64,000 nt of DNA from assembly GCA_020845515.1 (NCBI GenBank), contig JADLFQ010000072.1, positions 20,867 through 84,866 of the forward strand, in the 5' to 3' direction. The notes under the pieces are model-generated. The model was not told where the DNA came from and did not search any database. It saw nothing but the letters and a program-made list of their open reading frames with translations. Within the stretch, counting starts at the first letter, position 1, and every line of letters begins with the position of its first letter. Source of the stretch: Anaerolineaceae bacterium. GTDB taxonomy: Bacteria; Chloroflexota; Anaerolineae; Anaerolineales; Anaerolineaceae. The translations under genes and the position numbers were made by a program. Below are positions 1 through 64,000 of the stretch, piece by piece.

Positions 1-177
1 GGTAACCACATCCGGCGGCACTTCCCGCGAAGTGACACTTTCCGCGCGATCCAGTTCTGCGTTCAGGGCTTTGATATAGTTGCTGTTGCGATACTCCGAT
101 AGTTGGGCATCGCGGATTAATTCGCGCAGCCGCTCTTCGTCAAATTGGGTGATAAAAATCGTTCTTTGGTGACTCAT
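1..177 (-). CDS. rnk: Rnk-like nucleoside diphosphate kinase regulator (3' end outside window)
   Basis: The minus strand opens with ATG at 177 and reads 59 codons without a stop to the window edge, too short for the supplied ORF track. The translation (MSHQRTIFITQFDEERLREL..., then ALNAELDRAESV and EVPPDVVT) matches the N-terminal coiled-coil region of Rnk-type proteins, where the pattern L..EL.RA..V...E.P.DVVTM is characteristic. Rnk proteins resemble GreA/GreB and bind RNA polymerase; they were named for an effect on nucleoside diphosphate kinase. The GreA-like FKBP-fold C-terminal domain would lie outside the window, so it is unknown whether the gene is intact. A GreA paralogue is the main alternative. 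Confidence 0.72.
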   Translation of the reverse strand, partial: MSHQRTIFITQFDEERLRELIRDAQLSEYRNSNYIKALNAELDRAESVTSREVPPDVVT

Positions 178-256
178 GCCAGTTTCCTTGCCCAACCAGT
201 TGGATAAATGGAGTAATTGGAGTATAGCACATCTTGGGATTTTTTTTCAAAAATTT

Positions 257-2752
257 TCAGTGCACTTCAAAAGTTATCCGTTCGCTCTCGACCCGCCCGC
301 CGCCGGCGGTGACGCCGGAAACCCATACCGTGTGCATTCCGGTCGTCAGCGGCTGCCAGGTCTCAAAGGGTGCACTTTCCAGAACAGCGCCGGGTATGCC
401 GTCAAAATAGAAGACGATCTGCCGCAGGGCCGGCGGTGCGGTGGCGCGCAGGCGAACTTGCTGCACCTCATGCGGCAGTTTGTCGGAGAGATAGAAGACG
501 GAGTTGGGCGCGGGCGAGAGAATTTGCAAACCCTCCGGCTGGGAGTTTTCCATCACCCTGTCCATGGCGGCCCCTCTCACCAGGTCGCTCCACAGCGTCA
601 ATCCGTGGGCACGCCCCCAAGCTTCGGCTTGCGGGGGCAGGTCCAAGACCGTAATCGTTTTTCTTAATTCCGGCGGGGCGGCCTCATCTTCCAACTGCCC
701 ACTGGCTTTGTTAATCTCCACCAGACGATAGAAGGTATCCTTGTCTTGCGGCTGTGTCCCCGCCAGGTACCACTCCAGCCGCCGGTTGGGGCAAGCCGGG
801 GTGGGGAGTTTTCCGGAAAGTGCACAGATCTCCACATGAACCAACCCCTTTGGGCGGGTAAAGGCCTCCTTCGAGCTTGCCGTCAGGATCGAGCGCATCG
901 TTTGCGCCCAAATTGGTGCGGCGCCGGTCAGCCCGGTGATGTTGTGCATGGCTTCGTGGCTGGTGTTGCCCACCCAGACGCCCACGACCAGCGAGGGGGT
1001 GTATCCGATTGTCCAGTTATCATGAAAATTAGTGGTTGTGCCGGTTTTTACTGCCGCCGGGCGATCTAATCGCAGCACGCTGTCGCGCCCAAAACCAATG
1101 AGGCGGGCATTGTCGTCGCTCAAAATATCGCTGATCAGCCAGGCCACCCGTTCGTCCAGCACACGCTCGGAGGGCGCAGGCGGGCGGTGGTAACGCACAT
1201 TTCCGTGATTATCCGTTATTTCTTGAATTCCGAAAGGACTGATTTGGTAACCACCGTTTGCGAAGGCGCCGTAGGCGGCTGTCAGTTCCAGCAGGCTGAC
1301 TTCAGCGCCGCCGAGCGCGGCTGAGAGATCGGCCTGGTATGGATCCTCCAACGTTGTAATGCCCAGACGCCGGACGAAGGAAAAGAATGCAGGCAGCCCA
1401 ACATGGTCAAGCGCGGCCACCGCAGGGATGTTCAGCGATGAGGCCAGTGCTTCGCGCGCCAGTACCGGTCCGTGCTCCAGCCCGTCGTAATTGACCGGGA
1501 TATAAGCTTTGCCATCGTGGGTCTTGAATGATGTGGACACATCCAGGATCATTGTCCCTGCTGACCAAGGCTGAGGGGTGCGCGGGTCAAAAGCAGCAGC
1601 GTAAATCAAAGGCTTAAGCGCGGAGCCGGGCTGGCGCGGCGAGAGCGCCATGTTGAGTGCACCGGCCTGTGCCGCATCAAAATAGTCCGGGCTGCCGACC
1701 ATCGCCAGAATCTCGCTGCTGCGCGGGTCGAGGACTACCAGCGCGGCGCTGTTGACGTTATGACTGAAAGGGTCATTGCTCTGGCGGCGGAGGGCGTCCA
1801 ATTGGGCGTTCACAGCCCGTTCAGCCAGGCGCTGCCAGTCCAGGTTTATGGTGGTACGCACGTTCCAGCCGCCGCCGCTGCGCAATTCCTCGGAGCTAAA
1901 GATTCGATCCAACTGTGAGCGCACCATCATGAGGAAGTGCGGCGCTTCCATCGGGTAGGGGCTTTCAGCCAGCTTCAGGGTTTCACGGGCGGCCAGTTCG
2001 GCCTCTCCGGATCGAAGTATTCCTTGTTTGACCATCAACCCCAGCACCACTTTCTGACGTGCTTTGGCTGTTTCCAGATTCTCAAAGGGGTCATACAATG
2101 CGGGCGCCTGTGGCAGACCTGCCAGCAGAGCACATTCTGCCAGGTCGAGCGCCGAGGCGGGCTTGCCAAAGTACGTCTGTGCAGCGGCTTCCACACCATA
2201 GGCGAGTTTGCCGTAATAGGTTTGGTTCAGGTAGAGCGCCAGCACCTCGTCCTTGCTGTAACGCCGGGAGATCTGCCACGCCAATGCGATTTCGCGCAGT
2301 TTACGCCGCAGGCTGCGCTCGCCGCTTTCCAACAGCAGGTTGCGCGCGGTTTGCTGGGTGATGGTGCTGCCGCCGGCCAGTATATCACCACCGCGCAGGT
2401 TGATCCAGGCAGCCCGCAGGATACCGGCCAAGTCCACACCAGGGTTTTGATAAAAAGAGCTGTCTTCGGTTGCGATTGTCGCCTGGCGCAGCGCGAGGGG
2501 GATCTCTTCCAACGGCAATACCGTATGCCGTCCACCATCCGGGGGCAGCATTTCATAGAGCAGCCGCCCGTCGCGCGCGGTGATGCGCACGCTGGGGGTG
2601 TTCAGCCGCCCGGTCATTTGGCCGGGGTCGGGCAGATCGTTGAATACCCAGACATAGAACCCGGCCGCGCTTGCGGCGGCCAGGCACAGCAAGAGCAGGA
2701 TAACCCACCACCAACGGACAGCCTTGGGTTGGCGTATCTTTTGTGCCTTCGT
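257..2752 (-). CDS. pbpC: Bifunctional penicillin-binding protein 1C, abnormal start codon
   Basis: Membrane-anchored peptidoglycan glycosyltransferase/transpeptidase. After a TM helix (WWWVILLLLCLAAAS) comes a GT51 domain with EDSSFYQNPGVD and GGSTITQQTARNLLL, then a transpeptidase domain with SxxK (GSALKP), SxN (SSLN) and KTG (AVKTGTTTNF), and a C-terminal beta-rich domain (LSPAPNSVFYL... to the end) as in PBP1C. The supplied ORF starts at a TTG at 2692, which would cut the TM helix in half. The reading frame continues upstream to a TAA at 2770-2768, and the only well-placed start is ACG at 2752 (KAQKIRQPKAVRWWW), a few bases after GGAAAGGAAGGGG. No ATG/GTG/TTG lies between. Either ACG initiates, the start has mutated, or there is a sequence error. 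Family identity is secure; the exact 5' end is not. Confidence 0.85.
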   Translation of the reverse strand, partial: TKAQKIRQPKAVRWWWVILLLLCLAAASAAGFYVWVFNDLPDPGQMTGRLNTPSVRITARDGRLLYEMLPPDGGRHTVLPLEEIPLALRQATIATEDSSFYQNPGVDLAGILRAAWINLRGGDILAGGSTITQQTARNLLLESGERSLRRKLREIALAWQISRRYSKDEVLALYLNQTYYGKLAYGVEAAAQTYFGKPASALDLAECALLAGLPQAPALYDPFENLETAKARQKVVLGLMVKQGILRSGEAELAARETLKLAESPYPMEAPHFLMMVRSQLDRIFSSEELRSGGGWNVRTTINLDWQRLAERAVNAQLDALRRQSNDPFSHNVNSAALVVLDPRSSEILAMVGSPDYFDAAQAGALNMALSPRQPGSALKPLIYAAAFDPRTPQPWSAGTMILDVSTSFKTHDGKAYIPVNYDGLEHGPVLAREALASSLNIPAVAALDHVGLPAFFSFVRRLGITTLEDPYQADLSAALGGAEVSLLELTAAYGAFANGGYQISPFGIQEITDNHGNVRYHRPPAPSERVLDERVAWLISDILSDDNARLIGFGRDSVLRLDRPAAVKTGTTTNFHDNWTIGYTPSLVVGVWVGNTSHEAMHNITGLTGAAPIWAQTMRSILTASSKEAFTRPKGLVHVEICALSGKLPTPACPNRRLEWYLAGTQPQDKDTFYRLVEINKASGQLEDEAAPPELRKTITVLDLPPQAEAWGRAHGLTLWSDLVRGAAMDRVMENSQPEGLQILSPAPNSVFYLSDKLPHEVQQVRLRATAPPALRQIVFYFDGIPGAVLESAPFETWQPLTTGMHTVWVSGVTAGGGRVESERITFEVH

Positions 2753-2851
2753 AGCCCCTTCCTTTCCTTACGAATGTCTGTCAGGTTTAGACATAGGACG
2801 AACCCGGAGCGTGGAATGTTTCTGTTTTCTTGTGAGCGAACCGTACGCGCT

Positions 2852-3814
2852 TCAGTTCTTTTTGGCGTCCAAGCTTGTTTTGGAAGATTGGGTCAGGTTG
2901 GGGACGATCGAGGTCGTCGGTTCTGCACGGCGCTCCAGCATGGCAGTACGCGGGTTGAAGGCCGGTAAACGCTGCATGTTGACGAGGTATTTTGCCATCA
3001 GCACCTGGCGCGGGCCCGGGGCGGCTCCTAACACCGTCAGGTCACTCTCCAGTTCCGCCTGGTATGAGCGTACAGCCAGATAAAGCGGGCGCGAGGGGCG
3101 CGGCACAATGTGGACTGCCAAGCCTATCAGCAGTTCCATGGTGTTATTAACGCCGGGGTGGAACAGCGGTTGGATATAGGCGCCACGCGGCCCCAGCCAG
3201 ACCTGGCCACAAGCCAGCAGTTCGTCCTTTTCCGGCCGGTAGACCAGGTTTTGTCCCTGCGACTCCGGGCAGGCTTCGGCGCTCTGTACAAGCGGAGGGA
3301 CAAGAGACTGGTACAGGCTGCGAATGGCAATTTCATCCACTGAAAGGGCTGGCTGCCAGGCCGCCGCCGTGCCATGATGGCTTTCCGACAGTTTTTCCAA
3401 CTGCCAAATCTGCTGACGGGCGTAGACCACAAACCCGGCTTTGCGCAGGGCTTCGTACAGCGGGCTGTTTTCTTCCACCTCCGCCAGCACATTACACGCG
3501 CCCCAGACACCAGCTTCGTAAGCCAGCTGCTCCAGCAGCAACACGACATCCTCCTGCCGGGCGGCCTGTTCCGGAAAAAGGAAAGCCAGGCGTGCTGAAC
3601 GCTTTCCGGTGTGGTAATGCACCTGTCCTACCGGCTTGGGGGCGCCGTTGCCCCCCGAAGCCACGCCGGTATAACTGCCGCGCGCCGGGTTGAGGGAAGA
3701 GAGGATAGCCAGCGGTGATAACGGGCCGCCGAGAGTCAGCGCGAGGATATTGTCCAGACAGGCAACCTGCCGCCGGTAACGGATCAAGAGGGGGAGATCA
3801 TGCCATGTGAACAA
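2852..3814 (-). CDS. GNAT-like uncharacterised protein downstream of pdxT
   Basis: A 320-residue protein whose middle (LAFLFPEQ..., LLLEQLAYEAGVWGACNVLAEVEENSPLYEALRKAGF) resembles the later strands and helices of a GNAT acetyltransferase fold: a helix of the 'L...L...A...G...l.AEV' type, then L..AGF. I do not recognise a characterised subfamily. The start is TTG at 3814, 8 bp after the pdxT stop; the frame is open further upstream but offers no ATG or GTG. The tight spacing suggests co-transcription with pdxST, but nothing in the sequence links it to vitamin B6. The long C-terminal half (about residues 150-320) has no clear family. Confidence 0.6.
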   Translation of the reverse strand: MFTWHDLPLLIRYRRQVACLDNILALTLGGPLSPLAILSSLNPARGSYTGVASGGNGAPKPVGQVHYHTGKRSARLAFLFPEQAARQEDVVLLLEQLAYEAGVWGACNVLAEVEENSPLYEALRKAGFVVYARQQIWQLEKLSESHHGTAAAWQPALSVDEIAIRSLYQSLVPPLVQSAEACPESQGQNLVYRPEKDELLACGQVWLGPRGAYIQPLFHPGVNNTMELLIGLAVHIVPRPSRPLYLAVRSYQAELESDLTVLGAAPGPRQVLMAKYLVNMQRLPAFNPRTAMLERRAEPTTSIVPNLTQSSKTSLDAKKN

Positions 3815-3822
3815 CCGGATTT

Positions 3823-4401
3823 CTATTTTGCCATCTCCAAAAAGTATCGGTGAAAACGATCATCCCCGGTCAATTCGGGGTGAAACGATGTTGCCAGCAA
3901 CCGTCCTTGCCGGGCAGCAACGATGCGCCCGTTGGGGAGAGCGGCCAGGCTGCGGGCGCTTCCCCAGACCGATTCGATCAAGGGGGCGCGGATGAAGACG
4001 GCATGAAAGGTCTTTTGATGCCCGTTGGAAGCGGGCAGAAATGGCGTATCCAAGTCCACTTCAAAGCTGTCCACCTGGCGACCAAACGCGTTCCGCATCA
4101 CCATAATATCCATTATACCCAACAAAGGTTGCGGCCGGCGAGCGTCTTTGGAGAGAAAGATCGCCCCCGCGCACGTACCCCAGATGGCGTGTTGCTCCCC
4201 GAACTGGCGCAGCGGCTCCATCAGTCCATAAGTTTCCGCCAGTTTACCGATTGTGGTGGATTCACCTCCCGGGATGATGAGGGCATCAAGCCCGTCGAGG
4301 TGCTGCGGCAGGCGCACCTCGACGGTTTCTGCGCCCAGGCGCAACAGCATGGCTTGATGCTCGATGAAATCGCCTTGCAAAGCCAAAATGCCAACTTTCA
4401 T
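3823..4401 (-). CDS. pdxT: Pyridoxal 5'-phosphate synthase glutaminase subunit PdxT
   Basis: Class I glutamine amidotransferase of 192 residues that supplies ammonia to PdxS in the DXP-independent route to PLP. GGESTTIGKL, the nucleophile Cys in WGTCAGAIFL and the His-x-Glu pair in SFHPELTGDDRFH form the family triad. Length and order are normal. It starts with ATG 3 bp after the pdxS stop, so the two subunits are surely co-translated; the active complex is a 12+12 assembly in the family. Confidence 0.97.
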   Translation of the reverse strand: MKVGILALQGDFIEHQAMLLRLGAETVEVRLPQHLDGLDALIIPGGESTTIGKLAETYGLMEPLRQFGEQHAIWGTCAGAIFLSKDARRPQPLLGIMDIMVMRNAFGRQVDSFEVDLDTPFLPASNGHQKTFHAVFIRAPLIESVWGSARSLAALPNGRIVAARQGRLLATSFHPELTGDDRFHRYFLEMAK

Positions 4402-4404
4402 CGC

Positions 4405-5292
4405 CTACCAGCCCCGCCCGGCGGTCAGCTCCTCTGCCGGGATGGAAGACACCGCGCGGCCAACCATTGGCTCACCCAGGTTGCGGCTGATCTCGGCCAG
4501 CAAGGCAGCATCTTGATAATGGGTAACAGCCTTGACAATCGCGGCGGCACGGCGGGCGGGGTCGCCGGATTTGAAGATGCCCGAACCAACAAAAACGCCA
4601 TCCATGCCAAGCTGCATCATCAGGGCGGCGTCGGCTGGCGTAGCGATACCGCCGGCGGCAAAGTTGACCACCGGCAGACGCCCCAGGCTGCGCACTTCAA
4701 GCAACCCCTCATAGGGTGCGCCCCATTCCTTGGCGACGGTCATCACTTCCTCTTCCGGCAGGTTTTGCAGGCGACGAATCTCGCCCATGATCACACGGGC
4801 ATGCCGGACAGCCTCCACCACATCGCCCGTGCCTGCTTCGCCTTTGGTGCGGATCATGGCAGCGCCTTCCCCCAGCCGGCGCAGTGCCTCGCCCAAATTG
4901 CGCGCCCCGCACACAAAGGGAATCTTGAAAGGATGTTTGTAAATATGGTAGGTTTCATCAGCGGGGGTGAGCACCTCCGATTCATCAATATAATCAACTC
5001 CAAGCGCTTCCAGGATCTGCGCTTCGACCATGTGCCCAATACGGCACTTTGCCATCACCGGAATGGTTACCGCGTCCATAATTTTGAGAATTAACTCTGG
5101 ATCGCTCATGCGCGCCACGCCACCGTCGGCACGGATGTCGGCTGGGACACGTTCAAGCGCCATCACCGCGACTGCGCCGGCGTCCTCGGCAATACGGGCA
5201 TGCTCCGACGTGACCACATCCATAATGACGCCGCCTTTAAGCATTTGCGCCAGTCCTTTTTTGACGGCAAAGGTTGCTGTTTCTTGTTCCAT
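4405..5292 (-). CDS. pdxS: Pyridoxal 5'-phosphate synthase lyase subunit PdxS
   Basis: TIM-barrel synthase of 295 residues that makes PLP from ribose 5-phosphate (or ribulose 5-phosphate), glyceraldehyde 3-phosphate and PdxT-derived ammonia. Diagnostic stretches are [51 protein letters not shown] and the phosphate-binding [16 protein letters not shown]. First gene of a minus-strand unit pdxS-pdxT-GNAT-like, divergent from cobT with 164 bp between. A good SD (GGAGTAATTC) precedes the ATG. A MocR/PdxR-type regulator sits 50 kb away at 55.6-57.1 kb; no link is shown by sequence. Confidence 0.98.
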
Positions 5293-5361
5293 TGAATTAC
5301 TCCTTCGAGAGTTTGTTTATTTTCCGACCTTTAGTATCGCGCAAAGTGGCATGATGAAAAA

Positions 5362-5375
5362 TGCCAGTTCTGGCA
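5362..5375. promoter_or_regulatory. Palindrome TGCCAGTTCTGGCA in pdxS/cobT spacer
   Basis: A perfect 6+2+6 inverted repeat between the divergent pdxS and cobT genes, about 20 bp upstream of the candidate cobT -35 box. A second GCCAGC...GCTGG palindrome lies at 5424-5439. Operator-like by position and symmetry; the binding protein is unknown. Confidence 0.35.
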
Positions 5376-5395
5376 AATTGATGATAGGCCACTTT

Positions 5396-5424
5396 TTGAC
5401 AAGGGAAAAGCAGAAAAATATTTG
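5396..5424 (+). promoter_or_regulatory. Candidate sigma-70 promoter for the cob operon
   Basis: TTGACA at 5396-5401, a 17-bp spacer, then TATTTG at 5419-5424, about 33 bp before the cobT ATG. The -35 is perfect, the -10 weak. An alternative -10 (TAAAAT near 5446) would give an almost leaderless mRNA. Confidence 0.4.
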
Positions 5425-5456
5425 CCAGCCGCCTGCTGGTAAGATAAAATTCTGGT

Positions 5457-6494
5457 ATGAAAATACCTCCCATTCCCCCCATTCTTATTGAAGCTTCTGA
5501 GGCGGCCCGCCGCAGGCAGGCAGAACTTACCAAGCCCCATGGCAGCCTGGGACGGCTGGAAGACCTTTCTGCCCAATTGGCTGGAATGACCGGTCAGACG
5601 CGCCCCAGGCTGGCGAGCAAGGCTGTCATTGTCATGGCCGCAGATCACGGCGCCGCGCTGGAAGGTGTCAGCGCTTACCCGGCTGAGGTGACCCACCAGA
5701 TGGTGCTTAATTTCCTGCACGGCGGCGCGGCGATCAATGTGCTGGCACGCCAGGCTGGCGCGCGTGTGGTCGTCGTGGATATCGGGGTTGCCTCGGAGTT
5801 TGAAGAGGCGGAGGGTCTGGTGCGCCGTAAAATTGCCGCAGGTACGCGCAGTATTGCATCCGGCCCGGCCATGAGCCGCGCTGAGGCTGAGCAGGCGCTG
5901 CAAGTTGGAATTGATGTGGCAGGTGAGGAGATCCGGCGCGGCCTGAATTTGGTGGCGACGGGCGACATGGGGATCGGCAATACGACGCCTTCGGCGGCAA
6001 TCGTCTCCGCGATCACAGGGCTGCCGCCCCGGCAGGTTACCGGGCGCGGCACGGGGTTGGACAACGCCGGACTGGCGCGCAAGACTGCCATGATTGAACA
6101 AGCCTTGTTGGCCAACCAGCCTGACCCGGATGACGCGCTGGACGTGCTTTGCAAGGTGGGCGGGCTGGAAATTGCAGGGCTGGCGGGGGTGATGCTTGGG
6201 GCGGCAGCCGCGCGCGTGCCGGTGGTGCTTGATGGGTTCATCTCCGGGGCGGCTGCGCTGATTGCCGCCGGGCTTGCCCCGCAAGTGAGGGATTATTTGC
6301 TTGCCTCGCATCTCTCGGTGGAAATCGGGCATACAGCCATTTTGCAACATCTGAGGCTGCCGCCCTTGCTGGACTTGCAATTGCGGCTGGGTGAAGGCAC
6401 GGGCGCAGTACTGGCTTTTCACCTTATTGAGGCCGCCTGCCGGATATTGGATGAGATGGCAACTTTTTCAGAAGCGGGTGTGAGCAAAGGGTAA
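5457..6494 (+). CDS. cobT: Nicotinate-nucleotide--dimethylbenzimidazole phosphoribosyltransferase CobT
   Basis: 345 residues, normal for CobT. It activates the lower-ligand base of cobamides by transferring phosphoribose from nicotinate mononucleotide, giving alpha-ribazole phosphate. Signatures are KPHGSLGRLEDLSAQLAG near the start, MAADHGAALEGVSAYP, the glycine-rich ATGDMGIGNTTPSAAI and the C-terminal HLIEAACRILDEMATFSEAGV carrying the catalytic Glu. First gene of a four-gene plus-strand cobamide operon. The antisense 363-aa ORF on the minus strand is a shadow of this gene. Confidence 0.97.
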   Translation: MKIPPIPPILIEASEAARRRQAELTKPHGSLGRLEDLSAQLAGMTGQTRPRLASKAVIVMAADHGAALEGVSAYPAEVTHQMVLNFLHGGAAINVLARQAGARVVVVDIGVASEFEEAEGLVRRKIAAGTRSIASGPAMSRAEAEQALQVGIDVAGEEIRRGLNLVATGDMGIGNTTPSAAIVSAITGLPPRQVTGRGTGLDNAGLARKTAMIEQALLANQPDPDDALDVLCKVGGLEIAGLAGVMLGAAAARVPVVLDGFISGAAALIAAGLAPQVRDYLLASHLSVEIGHTAILQHLRLPPLLDLQLRLGEGTGAVLAFHLIEAACRILDEMATFSEAGVSKG

Positions 6495-6497
6495 CCG

Positions 6498-7229
6498 GTG
6501 CAGCGACTTTTATACGCGCTCAGCCTGTTGACGGCCCTGCCGGTGCGGTTGCAGCAGCCGCCCGCGCCGGGCGACAGCGGGCGTGCCGCAGGCTGGTACC
6601 CGGCGGCAGGGCTGCTGCTTGGGGGCGCGGCAGCCGCAGGCGGGTGGTTGTTTGGGCAGATTTTTCCACCACTCATTACCGCTGTTCTGACCGTTATGCT
6701 GTGGGCTGCGCTGAGCGGGGGTTTGCACCTCGACGGGCTGGCTGACTGCTGTGATGGGCTGCTCAACACTTCCACCCCGCAGCGGCGGCTGGAGATTATG
6801 CGCGACTCGCGCTTGGGCAGTTTTGGCGCGGTTGGGCTGGTATTGGTATTGTTCTTGAAAATAGCTGCGCTGGTTTCCCTGCCTGCCGGTATGGAGGGGG
6901 TGCTTGCCATTTTGCTCGCGGCATCAGCCGGACGCTGGCTGGTGCTCCCTGCCGGGGCACAGCCTCCGGCGCGCCCCGATGGAATGGGCGCGGATTTTTC
7001 CCTGGGCTTGCAACCGCAGGCGTTTGTTTGGGGGGCTGTCCTGCCGCTGATACTGGCGGCTCTCAGCGGGATCCGGGGGCTGGCGGCGTTACCAGCCGCG
7101 CTGCTGGCGGCGGCCGGAGTGATCTTGCTGGCACGGCGGCGCATCGGCGGGGTGACCGGTGATGTCTTTGGCGCGGTAGTGGAGGTGGGTGAGCTGGCCA
7201 CCCTGCTTGTATTCAGTATACGCCTATGA
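6498..7229 (+). CDS. cobS: Adenosylcobinamide-GDP ribazoletransferase CobS
   Basis: 243-residue polytopic membrane protein joining AdoCbi-GDP to alpha-ribazole (phosphate), the last cobamide assembly step. Family stretches are LLTALPVR, AAGWYPAAGLLLGG, ALSGGLHLDGLADCCDGLL and RLEIMRDSRLGSFGAVGLV (Mg-binding DGLxD region). GTG start 3 bp after the cobT stop; its last bases overlap the start of the next gene by 4 bp, so translation is probably coupled. Confidence 0.96.
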   Translation: MQRLLYALSLLTALPVRLQQPPAPGDSGRAAGWYPAAGLLLGGAAAAGGWLFGQIFPPLITAVLTVMLWAALSGGLHLDGLADCCDGLLNTSTPQRRLEIMRDSRLGSFGAVGLVLVLFLKIAALVSLPAGMEGVLAILLAASAGRWLVLPAGAQPPARPDGMGADFSLGLQPQAFVWGAVLPLILAALSGIRGLAALPAALLAAAGVILLARRRIGGVTGDVFGAVVEVGELATLLVFSIRL

Positions 7230-8011
7230 AAAACCCTCTTTATCGCCTCGGGACCACCTCGTATATTCTGCCGGATGATTTGATCCCGAATGTGCGCTTT
7301 CTGACTGGGAAGGTGCAGGATGTGGAGTTGATCTTGTTCGATATACAGGGCGGCCCCAGCAACCTGCCCGATGCTGCGACGGTGGAGGAGCTTGGACGGC
7401 TGGCGGAGGAGCACAACCTGACCTATACGGTACACCTGCCGCTTGATCTGCGCCTGGACGAAAACGGTGGTTCAGACCACATTTCGCTCCGACAGGCACA
7501 GCGGGTGATCGAGTGCACACGCCCCTTGCACCCGTGGGCATACGTCGCCCACCTCGACCGAAGCGCCCTTCCTGCACTCTTTGACCTGCAGAACCAAGCG
7601 CAATGGGTGAAGCAGGCCGCGCGGGCATTGGAATGCACCGCAGGTTGGATAGAAGACCCGGTTTCTCTGGCTGTAGAGAACCTCGAAGGCTATCCACCGG
7701 AGGTCAACCTGCCGGTATTGGAGCTTGTTCCTGCCAGTTTGTGCATTGATATCGGTCACCTGTGGCGGGATGGACATGCTGCGCCACCGTACCTCGACCT
7801 GTATTTGGAAAGAGCGCGGGTGGTTCATCTGCATGGCGTTGGCGAACGCGACCATGCTTCGCTGGTGCACACCCCGCCGGATGTGCTCCGCCGGACGCTC
7901 GACTGTCTTGCTGCAAGGCGCTATACGGGTGTGTTAACACTGGAAGTATTTAATCAAGCCGACCTGGAGAGTTCATTGGCAGTACTGCAGGCTGTGCAAG
8001 GAGAATTATGA
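7226..8011 (+). CDS. cbiR: CbiR-like cobamide-remodelling TIM-barrel hydrolase
   Basis: 261 residues of the AP-endonuclease-2/xylose-isomerase-like barrel, with metal-ligand-type positions AVENLEG, LCIDIGHLWRDG, VVHLHGV and LTLEVF. It overlaps cobS by 4 bp and cobU by 4 bp. A sugar-phosphate isomerase would make little sense here; CbiR, described from Akkermansia, is a member of this superfamily that opens the nucleotide loop of cobamides to yield a substrate for CobU/CobP, so that CobT/CobS can install another lower ligand. Position between cobS and cobU fits exactly. Function is inference from fold and context; specificity for the incoming cobamide cannot be read from sequence. Confidence 0.7.
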   Translation: MKNPLYRLGTTSYILPDDLIPNVRFLTGKVQDVELILFDIQGGPSNLPDAATVEELGRLAEEHNLTYTVHLPLDLRLDENGGSDHISLRQAQRVIECTRPLHPWAYVAHLDRSALPALFDLQNQAQWVKQAARALECTAGWIEDPVSLAVENLEGYPPEVNLPVLELVPASLCIDIGHLWRDGHAAPPYLDLYLERARVVHLHGVGERDHASLVHTPPDVLRRTLDCLAARRYTGVLTLEVFNQADLESSLAVLQAVQGEL

Positions 8012-8550
8012 GCATAACGACATTGGTCCTGGGAGGGGCGCGCAGCGGGAAGAGCGCCTACGCCGAACAACAAGCTCTGGAGAGCGGCAAAACGGTCTTG
8101 TACGTTGCAACTGCTACGGCGGAGGATGAGGAAATGGCCGCACGTATTGCTTCCCACCGCGCGGCACGGCCGGCGGACTGGCGTACACTGGAAGCACCCT
8201 TGCACACCGGTCAATCTATCCGGCAACACTACCAGGGTGAAGCTGTCATTGTGCTTGATTGCATTACCCTGCTAGCCAGCAATGTGTTGATGGGACTGGC
8301 AGAGCCATTTGACGCCGGGGTTTATCAAGAGGTACTCGATGCTGAGGTTGAGGGGCTGGCGCAAGCCATGGGTGCGCTGAAAGCCGGAGCGTGGTGGATC
8401 GTCTCGAATGAAGCCGGGTTGGGAGTGGTACCGGAATACACCCTGGGACGCTTGTACCGCGATGGGCTGGGGCGCATGAACCAACGCCTGGCGCAGATTT
8501 GCGAACATGTCATTTTTATGGCAGCGGGCTTGCCGCTTCAGCTTAAGTGA
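8008..8550 (+). CDS. cobU: Bifunctional adenosylcobinamide kinase/guanylyltransferase CobU
   Basis: 180 residues. Phosphorylates adenosylcobinamide and then forms AdoCbi-GDP. P-loop LGGARSGKSAYAEQ at the N-terminus, then ATATAEDEEMAARIASHRAARPADWRTLEAP containing the guanylylated His region, and VIVLDCITLLASN. The ATG follows GGAGAATT and overlaps the upstream stop. With CobT and CobS it completes the nucleotide-loop pathway; no corrin-ring genes are in the window, which suggests salvage of cobinamide or foreign cobamides. Confidence 0.97.
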   Translation: MSITTLVLGGARSGKSAYAEQQALESGKTVLYVATATAEDEEMAARIASHRAARPADWRTLEAPLHTGQSIRQHYQGEAVIVLDCITLLASNVLMGLAEPFDAGVYQEVLDAEVEGLAQAMGALKAGAWWIVSNEAGLGVVPEYTLGRLYRDGLGRMNQRLAQICEHVIFMAAGLPLQLK

Positions 8551-8583
8551 GGGGAATCGGAAGTGATCTGGTGGTGTTTTTGC

Positions 8584-9396
8584 TTATTCCGGCGGGGGTT
8601 TCCGTCTGAGGAAGGCGAAATAGACGCCCAGACCCGCGCCGCCCAACACCAGCAGACCACCAAGGATGCCCAGCAAAGGTGAGCGGCCGCCCTCGCCCGG
8701 TGAGGCGGACTGCGCCTGTGAACCAAGCTGCGCGCCGAAATCAATCGTGCTGAAATCTCCGGCGTGCAGCTTGAGGTTATAGTTTAAAACGGTGGTTGGG
8801 TTGTATCCCTCTGGCAGCGCCACACTGATATTGTATTCGTCCTCTGGCAGTTCTTCAAAGCATACCGGGATCGGGACGCCATCCTCGTCAAGCTGGCGGG
8901 TGGTTTTTCCGGTGAGAGAGACTTGCCCGGCGCGGTCTGATACGTTGACGACGCCATCGGGGATGGGCGCTTCGCTTTCCTCTGCCATTGCGTTGCCGTT
9001 GACATCGTCAAACAGGTAGACGCAGATCTGGCCGTTGCCGCTGAAGGGCGTCGGGCTGGGCAGGCCGGCCGTCGGTGTGGGGGATGGTCCCGGCGTAATG
9101 ACAGGCTCTTGTAAGATGCCCAGGAGCAATTGCTTCCCTTCGGGCAGGAAACACTCTTCATCCAAGTTGTTTATGCGGCGCAGCTCGTTGACATCCATAC
9201 CGGTGAGCAATGCGATACTCAGGCAGCTATCGCCGCCCTTGACGATATAGATGATGCGACCGTCCGGGCCCGCGGTTGGGGTCTGGTAGTAAACTTGTGC
9301 GGGGGGGCTGGCGGCAGCCGGAACAGCCATTGCCAGAACCAACCCGGAGACAAGTACAAGCCCAAAGAGGAGTGGGGAGAGCCTTTTGATTCGCAT
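8584..9396 (-). CDS. LysM-domain surface protein with C-terminal membrane anchor
   Basis: 270 residues: signal peptide (RLSPLLFGLVLVSGLVLAMAVPAAASPPA), a LysM motif (IIYIVKGGDSCLSIALLTGMDVNELRRINNL, with Cys residues in the repeat), a Pro/Thr-rich linker, an SdrD-B/prealbumin-like domain (CVYLFDDVNGNAMAEESE), then a C-terminal TM helix (LGGLLVLGGAGLGVYFAF) and RRK tail. LysM binds N-acetylglucosamine polymers, so a peptidoglycan-contacting envelope protein is likely. The architecture LysM-linker-SdrB-TM recurs in Chloroflexota; its function is unknown. Convergent with cobU, 33 bp between. Confidence 0.75.
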   Translation of the reverse strand: MRIKRLSPLLFGLVLVSGLVLAMAVPAAASPPAQVYYQTPTAGPDGRIIYIVKGGDSCLSIALLTGMDVNELRRINNLDEECFLPEGKQLLLGILQEPVITPGPSPTPTAGLPSPTPFSGNGQICVYLFDDVNGNAMAEESEAPIPDGVVNVSDRAGQVSLTGKTTRQLDEDGVPIPVCFEELPEDEYNISVALPEGYNPTTVLNYNLKLHAGDFSTIDFGAQLGSQAQSASPGEGGRSPLLGILGGLLVLGGAGLGVYFAFLRRKPPPE

Positions 9397-9623
9397 AGCA
9401 AAGGAAATTATAACATCAATGTTGCCCGCTTTCTTCTTCCAATCTCCAATGGCAACCTCTGCTGTCCTGACGCGCCATTAACCCATAATCCACCAGGCTG
9501 CGCCGCAGCAAGGCAGCATCGTGAAGGCTGCCAATACCTTGCGATCAAAGATTGCAAGGAGAGGTTTTTCTTGAATTCTTGCGTATAATGAGGGGGAGAT
9601 GTTCTCTTTAAGGCAGGTGGCTG

Positions 9624-10040
9624 ATGAGCAAAGATGATAAAAAGCGGAAACTGACCGGTCCCTGGCGCAATATTCATACGGCTGTCTGGCTGATTGGTCT
9701 GGCAATTCTGGCTTGGAAAAGTTGGTGGTGGCCGGGCATTCTGGTGTTGGTCGCGGTCAGCATGATCGTGGAAGCTGTTTTGGCAAAAATGGTCCCGGAT
9801 GCTTTTGAAGCGGATGAGCCGGAACCCGCTGCTGCACCGGTTGCAGATGTTCCGCAGCCACCACCACCGGCGGCGGCTGCGCCCGGAGTGCATCCGGAAG
9901 GACTGCCGGCGTTTTGCCCCAAATGCGGTGCGCCCATCCGCGGGCAGGAGGTCAAATGGACCGGTTTGCAGCCGGCGGAATGCCCGTTCTGCAGCACGCC
10001 GCTCCCCCTGCTCAAGAACAAGCCCGGCGCGGGGGATTGA
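9624..10040 (+). CDS. Small membrane protein with C-terminal zinc ribbon
   Basis: 138 residues: a basic N-terminus (MSKDDKKRKLTGPWRN), two short hydrophobic segments (AVWLIGLAILAWKSWWWPGILVLVAVSMIVEAVL), a Pro/Ala linker and a zinc ribbon CPKC...CPFC (FCPKCGAPIRGQEVKWTG, AECPFCSTPL). No known function; zinc-ribbon membrane proteins of this plan are common and uncharacterised. A TATAAT at about 9584 lies 40 bp upstream. Confidence 0.6.
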   Translation: MSKDDKKRKLTGPWRNIHTAVWLIGLAILAWKSWWWPGILVLVAVSMIVEAVLAKMVPDAFEADEPEPAAAPVADVPQPPPPAAAAPGVHPEGLPAFCPKCGAPIRGQEVKWTGLQPAECPFCSTPLPLLKNKPGAGD

Positions 10041-10157
10041 CGAGGAAGCTCTCTTTTCGCGATACCGGTTCTGCTGTGGTTGGATGCGGCCGCGAAGAGC
10101 AGCCGGACCGGCTGGCGGGTGATTTTATGGGAATAAACTGTTTTTTGTGAGAAGCTC

Positions 10158-10874
10158 TTGCCTGAATTATATTATTCGATCTCCGATGAAGTCTTCAAGA
10201 AATACCCGGGATATGTGCGCGGTGTGGCGTTGGTGTATGGCGTGCGGAACGGTGATTCTCCGCCGGAACTGATCTCGCTGCTGCGCGAGGCTGAAGCTTC
10301 TGTGCGGGAACGCCTGACGTTGGAGACCCTGCTCGAAAACCCGCGCATCGCTTCATGGCGTGAAGCTTACCGGGCGTTTGGCGCAAAACCGAGCGAGTTC
10401 CGTCCCTCAATGGAGGCAATGGCGCGGCGTGTTTTGCGCGGTCAAGAGCTACCCTCGATCAGCGCGCTGGTGGATATTGGTAACATCTTCTCGCTGCGTT
10501 GGATGACACCTTCCGGTGGGCACGCGATGGATACCCTCATGCAGGACATCGAGCTTCGCCTGGCTACGGGAGAGGAAATCTTTCTACCTTTTGATGCGGG
10601 AGAAGCGGAGCATCCGAACCCTGGAGAGGTTGTTTTTGTAGAAGGGGATGCTGTCCTTACCCGGCGCTGGACTTGGCGGCAGTCGAGCCACACGCTCATG
10701 CTGCCCTTCACCACGGCGGTCGAGTACAATGTGGATGGCCTTCCGCCTGTCCAGCGGAAGGAAGTGGAGCGCATTTGCGAGGAACTTGCCCGGCTGATCC
10801 AAAAATTTTGTGGCGGGCGGGCGCGGCTAGATATGCTCAGCGCAGAGAGGCCGCGCATTCGCATCAGTGAGTGA
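10158..10874 (+). CDS. B3/B4 tRNA-binding-domain protein
   Basis: 238 residues matching stand-alone B3/4 domains, the fold found in the beta subunit of phenylalanyl-tRNA synthetase. Typical stretches are YRAFGAKPSEFRPSMEAMARRVLRG and ISALVDIGNIFSLRWMTPSGGHAMD. Free-standing B3/4 proteins are proposed to hydrolyse mischarged aminoacyl-tRNA or related esters, but this member is untested. Start is TTG at 10158 following GAGAAGC; the ATG upstream at about 10130 runs into a stop, so it is not the start. Confidence 0.8.
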   Translation: MPELYYSISDEVFKKYPGYVRGVALVYGVRNGDSPPELISLLREAEASVRERLTLETLLENPRIASWREAYRAFGAKPSEFRPSMEAMARRVLRGQELPSISALVDIGNIFSLRWMTPSGGHAMDTLMQDIELRLATGEEIFLPFDAGEAEHPNPGEVVFVEGDAVLTRRWTWRQSSHTLMLPFTTAVEYNVDGLPPVQRKEVERICEELARLIQKFCGGRARLDMLSAERPRIRISE

Positions 10875-10913
10875 TGAGCGTTTGAAAACCCATTCCACCC
10901 CCGGAAAGGCTTT

Positions 10914-11066
10914 ATGATGAAAACATTACGCGGGTTTGGCAGCGATAACAACGCTGGCGGGCATCCGAATATTCTGGCTGCGCTCGAGCGGGCGAACCCC
11001 GGGCACGTCCCTGGATACGGCGGGGATGAGTACACACAGCAGACGGAGGCGCTCTTTCGCTGGTGA
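10914..11066 (+). pseudogene. Remnant: N-terminus of a low-specificity threonine aldolase
   Basis: An ORF of 50 codons absent from the ORF track. It translates to MMKTLRGFGSDNNAGGHPNI, then LAALERANPGHVPGYGGDEYTQ and TEALFRW, then TGA. The pattern F.SDN.AG.HP..L.AL..AN.GHV..YG.D.YT....LF corresponds to the first 50 residues of PLP-dependent L-threonine aldolases (about 340 residues normally). The body of the enzyme, including the PLP lysine, is missing: the next gene begins on the other strand 39 bp on. Hence a decayed or deleted copy. An SD-like GGAAAGGC precedes the ATG. Confidence 0.7.
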
Positions 11067-11104
11067 AAAAATTGAAGTGGAGACGCCCGCCGGATGTCTT
11101 GCTT

Positions 11105-11542
11105 TTAAAAAACGTTCCAGAAATGTAAGAGGATAATGGCTGTAATTAACGTCAACGCTGCCAGGGCAATTAGCGCCACCCGCCGCCAGGATTTGGTGCG
11201 TTTGGGTGGTAGTGGTGGTGCAACAGGCGGGGGGGCTTCCTCCGGGAGGGGAACATTGTCGGGGTCGGGAGGCTCAGGGAAGTGAACGGGCCGCGCGGCC
11301 GCCACCGTCTGAATTTGAAGTGTTTCCAGCGCCTTGCGTGCTCTTGCGCTTTGCGGGTTGCTCTTGACACAAGCCCGCAGTGCGGAGAGCTTGTCGCCGG
11401 CTTCCGGCAGGGCTTTCACCAACAAGAACCAAGCCGCCTCGTTTCGCGGGTCGCTTTGCAGAATACTGATTAATTCCTTTTGAGCAGCAACCCATTCGCC
11501 AGTTTGAATCAGTTTTCGGGCTTGTTTCAGGTCATCGGGCAT
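11105..11542 (-). CDS. Tail-anchored TPR protein
   Basis: 145 residues. The first 75 form about two tetratricopeptide repeats (ARKLIQTGEWVAAQKELISILQSDPRNEAAWFLLVKAL and following helix), then a Pro-rich linker (LPEEAPPPVAPPLPPKR) and a C-terminal hydrophobic helix (RVALIALAALTLITAIILLHFW). The N-terminal half is probably cytoplasmic and mediates protein contacts. The same TPR+linker+TM plan, on a larger scale, occurs in the WD40 protein at 52.9-55.5 kb, suggesting a lineage-specific family. Confidence 0.7.
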   Translation of the reverse strand: MPDDLKQARKLIQTGEWVAAQKELISILQSDPRNEAAWFLLVKALPEAGDKLSALRACVKSNPQSARARKALETLQIQTVAAARPVHFPEPPDPDNVPLPEEAPPPVAPPLPPKRTKSWRRVALIALAALTLITAIILLHFWNVF

Positions 11543-11650
11543 ATGCGCCTCTTTTTTCGCCCATGTTTATACTGTATTGTACGTCAAAGCCAGTACAGGG
11601 AGGGGGCTTCCTGGGCTGAATTCTAAAATCCCGAGGAATTGCCTGCTTTT

Positions 11651-11679
11651 TTGCTTTTTCAATTGAACTGAAGTATACT
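11651..11679 (+). promoter_or_regulatory. Sigma-70 promoter of the 56-aa membrane protein gene
   Basis: TTGCTT at 11651-11656, 17-bp spacer, TATACT at 11674-11679, about 73 bp upstream of the ATG at 11752. Confidence 0.5.
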
Positions 11680-11751
11680 CTTCCTAATTAATCTATTTTT
11701 AAGCTGCAAGCCACGCGAATTGCAGCGATATTTCAAAGGAGGGTTTAAGGT

Positions 11752-11922
11752 ATGAAACTCAATGCACCAAAACAAGTAACCTGGTGGATAGCGCTGATTT
11801 TAGGCGCCCTCGGGTTGATTGCTTCGCTGGTTACTGTGCCGGTCCTTTCCGGTCTGGCGTTATGGCTGCTGGTAATCGGCTGGGCGCTGCTGCTTGTGGC
11901 AACCGTAACCAAAGGGTTGTAA
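11752..11922 (+). CDS. 56-residue two-helix membrane protein
   Basis: Too short for the ORF track. ATG follows AAGGAGGGTTTAAGGT, a strong SD. The protein (MKLNAPKQVTWWIALILGAL, then two hydrophobic segments and a GLALWLLVIGWALLLVATVTKGL end) consists of two TM helices separated by a short VTVPVLSG turn. It has its own promoter upstream and a strong intrinsic terminator downstream, so it is a monocistronic gene. I recall similar short hypothetical proteins in Anaerolineae; no function is known. Confidence 0.75.
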   Translation: MKLNAPKQVTWWIALILGALGLIASLVTVPVLSGLALWLLVIGWALLLVATVTKGL

Positions 11923-11959
11923 GCGAAGTTTGTTTGAGGGGAGGCAGCTTTTCCCGAAT

Positions 11960-11983
11960 GCCCCGCCGCTGGCGGGGCTTTTT
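11960..11983 (+). terminator. Intrinsic terminator of the 56-aa membrane protein gene
   Basis: GCCCCGCC-GCT-GGCGGGGC followed by TTTTT: an 8-bp perfect GC stem with a 3-nt loop, 38 bp after the stop. Confidence 0.9.
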
Positions 11984-12034
11984 GTTTGGGCAGAACCACC
12001 CGGCGGCAGCCTGCCGGTATTTGGCTGCGGAAAT

Positions 12035-12069
12035 AAAAAACGCCACGGGTCCGGCGCTGCACCCGCGGC
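12035..12069 (-). terminator. Intrinsic terminator, minus strand
   Basis: Read on the minus strand: GCCGCGGGT (12069-12061), 10-nt loop, ACCCGTGGC (12050-12042), then GTTTTTT. All nine stem positions pair (one G-T). No minus-strand protein gene ends nearby; the nearest upstream one ends at 12545, across a plus-strand gene. Confidence 0.8.
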
Positions 12070-12097
12070 AATGGAAGTTGCTTAGTGACTGGCAACA
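12035..12097 (-). ncRNA. Candidate small RNA with own promoter and terminator
   Basis: On the minus strand TTGACA (12133-12128), an 18-bp spacer and TAGAAT (12109-12104) form a strong promoter. Transcription would start near 12097 and end in an intrinsic terminator at 12069-12035, giving an RNA of about 60 nt. It contains a 5' stem GUUGC/GCAAC (12096-12092 with 12081-12077, 10-nt loop), a short linker and the terminator hairpin. No ORF with an SD fits inside. It is convergent with the 56-aa gene's terminator and divergent from the DUF1330 gene. No RNA family recognised. Confidence 0.5.
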
Positions 12098-12103
12098 GAC
12101 GCG

Positions 12104-12133
12104 ATTCTATCACCCTTTCTGTGCATATGTCAA
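12104..12133 (-). promoter_or_regulatory. Promoter of the candidate small RNA
   Basis: Minus strand TTGACA - 18 bp - TAGAAT, the -35 perfect and the -10 differing in one base from consensus. Confidence 0.6.
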
Positions 12134-12229
12134 GAATTTTGGTGACAGAATTTTTATGACGAATATGGCATAATAATCAAATGAGGCGCTTGGGCTTTCG
12201 AGCGCGATCACTGTAATACAGGAGGAGCC

Positions 12230-12535
12230 ATGCCGAAAGGATATTGGATCGTACGTGTGGATGTCGCCGATGAGGCACAGTATAAACAGTATCTCGCCGC
12301 CAACGGCGAAGCGTTTAAGAAATACGGCGCCCGCTATTTGGTGCGCGGCGGAAATTTTGAAAGTGTGGAAGGAACCAGCCGGGCGCGCAATGTTGTGCTT
12401 GAATTTCCTTCCTATGAAGAGGCGCTGGCGTGCTACCGCTCACCGGAGTACCAACGCGCTCTGGCTTTTCGCAAGCCAGCATCCACCGGCGACCTGATCA
12501 TTATCGAAGGGTACGAGGGCGCGCAGCCTGGTTAA
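12230..12535 (+). CDS. DUF1330 family protein
   Basis: 101 residues of the DUF1330 dimeric alpha/beta-barrel family: GYWIVRVDVADEAQYKQYLAANGEAFKKYGARYLVRGG, ARNVVLEFPSYEEALACYRSPEYQ and a C-terminal GDLIIIEGYE strand. Function of the family is unknown; the fold resembles small ligand-binding or monooxygenase-like barrels. ATG follows AGGAGGAGCC. A candidate extended -10 (TGGCATAAT near 12165-12173) lies upstream. Confidence 0.92.
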   Translation: MPKGYWIVRVDVADEAQYKQYLAANGEAFKKYGARYLVRGGNFESVEGTSRARNVVLEFPSYEEALACYRSPEYQRALAFRKPASTGDLIIIEGYEGAQPG

Positions 12536-12544
12536 GCTTTTCTC

Positions 12545-13660
12545 TTATTTCAGATAGCGGTTGAAAAATGCAATGGTGCGCGTCATCGCGGTGGCGAAGT
12601 TGACCGAGATGTTGTGGTTGTCATCTTCATACAGGTACAACTCCGCCACTTTGCCGGCGGCAAGGATCTGCTGGTAGAGGGTGGTTGAGAACTCCGATGG
12701 CACCTCAATGTCATCTATGGCATGATGAAGTTGGATGGGGCCGGAAAGGTCTGCCAGGTAGGTGTTGGCTGAGAGCGCGCCCCAGAACGCCGGGTTTTGT
12801 TCCGGTGTTCCGTACGTCTCCACCCAATCCACGCTCCAGCGCCGAAGGTCAGGCCGCAGCGTTGGGGTGGGCTGGCTGTTTGGGCCGCGCCGCCAGTTGT
12901 AGATCAGGTCGGGGTAGGAAGCCACCACACCGCCCCAGATGACGCCAGCCTTGATTGCGTCCGAGATGACCATCGCCCGCAGGGTCAGGTAGCCGCCCAT
13001 GGAGTGGCCCCACATGCCGATTTTTTCCGGATTGGCTTGGGGAAAACGCTGCAACGAGGAGACTGCATTGAGAACATCGGTCAGATAACCGGGGGTGCTG
13101 TATGCGCCGCCGGGGTTCCCTTCCGATTGGTCGTGGCCGCGATAGTCAATCCGAAAGACGATATAGCCGTTGCGCGCCAGCCAATCCACGTAGGCAATGT
13201 AGCGCTCCGTGGTGCGGTACTGTGCGGGCGGGATATAGCCGTGGTTGAAGACGAGCGCCGGCCAGCCACCCGGTGGTGGTTCACCGTTTGGGAGGGTCAG
13301 CAAGGCGTAGATTTTCAGTCCGTCCGAAAGGTACGAGGCGTAAAAGCGGCGATAGTTCGCGCCAGGATCGAGTTCCTGTTCAATCGTGATGTCGCTGCCG
13401 GGGTAGCCGCGGGCGCGCTGTGCTTCGATCTCCAGTGGGTGCGGCGTGGGCGTAGGGGTGGAGACAGGGGCAGGACTGGGGCCGGAGATTGCAGGCGTCT
13501 CTTCCGTGGGCGGAGGGGCGCCGGGCAGGATTACCACGTTGGGCGCGGGGGGCTGGGGTGTATTTGAGGGCGCGGCCATGGGATTGCCCACCAACCTTGC
13601 CGCATGGCAGCCGGAAAGCGTAAGGGAGAATAAAAGCGTCAGGGGAATAAGCCGGTTCAT
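12545..13660 (-). CDS. Alpha/beta hydrolase lipoprotein (dienelactone hydrolase/acyl-peptidase type)
   Basis: 371 residues from the ATG at 13660, which follows AAGGAGTGTTGCCC; the ORF track start 19 codons earlier lacks an SD. Signal peptide with lipobox (LLFSLTLSGCHAARL) predicts a lipid-anchored extracytoplasmic enzyme. Hydrolase domain: VFNHGY oxyanion strand, RIDYRGHDQSEG, nucleophile elbow GMWGHSMGGYLTLRAM, catalytic Asp in AIDDIEVP and His in DDNHNISV. Family members are esterases or peptidases; the substrate is not predictable. Convergent with the DUF1330 gene. Confidence 0.85.
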   Translation of the reverse strand: MNRLIPLTLLFSLTLSGCHAARLVGNPMAAPSNTPQPPAPNVVILPGAPPPTEETPAISGPSPAPVSTPTPTPHPLEIEAQRARGYPGSDITIEQELDPGANYRRFYASYLSDGLKIYALLTLPNGEPPPGGWPALVFNHGYIPPAQYRTTERYIAYVDWLARNGYIVFRIDYRGHDQSEGNPGGAYSTPGYLTDVLNAVSSLQRFPQANPEKIGMWGHSMGGYLTLRAMVISDAIKAGVIWGGVVASYPDLIYNWRRGPNSQPTPTLRPDLRRWSVDWVETYGTPEQNPAFWGALSANTYLADLSGPIQLHHAIDDIEVPSEFSTTLYQQILAAGKVAELYLYEDDNHNISVNFATAMTRTIAFFNRYLK

Positions 13661-13843
13661 TGGGCAACACTCCTTGATAACGGCCTTAATCATACCGAAT
13701 TTGTCTAAATATGGCAATCAGACAGCCGCTGTTTTCTATGCCTTTCACCATGAGGTTAATAGAATAGGATTCTGCCAGATTGATCCCCCGAATCCATAAT
13801 AAGCAGATTGGGAAGGGTTCATATTCCTTGACCCCAAACAAAA

Positions 13844-13868
13844 ACGGCTCTGTTATGCACAGAGCCGT
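13844..13868 (-). terminator. Terminator downstream of the CBS-domain gene
   Basis: Minus strand ACGGCTCTGT-GCATA-ACAGAGCCGT followed by TTTTG: 10-bp perfect stem, 20 bp beyond the stop at 13888. Confidence 0.85.
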
Positions 13869-13887
13869 TCACGGTTTTGAAGTGAGT

Positions 13888-14325
13888 TTACATTAACATA
13901 CTTGCCAGTGTGCGTTTTCCCAGCAGGCTGAGCTTTTTGCGCTGTGTATAAATAATATTGCGCACAATATCTCCGCTGGAGATGACCCCCACCAACCGGT
14001 TGTCTTCCATGACCACCAGATGGTGAATGCCATGTGTGATCATTTCCATGCATTCCTCCACCGTCTGATCCGGGTGGACGCTGCGGAAATCGGTCACCAT
14101 GATCTCTCTCACCGGCGTTTTCTGCGAAGCCCTTCCATGCAGGATCACCTTGCGGGCGTAGTCTCTTTCGGCAATCAAGCCGATCACCTGCTCCTCTTCC
14201 ATATCGGGCAGTGTACCTATGTCTTTATCGGCCATCAAGCGCAGCGCCTCGTAGACCGTATCGTCCGGCCGGATTGTGTAAACAAATTTACCTTTTAATT
14301 GCAAAAGCTGTCGTACAGTGTTCAC
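13888..14325 (-). CDS. CBS-pair regulatory protein (first of two paralogues)
   Basis: 145 residues made almost entirely of two CBS motifs: YTIRPDDTVYEALRLMADKDIGTLPD...VIGLIAERDYARK and RSVHPDQTVEECMEMITHGIHHLVVM...LVGVISSGDIVRNII. Stand-alone CBS pairs bind adenine nucleotides and regulate partner proteins. GTG start after AAAGAGGTGAAAG. A paralogue with the same architecture is at 46.57-47.01 kb. Upstream of the gene the AT-rich DNA carries a 10-bp-period direct repeat (ATCAAAAACT/ATCAAAAGTG at about 14388), which may be an operator. Confidence 0.9.
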   Translation of the reverse strand: MNTVRQLLQLKGKFVYTIRPDDTVYEALRLMADKDIGTLPDMEEEQVIGLIAERDYARKVILHGRASQKTPVREIMVTDFRSVHPDQTVEECMEMITHGIHHLVVMEDNRLVGVISSGDIVRNIIYTQRKKLSLLGKRTLASMLM

Positions 14326-14451
14326 CTTTCACCTCTTTTAGCAAAAATGCCTTGGGGATTGCATCAATGATAAAACTTTTAAACCATCAAAAACTATCAA
14401 AAGTGGGGTTTCTAAATTGATAACACCTAAGACAATGCCTGGTCGCGCGGG

Positions 14452-14485
14452 AAAATAAAACCAGCTCCCACATTGTTGAGGGAGC
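14452..14485 (-). terminator. Terminator of the cyclophilin gene
   Basis: Minus strand GCTCCC-TCAACAATGT-GGGAGC followed by TGGTTTTATTTT, 60 bp after the cyclophilin stop. Confidence 0.7.
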
Positions 14486-14494
14486 GAGGGTTTT

Positions 14495-14530
14495 ACAGGT
14501 TAAGCGGCGCTGAAGCGCCGCTTAACCTGT
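14495..14530. repeat. Perfect 17-bp inverted repeat in the cyclophilin 3' UTR
   Basis: ACAGGTTAAGCGGCGCT-GA-AGCGCCGCTTAACCTGT: every base of the 17-bp arms pairs, with a 2-bp centre. Neither strand has a U-tract after it, so it is not a standard intrinsic terminator. It sits between the cyclophilin stop and the true terminator. Confidence 0.9.
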
Positions 14531-14546
14531 AACAGCGATTTACTTT

Positions 14547-15065
14547 TTACTTTTCTTCGATCTCGACCGAAATAAGTTTGACGGCAGGGCTTTGCACGCT
14601 GCGCGGGTCGCGTTCCGGAATTGACATCAAGACATCCATGCCGCTGGTAACTTCTCCAAAGACGCTGTGTTTGTTATCCAGCCAGGGCGTGGGTGTATGA
14701 GTGATGAAAAACTGGGAGCCGTTGGTGCCAGGCCCCGCGTTTGCCATGGAGAGCACGCCGGGTTTGCTGTGCTTAAGAGAGGGGTGAAACTCATCGTCGA
14801 AACGATAGCCTGGGCCGCCCGTCCCTGTTCCGGTGGGATCGCCGCCTTGCGCCATGAAATCGTTGATGACGCGGTGGAAGATCGTGCCGTTGTAATAGCC
14901 CTGGCGCGCCAGGAAGACAAAATTGTTGACTGTGGCGGGGACTTTATCGGCGTGCAGTGCCACGATAATATCGCCCTTATCGGTTTTGAGTGTGGCGGTG
15001 TAGGTTTTTTTGGGGTCAATTTCCATCTTTGGAGGAGCTGGCCATTTCATGGGTTTTTCTGTCAT
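14547..15065 (-). CDS. Peptidyl-prolyl cis-trans isomerase, cyclophilin type
   Basis: 172 residues with no signal peptide, so cytoplasmic. Cyclophilin core: [46 protein letters not shown] with the catalytic Arg in [37 protein letters not shown] and [20 protein letters not shown]. Last gene of the minus-strand run sodN-sodX-GNAT-cyclophilin, though 43 bp separate it from the GNAT gene. Confidence 0.97.
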
Positions 15066-15108
15066 TGAATATCCTTTTTGAAATAGGAGTGAGATAAAGA
15101 TTTGAGAT

Positions 15109-15624
15109 TCAGGAGAGCTGTTTTACCATGGTGACAGGCAGAAGCAGGCTGAGCGCCGGACGTTCCTCCTGAGTAGCCGGCCGGAAGCCGTGCCGGGCGG
15201 CAAAACCCAGCCAGGTTGGACAGTCTTCGCGAAAACAGGCGTACAAGGCGGTAACGGCAGGATCTTTGCGCAGTTCTGCTTCCACCAAGTCTATTGCTTT
15301 GCCGCCAAAACCCCGATAACGGTGGGGTGCGGCGATTTTCAGCATGCGAATGCAGGCGTTTTCCGGCTGGCCGGCGAAGTTTGCAGGGACAATATCAATC
15401 AGGCCGACCAGTTCATCCTGATCGTCAAAAATCCCGCAAAACAGGCCGCCCGTCTGCCGGGAATTGGACATATCCATCAGCACGCGCTGTCCGGAGATCC
15501 ATCCATCGGCAATGCCATCTTCGGCGGACTGGCGGTACACCTGGACGGCGGAATCGAGTTTGCAAGCCATGAGCGGACGGATTTCAAAATCTTTGCCTTT
15601 GAGAATCATGCCTTCACCATTCAA
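15109..15624 (-). CDS. GNAT N-acetyltransferase
   Basis: 171 residues with a GNAT acetyl-CoA fold: [22 protein letters not shown] (beta2-beta4), [28 protein letters not shown] (motif A with R-x-x-G-x-G/A pattern) and ARHGF near the end. Lies 15 bp after the Ni-SOD protease gene, same strand. Substrate unknown; a role linked to Ni-SOD processing is possible only by position. Confidence 0.8.
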
Positions 15625-15639
15625 CCCTTCGCCTGAAAA

Positions 15640-15945
15640 TCATCTTTTTTTACGGATATGCCAGATCACCTTGCCCTGCACGGTCTCAAAGGGGATTGGG
15701 CCAAAATTGCGGCTGTCTATGCTGTCCGCGTGTGTGCCGAGGACGTGCAGTTCTTTACCACCGGGTTCCACGCAGGCGATGGTTTTGATCAGCGTCCCGT
15801 AGGGTGCTTTGCGAAAGACGACCACATCGCCTGCGGCCGGGGCGGTAAAGAGGAAGGGGATTCTGGAGATGCCGACAAAATCCCCTGCACTGAAGGCAGG
15901 CTCCAGGCTGCTGCCTGTCACCTTTATCAGTTTAAACCAGGTCAT
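15640..15945 (-). CDS. sodX: Ni-SOD maturation protease (SodX, S26-like)
   Basis: 101 residues from the ATG at 15945, which overlaps the sodN stop as ATGA; the longer track ORF is not needed. Signal-peptidase-like: VTGSSLEPAFSAGDFVGISR (nucleophile Ser), VVVFRKAPYGTLIKTIACVEPGG (general-base Lys in LIKTIA) and THADSIDSRNFGPIPF. It lacks an N-terminal TM helix, as expected of the short soluble-type maturation peptidase that removes the Ni-SOD leader so that His becomes the first residue. Confidence 0.88.
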   Translation of the reverse strand: MTWFKLIKVTGSSLEPAFSAGDFVGISRIPFLFTAPAAGDVVVFRKAPYGTLIKTIACVEPGGKELHVLGTHADSIDSRNFGPIPFETVQGKVIWHIRKKR

Positions 15946-16442
15946 AGGACCGGATAGACCACCTCTTCGCCCGGTTTGTAGGGCGCTTTGACCCGCCTGG
16001 TGGGGATGTTCTTCGTCTCCCAAAAGATTTCAGCGAAGCGGTTGACGGCGGTCAGCAGTTCCATGGCGGTCTCGCGGCTGGCGGACTGGCGGCTCTTGGA
16101 GCCGAGCTGCATGATCTTATGCACGAGGCTGTGCAGTTCGGGGTACTTGTCCAGGTGCTCCTGTTTGATGTAGTCGCCCCAGATGACGCGCACCTCGCGT
16201 TTGCATTGTTCGGCATGTTCTTCCTTGACGGCGATGTGGCGTGCGATACTGTTATCAAATTCTATTTTGTCTTTCTTTTCCGAGCTGGCAAGTTCATTCA
16301 TTAAATCCACCATACGAATGACGGTGAGCGCCGATATCTGAGCGAGGTGCGGATCGTAAATTCCGCAGGGAATGTCACAATGCGCCTGGGCGTGTTCAAA
16401 ATGGACAAGCTTGTCTATGGTTGTCAAAATCTTTTGAATCAT
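15942..16442 (-). CDS. sodN: Nickel superoxide dismutase
   Basis: 166 residues. The nickel hook AHCDIPCGIYDP follows a leader of about 20 residues (MIQKILTTIDKLVHFEHAQA). In the family, cleavage exposes His, and His, the two Cys and the backbone bind Ni(II/III). The rest is the four-helix bundle (HIAVKEEHAEQCKREVRVIWGDYIKQEH). The maturation protease gene overlaps its stop codon. A TATAAT at 16558-16553 on the minus strand may drive it, abutting the promoter of the divergent Fe/Mn-SOD. Confidence 0.97.
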   Translation of the reverse strand: MIQKILTTIDKLVHFEHAQAHCDIPCGIYDPHLAQISALTVIRMVDLMNELASSEKKDKIEFDNSIARHIAVKEEHAEQCKREVRVIWGDYIKQEHLDKYPELHSLVHKIMQLGSKSRQSASRETAMELLTAVNRFAEIFWETKNIPTRRVKAPYKPGEEVVYPVL

Positions 16443-16552
16443 TGGATTTCTCCTTGTGAACGGTTTGTTTTGGTTGGCTCACCTGTGCTTACTTTGGGCG
16501 AGGGGTTGGCAAAGCGTCACCCTGCCCGCTGCAAACACTTTCTTATAAAACT

Positions 16553-16558
16553 ATTATA
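16553..16558 (-). promoter_or_regulatory. Candidate -10 box for sodN
   Basis: TATAAT on the minus strand, 110 bp before the sodN ATG. The region 17 bp upstream (AAGCAA) is a poor -35 and lies inside the spacer of the divergent promoter. Confidence 0.35.
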
Positions 16559-16567
16559 CAAGATTTG

Positions 16568-16596
16568 TTGACAGCTTGCTTTATTAACACTATTAT
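16568..16596 (+). promoter_or_regulatory. Sigma-70 promoter for the Fe/Mn-SOD gene
   Basis: TTGACA (16568-16573), 17-bp spacer, TATTAT (16591-16596), about 38 bp before the start codon. Near consensus. Confidence 0.7.
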
Positions 16597-16633
16597 TGTC
16601 TTATATATCTAATTAAACGGAAAGGAATTGATG

Positions 16634-17254
16634 ATGGCCACTTTATTTGAACTTCCCCCTTTGACCTATGCTTTTAACGCGCTTGAGCCTGTCATTGATG
16701 CACAGACAATGGAGATTCATCACGATAAGCACCACGCCGCCTATGTTAATAACCTCAACAAGGCGCTGGAATCGTCGCCTGATCTGCAAACGAAACCGGT
16801 CGAATGGCTTTTGCAAAATCTCAGCCAAGTTCCGGAGAGCATCCGCACTGCGGTGCGCAACAACGGCGGCGGACACCACAACCACTCCCTGTTTTGGTCG
16901 TGGCTTGAGCCGGGCGGCAGCCGGCAGCCCGCGGGCGCGCTGGAAAGAGACCTCAACACGGCGTTTGGCTCCCTGGACGCGTTCAAAGAAAAGTTCAGCA
17001 CCGCGGCGGCTACGCGCTTTGGTTCAGGGTGGGCCTGGCTGGTATTGGATGGCAGCAAAAAATTGCAGGTGTACTCGACTGCCAATCAGGACAGCCCGCT
17101 GATGGACGGACATACCCCGGTGTTGGGGCTGGATGTATGGGAACACGCCTATTACCTTAAGTATCAGAACCGCCGCCCGGATTACATCAAGAATTTCTGG
17201 GAAGTCGTTAACTGGAGCGCGGTGACGCGTTTGTTTGGGCAGGCACAGGGTTAA
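16634..17254 (+). CDS. sodA: Superoxide dismutase, Fe/Mn type
   Basis: 206 residues from the second ATG (16634), 7 bp after GGAAAGGA; TTG 16628 and ATG 16631 are in frame alternatives. Metal ligands: His in MEIHHDKHH, His in [13 protein letters not shown], Asp in [16 protein letters not shown] together with the following His. The [11 protein letters not shown] and DVWEHAYY stretches are typical of Mn-type or cambialistic enzymes, but metal choice is not certain. No signal peptide. Divergent from sodN. Confidence 0.96.
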
Positions 17255-17302
17255 ATCGCGCTAAAATTTAAAAGTACAGTTACAGGTTATTCAGCAGTTC
17301 TT

Positions 17303-17335
17303 CTCACCCCAAAATATTCTCTTTTTTGGGGTGAG
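17303..17335. terminator. Inverted repeat between converging genes
   Basis: CTCACCCCAAAA...TTTTGGGGTGAG, 12-bp arms, 9-nt loop, between the convergent SOD and thioesterase genes. AT base of the arms supplies Us within the stem; possibly a bidirectional terminator. Confidence 0.5.
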
Positions 17336-17388
17336 GTTGAAAAAGTGCGGAGTTTGGCGACCTTGTCCCGTGCTACCGGCGGGGAAGC

Positions 17389-18150
17389 CTAGTCTTCTTC
17401 CACCCAACCGAGGGCGGCTTCGAATGCAGTTGTTCCGGGGGTGAGGTTAAGGCCCTGCACAAACGCTCCGGACGGGTTGGCGCGAACAGAAACCCTGTCT
17501 CCGGGGCGCACTTCGTTGCTGTAGTTAATCTGCATCCAGGCTATTTGCCGGGCGCGATATTCTTCAGGCGAGAAGCAGTCTGAAATCCAGTCAATATACT
17601 GTCCATTGTTGACGTGCCCGACGATATCAATTGCACTATAGCGCGCTTCAAGGCTGAATTTTTCCGGCAGATCTTCCGGCGGGTTGATTTTTTCCGGTAT
17701 TTCATCCAGCGCCGCGCGTCCGGCGTTCTCCGGCAGACTGCCTGGCAGCGTTCCAGGCAGCAATATCCGGTGGTTTTGCGGGTCAATCAGCACCCAGGCC
17801 GAGGTGGCTATTGCGCATTGTTTCCCAACGGAGTCTGTCAGGACAAAATCACGCATAAAGAACAACTTGCGCTGGATGCCTTTGGGCCAGGTTTGCAAAA
17901 GCATGCGTTCATCAATGACCGGAAAGCGGTAGAAATAGATCTTGAGGCGCGAGAGTACCCAGATCATGCCGTCATCCAGCATCTTGCGGTAGCCAAAGCC
18001 GAGGTTGTCGGCGTGATGCAAGGCTGCGGCGGTCATCCAGCGGAAGAAGCTGGCGGGTTTCCAGCGGCCCGCGAAATCGGATTCAAAGACTTTGACCAGC
18101 ACTTCTTCCGACCATACAGGGATTGGGTTCATTGCGCGATAATTCTCCAT
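17389..18150 (-). CDS. Acyl-ACP thioesterase (FatA-like)
   Basis: About 253 residues forming two hotdog domains. First: VKVFESDFAGRWKPASFFRWMTAAALHHADNLGFGYRKMLDDGMIWVLSRLKI; second: ARYSAIDIVGHVNNGQYIDWISDCF with the Asn-His-type catalytic segment (VNNGQYIDW). Hydrolyses acyl-ACP, ending fatty acid elongation and releasing free fatty acids; bacterial members vary in chain length preference. GTG at 18168, ATG 18150 or ATG 18132 are possible starts; I use 18150. Confidence 0.88.
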   Translation of the reverse strand: MENYRAMNPIPVWSEEVLVKVFESDFAGRWKPASFFRWMTAAALHHADNLGFGYRKMLDDGMIWVLSRLKIYFYRFPVIDERMLLQTWPKGIQRKLFFMRDFVLTDSVGKQCAIATSAWVLIDPQNHRILLPGTLPGSLPENAGRAALDEIPEKINPPEDLPEKFSLEARYSAIDIVGHVNNGQYIDWISDCFSPEEYRARQIAWMQINYSNEVRPGDRVSVRANPSGAFVQGLNLTPGTTAFEAALGWVEED

Positions 18151-18202
18151 CCGATCATTCCGGCGCACGAGCTTGGCGTCTTATCCGGGGGTATCGTTCT
18201 GT

Positions 18203-19309
18203 TCAGAATGGGAACTTGTATTGGTTCAGGCCAAGTTCGGCCTGCATGATTTTGATCTCTGTTTGCAGGTTGGGCACAATCGCCACGCCTTGTTTGCGCA
18301 CGAGTTTTTCCATCTCGTACTCTTTTTCACCGGCGGTGTAGATGCGCTCCTGTCCGGGCGTTTTGCGTGAGGCGCGCAGTTCCCGCAGGATGCCGCCTGT
18401 GGTCTTCTTGAATTCCTCCAGCGGGGTGAAGCTCTCGATGTTCATCGCCATGAAGAAATGCCCGATGCGGAAATGGGATTTTTGCCCGGCGGGATCAAAG
18501 CCGGTAAGCATTTGCAGGAAAGCCCCTCCCTGTAGTGCAGCCGAGAAGATCTCGACCATCGTTGCCAGGCCATACCCCTTGTGTCCGCCCAGCTCTTCGC
18601 CCGCGCCGCCCAGCGGCAGCAGTGCCGCCGCGCTTTGGGTCAGTTGAGTGAGGATGGCGGGGGAATCGGTCAGAAAGCTGCCGTCCTGCCCGATCACCCA
18701 TCCGGTGGGTGTGGGCAATTCTTTGCGCGTGAGCGTTTCGATCTTGCCGCGTTGGGTGATTGAGGTTGCCGCGTCGAAGAGGAAGGGGCAGTCCTCATCG
18801 GTCGGGCAGCCGAACGCGATTGGGTTGGTGCCGAGCATCGGCTGGACGCCGAAGGTCGGTGAGATGGACGGGCGGGCATTGGTGAAGCTCATGCCGATCA
18901 TCCCGGCGCGTACCGCCATCAGCGGATAGTAGCCATCAATGCCGAAATGGGTTGAGTTGCGCACAGCGACGGCGCCCATCCCGACCTGGCGGGCTTTCTC
19001 GATTGCCAGCGTCATGGCGCGGTGACCGATGACCATACCCACGCCGTGATGCCCGTCAACGGTGGCTGTCGCGGGGGATTCGCGCACGATCTCGAAGTTT
19101 GTTACCGGTAAATGCTGACCGTTTTTGATGCGGTCGTAGTACATTTTCAGCCGCCCTATACCGTGCGACTCGACGCCGCGCAGATCTGAGGCGATCAAAA
19201 TTTCGGCGCTGATCGCGGCCTCCTCTTCGGGCACGCCAACGCTGGTAAAGACGTCGCGGATGAAGTTTTGCAGCACATCTACGGGGATAAAGCGGGTATT
19301 CTCCAGCAT
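18203..19309 (-). CDS. LDH2/malate dehydrogenase family oxidoreductase
   Basis: 368 residues from the ATG at 19309; the track ORF adds 14 residues with no SD. Type-2 malate/L-lactate/ureidoglycolate dehydrogenase family, not related to classical LDH: SDLRGVESHGIGRLKMYYDRI, VAVRNSTHFGIDGYYPLMA (catalytic His), FTNARPSISPTFGVQPMLGTNPIAFGCP, GGHKGYGLATMVEIFSAALQGG. Uses NAD(P) and a 2-hydroxy/2-keto acid. A minus-strand TATAAT (19432-19427) and an imperfect GC hairpin (19392-19420) lie in its 5' region. Confidence 0.9.
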   Translation of the reverse strand: MLENTRFIPVDVLQNFIRDVFTSVGVPEEEAAISAEILIASDLRGVESHGIGRLKMYYDRIKNGQHLPVTNFEIVRESPATATVDGHHGVGMVIGHRAMTLAIEKARQVGMGAVAVRNSTHFGIDGYYPLMAVRAGMIGMSFTNARPSISPTFGVQPMLGTNPIAFGCPTDEDCPFLFDAATSITQRGKIETLTRKELPTPTGWVIGQDGSFLTDSPAILTQLTQSAAALLPLGGAGEELGGHKGYGLATMVEIFSAALQGGAFLQMLTGFDPAGQKSHFRIGHFFMAMNIESFTPLEEFKKTTGGILRELRASRKTPGQERIYTAGEKEYEMEKLVRKQGVAIVPNLQTEIKIMQAELGLNQYKFPF

Positions 19310-19596
19310 ATAACACACTCCATTTGATCGTGCACCAAACCGTGCGAACAAGGCGCCTCCTGCAGGGGCTGTTCACCAGAAAGGCGCAGGATGCCCCCCG
19401 GAGTTACCGGTTGGGGTGCTTTTGATATTATAAAAGAGGTCAGATCAATTTTAACATGCGATGAGTATAGCATACCTGCAGGGCGAGAAAAGAAATTAAA
19501 ACCCTTCTTAACCGCCAGGCGAGTTGCCCTTCTCTGTTTTCAAGTGTATCATTCCTGATGGATGAATATTGCAGTAAAAGCAGGGTGAGGTGAAGC

Positions 19597-20412
19597 ATGG
19601 AGTCTCCCTTAAGCCTGATGTGTGTCGTTGCCCATCCGGATGATGAATCGCTGGGCATTGGTTTCACGTTGGCAAAGTATGCGGCTGAAGGAGTTTATAC
19701 GTCGGTCGTGATGGCAACACGCGGCGAGCGCGGCTGGAAGGGCAAACCCACAGACTACCCGGGCCCGGAAGCCCTGGGGCGTATCCGCGAGGCAGAGCTG
19801 TTAACCTCCGCGAAGATATTAGGGGTGAACGAGATCAAGTTTTTGGATTATATGGATGGCGAGGTGGATCGGGTTGAGCCGCTGGAGATTTCCGGCAAGA
19901 TTGCGCAGCATATCCGCCGCCTGCGTCCCCAGGTGCTGATCACCTTCGATCCGCTGGGCGCATACGGCCCTACCGACCACATCGCCATTTCACAATTCGC
20001 GCTCGGCGCGATTGCTCTGGCTGCAAGCTGTGAATTTAGCGACCCCGGCGGGAATCCCCCACATCAGGTGGCTAAAGTTTATTACATGATCGATTCGGAA
20101 CCGCTGGTCAAGCTGTACACAAGGCTGACCGGCAAGCGTATTCATGTAACCGCAGATGGAGAGCGCAGGAAATATACCGGCTGGCCCGTATGGGCAGCCA
20201 GCGCGCGGGTTGATGCCACCGGTTATTGGGATGTTGCCGTGGAAGCCCTTGCCAGCCATGAGAGCCAGGTGGGGCATATGATGGCTCTCATCCGCCGCAT
20301 ACCCGCCCGCTTCAATATTTCATCCTGGGCAGTGCAAACCTTTTACCGTGTTTACAGCCTGGTTAACAGCGGACGCCAGGTGGAAATGGATCTCTTTGAG
20401 GGTCTGCGCTAA
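19597..20412 (+). CDS. PIG-L family deacetylase
   Basis: 271 residues with the zinc site AHPDDESLGIG at the N-terminus and the second ligand region PTDHIAISQFAL. Family includes MshB/BshB (mycothiol/bacillithiol) and GlcNAc-PI deacetylases, acting on N-acetylglucosamine conjugates. No glycosyltransferase or thiol-biosynthesis partner adjoins, so the substrate is open. SD GTGAGGTGAAGC before the ATG. The 287-bp spacer before it holds the LDH2 5' region and no further gene. Confidence 0.9.
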   Translation: MESPLSLMCVVAHPDDESLGIGFTLAKYAAEGVYTSVVMATRGERGWKGKPTDYPGPEALGRIREAELLTSAKILGVNEIKFLDYMDGEVDRVEPLEISGKIAQHIRRLRPQVLITFDPLGAYGPTDHIAISQFALGAIALAASCEFSDPGGNPPHQVAKVYYMIDSEPLVKLYTRLTGKRIHVTADGERRKYTGWPVWAASARVDATGYWDVAVEALASHESQVGHMMALIRRIPARFNISSWAVQTFYRVYSLVNSGRQVEMDLFEGLR

Positions 20413-20448
20413 TTCAATTTTTTCGAAAGACAATAAACTGGTCTTTCT

Positions 20449-21243
20449 TCAGGTGCGGATAAATCCTGTTGTATTCAAGACATAAATAAAATAGGCCACG
20501 AACGCCAGCCACCACACCACAGCGAACAAGATACCGCTGCGGGGGACAGGATAGTCAACTCGGATTGTCTTGGTGGGGTAAGCGCCAAACGCGCGCCCTT
20601 CCATGGCAATCGCGGAATTCTTGGCGCGTCGCAATCCGCTGATCAACAATGGCACCGTCAACCGTGTGACCATCCGCACCTTCGATAGAAAGCCTTCGTC
20701 CATCCCTGCCCCCCGCACGGCATGGGCGTTCAAGATATTACGGGCTTCATTCTCAAAAACAGGGATATACCGCAAAGCCGCGTAAAAAGCGTAGGCAAAG
20801 CGATAGGGAACCCGCAAGATCGTGATCATGCTATTGACCAGTCTGGCCGGTTCTGTTGTCATGGTAAAGATTAATGCGCTTGACCCGACATTGATGACCC
20901 GAATACCCAGATTCATCGCAAAGCGCAGGCTTGCTTCAGAAATCCGAATGATACCAAACTCAAAGTAGATACGAGTATTTTCGGGCGGAGCGAACAGCAA
21001 TTGCAGGATGAACAAGAAAACCGCAAAAGACATAAAGACGCTAAAGCCAGCAAAGAATTTTCTGGCTGGCAATTTCGCCAGTAAAAGCGCACAAATCACG
21101 ATGAGAATCGCCATCACCAACTGGTGTAATGGGGTGGTTACTATATAGGCGATAAATGCGATGGCAATCAGCCATGCAAACTTGCTGACGGGATCAATAC
21201 GATGAAAGAAAGACTCACCTGGCAAGTAGGAAAACTGTAACAT
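20449..21243 (-). CDS. ecfT: ECF transporter T component
   Basis: 264-residue membrane protein with at least five TM segments (FAWLIAIAFIAYIVTTPLHQLVMAILIVICALLLA and others) and the two Ala-Arg-Gly-type coupling motifs of EcfT near the cytoplasmic end (NAHAVRGAGMDEG and AMEGRAFGAYPTKT). It couples the ATPases to the substrate-binding S component. The start overlaps the ecfA stop by one base (TAATG). Confidence 0.93.
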   Translation of the reverse strand: MLQFSYLPGESFFHRIDPVSKFAWLIAIAFIAYIVTTPLHQLVMAILIVICALLLAKLPARKFFAGFSVFMSFAVFLFILQLLFAPPENTRIYFEFGIIRISEASLRFAMNLGIRVINVGSSALIFTMTTEPARLVNSMITILRVPYRFAYAFYAALRYIPVFENEARNILNAHAVRGAGMDEGFLSKVRMVTRLTVPLLISGLRRAKNSAIAMEGRAFGAYPTKTIRVDYPVPRSGILFAVVWWLAFVAYFIYVLNTTGFIRT

Positions 21244-22979
21244 TATACGTTCTCCTTCTGGTTGTCTAGAGCGGTTTGCAATTTTTCAACTGTTAAGAAG
21301 GGCAGCATTTTTTGCTCTTGCCTCAAGTTGATCTGGTTCACAATTTTCAGCATTTCGGGCTGTTCAATTGCCTTTGTGTTCACGTGGGACAGGTTCGTAA
21401 ATAATCCCTGTGGCGTCCCGGAAAATACCAGTTCTCCTTTTTCCATGACGAATACATGATCCACAAAACTTGCAACCAGTTGAGTAGTGTGTGTAACCAG
21501 CATGATTATGGTATTCTGTGCGCGCAGGTTCATAAGCAAGTCAATCATCCGTTGGGTATTGCGAAAATCAAGCCCGGCTGTAGGTTCATCCAGGATAAGC
21601 AGTTTGGGATTTCGAACCAGCATGGTGGCAATGCTCAAACGCCTTTTTTCACCCATGCTCAACGTCAGCGGGTGACGGCCATCCAAGCCAAACAGTCCCA
21701 CCTGAATCAAGGTCTTGTTAACGATCTCTTTCAATTCGTCGCCTTTTTTACCCTCCAGGCGGGGGGTATAAGCAATTTCATCGAATACGGTATCCGCTAC
21801 AAACTGGTGCTCAGGATATTGAAAAACATAACCCACATCTTTGGCGATAGACTTCACCTTCTTCTCGGCAATGTCTTCTCCATTCATCATAATTTTTCCA
21901 GATGTTGGTTTTAATAGACCAATAAGATGTCTGGAAAGAGTCGTCTTTCCAGACCCATTTTCACCCATCAGCCCAACCACATTGCCAGGGTAGATGCTTA
22001 AGCTCACATCCTGCAGGGCTTTAAACCCGTTAGGGTACGAATAAGAAACATGTTCTATATTAACAAAGGATTCTTGCTCTGGGTTGGCCTCAGCAGCAGG
22101 AGAAATGTAAAGCGATTCGGCTTTTGAAACTGGCAGTTCCAACCAAGCCTGAGCAGCTTCTTCTGCATCCAGCGGAAAAGTTGACATCGGGTATCCGTGG
22201 TCTTCCGCCAGCAGAGCCAAACGAGCGACTTCGGGAACCCATAACCCCATCTCTGTCTCGAGTCGTCTGGCCCAGTCTTTTAGCACTTGGCGGGGAGGCC
22301 CATTTGCAACGATCTTCCCGCCATCCATCAGGATAATCCGTGTGGCGTATTTGATCAACTCATCAACTTGATGCTCGATCAGAATAACCGTCTTGTTCTG
22401 CTTTTGGTTAAGGTCATAAAGCAGATTGTAAACCTCGCTTTTGCCAACCGGATCGAGGTTCGCCGTCGGCTGATCCAATATCAGGACATCCGGCCCCATT
22501 GCCAGGACTGATGCAATCGCGACTCTCTGCTTTTGGCCGCCAGATAACTCATTGATAAACCGGCGTTCAAAACCGCTCAACCCGACCTGCTTCAGGGTTA
22601 GTTCTTCTCTTCTGATAACCTCTTCGCGCGGAACCAGAAGATTCTCAGGCCCGAAAGCAACTTCTTCATCTACGAACAAGTTGCAAAACTGACTGTCGGG
22701 GTCTTGAAAAATCATGCCAACATGGGTCGCGAGTTGAGGCACGGGCGTTTCAATCACATCCAAATCGGCGACCCGGCCAACACCCTCTGCCCGTCCGCCC
22801 AATACATTGGGATAAATCCCGGTGATGCAGAACGCCAACGTTGACTTTCCTGACCCTGAGGGTCCCAGGATGATGACAAATTCGCCTGGCTCAATTTCCA
22901 AATTAATGTTATGGAGCAGTTGGGTCTCGTTTTCGGCTGCCCAGAAGGAATAGTTACTTAGCTCGATTAATCCTGCCAT
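21243..22979 (-). CDS. ECF transporter ATPase, tandem A-A fusion
   Basis: 578 residues, two ABC ATPase domains in one chain as in YkoD-type systems. Domain 1: Walker A GPSGSGKSTLAF, signature ELSGGQKQRVAIA, Walker B VLILDQPTANLD. Domain 2: Walker A GENGSGKTTLSRH, signature LSMGEKRRLSIA, Walker B LLILDEPTAGLD. Domain 1 has Gln where the catalytic Glu normally follows the Walker B Asp, so one composite ATP site may be hydrolytically weak. Overlaps the creatininase gene by 13 bp and ecfT by 1 bp. Confidence 0.94.
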   Translation of the reverse strand: MAGLIELSNYSFWAAENETQLLHNINLEIEPGEFVIILGPSGSGKSTLAFCITGIYPNVLGGRAEGVGRVADLDVIETPVPQLATHVGMIFQDPDSQFCNLFVDEEVAFGPENLLVPREEVIRREELTLKQVGLSGFERRFINELSGGQKQRVAIASVLAMGPDVLILDQPTANLDPVGKSEVYNLLYDLNQKQNKTVILIEHQVDELIKYATRIILMDGGKIVANGPPRQVLKDWARRLETEMGLWVPEVARLALLAEDHGYPMSTFPLDAEEAAQAWLELPVSKAESLYISPAAEANPEQESFVNIEHVSYSYPNGFKALQDVSLSIYPGNVVGLMGENGSGKTTLSRHLIGLLKPTSGKIMMNGEDIAEKKVKSIAKDVGYVFQYPEHQFVADTVFDEIAYTPRLEGKKGDELKEIVNKTLIQVGLFGLDGRHPLTLSMGEKRRLSIATMLVRNPKLLILDEPTAGLDFRNTQRMIDLLMNLRAQNTIIMLVTHTTQLVASFVDHVFVMEKGELVFSGTPQGLFTNLSHVNTKAIEQPEMLKIVNQINLRQEQKMLPFLTVEKLQTALDNQKENV

Positions 22980-23773
22980 TTTTCAAACTCGAATTCTCTA
23001 ATTTTGATGAGGAGGCCGGCGACTTCTTTTGCCGCGTCGGAAAGGTATTGCTCACCCCTTTCCGGATCCGCGGTGGTGGCATCCCCCAAGACACCCAGGG
23101 GGGCAATATCCCGTGTGAGCCAGGCGTAGTTCAGCGCGCCCATGAAGGGCGGCGTCTTCATCTCTTGCAGATGGGATGGCAAGCCATTGGGCGCCCATTC
23201 GCGCCTGACATATTCAGGGCAACACTTGAGCAATATGGAGGTCTCGACATCGCCGGCATGGATACCGTACGTCCCTTCAAGTTCCGAGAGGCCCGCAGTA
23301 GGGGGGGCAACCCGCAAGAAGGCATGCAGTGCGAAGACTTTTAAATTCGTCTGTTCGCGGATATCGCGAATGACGAAGTCAACGATTTCGGTGTTGCCCC
23401 CGTGACCGTTCAGGAAAACAAAACGTTTGAACCCGTTGCGCGCAACGTTTGTTCCAATTTCTTTGAGCACTTGAATGAATGTCTCAGAAGTTAATGTAAA
23501 AGTGCCTGGAAAGCCGGTATGTTCGTTGCTTTTGCCATAAGATTGCAACGGGAGAACCCAGGCTGGAAAACCTTCCGGCAATTTCAGAAGGGCGCGTTCG
23601 AGCACTTCTTGCACGACGATGCTGTCAGTAAAAACCGGCAAATGGGGTCCATGCTGCTCGATAGAAGCCACTGGTAAGATTACGACTGCCTTATCTTTAT
23701 CGGGCAGCAGTTGAACCTCTCTGGAGGTAAGAAAAGGCAAGAAGCGTTCCTGTGTTTTTTTAAAGATTAACAT
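22967..23773 (-). CDS. Creatininase-family amidohydrolase in an ECF operon
   Basis: 268 residues. Family metal-site stretches: LPVASIEQHGPHLPVFTDSIVV (Glu, His, Asp), LNGHGGNTEIV, GDVETSILL. The family includes creatininase, the archaeal formamide hydrolase ArfB and MftE. Here it is translationally coupled to an ECF ATPase and lies just after a YkoE-type S component, so an amide hydrolysis step on the imported compound (for example a pyrimidine related to thiamin) is a plausible but unproven role. Confidence 0.85.
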   Translation of the reverse strand: MLIFKKTQERFLPFLTSREVQLLPDKDKAVVILPVASIEQHGPHLPVFTDSIVVQEVLERALLKLPEGFPAWVLPLQSYGKSNEHTGFPGTFTLTSETFIQVLKEIGTNVARNGFKRFVFLNGHGGNTEIVDFVIRDIREQTNLKVFALHAFLRVAPPTAGLSELEGTYGIHAGDVETSILLKCCPEYVRREWAPNGLPSHLQEMKTPPFMGALNYAWLTRDIAPLGVLGDATTADPERGEQYLSDAAKEVAGLLIKIREFEFEKWQD

Positions 23774-23925
23774 TTTAAGCGATCCTTTTAAAACAACCTG
23801 ATACGTCAGGGTAAAATGAATTTAAGTCCTCTTCCAAAGATTGGATTTTGCCGCTCAGAATTTATTTCATAAAGAAAGCGGCGCAAGGAATTTTTGGTTG
23901 CAGAACCCTGACGGCAGGCAATGAT

Positions 23926-23989
23926 AAAGATCCCCCCCTCACGCCCAACTTTTCGTCAAACATAAATGGCCGCTGAAGGGGGGATCTTT
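23926..23989. repeat. 12-bp inverted repeat in the ykoE-creatininase spacer
   Basis: AAAGATCCCCCC (23926-23937) pairs perfectly with GGGGGGATCTTT (23978-23989) across a 40-nt loop, in a 285-bp stretch (23774-24058) with no ORF. It may reduce read-through from the S-component gene into the creatininase-ATPase genes or be part of a leader structure. No TPP riboswitch core was found in this stretch. Confidence 0.65.
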
Positions 23990-24058
23990 TAGAGAACATC
24001 AATCATTAAACTTGGCTTTACCCATTATAGAAATGGTAAAGAAAACAGCTGCCGGGTT

Positions 24059-24610
24059 CTATATGTTTGCGCGCGCCAGCGCCTTGCGAATGCCATAAGT
24101 GGCCAGGCCGGTGACGATAAGACCGGCGGCGAAAGCATTGACAACATAAGCAATTTGCATTGGCAGTGTGAAGTTGGGGAACCAGTAGAACAAATCAACT
24201 GTAAAAGCTACGGCTACCCCAAAGGCGCCAGAAAGCATACAGCTCAACAGGCTAAACTTATAGCGTCCGAGCGCAAGACCAATTTCTGCCCCGACACCAT
24301 TTGCAAGGCCGTAAAGCAGCGCCAGCGCCCCGGCTGCATTCCCAAAGAGAAGTTGGGCCAACCCATTGATGAGACCCGTAAGGAGCGCTGCCCCTGGTTT
24401 TTTAACAATCTGCCCTGCCAGCACGATGACCAAAAGATGAAACGCCCCTGGCCAGGTAGCGACATAGGGACTGCCGATGTTTAATGCTCTAACCAGGGGG
24501 TTAATAACCCATGCGCTGATCACGGCCCCCACAGCAGCCAACACGGCCATGATTAAAAGGTCTGTTGTTGTGTAATTGAATAAACCTTTACTTTCTTTCG
24601 AGCCAGCCAT
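24059..24610 (-). CDS. ykoE: ECF transporter S component, YkoE family
   Basis: 183 residues with about five to six TM helices (LLIMAVLAAVGAVISAWVINPLVRAL, AFHLLVIVLAGQIVKKPGAALLTGLINGLAQLLFGN, ALALLYGLANGVGAEIGLALGRY). The pattern matches YkoE, the substrate-binding subunit of the ykoEDC system proposed to import hydroxymethylpyrimidine or thiamin. The SD is AGGAGGAAATA. A strong promoter is 40 bp upstream. Order on the minus strand: ykoE, spacer, creatininase, ATPase, T. Confidence 0.88.
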   Translation of the reverse strand: MAGSKESKGLFNYTTTDLLIMAVLAAVGAVISAWVINPLVRALNIGSPYVATWPGAFHLLVIVLAGQIVKKPGAALLTGLINGLAQLLFGNAAGALALLYGLANGVGAEIGLALGRYKFSLLSCMLSGAFGVAVAFTVDLFYWFPNFTLPMQIAYVVNAFAAGLIVTGLATYGIRKALARANI

Positions 24611-24651
24611 TATTTCCTCCTAAAAATTGATGATAAAAAGACTCTAAATTG

Positions 24652-24679
24652 ATTATAGATATAGAATCAGATAAGTCAA
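24652..24679 (-). promoter_or_regulatory. Sigma-70 promoter for ykoE
   Basis: Minus strand TTGACT (24679-24674), 16-bp spacer, TATAAT (24657-24652); predicted leader of about 35 nt. Confidence 0.65.
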
Positions 24680-24798
24680 TATAAATTATCATTTGGTATT
24701 AAATTGGTCACCGTCACAATACCAGGTTCTCGGCCTGATCACTGGCCGCTTTGGAAGAATATTCTCAGGAAAATCTAAATAAAATGGGACAAGGGTCT

Positions 24799-25719
24799 TT
24801 AACCTTCCAAAAGATATCCCCTGCCGTGCTCGTTGCGGATATATCTGGGCTGTCTTGGATCAGGCTCAATTTTCTGGCGCAAACGGCGGATCACTTTCCA
24901 AACCAGATGTGCATCCCCGGGGTAACTATTGCCCCATACCTTCTCAAGAATGGTATCCGTCGCTAAAACCTGCCCTACCGCACTTGCCAGTTCAGCAAGA
25001 ACCTTGTATTCTGTGGCGGTAAGATGAACTTCCTGGCCATCCATATTCACTCTATGAGCCGAGAAGTCTATCGTAATGCATCCGATTGAGATAATGGAAG
25101 AGGCAGAGGAGACAGGTGACCGCATCCAATCTCTGACCGCTGCTTTTACTTTTGTGACCAGTTCATCCCCCGGCGAACCTTGACGATAACCATTCTCTAT
25201 AACTTGTTGATTCACCCCTTCTTCATCTGCAAAGGCAATGTCTGTCATTTGCTTAATATCACGGCTCCCCATTAATTCACTCAGAAAGATCTTCAAGGTT
25301 GCCAGCTCTCGATTGCGAATGACAAGCTCGCGTTGGGTGTTTTTTAGCTCTGTAATATCACGCCCAATTGACTGATACCCGGTGATCTTGCCGCTTTCAA
25401 GAATTGCCCGGTTTGTCCAGCGAATCCACCGTTGTTCGTTGTTTTGTAAGACGACCAACCTGTCATAAACCTGTTCCGGGTGTTCAGCAGTTAATTTAAT
25501 CAGAGATTGCTCCATCAAATCTCTAATTGCCTTATGCCGGATATCCGCCAGGTATTGTCCGGAAACAAGATCTTTTTGACGCAGGATGAAACTGCAATGA
25601 GCGTCGTTGGTAAAGGTTATGGTTCCGTCCGGCAAAAAGCGACGGAGGACTTCGGGCTGATCATCAAAGAAGGAACAGAAATGTTCCTCACTTAAGCTCA
25701 AGTTTTTTTCTAGACTCAT
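24799..25719 (-). CDS. PAS domain-winged helix transcriptional regulator
   Basis: 306 residues from the ATG at 25719, preceded by GAAGGATTTTCAAA; the ORF track start is 30 codons upstream without an SD. N-terminal PAS domain (about 15-130: FLPDGTITFTNDAHCSFILR, RWIRWTNRAILESGKITGYQSIGRDITELK), a helical linker, and an OmpR-type winged helix at the C-terminus (ISIGCITIDFSAHRVNMDGQEVHLTATEYKVLAELA, DAHLVWKVIRRLRQKIEPDP). There is no receiver domain, so the PAS sensor would act directly on the DNA-binding domain. Lies just upstream of the YkoE ECF operon in the same direction and is its obvious candidate regulator. Upstream has TTGACA with a TATAAT at a short 14-bp spacing. Confidence 0.82.
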   Translation of the reverse strand: MSLEKNLSLSEEHFCSFFDDQPEVLRRFLPDGTITFTNDAHCSFILRQKDLVSGQYLADIRHKAIRDLMEQSLIKLTAEHPEQVYDRLVVLQNNEQRWIRWTNRAILESGKITGYQSIGRDITELKNTQRELVIRNRELATLKIFLSELMGSRDIKQMTDIAFADEEGVNQQVIENGYRQGSPGDELVTKVKAAVRDWMRSPVSSASSIISIGCITIDFSAHRVNMDGQEVHLTATEYKVLAELASAVGQVLATDTILEKVWGNSYPGDAHLVWKVIRRLRQKIEPDPRQPRYIRNEHGRGYLLEG

Positions 25720-25904
25720 TTTGAAAATCCTTCGAGATGCGGTTGTACAGAATTTGTGTTTGAGAAATTTCGAAATGCATTCATAAGAAACCAATGGGAT
25801 TATAAACAATTATACACATCGAAATTTTTGTCAATCCATTTTAGTTGCATACGAGGGTGCAGGTTTGGATCAGAAAGAACAATTGCCGCAGAAGCTGAGT
25901 TCTT

Positions 25905-27149
25905 TTAATCGTCGTGCGCGCGGGATGCCGCCGCCCGCCCCGCCAATGCGCCGCTGCTGAAGGCGTATTGCAGGTTGTATCCGCCGCACGGCCCGACTAC
26001 GTCCAGCGTTTCCCCCGCCAGGTACAGCCCTTTTAAGCGGCGCGATTCCAGGGTTTTTGGATAGACCTCTGTTACGGGAACCCCTCCGGCGGAAACCTGA
26101 CAGTATTCAAACCCGCGCACCCCTTTGACCGGCCTGCGGGTATCTTTCAGGCTGCTGACCAGCCGGTTGAGAGCGCCTTCGCTTACTTTATTTAATGGAG
26201 CATCTGCCGGGATATTTGCCATGCTCAGATAAAATGAGACCACCTTGGGTGGAAGAAAAGCTCCCAGCAACACGCGAACCGGCAGGGGCGTATTGCGTTT
26301 GCGCGCCAACAGGTTGGCAAATTCAGCTTCAAAGAAATCCAGCAAGTTGAGTGAAATTATCAGCGTGTCCGCGGGGTGAGCGGAAACGTGATGGCTGATA
26401 TCCATGACAGCAGGACCGTTAAGCCCCCACTCTGTAAAGATCATGTTTCCCGCAGCGGAGGCCAGCAGCTCCTTCCCGTGCCATAATGCCACTCTGACAT
26501 CCAGCCGCACGCCTTGCAGAACTTTCAGGTCTTTCAGATCCACCAGCACAGGCGCGAGCGCCGGACGTTTGGGCAGCACGGTATGCCCTAATTGCGCCAA
26601 CACGGGGAACAACTCGCCCCGTGAACCGAGCGTGGGATAGGCCATCCCGCCGGCTGCAATGATGACCTTTTCGAACATCTCTTCCCCTTCACCGCCCCCA
26701 CCGGCGTACCGGATGGAGAAACCCCTCCTGGCGGGTGCGATGGCGTTCACCTTGCTCGACAGGCGCAGCGAAACACCAGCCAACTTTGCAGCCGCATCAA
26801 AAGCCTCGACCACTGTTTGCGCCGAGTTGGAGAGCGGGTAGTACCAGCCGTCGGGTGTTTGGGTGACCATAATGCCGATCTCTGCCAGCATTTCCAGCAG
26901 GTCTGGAACGCCGAACCCTCCCAACAGCGCCCGCATCCAGTTTGCATCGGCGCAGGTGTATTTTTCTGCCGAAACGCCGACATTGGTCAGGTTGCAGCGC
27001 CCGCTGCCGGTTGCCAGCAGTTTGCGCCCGACCTGGGCGTTGCTTTCGAACAAGCTGACCGCCGCGCCGCGCCAGGCGGCTTGCAGCGCGGCGGCCAGCC
27101 CCGAAGCCCCCGCTCCGATGATGGCGATTTTTGTGCGCTCATTGTCCAT
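25905..27149 (-). CDS. HI0933/YhiN-family FAD-dependent oxidoreductase
   Basis: 414 residues. Dinucleotide-binding KIAIIGAGASGLAAALQAAWRGA, then VGRKLLATGSGRCNLTN (family hallmark), IAAGGMAYPTLGSRGELFPVLAQLGH and C-terminal GLYLAGETLDVVGPCGGYNLQYAFSSGALAGRAA. Two-domain flavoprotein; a related protein (BaiN) has been linked to bile-acid metabolism, but the physiological role in most bacteria is unknown. Confidence 0.93.
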   Translation of the reverse strand: MDNERTKIAIIGAGASGLAAALQAAWRGAAVSLFESNAQVGRKLLATGSGRCNLTNVGVSAEKYTCADANWMRALLGGFGVPDLLEMLAEIGIMVTQTPDGWYYPLSNSAQTVVEAFDAAAKLAGVSLRLSSKVNAIAPARRGFSIRYAGGGGEGEEMFEKVIIAAGGMAYPTLGSRGELFPVLAQLGHTVLPKRPALAPVLVDLKDLKVLQGVRLDVRVALWHGKELLASAAGNMIFTEWGLNGPAVMDISHHVSAHPADTLIISLNLLDFFEAEFANLLARKRNTPLPVRVLLGAFLPPKVVSFYLSMANIPADAPLNKVSEGALNRLVSSLKDTRRPVKGVRGFEYCQVSAGGVPVTEVYPKTLESRRLKGLYLAGETLDVVGPCGGYNLQYAFSSGALAGRAAASRAHDD

Positions 27150-27203
27150 AGCTCACCGCTGGATGTTGTCTGTCCATGCTTTTCAGACTCTCCCTCTTTT
27201 CTC

Positions 27204-28127
27204 TTACCGCGCGCCGCCGCTTTCGATGCCGCACAATCGTTCGGAAAGCTCCCACAAGCGGGCGGCTTCTTCCTCCCGTTGTGCATAGCGGCTGGGCGCG
27301 AGCGGACGGCAGTTCTTCCAATAAACCTCGCGAGAGGCTTGAACGGCCGGATCGGCAGCCAGAAAGATCACCGTCGCCGCGCCATGATCCGGATCAGTCC
27401 CGCCGCGCCGCCGGCGCTCCCACACCCAGCGCACAATCCCGCTGGTGCCTTTTAAACCGATTTCCGTGTTCACCAGCCCGGGGTCGGCGGCATAGGCGCG
27501 CAGGTGAAAGTCTGCCCCCAGGCGGCGGTTCAGTTCGAAGGAAAATAACACGTTCGCCAGCTTGGACTGTTGGTAGGCCTTCAGGGTATTATAGTTCCTG
27601 CGCAGCATCACGTCGCCCCAGTGGATGTGCGCATTGCGGTGCGAGGCCGAGCTGACGGTTACCACCCGGCCGGCCGGCGCCGCTCGCAGGAGCGGCAGCA
27701 GCTCGTGGGTGAGCAGAAAAGGCGCCAGGTGATTGACGGCAAATTGCAGTTCATAGCCGTCTTCGGTGGCTGTATACCAATTGGCGACTGCTCCGGCGTT
27801 GTTGACAAGCACATCCAATCCACCAGTGGCGGCGGCAACTTTCTCGCGGATGGCAGCAGCCAGGGCGCGCACCTGGCGCTGCGAGGAAAGATCGGCCATG
27901 CAAAAAGAAAGCTGCGCAGAAGGGTTGTTGGACAGGATTGCCGCCTGCGCTTCCGCGATGCGGGCTTCCGAACGCCCCACCCCGATCACACAAGCCCCGC
28001 GCGCTGCCAACGCTTGCGCAGCCGCAAAGCCGATCCCAGAGGTCGCGCCGGTGACAACCATCATCCTGCCAGCAAGAGCTTTTGCAGGATCCAACCCACG
28101 GTCTTGAAGGGAAACAGAATCGGACAT
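27204..28127 (-). CDS. SDR oxidoreductase, retinol-dehydrogenase-like
   Basis: 307 residues of classical SDR: nucleotide-binding TGATSGIGFAAAQALAARGA, ADLSSQRQVRALAAAI, NNAGAV, catalytic Ser (VVTVSSASH) and YQQSK. The arrangement resembles RDH/WW-oxidoreductase-type SDRs. A 22-residue N-terminal extension precedes the Rossmann fold. Divergent from the next SDR; the shared spacer has a palindromic operator candidate. Confidence 0.9.
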   Translation of the reverse strand: MSDSVSLQDRGLDPAKALAGRMMVVTGATSGIGFAAAQALAARGACVIGVGRSEARIAEAQAAILSNNPSAQLSFCMADLSSQRQVRALAAAIREKVAAATGGLDVLVNNAGAVANWYTATEDGYELQFAVNHLAPFLLTHELLPLLRAAPAGRVVTVSSASHRNAHIHWGDVMLRRNYNTLKAYQQSKLANVLFSFELNRRLGADFHLRAYAADPGLVNTEIGLKGTSGIVRWVWERRRRGGTDPDHGAATVIFLAADPAVQASREVYWKNCRPLAPSRYAQREEEAARLWELSERLCGIESGGAR

Positions 28128-28155
28128 ATTTGAAGGTTCCTTCGCTTTCAGGTCT

Positions 28156-28169
28156 TAACCAATCGGTTA
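28156..28169. promoter_or_regulatory. TetR-type operator candidate TAACC-AATC-GGTTA
   Basis: A perfect inverted repeat (TAACC/GGTTA) in the divergent SDR spacer, with a second TAACCAAT half-site copy at 28182-28189. CGGTTA recurs at 29792-29797 before the third SDR. Likely target of the TetR encoded at 29.1 kb, by location. Confidence 0.4.
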
Positions 28170-28272
28170 CACCGGATAGTATAACCAATTGCTTGACTTA
28201 TTACAAGGTTTTCTTTATGATTAATCAGATGATCCATTCATGCACAGGGATATTTTTACAAGGAACTGACAA

Positions 28273-29085
28273 ATGAAAAGCTACGCATTGATCACCGGCG
28301 CAACCGGCGGGCTGGGGAAAGCTCTTGCAGCCGAGTGCGCCTCACGGGGCTGGAACCTGTTTCTGACCGATCTTTCAGAACAATCCCTGGAGGCTCTGGC
28401 CATCGGGCTTGGCCGCCTGCACAGTGTTGATATTCTTTACCAGCCCTGCGACCTCACAGATTCCGCCTCGCGGGAAATATTATGGCAGGCGATTGAACAG
28501 GCGGGTCTGCGTTTTCACCTTTTACTGAATGTTGCCGGCGTTGATTTTGAAGGGCCATTCCGCGAAAGAGCAATCAACGAACTACGCACAGTTCTGCAGT
28601 TGAATATCGAAGCAACGGTTGAAATGACCCGCCGCGTGCTGATGTTTCGGGATGCGACCCGCACCCTACGGATTGTAAATGTAAGCAGCCTGGCCGGCTA
28701 CTACCCGATGCCCTTAAAAGCAATCTATGCCGCCTCAAAGCGATTTTTGCTTGATTTTTCGCTGGCCCTGAACCAGGAACTACGATCTGCCGATATTACC
28801 GTTATGGCGCTTTGCCCGGCAGGAATGCCAACCAACCAGGAAACCAGACGCGGCATCAAAGCGCAGGGATTCCTGGGCCAGGTTACAACCCTGAATGTCG
28901 GCAGTGTAGCAGTCCGTACCATTGAGCTTGCCCTGGCAGGCCGAAAAGTATATATTCCCGGTGCATTTAATCAGGTAATGCAAGCTCTTGGCTCGCTGGC
29001 GCCTCCTGCCACAGTTGCTTTTTTGATCAGCAAGCGTTGGAAGGCAGCCCGTCAGAAGTCTATTCCAATGCCGGCAGAGAGATGA
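28273..29085 (+). CDS. SDR family enzyme (paralogue A)
   Basis: 270 residues. SYALITGATGGLGKALAAECASRGWNLFLTDLS, LLNVAGVDFEGPF, catalytic VSSLAGYYPMP and YAASKRFLLDFSLALNQEL. The C-terminal 70 residues carry hydrophobic, possibly membrane-associated helices (QVMQALGSLAPPATVAFLISKRW). Resembles YqjQ/DltE-like SDRs. Very similar over its whole length to the SDR at 29.8 kb (same MKSY/VKSY start, same C-terminal ISKRW/IGKRW), i.e. a local duplication around a TetR gene. Confidence 0.9.
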   Translation: MKSYALITGATGGLGKALAAECASRGWNLFLTDLSEQSLEALAIGLGRLHSVDILYQPCDLTDSASREILWQAIEQAGLRFHLLLNVAGVDFEGPFRERAINELRTVLQLNIEATVEMTRRVLMFRDATRTLRIVNVSSLAGYYPMPLKAIYAASKRFLLDFSLALNQELRSADITVMALCPAGMPTNQETRRGIKAQGFLGQVTTLNVGSVAVRTIELALAGRKVYIPGAFNQVMQALGSLAPPATVAFLISKRWKAARQKSIPMPAER

Positions 29086-29141
29086 TCTCGGGCGGCTGAG
29101 ATGCGAAACAACAGCAATTACGGAAAACGAAGGTGAACCCT

Positions 29142-29741
29142 ATGGCTCAACGTGCGACCAAACAACATATTATGGAAGCAACCATCACGGCTATTGAAAA
29201 GTATGGCGTACAAAACGTCACAACCCGCACGATAGCACAGGAAGCCGGGGTAAATAACGCTGCGCTGCATTATTATTATGGCACAAAAGACCGCCTGGTG
29301 ACGGAGGCTCTGGCCTTGACTCTGGATCATATGATGCAGGATACGGATGCAATTCTATCCGGGGAAGGCGATATCCGCGAGCGGCTGGCAGCGTTATTTG
29401 GATATATTGTTGAGGGCATCCTGCGCTATCCCAACCTCATTCGCGCTCACCTTGCCGGCCCGCTGATGCAGGGAGAAAACAACAGCCCCTTTTTAGGCTT
29501 ATTGGATGCCTGGCTCAACCGGACAAGCAGAGAGTTGGAGACCATTCCCACCTCCACGCCCGCAGGTGGTATGCGGTTTGCGGTCTATGCGGCTTTTTCC
29601 GCTATATTGATGGCAGGCTTGTTGCCAGAATCAGCTCAAGAGGTCATCTCCATAAATTTGCGCGATGCGGCGGCGCGTACAAAAGCAATTGAATCGATCG
29701 TAGCCAGCCTCCTCATTCAGGCCGGAAAGGCAGGCAAATAG
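29142..29741 (+). CDS. TetR/AcrR family transcriptional regulator
   Basis: 199 residues from the ATG at 29142, preceded by GAAGGTGAACCC; the GTG start of the track ORF falls inside this SD. N-terminal HTH: KQHIMEATITAIEKYGVQNVTTRTIAQEAGVNNAALHYYYGTKDRLVTEAL. The C-terminal ligand-binding domain is helical and not assignable. Sits between two SDR paralogues on the same strand and probably controls them and the divergent SDR. Confidence 0.93.
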   Translation: MAQRATKQHIMEATITAIEKYGVQNVTTRTIAQEAGVNNAALHYYYGTKDRLVTEALALTLDHMMQDTDAILSGEGDIRERLAALFGYIVEGILRYPNLIRAHLAGPLMQGENNSPFLGLLDAWLNRTSRELETIPTSTPAGGMRFAVYAAFSAILMAGLLPESAQEVISINLRDAAARTKAIESIVASLLIQAGKAGK

Positions 29742-29843
29742 AAAATGGCTACCGCCAGGGCGACAGAACCAAAACCATAATCCAGTTTGACCGGTTATTC
29801 AACAGGAAAATATGACAAAATTCATTATCAAGAAAAGCGCTCA

Positions 29844-30644
29844 GTGAAAAGCTATGTACTGATCACCGGGGCAGCCGGCGGGCTTGGAAAAGCATTTGCC
29901 GCAGAATGCGCCGCGCGCGGATGGGATTTATTCTTAACCGATCTCAGGGCGGATTTGCTGGCGCCGCTGGCGGCCGGGTTGCAGCGTCTGTACGGTGTTG
30001 ATGTGTTGTACATTCCCGGTGACTTGACCGATCAGGCGTCACGCCAGGCGCTGTGGGAGGAGATTGGCAGGCTTGGGCTGCGCTTTCATTTTCTTTTCAA
30101 CGTTGCAGGCAGCGGAGATGAAGGCGCCTTTATAGGCCGGAACCCGGACAACCTGCGCGCCCTCTTGCGGCTGAATGTCGAAGCGACCGTGGCTATGAGC
30201 CGGCAGGTTCTCGCCTTTCGAGATCCTGCCCAAGATTTCCACATTGTCAATGTAAGCAGCCTGGCCGGGTTTTACCCCATGCCATATAAAGCTGTCTATG
30301 CCGCCTCCAAACGTTTTGTGCTCGATTTCTCACTGGCTTTGCATGAGGAACTCAAACCGCTGGGGGTCAGTGTCACCGTGCTGTGCCCGGCGGGGCTGCC
30401 CACCCACAACGCGTCCATCCGGCGTATCCTCGGGCAAGGGCTGATCGGACAGCTTACTACGGTCAACGTCGGTGATGCCGCTGCCCAGACGGTCGAGAAA
30501 GCCCTGGCTGGGAGAAGCATTGTGATTCCCGGGTTTCTCAATCGCGTCTTTCGTTGGGCTGGCGCCTGGTTGTCCCCTCAGATTGCCGCCCGGCTGATCG
30601 GCAAACGCTGGCAGCGGCTGCAAGGACAACACCTTCACGAGTAA
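29844..30644 (+). CDS. SDR family enzyme (paralogue B)
   Basis: 266 residues from GTG 29844 (VKSYVLITGAAGGLGKAFAAE), chosen by alignment with paralogue A; the ORF track extends 19 codons upstream. Motifs NVAGSGDEGAF, VSSLAGFYPMP, YAASKRFVLDFSLALHEEL. Same unusual C-terminal tail as paralogue A (LNRVFRWAGAWLSPQIAARLIGKRW). Probable substrates are lipid or polyketide-like ketones, inferred only from the family. Confidence 0.88.
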   Translation: MKSYVLITGAAGGLGKAFAAECAARGWDLFLTDLRADLLAPLAAGLQRLYGVDVLYIPGDLTDQASRQALWEEIGRLGLRFHFLFNVAGSGDEGAFIGRNPDNLRALLRLNVEATVAMSRQVLAFRDPAQDFHIVNVSSLAGFYPMPYKAVYAASKRFVLDFSLALHEELKPLGVSVTVLCPAGLPTHNASIRRILGQGLIGQLTTVNVGDAAAQTVEKALAGRSIVIPGFLNRVFRWAGAWLSPQIAARLIGKRWQRLQGQHLHE

Positions 30645-30689
30645 TACCTTGACAAAGTGGAAAAGTGCCCGCTTAAATACCCTTGACTG

Positions 30690-30698
30690 TGATATAAT
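30690..30698 (+). promoter_or_regulatory. Extended -10 promoter of the RRM gene
   Basis: TGA-TATAAT (30690-30698) within TGTGATATAATC; the -35 region is weak. A TTGACA at 30649 is too far away. The same TGTGRTATAMT pattern occurs before the DEAD-box gene. Confidence 0.55.
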
Positions 30699-30728
30699 CC
30701 ATTCACCTGCGTGGCTTGTGCGCTTGAT

Positions 30729-30763
30729 CGCCAGACCAAATTAGGGTCGGGCGGTTTTTTTTT
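30729..30763 (+). terminator. Terminator-like hairpin in the RRM-gene leader
   Basis: CGCC-A-GACC (30729-30737) pairs with GGTC-G-GGCG (30745-30753), one internal mismatch, then G and nine Ts (30755-30763). It lies between the promoter and the start codon at 30800, so it would end transcription early unless overcome; alternatively it only ends the SDR transcript. Confidence 0.7.
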
Positions 30764-30799
30764 AGAAAGAACGAGGTTGATTCCAGGAGACCAAGGAAG

Positions 30800-31165
30800 A
30801 TGGAAATAAAATTATATGTTGGCAACCTTTCCTACCACACCACCGACGATTCTTTGCGGGAGCTTTTCGCTCAAGCAGGGACAGTGGCATCCGTTGATGT
30901 GATTAAGGATCGTATGACTGGGAGTTCGAAAGGGTTTGCTTTTGTTCAAATGAGCAGCCAGCAGGAAGCGGACAATGCGATCCGCATGTTCAACGGCCAC
31001 CGGCTTGATGATCGCGAGATCAAAGTCAGTATCGCCCGCCCGCGAGAGGAATCCGGGCCGGGCGGTTTTGGCGGTCCCCGACGCTCCGGCGGCGGGTATG
31101 GTAAAGGCCCCAGCAATCGCGGCGGTGAGAGACGCGGCGGCGGCGGCGGTCAGCGCCGATACTAA
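30800..31165 (+). CDS. RNA-binding protein, single RRM with Gly-Arg tail
   Basis: 121 residues. RRM of about 80 residues with RNP2 LYVGNLS and RNP1 KGFAFVQM, followed by an RGG-like tail (GGFGGPRRSGGGYGKGP and on). This type of bacterial RRM protein, best known in cyanobacteria, is cold-induced and binds single-stranded RNA. Followed after 39 bp by cspA on the same strand. Confidence 0.96.
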   Translation: MEIKLYVGNLSYHTTDDSLRELFAQAGTVASVDVIKDRMTGSSKGFAFVQMSSQQEADNAIRMFNGHRLDDREIKVSIARPREESGPGGFGGPRRSGGGYGKGPSNRGGERRGGGGGQRRY

Positions 31166-31204
31166 TCCATATTGTTTTTCAGCAACTTGAAGGAGATTTT
31201 CAGA

Positions 31205-31414
31205 ATGTCAGAACGTATTATCGGAACCGTGAAATGGTTCAACAACAGCAAGGGTTATGGTTTCCTGGCGCAGGAAAACGGAACAGATGTTTTCGTGCAC
31301 TTCAGTTCCATTCAGGGGGACGGTTACCGCTCTCTCGAAGAAGGCCAAAGAGTAGAATTCTCGATTGAGAAAGGTCAAAAAGGCCTGCAAGCTTCGAATG
31401 TAGTACTTCTATAA
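31205..31414 (+). CDS. cspA: Cold shock protein, CspA family
   Basis: 69 residues from the ATG at 31205, after [45 protein letters not shown] contains both RNP motifs (KGYGFL, VFVHF). Binds and melts RNA structure; CspA-type proteins are known transcription antiterminators, relevant to the leader hairpins of the neighbouring genes. Ends at a strong terminator. Confidence 0.97.
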
Positions 31415-31437
31415 TTTGAAGGTTTAATCACTCAAAA

Positions 31438-31469
31438 CCCCGCCTGCTCTCAGAGGCGGGGTTTTTTTT
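31438..31469 (+). terminator. Intrinsic terminator of the RRM-cspA unit
   Basis: CCCCGCCT-8 nt-AGGCGGGG followed by eight Ts. Confidence 0.93.
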
Positions 31470-31479
31470 GTTAAAAATG

Positions 31480-31488
31480 TGGTATACT
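31480..31488 (+). promoter_or_regulatory. Extended -10 promoter of the DEAD-box gene
   Basis: TGG-TATACT (31480-31488) 13 bp after the previous terminator; no clear -35. Confidence 0.55.
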
Positions 31489-31551
31489 TTCGCTTCGATC
31501 CCGAAAGGGACACATTGGTTCAGGGAATTGTTTTGATCAGACCGAATGATT

Positions 31552-31579
31552 GCCCGGTGGAAACCCATTGGGCTTTTTT
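31552..31579 (+). terminator. Terminator-like hairpin in the DEAD-box gene leader
   Basis: GCCCGGTGG (31552-31560), loop AAA plus one C, CCATTGGGC ending at 31573, then six Ts. It lies about 60 nt into the transcript and 92 bp before the ATG. A small TCCC-GAAA-GGGA hairpin (31499-31510) starts the leader. TTGATCAGACC at 31533-31543 repeats an element of the RRM leader. Confidence 0.7.
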
Positions 31580-31671
31580 AATGCCTGAGCGGCTTCCGTG
31601 AGGAACACCGCCGGAAACACAGGCGCGGGAACGGCGGCATCAAAACACCCCATTATGCTTGAGGAGTTTTG

Positions 31672-33315
31672 ATGACAACCGAATTTACCCAACTTAACCT
31701 GCATCCGCAGCTTATTCAAGCTGTAACGGAGCTGGGTTATACAGCCCCCATGCCTGTTCAAGAAGCGATCATCCCGCTGATGATCGAGGGCCGTGATGTG
31801 ATTGGACAGGCACAAACCGGCACCGGCAAGACCGCCGCGTTTGCCCTTCCCATCCTGCAAACAATCCAACCGCAACAACAAGTTGTTCAGGCGCTGATCG
31901 TCGTCCCCACGCGCGAACTGGCGTTACAGGTCGTGGAAGCCATCTCCGACTATGGCCGCTACCGGCCGGTGCGCGTGCTGGCAGTGTATGGCGGACAGCC
32001 TTACCAGCCGCAAATCAACCGTCTGCGTAAAGGTGTGGATATTGTCGCCGGCACCCCCGGCCGTTTGCTGGACTTGATTCAGAAGCATATTTTGAATCTT
32101 GCGGAAGTGCGCACCGTGGTACTGGATGAAGCTGACGAGATGTTGAGCATGGGGTTTATCGAAGACATCAACACGATCCTGTCAGAGACGCCCTCCACCC
32201 GGCAGACTGCGCTCTTTTCCGCCACGCTGCCGCCGCAGATCCGCCGCCTTGCAGACAAGTACATGTGCAACCCGCAAGCCATCACCCTGGGCGGCGGGCA
32301 AGCCACCGTTGCCATGCTTGACCAGCGTTATTGTGTGGTCAATCAGAATGACAAGCTGGCGGCGCTCACCCGCATGTTCGAGGTTGAGGAGATTACCAGC
32401 GCCCTGGTCTTTGCCCGCACCCGCGCCGGCACCAGTGAACTGGCGAATGAGCTGATGACGCGCGGCTACTCTGCTGAAGTGTTAAACGGCGACCTGAGTC
32501 AGGACGCGCGCGAGCAAACTTTGCAGCGCTTCCGCGAAAATAAACTACAAGTTTTGGTGGCCACCGATGTGGCTGCGCGCGGGCTGGATATTGAGGATAT
32601 TTCGCACGTCTTTAATTATGACCTGCCCGATGACCCGGAAATCTATGTACACCGTGTCGGGCGCACCGGACGCGCCGGTAAAAGCGGTATTGCGATCACC
32701 CTGATCACACCGCGGGAGCGCCGGAACTTGAAGCAGATCGAAACCTTCACCCGCCATAAGATCAACCCGATGGTACTTCCGAGCGAGGAGGACATCCTCA
32801 ACCATCGCAAGGATAAGCTGGTGAAGCAGATGGGCATTTGGTTGCAGCGCGGCCGTTACCGCAAGGAACGTGAGATTGTCGAAGCCCTGCTGCTGGAGGG
32901 GCATGACGCTGTGGAAATTGCCGCGGCCGCCCTCAAGGTCGCGCGGGCGGATGAAAAGCAGCGCCCGATTGCCCCGGTCGGTGAGGTGGTGGAACCCGCC
33001 GCGCGCCATCCGGAACGCCGTGCAAAGCCTGCCCGAAGCGGCAGTTCGCGCCCTGCTGTGCAGGGATCTGTGTCGCACGAAGCCGGCATGGTACGGCTGA
33101 TGATCAATATGGGAAAACACCAAGGCGTGCGCCCCGGCGATATCGTCGGCGCGATTGCTTCGCATGCGCACATCCCCGGCTATACCATCGGCAAGATATC
33201 TATTCAAGACAAACATTCTCTTGTGGATGTGCCGGAAGAATTTTTACCGCAGGTGCTGGCGAAGAACAAGGAAGTTTTTATTCTTAAACAATCGATCCAG
33301 TTGGTGCGCGCCTAA
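31672..33315 (+). CDS. deaD: DEAD-box ATP-dependent RNA helicase (DeaD/CsdA-like)
   Basis: 547 residues from ATG 31672 (SD GAGGAG); the track's TTG 31669 is one codon earlier. Q motif GYTAPMPVQEAIIP, motif I AQTGTGKT, PTRELA, DEAD (VLDEADEML), SAT, and HRVGRTGRAG. C-terminal DbpA-type RNA-binding domain (MVRLMINMGKHQGVRPGDIVGAIAS). Unwinds structured RNA in ribosome assembly and cold adaptation. With the RRM and Csp genes upstream it forms a cold-shock cluster, but it has its own promoter and leader. Confidence 0.96.
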   Translation: MTTEFTQLNLHPQLIQAVTELGYTAPMPVQEAIIPLMIEGRDVIGQAQTGTGKTAAFALPILQTIQPQQQVVQALIVVPTRELALQVVEAISDYGRYRPVRVLAVYGGQPYQPQINRLRKGVDIVAGTPGRLLDLIQKHILNLAEVRTVVLDEADEMLSMGFIEDINTILSETPSTRQTALFSATLPPQIRRLADKYMCNPQAITLGGGQATVAMLDQRYCVVNQNDKLAALTRMFEVEEITSALVFARTRAGTSELANELMTRGYSAEVLNGDLSQDAREQTLQRFRENKLQVLVATDVAARGLDIEDISHVFNYDLPDDPEIYVHRVGRTGRAGKSGIAITLITPRERRNLKQIETFTRHKINPMVLPSEEDILNHRKDKLVKQMGIWLQRGRYRKEREIVEALLLEGHDAVEIAAAALKVARADEKQRPIAPVGEVVEPAARHPERRAKPARSGSSRPAVQGSVSHEAGMVRLMINMGKHQGVRPGDIVGAIASHAHIPGYTIGKISIQDKHSLVDVPEEFLPQVLAKNKEVFILKQSIQLVRA

Positions 33316-33469
33316 CGGGCAAAAATTCGCCCGTATTGTCCACCGGCCGCATCACGGCCATAACCGACCAGGCTCTTATGGTCTTCGATTCCATGCGGCG
33401 GTCTGCGCCCATAAGGGTTCCTGCCAAAAGCTCTGCAAAAGACTTTCGAAGAAACAGGCACGATTATTT

Positions 33470-34387
33470 TTAAGGCTTGAGCACATCCCCCTGCCCGGCG
33501 GCTTCCATTGCCATTGCAACGGCTCCCAGCATCGCGGAACGATTACCCAGGGCAGGGGCGGTGATGTAACGGTCAATTTGCTCCAACAGGAGGGGGGAAT
33601 GAATATAGCCGTTGAGCAGAGCTTGCACCTTGCGGCGCACGAGAGCATGTAAACCGGGGTGCTGGGATACACCCCCGCCCAGGACGATGCGCTCCGGCGA
33701 GCAGGTGTAGATCAGGCTTGCCAGCCCAAACGCCAGGTATTCCGCTTCCAGCCTCCAGGCCGGATGGCCGGCGGGCAGGTTTTCGGCGGGGCGACCCCAT
33801 CGTTTGGCAAGCGCCGGCCCTGAAGCCAGACCCTCCAGGCAGTCGCCGTGGTAGGGGCAGATGCCGGGGAAGGGATCCCGTTCCCAATCGTGCGGCAGCG
33901 GCAGGTGGCCTGCTTCGCTGTGCACCAGTCCGTGGAATGGCCGTCCGTTGACAAGGGTGCCTACTCCAATTCCCGTCCCCACAGTTACATAGATAAAACT
34001 TTCCAAGCCGTGGTTTTCCGGGTTCCAGTACTGCTCGCCAAAGGCGGCGGTGTTCACATCCGTATCAAAGCTCACCGGCAGCTCCAACGCATCCAAGACC
34101 TGGGTGCGCAGATTGACGTACTGCCAGCCTGCTTTGGGTGTGTTTGTGATGCTTCCAAATGCAGGTGATTCCGGGTGTAGGTCGAGCGGGCCGAATGAAC
34201 CGATTCCGACTGCGACGAGCTGCTTGCGGCGAACGAAAGGCTCAAAAAATGCAAGCACCTGCCGGATGGTCTCCTGTGGGGTGAGGGTGGGGATGTGCTT
34301 CTCCGCCAGAATGGTGTCGGGTCCGGCGCCCACCATGCAGTTAAATTTGGTGCCGCCTGCTTCGATGCCCCCATACAGCCTCTCCAT
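33470..34387 (-). CDS. ROK-family fructokinase
   Basis: 305 residues. ATP-binding YGGIEAGGTKFNCMVG, sugar-site GSITNTPKAGWQYVNL, TVGTGIGVGTLVNG, and the ROK zinc site GHLPLPHDWERDPFPGICPYHGDCLEGLASGPAL. Phosphorylates fructose at C6 or a similar hexose. Followed by nothing sugar-related. The 154-bp spacer on its 3' side (33316-33469) holds only a weak GGGC hairpin near the deaD stop. Confidence 0.93.
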   Translation of the reverse strand: MERLYGGIEAGGTKFNCMVGAGPDTILAEKHIPTLTPQETIRQVLAFFEPFVRRKQLVAVGIGSFGPLDLHPESPAFGSITNTPKAGWQYVNLRTQVLDALELPVSFDTDVNTAAFGEQYWNPENHGLESFIYVTVGTGIGVGTLVNGRPFHGLVHSEAGHLPLPHDWERDPFPGICPYHGDCLEGLASGPALAKRWGRPAENLPAGHPAWRLEAEYLAFGLASLIYTCSPERIVLGGGVSQHPGLHALVRRKVQALLNGYIHSPLLLEQIDRYITAPALGNRSAMLGAVAMAMEAAGQGDVLKP

Positions 34388-34433
34388 AGGTTTTCCTTTC
34401 CTGGTGACAGTTCTTTCTTCGAGCCTTTGTGTT

Positions 34434-35396
34434 TTATAAATGCTGCTCCAGCCAGCGCTTCACCAGTTCTTTGTATGCCAGCGGGTGGGTTTGGAAAGCC
34501 AGCCCGTGCCCCGCGTCGGGAGCGAGCCACAACTCTTTCGGCGCGGTGCAAGCTGCATAACACGTATGCGCCATGTGCACTGGCACAAAGTCGTCCTCCG
34601 CCCCGTGGATGAAGAGCGTGGGAATTTGCGTTCGTTGAAGCGCCGGGATGCAGGAGGCTTCGTCGAAGGAGAAGCCCGCCCGTAGATTGCACAACAGACT
34701 GGCAGCCGGCAGCAGCGGAAAGGCGGGCAGATGGTACATCCGCTGGAGCTGGTGTTGAAATTCATCCCTGACTGAATCATACCCACAATCTTCGATGACG
34801 GCGCGCACACTGGCGGGCAAATTCTCGCCGCTCATCATCATCGCCGCTGCCGCGCCCATCGAAATACCCCACAGCGCGATGCGCGCGCCGGGTCCGGTTT
34901 GTCTTTCCAACTCCTCCACCCAGCCGAGGATATCCGGCCGGTCGAGCCATCCCATCCCGATCACCTCTCCCTCGCTCTGGCCGTGGCCGCGGCAGTCCGG
35001 CAGGAGCACATTGCACCCCAACTCTTCATGGAAAAGGCGCGCAAAGCCTGCCAGCCAGGCCGCCGTACTGCGGTAGCCGTGCAAAAGAAGGACTGCTTTT
35101 GAAGAAGGGTTTGGAGCGGGCAAGAAGTATGCCTTGAGCGCCAGGCCGTCGTGCGAGTGCATTGTTAATATATGGAAGGGCTGCGTGTTCCACCAGAGCC
35201 GGTTTTCGTCCATCCCGTGATCTTCACCGGAAAACAGGGCGTCCTTCTTCGCCAGTGCAGCAAGCGCTTTTGGCCCCCGTACGATGCTGATTTTATAGAA
35301 ATAATTTGCCAGAAAGAACAATCCCAGCAGCAGGAAGAACAGCCCTGCCAGCAGAATGAGCGCGGCAGCCAGGAGGAACAGCAGTGTGCCGCTCAT
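34434..35396 (-). CDS. Membrane-anchored alpha/beta hydrolase
   Basis: 320 residues: N-terminal TM helix (LLFLLAAALILLAGLFFLLLGLFFLANYFY), then a serine-hydrolase domain with LLLHGYRS, PDCRGHGQSEGEVIG, nucleophile elbow ALWGISMGAAAAMM, acid IHGAEDDFVPV and His in PDAGHGLAFQ. Belongs to the BAAT/serine aminopeptidase-like S33 group; the catalytic domain may face either side. 46 bp upstream of the fructokinase gene, same strand. Confidence 0.88.
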   Translation of the reverse strand: MSGTLLFLLAAALILLAGLFFLLLGLFFLANYFYKISIVRGPKALAALAKKDALFSGEDHGMDENRLWWNTQPFHILTMHSHDGLALKAYFLPAPNPSSKAVLLLHGYRSTAAWLAGFARLFHEELGCNVLLPDCRGHGQSEGEVIGMGWLDRPDILGWVEELERQTGPGARIALWGISMGAAAAMMMSGENLPASVRAVIEDCGYDSVRDEFQHQLQRMYHLPAFPLLPAASLLCNLRAGFSFDEASCIPALQRTQIPTLFIHGAEDDFVPVHMAHTCYAACTAPKELWLAPDAGHGLAFQTHPLAYKELVKRWLEQHL

Positions 35397-35816
35397 GCTC
35401 CATTCTCCCGGAGCGCATTGCGCTTGTTGGATATGATCAAAGACATATATTCTCCGCGATTATTTTACCCTGCTTCTGCCCCTGCCAGTCATCATTAAAT
35501 ATTCACTCTCCGAGCAGATTCTGCCGGCAGATATCTGCGCCACAGCCAATTCGGGCCGCCCTGGTTATCCGCCCCCTTTGCGGCGCGGCGGTAAAACCCT
35601 TTTTTCGCGAGCCGCCGGGATGGTAACCCAAGCGCAACCCTCCCGGTTTATTGTCAAAGATCATTTGTCTGGACATTTTCAGATAAAACGGATATTATTT
35701 ATCCGCCTGCCGCTTTTTGGGTGTGCACGCGGTGTTTTTTCACCCAGCATTAATCTAACTGTGGCAGAATATGTAGATATTAATCGTGTTATGCAGTTAT
35801 TTTTGGAGGCAGGTAC
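35397..35816. other. Intergenic region before ccmE, no gene seen
   Basis: 420 bp between the divergent hydrolase and ccmE genes. No ORF with an SD on either strand. Contents: the ccm promoter (35670-35698), an overlapping inverted repeat CGGATA-TTATT-TATCCG (35689-35705) that spans the -10 and start site, and a GC-rich patch around 35570-35600. Confidence 0.6.
35670..35698 (+). promoter_or_regulatory. Promoter of the ccm operon
   Basis: TGGACA (35670-35675), 17-bp spacer, TATTAT (35693-35698); leader about 110 nt. The palindrome at 35689-35705 overlaps the -10, a natural repressor position. Confidence 0.6.
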
Positions 35817-36359
35817 ATGGAAAATTCATTGCCAAAATCGGCCGGCGGGCTGAAAGCTTCTCAACCGGCTGTGCGTGGTTCCTTGAAATTTATCATCGGC
35901 GGCGCGTTAATCCTTGCCGCCGTTGTTTATTTGATCGCGGCTTCTTTGATGTCGCCGGGCGGCACGCAGTACTTCCTCACCGTGGATGAGTTGAACGGCC
36001 GCGCCGCCGAGATGACGGGCCGCGAGGTGCGCATCTCTGGCGTGGTGTTGGGCGACACGATCCAGTACGACCCTAAAACACTGGACATCTCCTTCAGCGT
36101 AGCGCATATTCCGGGCGATAATCAGGAGATTGAGAAGCTTGGCGGGCTGGCAGCAGTGTTGAAGGAAGCCGCGCACAACAGCAGCCTGCAGCACTTGAAG
36201 GTGAAATATAATGGCGCCAAGCCCGATTTGCTCAAAGATGAAGCCCAGGCGATTATGACGGGCAAACTGGGCGCAGATGGTGTGTTTCAGGCGGAAGAGC
36301 TGCTGCTCAAATGCCCGACGAAATATGAAGAAGCCGTTCCCGAGCAATCCACCAATTAA
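35817..36359 (+). CDS. ccmE: Cytochrome c maturation haem chaperone CcmE, Cys-type
   Basis: 180 residues: TM helix (LKFIIGGALILAAVVYLIAASLM), OB-fold domain (TVDELNGRAAEMTGREVRISGVVLGDTIQY, KVKYNGAKPDLLKDEAQAIMTGKLGADGVFQAEELLLKCPTKYEEA). The covalent haem site of typical CcmE is HxxxY; here it is CPTKY, i.e. the CxxxY variant reported from archaea and some Desulfovibrio. First gene of the ccm operon, SD GGAGGCAGGTAC. Confidence 0.93.
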   Translation: MENSLPKSAGGLKASQPAVRGSLKFIIGGALILAAVVYLIAASLMSPGGTQYFLTVDELNGRAAEMTGREVRISGVVLGDTIQYDPKTLDISFSVAHIPGDNQEIEKLGGLAAVLKEAAHNSSLQHLKVKYNGAKPDLLKDEAQAIMTGKLGADGVFQAEELLLKCPTKYEEAVPEQSTN

Positions 36360-36367
36360 ATCAAACG

Positions 36368-38419
36368 ATGATTGCAAATTTTGGCTTCGGCGCACTGCTC
36401 ATTTGTTTTGTTGTCTCCCTGTACGGCATCGGCGCAGCAATTTACGGTGTACGGCGCAACGCGCTGGCCTGGACGGAAAGCGCCCGCGCCGCGATGCTGC
36501 TGACCTGGCCGCTGCTCACCCTGGCGGCGGTGAGCCTGGTTTATCTGCTGGTTGCCGGGCATTACGAGGTGCAGTTTGTCTACAATGTAACCAGTAGCGC
36601 CATGCCGCTCTACCTGCGCATGACCGCGCTGTGGGGTGGGCAGGCTGGTTCACTGGTCTTCTGGTCGTGGCTGATGTCTGCTTTTGCCTCGGCGGTGATG
36701 CTGCGCAGCTGGCAGCGCGACCGTGAATTTCAGCCCTGGGTGATTGTTGTTTCGCTGGTCACGCTCGCCTTCTTCCTTGGCCTGGTTATCTTCGTTGAAA
36801 ACCCGTTTGCGCGCTTCTGGCAAACCGCCAATGGCATGCAGGTTATCTCCATGTTCCAGCCTGCGGGCGGCACGTTGTTACTGCCACCCGATGGGCGCGG
36901 TCTCAACCCGCTGCTGCGCCATCCCGGCATGATTATCCACCCCCCCATGCTTTACCTCGGTTTTGTCTCTTTCGTCATTCCGTTTGCCTTTGCAATTGCC
37001 GCGTTGATTACCGGACGCAGCGACGACCGCTGGATCCGCCTGACACGGCGCTGGACGCTGGTAGCCTGGCTGTTCCTCTCGCTTGGGCTGGTGTTTGGCA
37101 GCCGCTGGGCATACGATGTGCTCGGCTGGGGCGGCTATTGGGGCTGGGATCCGGTGGAGATTGCGGCGTTTATGCCGTGGTTGAGCGGTACGGCATTCCT
37201 GCACTCGGTGATGATCCAGGAGAAGCGCGGGCTCTTTAAGCGCTGGAACCTGGTTTTGATCATAATCACCTACTCGCTGGTGATCTTTGGCACATTCTTG
37301 ACGCGTTCCGGCGTGCTCTCATCAGTGCATGCCTTTGCACAGTCTTCAATCGGCCCGCTCTTCTTTAGCTTTATCAGCATCACTTTTCTCATCTCAATGG
37401 CACTGTTGCTGCGGCGCTGGAACGACCTGCGCTCTGAAGGCCATATGACCTCGCTGCTGTCACGCGAGTCGCTCTTCCTGGTCAACAACCTGCTCTTCAT
37501 GGGCATTCTGGTAGTTTGCATGTGGGGGGTGCTCTTTCCGTTGATCTCGGAGCTTTTTACGGGACAAAAAGTGACTGTCGGGCCGCCCTTCTATGAACGC
37601 GCCACAGGCCCTCTTTTCGCCGGGATCATTTTCCTGATGGGCATTGCTCCGCTCTCTGCGTGGGGGCATTCCACCATCAAGACGCTCGGACGTGCCGTGT
37701 GGAAACCGGCGCTTGCAGCCCTGCTTGTGCTGATTGGGGCACTTGCCGCCGGGGTGCGCAGCGTGGCTGCGTTGATTACGGTTTTTCTCATCGCTTTGAC
37801 CGCCTGCATCACGCTGTACGAATACGGGCGCGGGGTTGCCGCACGCATGCGGCGCTCCGGGGAAAACCCTCTGACCGCGCTTTGGCGGCTGGCAGGGCGC
37901 AACCGCCGCCGGTATGGCGGTTATATCATTCATTTGGGTGTAACGCTGATGGCGGTGGGCATCATCGGAATCGAGATGTTCCAAAGTGAGACGCAGGGCG
38001 CGCTCAAACCGGGCGAGACCCTGGAACTGGGCCGCTATGCGGTGACGTTCCGATCACTGGCGCAGTTTGACACCCCTGACGGGCGTAACGTTGCCCGCGC
38101 GGTGCTGGATGTCAGCCGTGACGGCAGGCCATTAGGACAGCTTTATCCGCGGCGCGATTATTATTATGACAGCCAGCAGCCGATGACGATTCCGGGTGTG
38201 CGCTCAAGCGTGGAAGACGATTTATATGTCTTACTGGTGGACTGGCAGCCGATCTCCAGTGAGGGGGCGACATTCAAGGTCTACCACAACCCGATGATCA
38301 ACTGGCTGTGGGCTGGCGGGTTGGTGTTTATCCTGGGTACGTTTGTTGCCGCTTGGCCCTCGCGCGAAGAGCTTGCCGTTGTGCGCGTTCCGGCCAAACT
38401 GGCTGTGTCTGAACCTTAA
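36368..38419 (+). CDS. ccmF: Cytochrome c haem lyase subunit CcmF
   Basis: 683 residues, many TM helices, with the haem-presenting WWD-type segment GWGGYWGWDPVEIAAFMPW and a C-terminal periplasmic domain (YVTFRSLAQFD-like region, KVYHNPMINWLWAGGLVFILGT). Transfers haem from holo-CcmE to apocytochromes together with CcmH. 8 bp after ccmE. Confidence 0.97.
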   Translation: MIANFGFGALLICFVVSLYGIGAAIYGVRRNALAWTESARAAMLLTWPLLTLAAVSLVYLLVAGHYEVQFVYNVTSSAMPLYLRMTALWGGQAGSLVFWSWLMSAFASAVMLRSWQRDREFQPWVIVVSLVTLAFFLGLVIFVENPFARFWQTANGMQVISMFQPAGGTLLLPPDGRGLNPLLRHPGMIIHPPMLYLGFVSFVIPFAFAIAALITGRSDDRWIRLTRRWTLVAWLFLSLGLVFGSRWAYDVLGWGGYWGWDPVEIAAFMPWLSGTAFLHSVMIQEKRGLFKRWNLVLIIITYSLVIFGTFLTRSGVLSSVHAFAQSSIGPLFFSFISITFLISMALLLRRWNDLRSEGHMTSLLSRESLFLVNNLLFMGILVVCMWGVLFPLISELFTGQKVTVGPPFYERATGPLFAGIIFLMGIAPLSAWGHSTIKTLGRAVWKPALAALLVLIGALAAGVRSVAALITVFLIALTACITLYEYGRGVAARMRRSGENPLTALWRLAGRNRRRYGGYIIHLGVTLMAVGIIGIEMFQSETQGALKPGETLELGRYAVTFRSLAQFDTPDGRNVARAVLDVSRDGRPLGQLYPRRDYYYDSQQPMTIPGVRSSVEDDLYVLLVDWQPISSEGATFKVYHNPMINWLWAGGLVFILGTFVAAWPSREELAVVRVPAKLAVSEP

Positions 38420-38444
38420 AAATTTTCTTGGGCGCGGCGGTGCG

Positions 38445-39494
38445 TTAGTCCAGCGGGCCCGCCAGGCGGGCAACGGTTGCCAGTGCAGCGCGGGTGATAT
38501 CGAAGGCAAAGGGCAGGTTGATTGTCTCAGATGTGTCGCCTGGTCTGTGATAAAAAGGCGTGCCATCCACCCCGGCGCAGCCGCCAGGTATGCCATCATC
38601 GAAGAAGTTTTCCATCACCAGAATTGCCGGGGTGTTCACCTCCCAGAAAGGTGCGTGATCAGAACGATCGGTGGCTTGACCGGTGAGATAGTCAAAGTGC
38701 AGATTGAGCCCATCCTGTTGGATCGTCTGGACAAAGGCTTGTCCGATTGCGTCAGAAGCCGGATTGGTTCCGACGTGCAGCTCAAAACAGCGGTCGCCGG
38801 TGGAATCGTAGCCGAACATGTCCAGGTTGATCAGTGCGACAATGTTATTGATGGGATGATCCTGAATATACGCCCGGCTGCCGGCGGAACTGCTCTCTTC
38901 GCCGGTGAACCAGATCAGGCGGATGGTGCGCTCGAAGCGGTATTGCGGCAGAAGGCGGGCGGCTTCGAGCAGTGCGGCCGAACCCACCGCGTTGTCATCT
39001 GCACCGGGGGCGGCTTCGAGGGCATTGCCTTCGCGCACGACGATGCTATCGAGATGAGCACTGAGGACGACGACCTCGTCAGGGAGACTCTTTCCCGGCA
39101 GGGTAACGATCAGGTTCTTCCAGGTGTAGGTGTGTTCGGCGTCGGTGTAGGGGTATTCGTCCACCTCGATTTGATCTTCCGGGATCCACTGGCGCACCTG
39201 TTCGAGGACAAAGTCGAAGGCGCGGGCGTTCTCCTGCCCGGTGAACATGGCGTAGCTGTAACGTGTTGTGATAAGGGCTGGCTGGCCGCCGACCTGCACC
39301 GGTTCTGCGCCGGAGAGCTTGCGCACCCAGGCGCTGTAATTTTCCATCTGTAGACGGGAATCCAGGTCGGGCAGTGTGGGAGCCCGCCCCGGTATGGAAA
39401 TTGGACCGATCTGCCGCACGGGCAAGTTGCAGGCAAGCTGCGCCAGCAAGAGTATGAACAAAACAAGGAGAAATTTGCGGGTATTGGTTCGCAT
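38445..39494 (-). CDS. M28-family zinc aminopeptidase lipoprotein
   Basis: 349 residues from the ATG at 39494; lipoprotein signal peptide KFLLVLFILLLAQLACNLP. Co-catalytic zinc ligands in order: His-Asp in LSAHLDSIV, Asp in GADDNAVGSAALLEAARL, Glu-Glu in WFTGEESSSAGS, Asp in NLDMFGYDS, His in RSDHAPFWE. Extracytoplasmic peptidase releasing amino acids from peptides. It lies on the opposite strand between ccmF and ccmH, splitting the ccm cluster. Confidence 0.93.
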   Translation of the reverse strand: MRTNTRKFLLVLFILLLAQLACNLPVRQIGPISIPGRAPTLPDLDSRLQMENYSAWVRKLSGAEPVQVGGQPALITTRYSYAMFTGQENARAFDFVLEQVRQWIPEDQIEVDEYPYTDAEHTYTWKNLIVTLPGKSLPDEVVVLSAHLDSIVVREGNALEAAPGADDNAVGSAALLEAARLLPQYRFERTIRLIWFTGEESSSAGSRAYIQDHPINNIVALINLDMFGYDSTGDRCFELHVGTNPASDAIGQAFVQTIQQDGLNLHFDYLTGQATDRSDHAPFWEVNTPAILVMENFFDDGIPGGCAGVDGTPFYHRPGDTSETINLPFAFDITRAALATVARLAGPLD

Positions 39495-39619
39495 ACGGCG
39501 AAGATTATCTGAAAAGCGTACATTTGTCAATCTGGATAAACCCGTGCAAACGAGCGGAGGCGGAAGGGTGGGCAGGTGCTCTTTAAAGAGATGGGTATAG
39601 GGAAGTTGAAAATTAAAGC

Positions 39620-40129
39620 ATGAAATTATTTACAGGGATTTTATTTTTTATGGCGGTATGTTTTGCCCTGGCATTTGCACCTGCCGGTCTGGCGCAGGGA
39701 AGCGCACCGCCGGCGGCTACACCTGTGGGTGTGACGGATAACCAGGTGAATGCGATTGCCCGGGAGTTGTACTGCCCGGTCTGTGAGAACGTGCCGCTGG
39801 ATGTCTGCCCGACACAGGCTTGTGCACAATGGCGCGATCTCATCCGTCAGAAGTTGAACGATGGCTGGAGTGAAGCCCAAATACAGGAGTATTTTGCGTT
39901 ACAATACGGCGACCGGGTGCTGGCAGAGCCGCCCCGGCGCGGGCTGAACTGGCTGGTGTACATTCTGCCGCCGCTCATTTTTCTGGTGGGTGTCTTTATC
40001 GTCTTTCGAACGCTTCGTGCGCTCAGAAAGGCGCCTGGTTCCAGTGCGCAAGAACAAGCGCCTGCACCTGCGCCAGACCCCTATGTTGCCCGCCTGGAAG
40101 AAGAGCTGAAACGCCGCGAGAAGGAGTAA
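39620..40129 (+). CDS. ccmH: Cytochrome c biogenesis thiol protein CcmH
   Basis: 169 residues: cleavable signal peptide (LFTGILFFMAVCFALAFAPAGLAQG), CcmH three-helix domain with CxxC in ARELYCPVCENVPLDVC, then a TM helix (WLVYILPPLIFLVGVFIVFRTLRAL) and charged tail. The usual LRCxxCQ is LYCPVCENVPLDVCPTQAC, with two extra Cys residues. Reduces apocytochrome CxxCH thiols. No CcmI-type TPR part is fused. Confidence 0.92.
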   Translation: MKLFTGILFFMAVCFALAFAPAGLAQGSAPPAATPVGVTDNQVNAIARELYCPVCENVPLDVCPTQACAQWRDLIRQKLNDGWSEAQIQEYFALQYGDRVLAEPPRRGLNWLVYILPPLIFLVGVFIVFRTLRALRKAPGSSAQEQAPAPAPDPYVARLEEELKRREKE

Positions 40130-40137
40130 GAGAGAGC

Positions 40138-40692
40138 ATGGAAACTGAACACAACCCGGCCGCGCCGCGCCGCCTGCCGCTGTGGATAATTGCAGCCGCC
40201 TTTATTCTATTAATTGGCTTTCTGGGGCTGATTGCCTGGGGGCTGCGCCGGACAAGCGAAGGGCCGATTCGGGTCGGCGACCGCGTTCCCGCATTTACGC
40301 TGACCACGTTCGATGGGCAGAGCCTGAACACCGGGGATATGGCCGGTAAGGTGATCGTCCTGAACTTTTGGGCTTCGTGGTGTACGCCTTGTGAGCAAGA
40401 AGCCGCCGCGCTGGAACAGTCGTGGCAAAAGTACAAACCCGGCGGGCAGGTGGTGTTCCTGGGTGTGGATTACGTTGATACCGAACCGGAGGCGCTTGCG
40501 TATCTTGAGCGCTTCAGCGTCTCCTACCCCAACGGGCCGGATCTGCGTACCGAGATTTCCCAGATGTTCCGCATTCGCGGTGTCCCTGAGACCTATATTT
40601 TGAACCAAAAGGGTGAGCTCCATTCCGTCAAGATTGGGCCATTTGCTTCCTCTGCAGAGTTGGAAGCGTTGGTTGACGGGTTATTGGAGTAA
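40138..40692 (+). CDS. ccmG: Membrane-tethered thioredoxin CcmG/ResA-like
   Basis: 184 residues: TM anchor (LWIIAAAFILLIGFLGLIAWGL), AhpC/TSA-thioredoxin domain with active site NFWASWCTPCEQEAAALEQ, GVDYVDTEPEALAYLERF and cis-Pro segment IRGVPETYILNQKGE. Keeps the CcmH or apocytochrome thiols reduced. 8 bp after ccmH. Confidence 0.93.
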   Translation: METEHNPAAPRRLPLWIIAAAFILLIGFLGLIAWGLRRTSEGPIRVGDRVPAFTLTTFDGQSLNTGDMAGKVIVLNFWASWCTPCEQEAAALEQSWQKYKPGGQVVFLGVDYVDTEPEALAYLERFSVSYPNGPDLRTEISQMFRIRGVPETYILNQKGELHSVKIGPFASSAELEALVDGLLE

Positions 40693-40698
40693 AGGCTT

Positions 40699-41250
40699 AT
40701 GGATATTGGATCCATCCTATTAATCCTGGCGCTGGCGATTCTCGTCAGCCTGTTCATCAGCCGCCCATTGTTTGCCGGGCGGAGCGAAGACACTCCACTG
40801 GAGGTGCGGCAGGCCGCGGCTGCGATGGAGCACGAACGCTCGGCTTTGCTGGCAGAGCAGGAGCGCGTGCTCAACGCCCTGCAAGAGCTGGACTTTGACA
40901 ACACGTTGGGTAAAATCCCCACCGAAGATTATTCAACACAGCGGACTGCCCATTTGCAAAACGGCGTTGCCATCCTGCAGCGCCTGGATGCTTTGAATCC
41001 GTCTTCGGATGGCGGGCAACAGGTCAGCACTGCGGATGCTGTGCAGCAACTGGAAGACGCTGTCGCCGTCCGCCGCGCGGACAGCGACAGCGTGCAAGCC
41101 GCCGCTCCTGGTGAGGACCTGGTGGAAGACCTGATTGCAGCGCGGCGGCGCGCCCGGCAGGAGCAGTTTGCCGGGTTTTGCCCGAAGTGCGGCCGCCCGG
41201 TACAAAAATCTGACAAGTTCTGTGCCCGCTGCGGGACGCCGGTTACCTGA
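40699..41250 (+). CDS. Membrane protein with zinc ribbon in the ccm operon
   Basis: 183 residues: one N-terminal TM helix (ILLILALAILVSLFISRPLF), a helical region (ERSALLAEQERVLNALQELDFDNTLGKIPTEDY, which resembles the CcmI N-terminal segment 'R..ll.al.eLefD...Gki...dY'), a variable stretch and a C-terminal zinc ribbon (FCPKCGRPVQKSDKFCARCG). Probably takes the CcmI position in this cluster, but with a zinc ribbon instead of TPRs. Confidence 0.7.
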   Translation: MDIGSILLILALAILVSLFISRPLFAGRSEDTPLEVRQAAAAMEHERSALLAEQERVLNALQELDFDNTLGKIPTEDYSTQRTAHLQNGVAILQRLDALNPSSDGGQQVSTADAVQQLEDAVAVRRADSDSVQAAAPGEDLVEDLIAARRRARQEQFAGFCPKCGRPVQKSDKFCARCGTPVT

Positions 41251-41278
41251 GCGCCGCGCCACACCCCCCAAGGAAACG

Positions 41279-43174
41279 ATGAAGCTTTTACACCGTAAAG
41301 CACTCCGGTTTATTTTTTTGCTCGCGTTAGGCGGGCTGCCGGCTTGTACGTTCTCGCTGGCGGGAGATGTGACCCCGCCGCCAGATTTTGCCAATCCGCC
41401 GGCGCTGGCCACCCAGCCGCCCGCCGGGGAAGACCGCACAGGGGAGATACTACCCGCGGCGGCTTTTGATCTTGCCAACGGACAAAGCCTCTATGTCGAA
41501 AAGTGCGCGCCGTGCCACGGCTTGCGCGGGGATGGAAAGGGTCCCCAAGCGGCCGCGCTCCCCAGCCTGCCAAGCGCGCTGGGGGATGAAACGATTGCAG
41601 ACCTGGCAGCACCGCAGCACTGGTTCGAGATTGTCTCCAATGGCAACCTGGAAAAATACATGCCCCCGTTTGCCAGCCTGAGCGTTCAGGAACGCTGGGA
41701 CGTCGTCTTTTATGCCCTTTCGCTGAGCACACCGCCGGAAACACTGCAAACCGGCAAGGCGGTCTATGAGCAAGCCTGTGTTGAATGCCACGGAGAACAA
41801 GGGGCGGGAGGCGGAGTGGACTTTCGTGACCTGGCGGCATGGGGGAACCGCCCACTGCAAGCGGTACAGGCTGTCATCGCCAACGGAAGCCCGCCGGATA
41901 TGCCCGCTTTTTCCGGCAGCTTGCAGCCCGGCGAAATCCGCGCGGCCGCAGCTTACCTGCGCAGCTTTAGCCAGACCGGGCAGTCCGGGGAAGCGCAAAG
42001 CGCTTCTGCGCCTGAAGAGACAACCGGCAACGCCGCCCCTGCCACACCAGGGAAGGTTGTAGTAACCGGCAAAGTTGTACACGCCGGGGGTGGGCAACTC
42101 CCTGCCGGGCTGAAGGTTATCTTGCAATTGTATGAAAACATGCAACCGGTGATGAATCTGGAAACGGAAACCGGAGCGGATGGCAGCTTTACCTTTCCCG
42201 AGGTGGAGCGGGTGGACGGGCAGTTCTACGTGGTTTCTGCGGTCTATCAGGACTTTCAGTTCTTTTCCGATGTGGTCCCGGCCACAGATGTGCCGCAGGG
42301 CAGCTCCCTCAGCCTGCCGGTGACTGTGTACGATGCCAGCATGGACACATCCACCCTGCTTGTGGAAAGGGCGCATATCTTCCTGAACTTCGAGAATCCG
42401 GGAATGCTTCAGGTTGTAGAGATGTTGAACATCCGCAATCCGCATCCACAGGTAATTGTCGCTGCCGAAGAAGGCCAGCCGGTCTTGAGCTTTCAGCTTC
42501 CCAACGGGGCTGTGAATCTTCAATTTCAAGACGGTACACTGGGCGAGCGTTACCTACAGACGGAGAATGGTTTTGCCGACACCAGCAGCATTCCGCCCGC
42601 CCCGAACCCGCACCAGATTTTGTTTGCTTACGAAGTTCCCTACAACAACAATAAAGCTGTGCTGCAAATTGCCCTGCCCCTGCCCGTACAGTCTTTGCTC
42701 ATAGCCGCTCCGGTGAGCGGGGTACGCGTCAAAGGCGACTTGTTGACCAGCGGCGGTCAACGCGATGTGCAGGGGATGCAGATCCAGTTGTACCAGGCAA
42801 ATAATTTGGCGGCCAACCAGCCGTTCGATCTGACGGTTTCAGGCTGGCCTGCTTCCGGAGCTGGGATTCTGCCCGGCAGCACCGGGGGCCTGCTCTTCGG
42901 CGCGGGTGTATTTATTCTCGCATTGGCTGCCGCAGGTATTTTTTTCTTTCGTTACCAGCACGGCAGACGGCTTGCTACACCACAGGAGGACACACCTCCA
43001 CCGGAAGAGGAGTCCTCCGAGGCACTGCTGGAAGCGATTCTGGCGCTGGAAGACCGCCACCGCGCCGGAGAGCTCTCTGAGGAAGTCTTTCAACGGCGGC
43101 GCACCGACTTAAAAGACCGGCTGCAAGCTGCACTTAAAGACGCCGGAGAGAATGCGGACGCAGTTGATGATTGA
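41279..43174 (+). CDS. Dihaem cytochrome c lipoprotein with C-terminal anchor
   Basis: 631 residues from ATG 41279 (SD AAGGAAACG); the longer track ORF overlaps the previous gene. Lipoprotein signal (IFLLALGGLPACTFSLAGD), two cytochrome c domains with CAPCHG and CVECHG, a carboxypeptidase-regulatory-like beta domain (TGKVVHAGGGQLPAGLKVILQLY), a long beta region, a TM helix (GLLFGAGVFILALAAAGIFFFRY), and a short helical tail (LLEAILALEDRHRAGELSEEVFQRRR). An unusual architecture; probably a client of the surrounding Ccm machinery. Confidence 0.88.
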   Translation: MKLLHRKALRFIFLLALGGLPACTFSLAGDVTPPPDFANPPALATQPPAGEDRTGEILPAAAFDLANGQSLYVEKCAPCHGLRGDGKGPQAAALPSLPSALGDETIADLAAPQHWFEIVSNGNLEKYMPPFASLSVQERWDVVFYALSLSTPPETLQTGKAVYEQACVECHGEQGAGGGVDFRDLAAWGNRPLQAVQAVIANGSPPDMPAFSGSLQPGEIRAAAAYLRSFSQTGQSGEAQSASAPEETTGNAAPATPGKVVVTGKVVHAGGGQLPAGLKVILQLYENMQPVMNLETETGADGSFTFPEVERVDGQFYVVSAVYQDFQFFSDVVPATDVPQGSSLSLPVTVYDASMDTSTLLVERAHIFLNFENPGMLQVVEMLNIRNPHPQVIVAAEEGQPVLSFQLPNGAVNLQFQDGTLGERYLQTENGFADTSSIPPAPNPHQILFAYEVPYNNNKAVLQIALPLPVQSLLIAAPVSGVRVKGDLLTSGGQRDVQGMQIQLYQANNLAANQPFDLTVSGWPASGAGILPGSTGGLLFGAGVFILALAAAGIFFFRYQHGRRLATPQEDTPPPEEESSEALLEAILALEDRHRAGELSEEVFQRRRTDLKDRLQAALKDAGENADAVDD

Positions 43175-43889
43175 AACCCGGCGGTTGGTGAAGCGCTTTG
43201 GGATGAAGACCGTGCTGCGCCAGATTGACTTGCAGATCGCGCAGGGCGAGTTTGTCGCGCTGCTGGGCCCAAATGGGGCTGGAAAAACCACACTGCTGCG
43301 CATCCTGGCTTCGCTGGCGCGCCCTTCGCTGGGGCAGGTGATGATTGCCGGATACAGCCTCCCCTGGCAGGCTTCCGCCGTGCGCCGCAAGCTGGGGGTG
43401 GTTTCGCACCAGCCGCTGCTCTACGGTGATCTAAGCGCTGAAGACAACCTGCGCTTCTTTGGCCGTTTGTACGGACTTGCCGGGCTGGAAGCGCGCGTTA
43501 CCGAAACGCTGGCGCTTGTCGGGCTGGAGCACAGGCGGCATGAGCTTGTGCGCACCTTCTCGCGCGGCATGCAGCAGCGGCTTGCCATCGGCAGGGCGGT
43601 ACTGCACCGCCCGGAGGTGCTTTTGCTGGATGAACCCCACACTGGCTTGGATCAGGATGCCTGTGAGATGCTGGAAGCCGTGCTGCGCCAGGTGACCCGG
43701 GCCGGACAGACGGTCTTGATGACTTCGCATGATCTCGCGCGCGCAGCTGCTCTGGCTGGACGCTTTGATGTCCTTGTGCGCGGCAAAATCGCCGCCTCCA
43801 TCACCAGCCAGGATCTGCCTCCGGACGGCTTGCTGGCGTTTTATCGTCAGGCGCTTGAAAACAACGAAAGAGAAGCCGGGAAACTGTGA
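43152..43889 (+). CDS. ccmA: Haem exporter ATPase CcmA
   Basis: 245 residues (from ATG 43152; MIETRRLVK at 43167 is the other candidate). Walker A LGPNGAGKTTLLRILAS, Q-loop VVSHQPLLYGDLSAEDNL, signature TFSRGMQQRLAIGRA, Walker B LLLDEPHTGLDQ, H-loop MTSHDL. Powers release of holo-CcmE from CcmC. Overlaps the cytochrome gene by 23 bp. Confidence 0.94.
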   Translation: MRTQLMIETRRLVKRFGMKTVLRQIDLQIAQGEFVALLGPNGAGKTTLLRILASLARPSLGQVMIAGYSLPWQASAVRRKLGVVSHQPLLYGDLSAEDNLRFFGRLYGLAGLEARVTETLALVGLEHRRHELVRTFSRGMQQRLAIGRAVLHRPEVLLLDEPHTGLDQDACEMLEAVLRQVTRAGQTVLMTSHDLARAAALAGRFDVLVRGKIAASITSQDLPPDGLLAFYRQALENNEREAGKL

Positions 43890-44590
43890 ACACCACACCG
43901 GAACCCCTGCAGGCCACCCCTTTTCTGCGTGTCATGTTTGCCGTCATCTGGAAGGATTTGTCCGCCGAGTGGCGCAGCCGTGAGCTGCTCTCGGCCATGC
44001 TGGTCTTCGCGCTGATCGTCATCTTTATCTTCAACTTTGCATTGGAGCTGGACCCCAAAAGCCGCGCCGGCATTACTGCCGGTGTGTTGTGGGTGACCTT
44101 CACTTTTGCCGGAACGATTGGTTTGAACCGCTCGCTGGCAATGGAGAAAGACCGGGGTTGTTTGGATGGGCTGCTGCTCGCGCCGGTGGACCGCACCGCG
44201 ATCTATTTTGGAAAGATGATTGCCAACCTGATCTTTATGCTGGTCGTGGCGGCCATCGTCTTGCCGGTGTACGCGGTACTTTACAACAACTTTCACCTGT
44301 TCCACCCCGGCCTGCTGTTGGTGATTGTGCTTGGCTCCGTGGGTTATGCCGCGGTGGGCACTTTGCTTGCGACAATGACCGTACAAACCCGTACGCGCGA
44401 TATCCTGTTGCCGATCTTGCTCTTCCCGCTCGCCATTCCGCTGATCGTGGCTTCGGTGAAAGCCAGCAGTGGTTTCTTGGGCGGGCAGTCGTGGAGCGAC
44501 CTGCGTGATTGGGTAAACCTGCTGGTGGTGTACGATGTTGTCTTCATCGCCGCTGCTTTTATGGTCTTTGATTTTGTCGTGGAAGAATAA
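43886..44590 (+). CDS. ccmB: Haem exporter permease CcmB
   Basis: 234 residues, about six TM helices, CcmB family stretches VIWKDLSAEWRSRELLSAMLVFALIVIFIFNFAL, VLWVTFTFAGTIGLNRSLAMEKDRGCLDGLLLAPVDRTAIYFGKMIANLIFML. GTG start in a GTGA overlap with the ccmA stop. Confidence 0.95.
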   Translation: MNTTPEPLQATPFLRVMFAVIWKDLSAEWRSRELLSAMLVFALIVIFIFNFALELDPKSRAGITAGVLWVTFTFAGTIGLNRSLAMEKDRGCLDGLLLAPVDRTAIYFGKMIANLIFMLVVAAIVLPVYAVLYNNFHLFHPGLLLVIVLGSVGYAAVGTLLATMTVQTRTRDILLPILLFPLAIPLIVASVKASSGFLGGQSWSDLRDWVNLLVVYDVVFIAAAFMVFDFVVEE

Positions 44591-44677
44591 TGGGCTTTGG
44601 GATTTACCGCGATAAAAGATGAGGGTATGATACTATTATTGGATTTGAAGGATGAATTTTAAAGAGGTGAGGATAAT

Positions 44678-45379
44678 ATGGCGGATAAAAAGCCTGGTCT
44701 GTTGACCGGATTGGATATTCTTTCGGTTGTGCTGCTGCTCGTGGTCACCGGCATGGTCTTCTTCTACGCCCCGCTCGAAGCTGTTATGGGGGCTGTACAA
44801 AAGGTCTTTTATTTTCATGTGGCAACGGGTTGGGTGGGCATGGTGGGTTTTTTGCTGGCTTTGGCCGCTGGCATTGCCTACCTGCGCACCAAGGATATGA
44901 AGTGGGATATCGCCGGTGTTGCCGGAGTGGAAATTGGCATGGTCTTTATGTTGATTAACATCATCACCGGATCAATTTGGGCGCGGCCGATTTGGAATAC
45001 CTGGTGGACATGGGATCCGCGCCTGACGACCGCGACCATCATGGAACTGGTGTACGCCGCGTACCTGATGCTGCGACAAGGCCTTGAGGAACCGGAAAAA
45101 CGCGCCCGTTTTGGCGCGGTCTATGCGATTATTGGATTTATCAGCGTGCCGCTTACCTTTCTCTCCATCCGCATTTTCCGCACCATTCACCCGGTGGTCA
45201 TCGGCGGGGGCGACCCCGGCGCGGAGGGGTCATTTTCGATGACGCCTAAGATGCTGCAGACTTTCATGTTTAGCCTGGTGGTTTTTTCCGTCCTGGCGGT
45301 GGATTTAATCTGGCACCGCATTCGTCTCGGAAAGCTGGGCGAGAAAGTGGAAGCGCTGAAAATGGAGTTGGAAAGTTAA
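44678..45379 (+). CDS. ccmC: Haem handling protein CcmC
   Basis: 233 residues, six TM helices, tryptophan-rich haem loop ARPIWNTWWTWDPRLTTATIMELVY and flanking conserved His residues (YFHVATGWVGM, IRIFRTIHPVVIGG). Delivers haem to CcmE. SD AAAGAGGTGAGG. The 87-bp spacer after ccmB contains TATGATACT, perhaps an internal promoter. Confidence 0.96.
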   Translation: MADKKPGLLTGLDILSVVLLLVVTGMVFFYAPLEAVMGAVQKVFYFHVATGWVGMVGFLLALAAGIAYLRTKDMKWDIAGVAGVEIGMVFMLINIITGSIWARPIWNTWWTWDPRLTTATIMELVYAAYLMLRQGLEEPEKRARFGAVYAIIGFISVPLTFLSIRIFRTIHPVVIGGGDPGAEGSFSMTPKMLQTFMFSLVVFSVLAVDLIWHRIRLGKLGEKVEALKMELES

Positions 45380-45409
45380 CGGAACAAACCGAGGAGACCG
45401 AGAGAAAAA

Positions 45410-45571
45410 ATGGAAGGTCCTGCCAATACACTTAACTATTTTATCGCCGGGTATGTTGTCATCTTTGGGATTATGGCGGGGTATGTCACCAGCCTGGCAG
45501 TCCGCTGGAACAACCTGAAACAGGACGCTGCTGTTCTGGAAGAATTGAAAGAAAAAGAGGGTGAAAAATGA
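45410..45571 (+). CDS. ccmD: CcmD-like small membrane protein
   Basis: Not in the ORF track. 53 residues: EGPANTLNYFIAGYVVIFGI, one TM helix (YFIAGYVVIFGIMAGYVTSLAV), then a basic/acidic cytoplasmic tail RWNNLKQDAAVLEELKEKEG. Size, topology and position right after ccmC match CcmD, which holds CcmABC and holo-CcmE together. Preceded by GAGGAGACCGAG; its stop overlaps the next start as ATGA. Confidence 0.8.
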   Translation: MEGPANTLNYFIAGYVVIFGIMAGYVTSLAVRWNNLKQDAAVLEELKEKEGEK

Positions 45572-45777
45572 GCACATTCCTGAAATTTTCGTTTGGCTTT
45601 TTGGGGGGAATGCTGGCAGGCGGCGTTGCCGCGTTGCTGCTTGCACCGAAAACCGGCTTTGAATTCCGCCACGATATTCAGACGGATATGGAAAGCTGGA
45701 TCAGAGAAGCTGAGTCGGCGCTGGCTGGACGATATATCTTACTGGAACCTCCCGCCCCCAGAGAAGCCGGGGAATAA
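45568..45777 (+). CDS. YtxH-domain small membrane protein
   Basis: 69 residues: FLKFSFGFLGGMLAGGVAALLLAPKTGFEFRHDI is the YtxH pattern (G..G...GA..ALL.AP.sG...R). Function unknown; YtxH proteins are linked to general stress in Bacillus. Translationally coupled to the CcmD-like gene. Confidence 0.78.
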   Translation: MSTFLKFSFGFLGGMLAGGVAALLLAPKTGFEFRHDIQTDMESWIREAESALAGRYILLEPPAPREAGE

Positions 45778-45817
45778 AAAGCGCTCTGCGCCTATCAGGT
45801 CTGGAACGCTTTTCCTT

Positions 45818-46348
45818 ATGCCCCCATTGACCGTTTTCCCGCCTGAGACACCCTCCACTGGCGGGATGGGCCGCGCGTGTCTGGCCAGTGTATTCTTTGG
45901 CATGGCGATTGTGCTGCCGCTGGCTGCCTTGGCGGCCGGATGGATCGGCTGGGATTGGAAACACGGCGCCGCAGCAGGCGGCATTGTCTTCCTGGTGTGT
46001 GTTTTGGCGGGCGGCATCGTGCTTGTGACAATCCGCCGACCCTCGTGGGCGGCGGTTTTTCTGCCGATGATCTTTGGGTTGGCGTACAACATCCTGCCCG
46101 ACTTTTTACCGGGGGGGCTGGATGACACCGTTGCCATGACGCTGGGAGCGCTGCTCACCTTCCTCCTGGCACGAAAAAAACAGCCCACCCTTTCCTGGCG
46201 GGCGCTGATCCCCTTACTGGCTGCGGGGCTGTTTCCGCTCATTGGCGGCTTTATTCCAGGCCCCATTGATGAACTGGTTGTAACCGCTGTTTTGACGGTC
46301 ATTGCCTGGCGCTTTGGGAAAGGTGAAACTGCCCCGCCCCCGGAATGA
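45818..46348 (+). CDS. Uncharacterised polytopic membrane protein
   Basis: 176 residues from ATG 45818 with a poor SD; an internal ATG at 45863-45868 (GMGRACLA) is possible. About five TM helices (LASVFFGMAIVLPLAALAAGWIG, GGIVFLVCVLAGGIVLVTI, MIFGLAYNILPDFLPGGLDDTVAMTLGALLTFLLA). ILPDFLPGGLDD and GGFIPGPIDELVVT look like conserved loops (both P-G/G-x-x-D), but I do not recognise the family. End of the ccm run. Confidence 0.6.
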   Translation: MPPLTVFPPETPSTGGMGRACLASVFFGMAIVLPLAALAAGWIGWDWKHGAAAGGIVFLVCVLAGGIVLVTIRRPSWAAVFLPMIFGLAYNILPDFLPGGLDDTVAMTLGALLTFLLARKKQPTLSWRALIPLLAAGLFPLIGGFIPGPIDELVVTAVLTVIAWRFGKGETAPPPE

Positions 46349-46569
46349 GCCTGACTGAACGCACTATAAAAAGCTACCATTCCTGGTCGAACAATACCTG
46401 CTTTTGCAGACTCAAGGGCGGCAAGAGCTGTGTTTTTTGGGCTGGTGTCGTCAGCAGCCGCGTGCCCAGCCCGCAACGGTGAGAACACCGCTGTCTGCCG
46501 GAGAAAGTGCAATGAATGTCTCTTTATCAAGCCAACCGGTTTTGTTGCGCTGTTTTGACGTAAAACGCT

Positions 46570-47013
46570 TTATTGTCCGTATCCCCGCCCGCCGATGAAG
46601 TTTTCAAGCTGTTCAATTGTCTTGCCCTGCCAGGAGATGATCTCCTTGACGACATCGCCGATCGAAATGATGCCGATTACTTTGTCGTTTTCGATTACGG
46701 GCAAATGTCGGACGCGCTTCTCTGTCATCAGGCGCATGCAGTCTTGTAAAGGCTGGTCGGGCGCTATGGTAACCACATCGCTGGTCATATATTCCTGAAC
46801 TGTGACGTGGGTGCTGCACGTGCCGGTTTTGGCGATCTGGCGCGCAAAGTCGCGCTCTGAGACAATGCCCAGTAGTTTCCGATCGTCCAAGACGAGCAGA
46901 GCGCCGATATCCTTTTCGGCCAGATATTTCAAAGCATCCAGCACCGGTGTCTTGGGTGTTACAAACCAAACTGAATCGCCTTTTTCATGCAACAAATCTC
47001 GGACAGTAACCAT
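46570..47013 (-). CDS. CBS-pair regulatory protein (second paralogue)
   Basis: 147 residues. Two CBS motifs: WFVTPKTPVLDALKYLAEKDIGALLVLDDRKLLGIVSERDFARQ and TIAPDQPLQDCMRLMTEKRVRHLPVIENDKVIGIISIGDVVKEII. Similar throughout to the protein at 13.9 kb, including the SERD/AERD-F/YAR pattern. This type of CBS pair is common in inosine dehydrogenase-like contexts but here stands alone. The 221 bp before it (46349-46569) hold no recognisable gene. Confidence 0.9.
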   Translation of the reverse strand: MVTVRDLLHEKGDSVWFVTPKTPVLDALKYLAEKDIGALLVLDDRKLLGIVSERDFARQIAKTGTCSTHVTVQEYMTSDVVTIAPDQPLQDCMRLMTEKRVRHLPVIENDKVIGIISIGDVVKEIISWQGKTIEQLENFIGGRGYGQ

Positions 47014-47164
47014 GCTCCCCTCCGCTATTAAAAAAATTTACGGGAATGACAACCAATGTGATGAAATTATCATAACAAACTATTGCTGCAAAAACAACCA
47101 CCGCGCCTGCGACAAATATCCTTCCGTTTTCCTCTTTTCCTTTTTTACGGGCGGCAGTAATTCG

Positions 47165-47196
47165 CTCCCCCATTTTTGTAAGGGAAAATGGGGGAG
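47165..47196. repeat. 12-bp inverted repeat in the CBS-YCII spacer
   Basis: CTCCCCCATTTT (47165-47176) and AAAATGGGGGAG (47185-47196), 8-nt loop, 39 bp after the YCII-like stop on the minus strand. Probably a terminator-like element, though no clear U-tract follows. Confidence 0.6.
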
Positions 47197-47234
47197 GAAA
47201 ACACCGGTTGACTTGCTGTGTGATCCGGCGGGTA

Positions 47235-47531
47235 TTAATCTGTGCCGGCAAACAAGCGGGCAAACCCAGAGTAGGGCGCCAGCGGAATCCAGTCAAAATC
47301 CACCAGCCCCTCGCGCACCAGCGGCAGGGTGTCAATTGCTTTTTGGGCTTCCTCCAAAGTGGCGGCTTCCATTACCAGGACTGCCCCGGGAAAATCCGCA
47401 CGGAAATACAGTTCGCGCAGGATGCCATCTTGCAGCAGTTCCCAGGCGCGGCGGGATTCTTCGTCGAGAAAAGGCTCGAGCTGGTCGTGGGTAATGCCGG
47501 GTTTATCTTTTTCAATTGCCAGTATTTTCAT
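47235..47531 (-). CDS. YCII/muconolactone-isomerase-like small protein
   Basis: 98 residues with a dimeric ferredoxin-like fold pattern: MKILAIEKDKPG, AWELLQDGILRELYFRADFPGAVLVMEAATLEEAQKAIDTLPLVREGLVDFDWIPL. Matches YCII-related or muconolactone delta-isomerase-like proteins; catalytic residues not assignable. 12 bp after the HAD gene on the same strand. Confidence 0.7.
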   Translation of the reverse strand: MKILAIEKDKPGITHDQLEPFLDEESRRAWELLQDGILRELYFRADFPGAVLVMEAATLEEAQKAIDTLPLVREGLVDFDWIPLAPYSGFARLFAGTD

Positions 47532-47543
47532 GTGGAATGCTCC

Positions 47544-48326
47544 TTATGAGTTTGGGGATAGCTCTATGCCTGTTATTTCGCTTACCGTATTGAAGATGTA
47601 ATCAGGGACAATGCCGTGCTGCAAATCTTCCGGCTGAAACTCTCCGGTGCGTACCAGCGCAGCGCGAATACCGCAGGCTTGTGCGCCCTGGATGTCACTG
47701 TGTACCCGGTCGCCAACCATGATAACCTGGCGGGGATTCAACCCCATACTTTTGAGCGCCAGATCAAAGGCGAAGGCGGAGGGTTTGCCGGTGTACACCG
47801 CCGGGGTGCCGGAGGCGCGTTCCAGCATGCCCACCCAGGCGCCGACGTTAAGTTCCAGTTCTCCGAGACTGGAGTCCACCAGTTCGGGCAGCAAACCGAC
47901 CAGTTTGCTGCCGCGGCGCAGGCAGCGCAGCGCCTTGTTGAGGGTTTGGAAATCAAAACGGCTGCGGTTGTCGCCAATTACGAGGTATTCCGGGTTTTCC
48001 TCGTCTTGAGGGATGCCCTGAAACTCCTCCAGCCCTTCCGGCTCCAGCATGATCCAGCACGAGCGCGGGTTCAACTGCCGCATATATATGGCGGCGGCAT
48101 ACGAGGCGGTGATCACCTCGGCGGGGTCAACTTGAAAGCCCTTGAGCCGCAGTTTTTTTGCACAGCTCTGGCGATTTTTGAGTGTGCTGTTGGTGAGGAA
48201 GCGAAGGATGAGACCGCGCTCGCGCAAAGCTGCGATCGCTTCAATCGCGCCTGGAAAGACCACACCCTGATATTCCAGCACGCCATCAATATCAAAGATT
48301 ACCCCCCGAATCGTCTCCGCTGTCAT
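47544..48326 (-). CDS. HAD-IIA sugar phosphatase (NagD-like)
   Basis: 260 residues. HAD motif I FDIDGVLEYQG, motif II LTNSTLKNR, C2-type cap (ASYAAAIYMRQLN..., YLVIGDNRSRFDFQTLNKALRCL), motif III Lys in GKPSAFAFDLALKSMG, motif IV VGDRVHSDIQGAQACGI. Family members dephosphorylate small sugar phosphates or phosphoglycolate. Confidence 0.92.
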   Translation of the reverse strand: MTAETIRGVIFDIDGVLEYQGVVFPGAIEAIAALRERGLILRFLTNSTLKNRQSCAKKLRLKGFQVDPAEVITASYAAAIYMRQLNPRSCWIMLEPEGLEEFQGIPQDEENPEYLVIGDNRSRFDFQTLNKALRCLRRGSKLVGLLPELVDSSLGELELNVGAWVGMLERASGTPAVYTGKPSAFAFDLALKSMGLNPRQVIMVGDRVHSDIQGAQACGIRAALVRTGEFQPEDLQHGIVPDYIFNTVSEITGIELSPNS

Positions 48327-48540
48327 GTTTTTCAGCCCTTTCTCCTGCGTAATTTAATCTTATCGTAGAAGGCATCCTGCCGCAATTCAATGAGCAGCCT
48401 CAGATTTTGCGGACTAAGAGAAAAAGAGCCCAAAAGTTGCTTGCTCTACCATTGCATCTTTCTCCCATTACAGGAGGCATGAAGCGCCTGAGCAATTTTT
48501 CTTTAAACTGATCGCACCTGTTTCCCACCGATATTCGGAC

Positions 48541-48546
48541 TATAAT
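48541..48546 (+). promoter_or_regulatory. -10 box giving a near-leaderless response-regulator mRNA
   Basis: TATAAT ends 12 bp before the ATG at 48559, so the predicted start is only about 6 nt upstream; there is no SD (AAATCAACTG precedes ATG). Confidence 0.5.
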
Positions 48547-48558
48547 CTAAATCAACTG

Positions 48559-49260
48559 ATGACGAAGAAAATTTTGCTGGTGGATGATGATGCTTTAATG
48601 CGCCGCAGCCTGGCGTTTCACCTGGAACAGGCTGGCTACACGGTTAGCGCGACAGCCAGCGCCGAGGATGCCTTTGGCAGATTACAACGCGAAACGCCTG
48701 ATTTGGTGTTGCTCGATATCGGCCTGCCGGGCATGGATGGGTTGGACGCTCTGCGCCGCCTTAAGAGTCAGGCTGAGATACCGGTAATTTTTTTGACAGC
48801 GCGGCGGCGCGGGCTGGACGAAGTCCTGGGGTTGGAACTGGGGGCGGATGATTACATCTCCAAACCTTTTGATGTGGATGTACTGCTGGCGCATATCAAG
48901 GCGGTTTTGCGGCGGTTCGAAAGCGCCCATGCGTCCACTGCCGCGCCCCCCGCGGCTTTAAGCGCAGGCGACCTGATGATTGACCTGCTCTCGCACGAGT
49001 GCACACTGGGAGGGAAGCCGCTTGCCCTCTCACCGCGTGAGTTTGACCTGTTGTACTCGCTGGCGCTTGAACCGAACCGGGTCTTCTCGGTTGATGATCT
49101 GCTTGCACGCGTGTGGGGTGCAGAATTTGCCGGTCAGCCTCAGGTGGTCTATGTGCATGTACGCTGGCTGCGTGAGAAAATAGAAACCGACCCAAAACGC
49201 CCGGAAAGACTGGTGACCGTACGCGGTGTGGGTTATAAACTGATCCCAAAAGAGGACTGA
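48559..49260 (+). CDS. OmpR-family response regulator
   Basis: 233 residues. Receiver: ILLVDDDALMRRSLAFHLEQAGY, phospho-acceptor Asp in LVLLDIGLPGMDGL, LTARRRG, switch Lys ISKPFDVDVLLAHI. Winged helix: LALSPREFDLLYSLALEPNRVFSVDDLLARVWG, QVVYVHVRWLREKIE, LVTVRGVGYKLIP. Overlaps the kinase start (TGATG). Its likely target is the box before htrA. Confidence 0.96.
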   Translation: MTKKILLVDDDALMRRSLAFHLEQAGYTVSATASAEDAFGRLQRETPDLVLLDIGLPGMDGLDALRRLKSQAEIPVIFLTARRRGLDEVLGLELGADDYISKPFDVDVLLAHIKAVLRRFESAHASTAAPPAALSAGDLMIDLLSHECTLGGKPLALSPREFDLLYSLALEPNRVFSVDDLLARVWGAEFAGQPQVVYVHVRWLREKIETDPKRPERLVTVRGVGYKLIPKED

Positions 49261-50702
49261 TGTTCCGCTCCTTGCGCAACCGGCTGATTTTAAGTCATAT
49301 TTTCCCCCTGCTGGTGATTTTGCCGGTGATGGGAGTGGTGTTGGTTTACGTGCTGGAAACGCAGTATATCATCCCGCGCCTGGCGCGCAGCCTGTTGGGC
49401 GATGCCAGACTTTTCTCGGAAATCACGCGGGCGGAATACACGTTTTGGGGCAGCCCGGTGTTCTTTGAACATCTGTTGGGCCGGGTGGAGATGGACCCTT
49501 CCATTCGGGTGATGTTCCTGGACACGGATGGCGCGCTGCTCTTTTCCAGCGACCCGGCTGAACGCAATCGCCCCGCCCCCATTCTGCCCATGTCATCTTT
49601 AGAGGAGGTCCGGCAGGGCGGTGAAGTTGTTACCATTCAGTACGCCAGCGCATTGATCTTCACGGATGTTATTGATGTGTTTGCGCCGGTTTTCGACCCC
49701 AACGGGAAGGTGATTGGCATTGTACGGATCTCTTACCATGTGGCATCCTCGTCAGACCTGTTCCCCTCGATGCGTAATGCCATCCTGATCGTCATGCTGG
49801 CGGGGTTGGGGCTGGGTGTGCTGCTCAGCCTGTACCTGGCGGTCAATATCGGCAAACCTGTGCGCAGCGTTACGCGGGCAATTTACGACCTGGCGCAAGG
49901 CAGCCGCCGCCAGTCGCTGGCGGAGGAAGGCCCACAGGAACTACGGGTGCAGATCCGGGCGGTCAATTATCTGGTGGAGCGGCTGGACAGCCTGGAGCAA
50001 TCGCGCAGGCAACTGCTTGCCAATCTGGTGCATGAGCTGGGCAGGCCGTTGGGCGCGCTTCATTCCGCCAGTCAGGCGCTGGCGCGCGGCGCGGGCAAAG
50101 ACGCGCAGCTTCTCGAAGACCTGGCGGAGGGGATGAATGAACAGGTGCTGCAAATGCAGGCAGTGCTTAATGATTTAGCGCAGCTGCACGATCAAATTAT
50201 CGGGACAATCGAACTTAAATATGAAACTGTCGCGCCGCGCGACTGGCTGGCGCGTACGCTGCTGCCGTGGCAGGAGGCCGCGCGCGAAAAGGGATTGGTT
50301 TGGACGGCGGAGTTTCCGGCGGATCTGCCTGCTTTGCAGATTGACCCGGGGCGTATGGCGCAGGCGGTTGGGAACCTGGCGAGTAATGCCGTCAAATACA
50401 CTCCCAAAGGGGGGACTGTCACGGTTTCTGCCGGCACATTTTGCCATCCAAACGAGGACGGCGAGTTCTGGCTGTGCTTTGCAGATACCGGTATGAGCAT
50501 TGCCCCCGAAGACCGGGAGAAGGTATTTACACCCTTTTTTCGCAGCGACCAGGGGAAACGCATTAAAGAGGGCATGGGGTTGGGGTTGGCGATCGCGCGC
50601 GACCTGGTAGCCGCGCATGGCGGAAGGATTGAGCTGGAAAGCGCGGCCGGCGCCGGCAGCCGCTTTACAATCTGGATTCCGCTGAACCCCGCCAGGCATT
50701 AA
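49260..50702 (+). CDS. Membrane sensor histidine kinase
   Basis: 480 residues: TM1 (LILSHIFPLLVILPVMGVVLVYVLE), extracytoplasmic sensor of about 140 residues, TM2 (NAILIVMLAGLGLGVLLSLYLAV), HAMP, HisKA with LLANLVHELGRPLGALHSAS (H-E-L; next position is G rather than R, a deviation from HELRTPL), HATPase with N box NLASNAVKYTP, WLCFADTGMSI (G1; D-T-G) and GMGLGLAIARDLVAAHGGRI. Coupled to the regulator gene and followed by htrA, so envelope stress is the probable signal. Confidence 0.95.
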   Translation: MFRSLRNRLILSHIFPLLVILPVMGVVLVYVLETQYIIPRLARSLLGDARLFSEITRAEYTFWGSPVFFEHLLGRVEMDPSIRVMFLDTDGALLFSSDPAERNRPAPILPMSSLEEVRQGGEVVTIQYASALIFTDVIDVFAPVFDPNGKVIGIVRISYHVASSSDLFPSMRNAILIVMLAGLGLGVLLSLYLAVNIGKPVRSVTRAIYDLAQGSRRQSLAEEGPQELRVQIRAVNYLVERLDSLEQSRRQLLANLVHELGRPLGALHSASQALARGAGKDAQLLEDLAEGMNEQVLQMQAVLNDLAQLHDQIIGTIELKYETVAPRDWLARTLLPWQEAAREKGLVWTAEFPADLPALQIDPGRMAQAVGNLASNAVKYTPKGGTVTVSAGTFCHPNEDGEFWLCFADTGMSIAPEDREKVFTPFFRSDQGKRIKEGMGLGLAIARDLVAAHGGRIELESAAGAGSRFTIWIPLNPARH

Positions 50703-51047
50703 GCCCTGGAGACCCAAAATAAAGTGACGGAGAGATCGAACTCAGGAGGGCGGTAAACCTTTATCCGCCCGGCGGCGCAAGCACAAGACTGGTTGTATCT
50801 CAAAGATATGCACAAAATTCAGGAAAGGACGGGCTAACCAGGCCCCGGCGCCAGCCGGAGGGCTGCGCGCGCCGCGGGAGAGGCAATCCGGCTGGTCACT
50901 CACCCTTAAACTTTCCTTAAGGTTGAGATGGGGGGGCGTTAAGGACGCCCAACGGCAGAGGGGGTATGATCCACTTTGGAACTTATCTTACGGGCCGGAA
51001 AGCGCTTTGAGCGAGGCTTGCCGGTAAACAAATGAGGAGATGGAACG
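50703..51047. other. Intergenic region before htrA
   Basis: 345 bp without an ORF. Contains a GGGCGG-TAAA/TTTA-CCGCCC hairpin (about 50749-50771), the CiaR-like box (50905-50921), a GGGCGT-TAAGG-ACGCCC hairpin (50934-50950), a candidate -10 TATGAT (50965-50970) without a -35, and the htrA SD (GAGGAGATGG). Confidence 0.6.
50905..50921 (+). promoter_or_regulatory. CiaR-like direct repeat upstream of htrA
   Basis: CTTAAA-CTTTC-CTTAAG: two CTTAA half-sites with an 11-bp period, the spacing of OmpR-class tandem sites, and close to the streptococcal CiaR consensus NTTAAG-n5-WTTAAG. It lies about 45 bp upstream of a -10-like TATGAT that lacks a -35. Confidence 0.55.
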
Positions 51048-52724
51048 ATGAATGAAAGAAAAATTGGGGCGATGGGTATTCTGATCGCGGCAGCACTGCT
51101 GTTTACTGCTTGTTCGGCCAGTGGTACCACGTTGATCCCCTCTCAAACTAATGCACCGGCGGCTGCACCCACCACAGCGTCAACGCTGCCGCCCCAGTCC
51201 AGCGCTCTTCCCCAGACCGCGCCTGCTGTACCGGATCAGGCGGGGCTGCTGGAATCTTATGAGGGGACACTGAAGAATATTTACCAGCAGGTGATCCCAT
51301 CGGTGGTGAATATCCGGGTGGTGCAAAAACAGGGCAGTTTGGTAGAGGGGCTTTCCCCGAATGGCATGCCAGAACTGCCGTTTGCGCTGCCGGGAATGCC
51401 GGATCAGCAAGGCCCGCAATACAGCCAGGGGCTTGGTTCCGGGTTTGTATGGGACCAGGAAGGCCACATTATCACCAACAACCATGTGGTTGAAGGCGCC
51501 GATAAAGTGGAGGTTACTTTCTCGGATGGCGTAACGCTGCCCGCAACAGTGGTGGGGACCGATTCCTACAGCGACCTGGCGGTCATCCGTGTGGAACAGG
51601 CCGGTGAACAGTTGAAGCCGGTACAAATGGCCGATTCCGCGCAGGTCAAGGTTGGGCAGCTTGCCATTGCCATTGGCAACCCGTTTGGGCTGGAAGGTAC
51701 GATGACGGTTGGTATCGTCAGCGCCATTGGACGGACGCTGGCGGCGGGCGAGGCCCTGCAAGGCGGCGGCAGTTTCTCAATTCCCAGCGTTATCCAAACG
51801 GATGCGCCGATCAATCCGGGCAACTCCGGCGGCGTGCTGGTGGATACGCAGGGACGGGTGATTGGAGTCACTGCGGCTATCGAATCGCCGGTGCGGGCGA
51901 ATGCCGGGATTGGTTTTGCCATTCCTTCGGCATTGGTTCGGAAAGTGGCGCCGGGGCTGATCAAAGACGGAAAATATGAGCATGCTTACCTGGGGATCAG
52001 CGGAACGACGCTGACACCTGACCTCGCCGCGGCCATGAAGCTGGATAAAAGCCAGCGCGGAGCCTTGGTTGAGACGGTGACCTCAGGCGGCCCTGCTGAC
52101 AAAGCCGGTCTGCACGGCAGCGGCGGTACGACAGAAGTTGACGGGCAGGAAATTCATGTGGGCGGCGATGTCATCGTTGCAGTGGATGAGTCGCCTGTAA
52201 AAACCATGGACGATCTGATTACGTATTTGTTTGACCAGACCGATGTCGGGCAAACGGTAACACTTTCGGTTCTGCGCGACGGCAAGGAGAAGCAGATGGA
52301 CGCGGTATTGGAAGCACGGCCAGCCCCCAAAGCACAAGGACAGGCGCAGGCACAGGGGCAACAGAGCGGGGGTGTGTGGCTGGGTGTTCAAGCGCAGCCG
52401 GTTACCCCTGAAATTGCTCAGGCCATGGGGCTCCCCAAAGGGCAGAAAGGCGTGCTGATTGGCCAGGTGGAAACGGGCAGCCCGGCGGATCAGGCCGGGT
52501 TATTGGGCAGTTACAAGCCTGTTGAGATAAACGGCAGCCAGATTTTGGTTGGCGGCGATGTGCTTACCCGGGTGGATGGAGTGGTGATCAACTCGGTCCC
52601 GGAGCTGCGCGAACAACTTGCGCAAAAACAGGCGGGGGACGAGGTTACCTTGACGGTAATCCGTGAGGGCAGGCAAATTGAAGTCAGTGTTACGCTGGCT
52701 GAACGCCCCGCACCGGCGCCGTAA
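51048..52724 (+). CDS. htrA: HtrA/DegP-type serine protease lipoprotein with two PDZ domains
   Basis: 558 residues: lipoprotein signal (GILIAAALLFTACSASG), Pro/Ala-rich linker, trypsin-like domain with His (NNHVVEGADKVEV), Asp (TDSYSDLAVIRV) and Ser (INPGNSGGVLVDTQGR), then PDZ1 (YLGISGTTLTPDLAAAMK..., GGPADKAGL) and PDZ2 (WLGVQAQPVTPEIAQAMG..., GSPADQAGL). Degrades or chaperones misfolded exported proteins. Downstream of a two-component system, as in CiaRH-htrA, CpxRA-degP and MprAB-pepD. Confidence 0.95.
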   Translation: MNERKIGAMGILIAAALLFTACSASGTTLIPSQTNAPAAAPTTASTLPPQSSALPQTAPAVPDQAGLLESYEGTLKNIYQQVIPSVVNIRVVQKQGSLVEGLSPNGMPELPFALPGMPDQQGPQYSQGLGSGFVWDQEGHIITNNHVVEGADKVEVTFSDGVTLPATVVGTDSYSDLAVIRVEQAGEQLKPVQMADSAQVKVGQLAIAIGNPFGLEGTMTVGIVSAIGRTLAAGEALQGGGSFSIPSVIQTDAPINPGNSGGVLVDTQGRVIGVTAAIESPVRANAGIGFAIPSALVRKVAPGLIKDGKYEHAYLGISGTTLTPDLAAAMKLDKSQRGALVETVTSGGPADKAGLHGSGGTTEVDGQEIHVGGDVIVAVDESPVKTMDDLITYLFDQTDVGQTVTLSVLRDGKEKQMDAVLEARPAPKAQGQAQAQGQQSGGVWLGVQAQPVTPEIAQAMGLPKGQKGVLIGQVETGSPADQAGLLGSYKPVEINGSQILVGGDVLTRVDGVVINSVPELREQLAQKQAGDEVTLTVIREGRQIEVSVTLAERPAPAP

Positions 52725-52755
52725 GCGTTAATTGTGTAAAAAGCCACATTTTAAA

Positions 52756-52785
52756 AAGAGCCTGGAATGCCTCCAGGTTCTTTTT
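52756..52785 (+). terminator. Intrinsic terminator of htrA
   Basis: AAGAGCCTGGA-5 nt-TCCAGGTTCTT with one G-T pair, then TTT-C-TT. Confidence 0.85.
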
Positions 52786-52919
52786 CTTGTGGGCGGTTAT
52801 GAGATTTTAGAGGGGCGGCAGTAAAAGCGCGGCCACGCGCTTATATCCGGGCTTATCGTCCGGAGGCGAAAACTTCTCGATATTTGTTTGATTTATTTTC
52901 ATACTTTTAGCAGGAGGGG

Positions 52920-55481
52920 CTATGGGTACTGCCACAACCGGGCGGTTCCATCGCGGGCAAGGATCACGAGTTGCTGTCTGCCGGGCAAAAAGAACCATTG
53001 GTCAACCCCTTCATTAAGGTCTGCCGGGCTGAGCATCTCACTGCCCAGTTCAATTTTCCCGGCCTGATCGTAAACCGGCAGCAACTTCAGGGCGGCGCGG
53101 GCGGGATCATAACAAAATAGTGTACTGCTATTGGGGGAAAAGACCGCGCAGGAACAATCCTTTAGAAACAGGGTTTCCTCCCCGTTAGACGGGTTGAGCA
53201 GGTGCAGGCCGGTGCGGGTGCTGGCGGCCAGATACCGGCTGTTGTTGGTGAAATCAAAGCGCGCATTTTCTTCATCCAGGGGGAAGGAGGCGAGCAGCTC
53301 TCCGTTTGCGACCTGCCAGACGTTACCCTCCAGCCCTTGTGCGGTAACGAGAAGGGCACGGTTGGGTGAAACTGCGATCTGCCCGGGCGCATTCGCCGAC
53401 GGCAGGGTGTACAGTTCCCGGCCGTCGTCAGGCTGAAGGAAATAATCTTCCCCGGCGGCGGTTACAGCGATGCTGCCGCCAGGAGTGTACGCGGCATGCA
53501 GTACTGTGCCCCTCAGGGTTTGCGACCAGACGGGTTTACCCGCCGGCAAGGTGAACAGACTCAGCGTCTCATCCTGCAGTGTCAGGAAACTGTTCCAATC
53601 GGGGTTGAGCGCTTGAAACTTCCCCTGAATTTCCAGGCTGGATGCCATTCCACCGCCAGTCTTCCAGAATTCCAGTCCATTTCCGAGTACGGCAAGCTGC
53701 TGGTTGTCCGGTGAGAAACCGAGAACCCGGTAAGTTTGCGCGCCGCCAAAGGAAGCGAGTTCAGCGCCATTGCTCACCTGGCGAATGCGCACACCGCCTT
53801 CAGGCAGTGCAACCGCGAGCATTTTGCCATCGGGGGAGAGCTTCGCCTGCCTGTAGTCTTCGTGCCCTGGCAATGTTGCCATCAGGCTGAGGTCACTCTT
53901 CTTCCACAGCCGCAGTACACCTTGTCCAAGTGTAAGCATGTGCTCCCCATCTGCGGTAAACAAAATTTTTTCAGGTGGTTCTGATACCGGCGTGGAAAGC
54001 GGCGCAGGCGCGGTGTTATCCTGCCAAAGTGCGATATATTCTGTGCGCCCCACCACCAGGCTGGCGCCGTCCGGTGAGAATGCCGCGGCAAGCCCGGGCA
54101 TGGCGCTGATATCGTCCGGCAGATCTACACGCTGGCCGGACGCCACGTCCCAGAGATCCACTGCTCCGTTTGCATTGGCGGAAAGCAGCCGCCTGCCGTC
54201 CGGGGAGAATGCCAACCCGCCACAGCCGCGCGCGAGCGGCCCTGTGCCGACCGGGAATGAGTGGATGAGCTGTTCAGAAGCGGCATTCCAAAGGATGACC
54301 TCGACATCCTCGCAGGTTGCGTAGCTGTTGCCATCCGGGGCAAAGATGATGTGTCCGTTGGCGCGCCCGGTGGGGCCGCTTTTCAGGAAGCTGCCGTCGG
54401 CTGTGTTCCAGTAGACCAGCGGCGATTTGCGTCCGATCAACTGGCTGCCATCCGGAGAAAACAGAACCGCCGTTACGCGGGAATCGAACGGGTCGTATAC
54501 CAGCTGGCTCTCTTTATCCAGCCGGCGGGAAGTATCCATCTGTGCGAGCAGTTCGCCGCTCGTTAAATTCCAGATGGCAATTTGCTGGGCGCCGTGTGGA
54601 TCCGATCCCAGGACGGCGGCGATGCGCGCGCCATCCGGTGAGAGCGCCAGGCTGACGACCGGCATGCGGGTGGAGATGCTGCGCAACGCTTCCGGCGGCG
54701 CGGCGCCGGCGCTCCACTCCTGCAAAGCGTACAGGTCAATCCCCAGTGAGGTCGCCAGTACGAGTGTATTTCCATCCGGCGTAAGCGCCATGTCACTGAG
54801 CAAACCACCCCCAAAGCGAAAAAGCTGCTGAAAATTCGGGTTGGCGGTGATGGGCTGGTCCTCCCCTGGGGAAGTGGAGGGGGGCAGGGTGCTGCCGGGC
54901 AAAGCGGGTAATCCGCCTTCTTGCGTGGGGATCGCGGCGGCTCGTGCAGCCAACCTTGGCTGCAGATAGCGCGTGAACAGCCACCAGCCAACGGTTCCGA
55001 GCAAGATCAGCCCCAGCAATGTGAGCACGGCGGCGATAAGCAGGCGCGGCCGCCGCGGGGCCACGGGCCCGGGTGCGGCATCCGGGTGGGCGGGTTCGTA
55101 TGCCGGCGGAGAACTTTCCAGAAGCTGGTCGCGCAGCTGCAGTTCGGGGGGGCGGTCTGACTGCTGCGAGGCAAAGGGCGGGGGGGGAGCAGGGGGGATG
55201 GGCAGTGAGGCGGGAGCGGACGGAGGAGGCTGCACCTGCACAGGGGCTTCGAGGCGGGCCAGCATACGCTGTGCGGCCGCATTTTGCGGGTCGAGAGCGA
55301 GCGTTTTTTGCAGGCAAAATTGTTTGCGGGCGGGATCATCTATACAGGCTGCCAGTCCAAGCCAGGCGGTTGCATTGCGCGGGTTTTCCTGCACTGCCGC
55401 GGTGAAGAAGCGGCGTGCTTCTTCGTGATTGCCAGCTTTAAAGGCGGCGATTCCTCTATAGGTCAGCGAGCGTTCTGCCAT
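52920..55481 (-). CDS. TPR-TM-WD40 repeat protein
   Basis: 853 residues: N-terminal TPRs (AAFKAGNHEEARRFFTAAVQENPRNATAWLGLAACI and a second), Pro-rich linker, one TM helix (LLIAAVLTLLGLILLGTVGWWLF), then about 560 residues of beta-propeller repeats, each with F/LSPDG signatures (ALSPDGARIAAVLG, LFSPDGSQLIG, AFSPDGRRLLSA, AFSPDGASLVVG, KLSPDGKMLAVAL, GFSPDNQQLAVLG, FSPNSSTLF). The propeller is presumably extracytoplasmic. Scaffold-type protein of unknown role. The TPR/linker/TM part parallels the 145-residue protein at 11.1 kb. Confidence 0.88.
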   Translation of the reverse strand: MAERSLTYRGIAAFKAGNHEEARRFFTAAVQENPRNATAWLGLAACIDDPARKQFCLQKTLALDPQNAAAQRMLARLEAPVQVQPPPSAPASLPIPPAPPPPFASQQSDRPPELQLRDQLLESSPPAYEPAHPDAAPGPVAPRRPRLLIAAVLTLLGLILLGTVGWWLFTRYLQPRLAARAAAIPTQEGGLPALPGSTLPPSTSPGEDQPITANPNFQQLFRFGGGLLSDMALTPDGNTLVLATSLGIDLYALQEWSAGAAPPEALRSISTRMPVVSLALSPDGARIAAVLGSDPHGAQQIAIWNLTSGELLAQMDTSRRLDKESQLVYDPFDSRVTAVLFSPDGSQLIGRKSPLVYWNTADGSFLKSGPTGRANGHIIFAPDGNSYATCEDVEVILWNAASEQLIHSFPVGTGPLARGCGGLAFSPDGRRLLSANANGAVDLWDVASGQRVDLPDDISAMPGLAAAFSPDGASLVVGRTEYIALWQDNTAPAPLSTPVSEPPEKILFTADGEHMLTLGQGVLRLWKKSDLSLMATLPGHEDYRQAKLSPDGKMLAVALPEGGVRIRQVSNGAELASFGGAQTYRVLGFSPDNQQLAVLGNGLEFWKTGGGMASSLEIQGKFQALNPDWNSFLTLQDETLSLFTLPAGKPVWSQTLRGTVLHAAYTPGGSIAVTAAGEDYFLQPDDGRELYTLPSANAPGQIAVSPNRALLVTAQGLEGNVWQVANGELLASFPLDEENARFDFTNNSRYLAASTRTGLHLLNPSNGEETLFLKDCSCAVFSPNSSTLFCYDPARAALKLLPVYDQAGKIELGSEMLSPADLNEGVDQWFFLPGRQQLVILARDGTARLWQYP

Positions 55482-55610
55482 TTATCCTTTTCTATCCTCT
55501 CTCATCTGGCCGACGATGGGATGCTTTAAGTATAAGTCGCGGCGGACAAATTGCAAGCAGGTTTGCTGGACAGCCCGGCCACTCTCCTGCCTGCAAAAGG
55601 CTGCGGTCTG

Positions 55611-57116
55611 TTACTTTGAAACCACACACTCCCGCCGGATGCATATACTCAGCCGCTGTATGCCGCTTTCAATCTGCTCCGGAGACGCGGCTGCAAAGGT
55701 CAGGCGGAGATATTTCTCGCCGCCCTCGTTTGGATAGCAGAATGTGCCGGGCAGAAAGGCAACGCCCTCCCGGCAGGCGGGTTGGAGGAGTTCCAGGCTG
55801 GAACATCCTTTTGGCAGTTGCAGCCAGAAGAAAAGCCCGCCGTGCGGTGTGGAAAACTGTGTGTCTTCAGGAAGAAAGGTTTGCAACGCGGTTAGCATGG
55901 CGTTGCGGCGGCGGCGATATACCTGGCAGGCGCGGCGCAGATGCGCCTGATAGCGGCCAACGGTGATGTAAGATTCGAGCGTGCGTTGGATGAGGCTGGA
56001 AGTTGCCAGATCGGCGACGCGCTTATGTGCGAGCAGCGTTTCAAATACCGGGCCGTTGGCAAGGATGTAACCGACGCGCAAGCCGGGGGCAAGCATCTTT
56101 GAGAATGTGCTGATATAAATCACCTGCCCGCCGGGGTCAAGCGCTTTGAGCGCCGGCAAGCTGCGTCCTTCATAGCGCAAATCGCCGACGAAATCATCTT
56201 CCAAAATCGGGATGCTCGCTTGCGCTGCCAGCGCGAGCATGTCCCTGCGGCGGCGTCCGCTCAGGCAGACGCCAGTCGGGTTCTGAAAGTTGGGAATCGT
56301 ATAGATCAATTTTGGGTTGTGCGCCTGAATAAGCGCGGGGACGGCTTCAAGCTGCATACCGCGTTCGTCAACGGGTACGCCGATGATCTTTAAACCGGCA
56401 GCTCTGAATAGATCCAACGCGCCGGAATAGGTTGGGCTTTCAACCAATACGGTGTCGCCGGGCTGCAAGAGGGCGCGAATTACGAGGTTGATCGCCTGCT
56501 GGGAGCCGGACGTTACCAGTACTTCCTCAGCGCGGGTGGGAATGCCCTCTTGACCGAGGACATGAGCAATCGTCTTGCGCAAGGGCAGGTAACCGGCCAG
56601 GTCGCCATACTCGAAGGCGTCCATGCCATCGCGCCGAATGACCGCTTGCAAGACCTTACGAAATTCATCCACCGGAAAGAGCCCGGGGTCGGGAATGCCG
56701 AGGTGCAGGGGGATGAGGCCGCTGCGCCCGCAGGTGCAAGCCCGGATGTGTTCCTCCAGGCTGTGCAGGGGAGAGTTTGGGGGCGGAGGAAGGGCGCGCT
56801 GCCAGAGGGGCCAATCTTCCTCCGGAAGGATGGCAGCCGCGCGCCCGGCGGGGGGCAAAAAGGGTTGAGCGACGTACGCGCCGCTGCCTTGCAGGTTGTA
56901 GATCAGGCCGTCGGCTTCCAACTCGGCATAAGCGTTGGCGGCAGTGATGCGGTTGATCCCCAAGTCGGCGGCAAGCTGGCGGGTGGAGGGCAGTTTTACA
57001 CCCTCCGCAAGCCCGCCGCTTTCGATGGCGGAGCGAAGAAAAGCAACGATCTGGCGGTATATGGGAAGCGGCGATTCGCGGTCTATTGGTATTCTCATCA
57101 GGTTTTCCACGTCCAT
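55611..57116 (-). CDS. MocR-type GntR/aminotransferase regulator
   Basis: 501 residues: GntR winged helix (YRQIVAFLRSAIESGGLAEGVKLPSTRQLAADLGINRITAANAYAELEADGLIYNLQGSGAYV) fused to a fold-type I aminotransferase domain with GSQQAINLVIRALLQPGDTVLVESPTYSGAL, IPNFQNPTG, LEDDFVGDLRYEG and the PLP lysine in STFSKMLAPGLRVGY. MocR proteins use PLP or its adduct as effector; PdxR and GabR are examples. Nothing vitamin-B6-related adjoins, but pdxST is in the same window. Confidence 0.93.
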   Translation of the reverse strand: MDVENLMRIPIDRESPLPIYRQIVAFLRSAIESGGLAEGVKLPSTRQLAADLGINRITAANAYAELEADGLIYNLQGSGAYVAQPFLPPAGRAAAILPEEDWPLWQRALPPPPNSPLHSLEEHIRACTCGRSGLIPLHLGIPDPGLFPVDEFRKVLQAVIRRDGMDAFEYGDLAGYLPLRKTIAHVLGQEGIPTRAEEVLVTSGSQQAINLVIRALLQPGDTVLVESPTYSGALDLFRAAGLKIIGVPVDERGMQLEAVPALIQAHNPKLIYTIPNFQNPTGVCLSGRRRRDMLALAAQASIPILEDDFVGDLRYEGRSLPALKALDPGGQVIYISTFSKMLAPGLRVGYILANGPVFETLLAHKRVADLATSSLIQRTLESYITVGRYQAHLRRACQVYRRRRNAMLTALQTFLPEDTQFSTPHGGLFFWLQLPKGCSSLELLQPACREGVAFLPGTFCYPNEGGEKYLRLTFAAASPEQIESGIQRLSICIRRECVVSK

Positions 57117-57208
57117 TTTAACACCAACGGATTGACCGCAGGATGCCTATGGCATCCATGTGAGCGCGTGGCGGGAGGAAGGCGGGCGGGTATGGTAAAC
57201 TTGGCGTG

Positions 57209-58015
57209 ATGATTAAACGAGCTGTGATTGGTTTCGACATGGATGGTACACTCATCCACCCCATAGGCGGTATTCACCCGCTGGATGTCCAACTGCTTTC
57301 CTCGGAGCAGCCGTACTGTTTTATTCCGGCAACCGGACGGCCGCTGCATGCGACGCGCGGCGCGCTGGCGGAAGCCGGATTGTGCCGAGGACAGAAGCTG
57401 CCGTGGCCGCTTGTGCTGCAAAACGGTGCGGTGCTGTACGGCCCGAATGAAGAGCTGCTTCACTACGATGGCTTCCTTCCGGAGATTCAGGATAAGCTGA
57501 TTGACCGCTTGCGCGACGCGGCGGGGGTCACTGTGCTTCTCAAAGAAATTGACTCGATCACTGCGCTGCGCCTGACGCCCTACGGGGAAGAATGTATCCC
57601 GCGCTATTATCTGGATATACAGCCCTCCGGCACGGCTGAAAACAAGCCTGTTTACACCAAGGTGATGTGCCTGTGCGAAGACCCCGGCCTGCTGGCGGAA
57701 ATCTATACAAACACAGGAGATCTGCCGCTGGAGCGCACCTTTAGCATGGACAGTATTCTGGAATTTGCGCCTGCCGGGGTGCATAAAGGCGCCGGGTTGC
57801 AAAAACTGGTGAAACTGCTGGGACTGGGTTCACTGCCGCTGCTGGCAGCGGGTGATGGAGGCAACGATCTGGAGTTACTCCGGGTTGCTGACATCTCCTT
57901 TGCACCTGCAAACAGCCCGGTTGAAATACAAATGCAGACAGATCGGGTAATTGATACCCGCCCCGGCGGGTTGTTGGGAGTCATGATTGCCGCCCTGGGG
58001 GAGCAGGTGACATAA
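57209..58015 (+). CDS. Cof-type HAD phosphatase
   Basis: 268 residues from ATG 57209 (GTG 57206 also possible). Motif I IGFDMDGTLIHP, motif II PATGRPLHATR, C2b cap, motif III Lys in PAGVHKGAGLQKLVKLLG, motif IV AAGDGGNDLELLRVADISFAPANS. Dephosphorylates sugar or cofactor phosphates; substrate unknown. There is no convincing SD; TATGGT 10-15 bp upstream suggests a short-leader mRNA. Confidence 0.88.
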   Translation: MIKRAVIGFDMDGTLIHPIGGIHPLDVQLLSSEQPYCFIPATGRPLHATRGALAEAGLCRGQKLPWPLVLQNGAVLYGPNEELLHYDGFLPEIQDKLIDRLRDAAGVTVLLKEIDSITALRLTPYGEECIPRYYLDIQPSGTAENKPVYTKVMCLCEDPGLLAEIYTNTGDLPLERTFSMDSILEFAPAGVHKGAGLQKLVKLLGLGSLPLLAAGDGGNDLELLRVADISFAPANSPVEIQMQTDRVIDTRPGGLLGVMIAALGEQVT

Positions 58016-58095
58016 TAAAGAGGGTTGAGAACGCTTCTGACGGGCGCACGCTCCCTGCCTGGGTTTTAGCGGGAGCATAAAGGCGGCGGTTTTGT

Positions 58096-59001
58096 CTACG
58101 CGGGGCCGGGGGATGAGGATGTACCGTTTTTGTAGTTGATGACCGCGATTCCACTGATGATGAGCAGCCCGCCCAGTACAGATTGCCATTGCAGCCGTTC
58201 CGTTAAGAAAACGACGCCCAAAGTGACGGATACCAACGGTGTAATATAGCTGACCAGCGAAGTGCGCGTGGCGCCAACGGAGTGCAGCAAAGCAAAGAAC
58301 AGGATATAGGCCAGCGTTGAGCCTAAAAGCCCAAGCCAGATGATTGCCGCCCACGTCAGCGGCGCGCTGGGGATGTGAACCGGTTGTTTCGTCAGGGCGA
58401 TAAATGCCCACAACCATGCCGCAGCCATACACAACTGCAGAAAAGCCTGTACAACCGGCGAAGGGCCCCGGGTCTTTTTGCGGGCGTAGACGCCGGCCAC
58501 GGCATACGAAAGTGAAGCCAGCAGCGCGGCGATATAACCGAGCACGCTGGAGGTGGCGCCATGTTTGGCTGCGGGAAGGATCAGGATGATGACACCCCCA
58601 AAACCCACCAACAACCCCGCCAGCCTGGGCAGGCTGAAGCGTTCTTCCGGCAGAAAGAAGGAGGCCACAAGAACGGTGAAGAGCGGACCGGTGCTCATTA
58701 AAATGGCCGTCATACTGGAGTCAATGTGCACTTCGCTCCACGAGATGAGAAAAAAAGGAAGAGCGACGTTGAAGAGTCCGAGTAACACGAAAACACCCAA
58801 AAGCGGGGTAATCTCACGCCAATTTAGCCGTCCTTTTCTGTCAAACTGCAGGAAGACAAAAAGCCCCAGCGCGCCCAGCAGGGTGCGAAATCCCACCAGA
58901 ACTGCCGGATTGAGCTCGGCAACGGCAACTTTTACCCAGGAATACGAAGTGCCCCATATAAAACCCAAACCCACCAGACGAACCCAATTTTTAACCGACA
59001 T
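58096..59001 (-). CDS. EamA-family drug/metabolite transporter
   Basis: 301 residues from the ATG at 59001 (SD AGGGAACAGGAAATT); the 408-aa track ORF adds 107 implausible residues. Ten TM helices in two EamA halves (LVGLGFIWGTSYSWVKVAVAELNPAVLVGFRTLLGALGLFVFL; WAAIIWLGLLGSTLAYILFFALLHSVGATRTSLVSYITPLVSVTLGVVFLTERLQWQSVLGGLLIISGIAVIN). Exports small metabolites or amino acids. Confidence 0.92.
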   Translation of the reverse strand: MSVKNWVRLVGLGFIWGTSYSWVKVAVAELNPAVLVGFRTLLGALGLFVFLQFDRKGRLNWREITPLLGVFVLLGLFNVALPFFLISWSEVHIDSSMTAILMSTGPLFTVLVASFFLPEERFSLPRLAGLLVGFGGVIILILPAAKHGATSSVLGYIAALLASLSYAVAGVYARKKTRGPSPVVQAFLQLCMAAAWLWAFIALTKQPVHIPSAPLTWAAIIWLGLLGSTLAYILFFALLHSVGATRTSLVSYITPLVSVTLGVVFLTERLQWQSVLGGLLIISGIAVINYKNGTSSSPGPA

Positions 59002-59182
59002 AATTTCCTGTTCCCTTGCCTTTGTTTGAGATGAGATTGACACGGTGAACAGGCTGCTGTCACCCGTGTTCGATTGCCATGCGAGTCTGTCCTTGTGCGC
59101 GGTAACTTTAAGTGAGGGTGCGCCCGGCCAAATGCGGGGTTTTGAAAGGATGTCTGCGGTTAAAGATTTGGGCAAAGTGCGC

Positions 59183-59686
59183 TTATTCTTCTTCAGGCCT
59201 TTCATGCGCCAGCAGCGCGCTTTTGCGCTCCAGCCCCCAGCGATAGCCCCCCAGGCTGCCGTCTCTGCGCACAACACGGTGGCACGGCGTGACGAGCGAG
59301 ACCGGGTTACGGGCGCAGGCATGCGCGACTGCCCGTATGGCTGTGGGCCGGCCGATTGCCTCGGCTACCTGGGTGTAGGTGCGTATTTGACCGCGCGGGA
59401 TTTTGCGCAACTCCTGCCAGACGCGCAGTTGGAACGCACTGGCCTGAACATCCAAAGGCACGTCGAGGTGCAACTGACGGCCATCGAGGTGCGCCAGGAT
59501 GAGTTCCACCCATGCGTGTGCAGCGCTTTCCGCGCGCCGAATGACGGCTTTGGGATACTCGGCGTGCAGGGCATCTTCCAGTACGGTGTCGCGATCTCCA
59601 AAACTGAGAGCGCACACACCGCGCTCAGTCCACGCCACGAGCATGCGCCCTAAATACGTATCCACAATTGTGTACTGGATTTCCAT
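59183..59686 (-). CDS. ogt: Methylated-DNA--protein-cysteine methyltransferase
   Basis: 167 residues from ATG 59686; the ORF track extends 33 codons further without support. N-terminal domain (YTIVDTYLGRMLVAWTERGVCALSFG), then FQLRVWQELRKIPRGQIRTYTQVAEAIGRPTAIRAVAHACARNP and active-site LVTPCHRVVRRDGSLGGYRWGLERKSALL. Removes O6-alkyl groups from guanine by suicide transfer to Cys. The 234 bp after its start toward the defence genes (59687-59920) show no gene. Confidence 0.96.
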   Translation of the reverse strand: MEIQYTIVDTYLGRMLVAWTERGVCALSFGDRDTVLEDALHAEYPKAVIRRAESAAHAWVELILAHLDGRQLHLDVPLDVQASAFQLRVWQELRKIPRGQIRTYTQVAEAIGRPTAIRAVAHACARNPVSLVTPCHRVVRRDGSLGGYRWGLERKSALLAHERPEEE

Positions 59687-59920
59687 GTTCTTGTCTCCAT
59701 TGTAATTGCTGGCCAGTGTCATCCCCGGCCAATTGAGCGCTTTTTTATGCGGACAACTGGCTGAATTATACCCGCCGGGGGGCACAAAAGGCGGCGGCGC
59801 TTATCCGTACTCCGGTGGAATTATACAAGAAGATCGCGATGGATGCAGGATACGCACCATGCGGATCTAATTTTTTGTACAGAGAAAAGATGATTTACTT
59901 CTTCTGCGCCCACCCACATC

Positions 59921-62839
59921 CTAAACCTTCAAAAAACCGTTTTCAAATGCGCCGGGGAACTCGAAACGCTTTTGGCCCTGTTCAAAATCAACCGTGATCA
60001 AACCGCCGCCAAGTTCGATCACTTTACCGGCTCCAAACGCTTTGTGCTGCACGGTCGCTCCGACCGTTATGCCGGAGGTGTCCACGGCTGGTTTACCCTC
60101 TTTCCTTATAGGTTCCGGTGCGACGGGGGACTTTATGCCAAAACTGGCTGTGACAAGATCGGGCACGGATGGGGTGGTTGAGGCTTTACGAGCGCGCTTG
60201 GGATAGGTGACCGGCTTTACGGTTTTGGCGATGACCGGTTCTTCTTCATTATCTTCATCGGAAACAACAAGAATAGTTACATCAGGAACATCAACAACAT
60301 AATCAGCCGCCGCTTCCATCGTGGACTGTTGATTGTAGAAAAGTGCTTCGTATTCGCTGCGCTTAACCACGGTGTCCCAACCGCCTATATCCTCGCCGGC
60401 ATGTTTATCAATGCCGGTGTAGGAGAGACTGGCATCCTCATAGCGTTTGAATTTGAAAATGGCGTCGTTCATGAGAGAGCCGTTGAACACATTCAACGAG
60501 ACCAATAGTTCAAAATCTTTAACATCCAGGCCGGTGACCTTTTTGAACAGCCCTGGCTCCAGTTGGGTGATGACATCTTTCAGCGAGCGTTCGCGGTAGT
60601 CGGTCAAATACATGAAGATCGGAATACGAGTGGCAAATTTGATAAGTTTGGTTGGTATCTCTTTTCGCTTCGATTTGTATTCTTTTTCTTCGTCGGAAAG
60701 CTCTTTTTTCTCCTTGGAGGTCAGCTCGCCTGTACTATCCTTCTTTGCCTTTTTAACTGATTCAGATTTGTTTATGATCGTCTCGATGTCCGTGTTCAAA
60801 CTGCGGAACCCCTCGATTTTCATTAACGCAGCCATGGCTTCTTCATTTGCCATTAAGCGAGTCAGGGTTTCATTGTCCACGTTAACCAGCAGCGCGGATT
60901 CCCAGCGCTTGGCAAGCAGCGTTGCCGAGGTGCCGGCCATGGCAATATCCAGAATATCCTGCGCGTTGATCTGCTTCATGCTGCTGCCATCGTAGGCCAG
61001 CACGGGAAGGAAATTGATAAACTCTGCCACTTTCTTTTCCGGGTTGCTCTCATTGACGTTCAGCCGGCAGCTGTAATCAGAAATCTGCTTCAGGGCGCGG
61101 TCTAGTGCGAAATCAAATAGATAACATTCGTGTTTCATGATTTCGCTTGTACCCGCACCAGTCGTGATTTCCCAAGGGCTTTGCACGCGGAAAGCCGCCT
61201 GGAAATAGGTCTCCGGGCTTTTAAGATTGCGCAGCATGAAGATCCCCGTCCAGGGTCGGACGGTGACGCCGGTAGTCAGCTTGCCGCAGGAAAGTGTGAT
61301 GGTTCTGGTGGAAAGTGGATCTCCCATAGATTTTTGAACCGGCGACAGCGCAGCCACACCGATTCCGGCGGATGCCCCGGCACACAGGTTAATTTTGTAC
61401 GAATGGAAAAAGATGTTCTGTTTCTGCGCCAAGAGATTAAACATTGCATTACATGATGCAACATTGGGCAGGAACCAGAAAGTATGCGAGAGTACATTCA
61501 ACAAGCGGGTATCGGAAAACGGCATGGGCGGACGTTTATCCTGCCCCAGTTTCATATCATCCACGCTGGCGGGCAGATAAGAACCGCGGATCAAATCCAG
61601 CCATTTTTGCACTTCATTTTCATAAACAAATCTGGCCTCTTTTCCTTTGCCTTTGGCTGAGAAAAATACATTCAAGTCAAATTCGTCGAATTGCCCCTGG
61701 ATGGCGATCTGGCGAATACTGTCCGGTATGCGGTAGGTTAACATGACCATGCGCGGCAGGGCGGCATAAGGGTTATCGGAAGCGTCGCCCCAATTTTCCT
61801 TGGCGCGCTGCTCGTCCGAATAGGTCCAGTTATAGATTTGATCCTCGATAAACTCGCCGCTGTTGATGGCGCGGAAGGGCGTACCGGAGAGAAATAGATA
61901 ATGCGCTGTGGTGATGGGCAAAAAAGTTTCGTTGTAGGCGTTATCGGCTTCGTCTTTCTTGTATTTTTCCAGATCGAAATCGTAATCTTCATCTTCGTCC
62001 GGCTGCTCGAACAGGTTTTTCGCGTTGTCGCGCCAGGCGCCAAAATGATATTCGTCGAAAATCACCAGGTCCCAATTGGTGGTGTGTACCCATTCATTTT
62101 TCGCCTTGATGCCGCCACTATCATTCGTGCCGAGATAATCCTGAAAAGAACCGAAACAAACGATCGGACGATGTGGGTCGGCATCTTCGTATTTTAAACC
62201 GCCGCGGCAGATAAACTGCCAGCCCTCAAAATCCACATGGGTCATCAGGTCTTCATCCCAGGCGGCTTCCACAGCCGGCTTAAAGGTCAGCACCAGCACC
62301 TTTTTGCAGCTCATGCGTTTTGCCAGATGGTAGGCCGCAAAGGTCTTGCCGAAGCGCATCTTGGCATTCCACAAGAACTTGGGGGCGCGGTCAGGAAAAT
62401 CCGCTTTGGCAGAGGCGAAATATTCGATGGTTTTATCAACGGCTTCTTTTTGCTCTGGGCGCAGGGCAAAGGTCTGGGTACGGTTTTCGATGTTGGGCGT
62501 GCCCGTTTTAATGGCCACAATGGCAGCTTTAACTTCCTCAGCGCTGCAGCGGAACCATTCACCGCCAACCCCGTCCACCTTTTTATCTAAAAGCATTCGG
62601 TGAACATCATGATCGGTAAAGCAAGTGCCGTCATTGCGCATGGCCGGCTCAGCCAGGACGATTTTATATGGCACCAGGCCGTGCGGGTGTTTGGTGGGGT
62701 ATTGCTGCGCCACCCGTTTTTCCACATCTTTTTCGGTATAGCCCACCTTCAGCAAGCCCTTGTACTGCGGGTTGCTGTCGGAATAAGCGTAGATCATCGG
62801 GTGTGATGCGGGGCGTTGGGGGAAGAATTCTTTACTCAT
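59921..62839 (-). CDS. GIY-YIG (T5orf172)-SF2 helicase fusion, restriction-type
   Basis: 972 residues from ATG 62839 (ACGGAGGTTGAGAGTA before it). Residues about 12-110 form a T5orf172/GIY-YIG nuclease domain: MIYAYSDSN, LLKVGYTEKDVEKRVAQQYP, TDHDVHRMLL, GEWFRCS. Then a SF2 helicase: RPEQKEAVDK (Q-like), motif I WNAKMRFGKTFAA, LVLTFKPAV, motif II VIFDEYHFGA, motif III LFLSGTPFRA and a C-terminal helicase lobe with LSCGKLTTGVTVRPW and FQAAFRVQSPW. A basic/acidic coiled part follows, and the C-terminus (VQHKAFGAGKVIELGGGLITVDFEQGQKRFEFPGAF) is a UvrD/PcrA-tail-like SH3 fold. Likely a DNA-restriction effector. Overlaps the fic stop (ATGAGTAA). Confidence 0.88.
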   Translation of the reverse strand: MSKEFFPQRPASHPMIYAYSDSNPQYKGLLKVGYTEKDVEKRVAQQYPTKHPHGLVPYKIVLAEPAMRNDGTCFTDHDVHRMLLDKKVDGVGGEWFRCSAEEVKAAIVAIKTGTPNIENRTQTFALRPEQKEAVDKTIEYFASAKADFPDRAPKFLWNAKMRFGKTFAAYHLAKRMSCKKVLVLTFKPAVEAAWDEDLMTHVDFEGWQFICRGGLKYEDADPHRPIVCFGSFQDYLGTNDSGGIKAKNEWVHTTNWDLVIFDEYHFGAWRDNAKNLFEQPDEDEDYDFDLEKYKKDEADNAYNETFLPITTAHYLFLSGTPFRAINSGEFIEDQIYNWTYSDEQRAKENWGDASDNPYAALPRMVMLTYRIPDSIRQIAIQGQFDEFDLNVFFSAKGKGKEARFVYENEVQKWLDLIRGSYLPASVDDMKLGQDKRPPMPFSDTRLLNVLSHTFWFLPNVASCNAMFNLLAQKQNIFFHSYKINLCAGASAGIGVAALSPVQKSMGDPLSTRTITLSCGKLTTGVTVRPWTGIFMLRNLKSPETYFQAAFRVQSPWEITTGAGTSEIMKHECYLFDFALDRALKQISDYSCRLNVNESNPEKKVAEFINFLPVLAYDGSSMKQINAQDILDIAMAGTSATLLAKRWESALLVNVDNETLTRLMANEEAMAALMKIEGFRSLNTDIETIINKSESVKKAKKDSTGELTSKEKKELSDEEKEYKSKRKEIPTKLIKFATRIPIFMYLTDYRERSLKDVITQLEPGLFKKVTGLDVKDFELLVSLNVFNGSLMNDAIFKFKRYEDASLSYTGIDKHAGEDIGGWDTVVKRSEYEALFYNQQSTMEAAADYVVDVPDVTILVVSDEDNEEEPVIAKTVKPVTYPKRARKASTTPSVPDLVTASFGIKSPVAPEPIRKEGKPAVDTSGITVGATVQHKAFGAGKVIELGGGLITVDFEQGQKRFEFPGAFENGFLKV
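62775..62827 (-). repeat. Helicase 5'-end direct repeat, copy 2 (inside intact gene)
   Basis: 53 bp encoding FFPQRPASHPMIYAYSD plus two bases; 48 of 53 match copy 1 at 63770-63822. Four of the five differences are at third codon positions and silent. Confidence 0.9.
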
Positions 62840-63734
62840 TACTCTCAACCTCCGTTATTTCGTCCGCCTGCTCGTAGTAGTACGAATAATCCACACCCTT
62901 TATAAACATTTCGCGATCATTGATCTTGTCCGTCAAGGCAGAAGAAAGCAGCGCCTTGATGGGTGCTGTATCATTTACGCTCTGTTCCATTGCTCTGAGA
63001 TAGGCTCTCTTGCCAACGCGGCTCCAATCCACGCAGCGCTTTAGGCTCTTTTTCAGAATCAGGTCAAGCCAAATTCGCGTGCTTCTTCCGTTGCCTTCCA
63101 TGAAGGGATGGGCAACATTCATCTCAACATATTTATCCATGATTTCATCAAAAGTGCCTTCAGGCATCTTTTCGATGTTCTTCAGTGTTTCCGGTAAAAA
63201 TTGCGCCAGGGAAAATTGAAAGCCTCCTTTGGCGATGTTCAGTGTTCGAATTTGCCCGGCGAAATTATACAGACCGCCGAACAGATAAGCATGGATTTGC
63301 TGTAAACCATTCACTGTACTGACGTCCAGGGTGAGGTACAGGGAACTGTCGAATAACGCGTAGGCTTTGGTTTTGCTCTTCCCGTCTATGGTTTCGTCAC
63401 TATAGGTAAACCACTCGATAAAGCGGTTTGCCTTTTTGCTCGGAAAATTTTTTGCCAGTTCAATTACACCTTCAGCGTCATAAGTATCGGTCAGGTATTT
63501 TTTGCCATCTGATGCGGTGATTTTCAGTTGGTTAGCGGCATTAACCAACTGAGGAGTCTCTTTTTTCAGTTTTGCTTTGAGATATTTCCAGTAATTTCGG
63601 TTTTTTTGATAGTCTGTTTCCTCTCGCAGAACGCCGATGATATCCAGCACTGAAAACCACCATTTGGACCTGGTTTCATCCCAAACGGCGCGGACTTCGC
63701 TGTCGCCAAAGAAACGAATCGAGATCTTAGTCAT
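62832..63734 (-). CDS. fic: BRO-N/Fic domain protein (putative AMPylator)
   Basis: 300 residues from ATG 63734. N-terminal about 110 residues match the BRO-N/antirepressor fold (IRFFGDSEVRAVWDETRSKWWFSVLDIIGVL, YDAEGVIELAKNFPSKKANRFIEWF). The C-terminal Fic domain has the full active motif HPFMEGNGRSTRIWLDLIL with catalytic His and GNGR anion-binding loop; upstream LFGGLYNFAGQIRTLNIAKGGFQF is the flap region. Fic enzymes transfer AMP (or related groups) to Ser/Thr/Tyr of target proteins. Flanked by a fragment and a full copy of the helicase gene. Confidence 0.9.
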   Translation of the reverse strand: MTKISIRFFGDSEVRAVWDETRSKWWFSVLDIIGVLREETDYQKNRNYWKYLKAKLKKETPQLVNAANQLKITASDGKKYLTDTYDAEGVIELAKNFPSKKANRFIEWFTYSDETIDGKSKTKAYALFDSSLYLTLDVSTVNGLQQIHAYLFGGLYNFAGQIRTLNIAKGGFQFSLAQFLPETLKNIEKMPEGTFDEIMDKYVEMNVAHPFMEGNGRSTRIWLDLILKKSLKRCVDWSRVGKRAYLRAMEQSVNDTAPIKALLSSALTDKINDREMFIKGVDYSYYYEQADEITEVESNE

Positions 63735-63837
63735 CCATGACCCTGCAGCGGATTGGCGGGTTTTCAACCCTGTCGGAATAGGCGTAGATCATCGGGTGGG
63801 ATTCCGGGCGTTGGGGGAAAAACTCATTATTCGCCAT
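63727..63837 (-). pseudogene. Truncated helicase gene: first 22 codons only
   Basis: ATG at 63837 reads MANNEFFPQRPESHPMIYAY, SD, then leaves homology (RVENPPIRCRVMDD) and stops at 63727. Its first 22 codons are homologous to the start of the GIY-YIG helicase at 62839. It overlaps the end of the methyltransferase-like gene by 11 bp and the start of fic by 8 bp. Not in the ORF track. Confidence 0.85.
63770..63822 (-). repeat. Helicase 5'-end direct repeat, copy 1
   Basis: 53 bp (codons for FFPQRPESHPMIYAYSD plus AG), 91% identical to copy 2 at 62775-62827; the two copies are 995 bp apart and flank fic. Confidence 0.9.
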
Positions 63838-64000
63838 TATCAACACCATCTTGATCCATAGGTTTGATCATGGATTCAATAAACGCGATTTCTTCTTCAG
63901 TCAGGCGATATTTTTCGTAGAGTTCTTGGTCAGTCCATGGTTTTGACAAATCTTGTTCTGGCACAAACGAAAATCGATCTTTTGTTATATCTTGAGAGAA
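63827..64000 (-). CDS. C-terminal end of a probable Eco57I-type DNA methyltransferase (5' part outside window)
   Basis: 57 codons open to the window edge, ending ...LSKPWTDQELYEKYRLTEEE, IAFIESMIKPMDQDGVDNGE, TAA. The sequence 'W.D..LY..Y.LT..EI.FIES.I.PM' is, from memory, the usual C-terminus of large Eco57I-type restriction-modification methylases; this is recognition of a short tail, so moderate. Stop lies inside the start of the truncated helicase copy, meaning methylase and helicase genes were originally directly coupled. Confidence 0.5.
   Translation of the reverse strand, partial: FSQDITKDRFSFVPEQDLSKPWTDQELYEKYRLTEEEIAFIESMIKPMDQDGVDNGE

Follow-up and report, generated by a model that had tools for sequence, protein, structure and literature searches.

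The window, which is the whole 64-kb stretch of DNA analysed here, carries in an intergenic region of its minus strand a predicted promoter and a strong predicted terminator that lie ~40-60 nt apart. The features of this unit and of its neighbourhood, with their status in the sister genome G001, are as follows:

12128..12133, minus strand: −35 hexamer TTGACA, from the sequence and a promoter scan; identical in G001
12104..12109, minus strand: −10 hexamer TAGAAT, with an 18-nt spacer and TG before it; GGGTGATAGAATC identical in G001
12035..12097, minus strand: predicted RNA of ~63 nt, with the start placed by inference ~7 nt past the −10 box and the fold computed
12082..12102, minus strand: GCGTCTGTTGCCAGTCACTAA, possible relic of a leader ORF end, for which the family consensus is GCGCCTGTT...; gone in G001
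12077..12096, minus strand: 5-bp 5' hairpin with loop CAGUCACUAA, from folding; absent as a hairpin in G001
12042..12069, minus strand: intrinsic-terminator hairpin GCCGCGGGT-GCAGCGCCGG-ACCCGTGGC, of the attenuator-family stem type; stem identical in G001
12035..12040, minus strand: T6 tract, from the sequence, with G 12041 just before it
11752..11922, plus strand: convergent 56-aa membrane-protein gene; synteny kept in G001, 71% identity
11105..11542, minus strand: TPR-like membrane protein gene, the first one downstream on the same strand; synteny kept in G001, 58% identity

Direct reading of the minus strand finds all of the signals that the sequence-only reading had reported, namely TTGACA-18-TAGAAT, a nine-pair hairpin and six T. 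The spacer ends GGGTGA, which supplies the TG of an extended −10 element, and the sequence between TAGAAT and the terminator hairpin is GTCTGTTGCCAGTCACTAAGCAACTTCCATT. The 5' hairpin pairs GTTGC (12096-12092) with GCAAC (12081-12077) around the loop CAGTCACTAA; the single-stranded stretch TTCCATT follows at 12076-12070; and the terminator pairs its arms at 12069-12061 and 12050-12042 through 7 G-C pairs, 1 A-U pair and 1 G-U pair. The 63-nt RNA folds as had been drawn, at -25.1 kcal/mol (z -2.1), with the terminator supplying most of the energy. The promoter, with a score of 11/12, is the best within its 6.5 kb in the promoter scan. A count of promoters with at least 11/12 matches followed within 120 nt by a terminator of at least 8 bp gives 1 pair in the 64-kb window and 0 in 60 dinucleotide shuffles of it, which bears out the earlier claim that the order promoter-RNA-terminator is hard to obtain by chance.

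The earlier claim that no protein gene owns either signal also holds: the minus-strand neighbourhood contains no plausible owner of the promoter or the terminator, and the nearest same-strand gene, the TPR gene, lies ~490 nt past the terminator, beyond the convergent 56-aa gene, which has a terminator of its own at 11960-11978. The upstream neighbour is a DUF1330 gene in the window vs. an aminotransferase-like gene (named by eye) in the corresponding G001 locus, L002. A TATGGCATAATAAT stretch lies upstream of the DUF1330 gene, at 12140-12230 on the plus strand, and transcription of the unit and of the DUF1330 gene may diverge from the common intergenic region. The unit has no Rfam match at the gathering score, gives only sub-threshold Rfam matches at a lax threshold, and has no match in viral contigs.

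Conservation of the unit within its genus

The comparison within the genus rests on two genomes, the window genome (G000) and G001. A DNA search of 61 relatives identified in G001 an orthologous unit with 72% identity (E 2.8e-6); the other matches, where inspected, were short and low-scoring, lay mostly in GC-rich coding sequence, and were rejected. CTTGACA, the −10 region and 18/18 bases of the terminator stem are identical in the two units, as is TGATAGAATC, in spite of only 58-71% identity between the neighbouring proteins. The upstream portion of the spacer, some of the terminator loop and almost the entire RNA body have diverged, the RNA body with insertions and deletions. The hexamers and stem carry no change at all between the two genomes, and there is accordingly no covariation. 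In both genomes the unit is followed by the convergent 56-aa gene and then the TPR gene. The expectation that the unit would be conserved among relatives was thus borne out where the promoter and terminator are concerned, but not for the 5' hairpin, which is unable to form in G001; neither its loop nor UUCCAUU is kept there. Because the hexamers and stem are identical while the RNA body diverges, what selection appears to preserve is where the predicted transcript starts and stops, not its middle.

The unit's conservation stops at the genus. Across the taxonomic family (147 genomes) the G001 unit was the only other one found with a promoter and terminator at such spacing, and no matching unit was seen, by eye, around homologs of the 56-aa gene in other genera. 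A weak R1 match at L146 in G081 was rejected as an ortholog, since its promoter and terminator stand 55 nt before a dihydroorotase-like gene. This locus (L146:1501-1611; G081:C6:65707-65817) has a short promoter-terminator leader followed by a second, GAGAGCC/GGCTCTC terminator, and the leader is a probable pyrimidine attenuator.

A family of leader-peptide attenuators in Anaerolineales

Searches with the window unit surfaced loci in which the same terminator stem stands behind a small ORF. These '(S/C)R(S/I/N)APV' leader-peptide attenuators of Anaerolineales are apparently an undescribed family: none of the papers searched describes a SAPV-type leader, and 8 sampled leader loci had no relevant match in Rfam. 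The loci have in common CTTGACA and an extended −10 element separated by a 17-18-nt spacer, followed by the Shine-Dalgarno sequence AAAGGA and an ORF of ~25-35 codons whose product ends P(S/C)R(S/I/N)APV and one or two further residues; behind the ORF lies a hairpin, often accompanied by another of identical stem, and then a gene that typically adjoins the leader closely. The one or two terminator hairpins have the stem GCCACGGG/CCCGTGGC (loci L174-L203 and L247-L266; for example L183, L194, L174 and L256). The genes behind the leaders include those encoding GNAT acetyltransferases, ABC-F ribosomal-protection-like proteins, MsbA-like ABC exporters, MFS efflux pumps, RsgA and RNHCP. A strict pattern (GCGCCTGTT, 15-45 nt, CACGGG, 6-20 nt, CCCGTGG) occurs in 35 of 400 genomes of the order, with 0 occurrences of the reversed control, and a model of the SAPV-type leader has matches at E up to 0.1 in 117 of the 147 family genomes, a count that mixes many strong matches with some that are weak or cover only the hairpin.

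According to the mechanism that we propose for this family, free translation of the leader would allow the hairpin to form and transcription to stop, and a ribosome that a drug stalls early would leave the end of the ORF free to base-pair with the stem's 5' arm, so that transcription would continue. Candidate antitermination pairings (Shine-Dalgarno GGCGCA/TGCGCC; CCUGU/ACGGG) rise above shuffles in several members, but with median shuffle fractions of 0.15 and 0.22 they are suggestive, not decisive. SAPV-type attenuators probably let the largely uncultured bacteria of this Anaerolineales family respond to ribosome-targeting antibiotics. In L178, L183, L194 and L175 the tandem hairpins often have a common stem sequence, and the arms of hairpins 1 and 2 could for that reason swap partners. 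A few leaders (L179, L181, L201 and L203) have a shifted reading frame from the start and run through the conserved stretch CGGAGTGCGCCTGTT in that frame, ending ECAC or ECACY; the conserved nucleotides may therefore matter in themselves, as RNA or via frame changes.

Probable kinship of the unit to the attenuator family

The stem of the window unit is GCCrCGGG/CCCGTGGC with a U-tract, the same as in the attenuator family. The pattern GCCRCGGGN{4,20}CCCGTGGCNTTTT has 41 sites in the 147 family genomes, and reversed-pattern controls have 0. Thirty-six of the sites adjoin listed leader-model matches and 1 (in G002) belongs to a leader recognized by eye; the remaining sites are the window and G001 units (2) and both strands of one palindrome (2). 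Because nearly all of the 41 sites belong to leaders, a hairpin of the GCCRCGGG type predicts a leader attenuator. The window hairpin is the only one of its type in its genome. A covariance model, R2, built from 24 leaders, none of them from the window genus, also finds the unit, as its sole match in G000 (29.2 bits, full length, E 2.5e-4 for the genome); in G001 the same model finds a true leader at 72.6 bits and the orthologous unit at 22 bits, by its hairpin only. A second, 14-bit R2 match in the window, at 35405-35466, was rejected, there being no hairpin of the type there.

The sequence before the window hairpin, AGA ATC GCG TCT GTT GCC AGT CAC TAA, would read R-I-A-S-V-A-S-H-stop, of which R-I-A-S-V resembles the family ORF end R-(S/I/N)-A-(P/S)-V. 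The A-S-V variant, with the same GCGTCTGTT as in the window, is found in L256, a leader before an ABC-F gene. The motif GCGCCTGTT, located 20-40 nt before the stem, has one mismatch in the window and is absent in G001; the part before the hairpin adds ~7 bits to the window match, a suggestive amount that could be chance. Because it overlaps the −10 region and the predicted start, and would be only partly transcribed, the putative relic is not a conserved part of the RNA. The distance from promoter to motif is 31 nt in the window vs. mostly 107-184 nt in the family. The promoter likeness itself (TTGACA, extended −10 element, 17-18-nt spacer) is present but weakly specific, since consensus promoters are alike anyway.

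No leader ORF lies between the start site and the terminator in G000 or G001, and the window unit has no Shine-Dalgarno sequence, no second hairpin and no resistance or translation-stress gene directly downstream on the same strand. The frame M-H-R-K-G-D-R-I-A-S-V-A-S-H was rejected as a real leader: it coincides in part with the promoter, and G001 has no equivalent frame. Because leader ORF and target gene are absent, we do not class the unit as a working attenuator; it looks like a member of the family stripped to promoter and terminator. The earlier description of a complete small-RNA unit thus stands as regards a short unit, on the evidence of sequence, shuffles and conservation in G001, and gives way as regards a plain small-RNA gene. 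Since its terminator ties the unit to a widespread family of leader attenuators, which the earlier description had not recognized, a better name is an orphan, ORF-less attenuator-like unit with a short terminated RNA as its probable product.

Interpretation and comparison with known systems

The promoter, the terminator, their conservation and the kinship of the hairpin are established at the level of sequence. The reading that we favour, with confidence somewhat above even, is that the unit is an orphan, ORF-less derivative of an attenuator, a short transcription unit making a ~63-nt terminated non-coding RNA. An ancestral leader would have lost by deletion its ORF (~110 nt, with Shine-Dalgarno sequence and antitermination partner) and its downstream gene, and selection would have retained the promoter and terminator since the split from G001. 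The extended −10, sigma-70-type promoter would then run straight into the intrinsic terminator. The window transcript would start inside the former ORF end, with only weak pairing (by eye) to GCGGG, and the terminator would act constitutively, because in a unit with no ORF no ribosome stalling prevents termination.

An independent gene for a trans-acting sRNA that base-pairs through its loop or single-stranded stretch, its attenuator-like terminator being coincidental, would explain the intergenic position, the promoter and terminator of its own and the kept synteny; we nevertheless consider it unlikely, since the putative seeds (the loop and UUCCAUU) and the 5' hairpin are not kept between the two genomes, Rfam has no match, and the stem type occurs elsewhere only in leader attenuators. 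That no seed is conserved thus speaks against an ordinary base-pairing sRNA, and because the RNA body is not conserved it is more likely that the hairpin, or the act of transcription, would matter than a base-pairing seed. That an antibiotic-response leader attenuator, on deletion of its ORF and target, became a stand-alone, selected sRNA gene whose conserved hairpin acts in trans, for example by titrating a factor that acts on attenuators or by pairing with the arms of the leaders' tandem hairpins, seems to us a distinctly unlikely extension.

The gene order kept in both genomes would also suit a working attenuator of the TPR gene (11542-11105), with conditional readthrough crossing the 56-aa gene as antisense RNA. 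This we regard as improbable: typical family members sit close to their gene, and here the TPR gene is ~490 nt away, behind a convergent gene that has a terminator of its own, and the unit lacks both leader ORF and antitermination partner. Decay of an attenuator on which selection no longer acts would account for the loss of the ORF and target gene and for the freely diverging middle, but it leaves the identity of the hexamers and of all stem bases, next to proteins 58-71% identical, unaccounted for, and we give it little credence. Chance promoter-like and terminator-like sequences that are never transcribed are conceivable for a unit predicted from sequence alone, and are highly improbable given 0 of 60 shuffles and conservation specific to the promoter and terminator.

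The orphan attenuator derivative would be a concrete case of an RNA switch turning into an independent transcript. Its analysis also brought to light an attenuator family, apparently undescribed, in most of the searched genomes of this Anaerolineales family, and the parent family, more interesting than the window unit, merits a study of its own.

With SAPV-type attenuators the window unit shares TTGACA and the extended −10 element, the 17-18-nt spacer, and the GCCrCGGG stem with its U-tract, and its GCGTCTGTT may correspond to the family ORF end; it differs in having no leader ORF, Shine-Dalgarno sequence, second hairpin or target gene. Two systems are reported in which, as proposed here, a short terminated attenuator RNA is a product in its own right: rnTrpL of Sinorhizobium meliloti, a trans-acting attenuator RNA (PMC7298713), and Rli51 of Listeria (PMC11394854). 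Both are reported to keep a leader-peptide or 5'UTR role and a downstream gene, whereas the window unit does not. The drug-induced attenuators described for ARE ABC-F genes and their like include those of vmlR (PMC9226507), msrD (PMC10314930) and HflXr (PMC6310831), and the target genes of the SAPV family (ABC-F, GNAT, efflux, RsgA and RNHCP) are, by comparison with these, the set typical of attenuators induced by ribosome-targeting drugs; the window unit, in contrast, has no such gene and would be unable to sense ribosome stalling.
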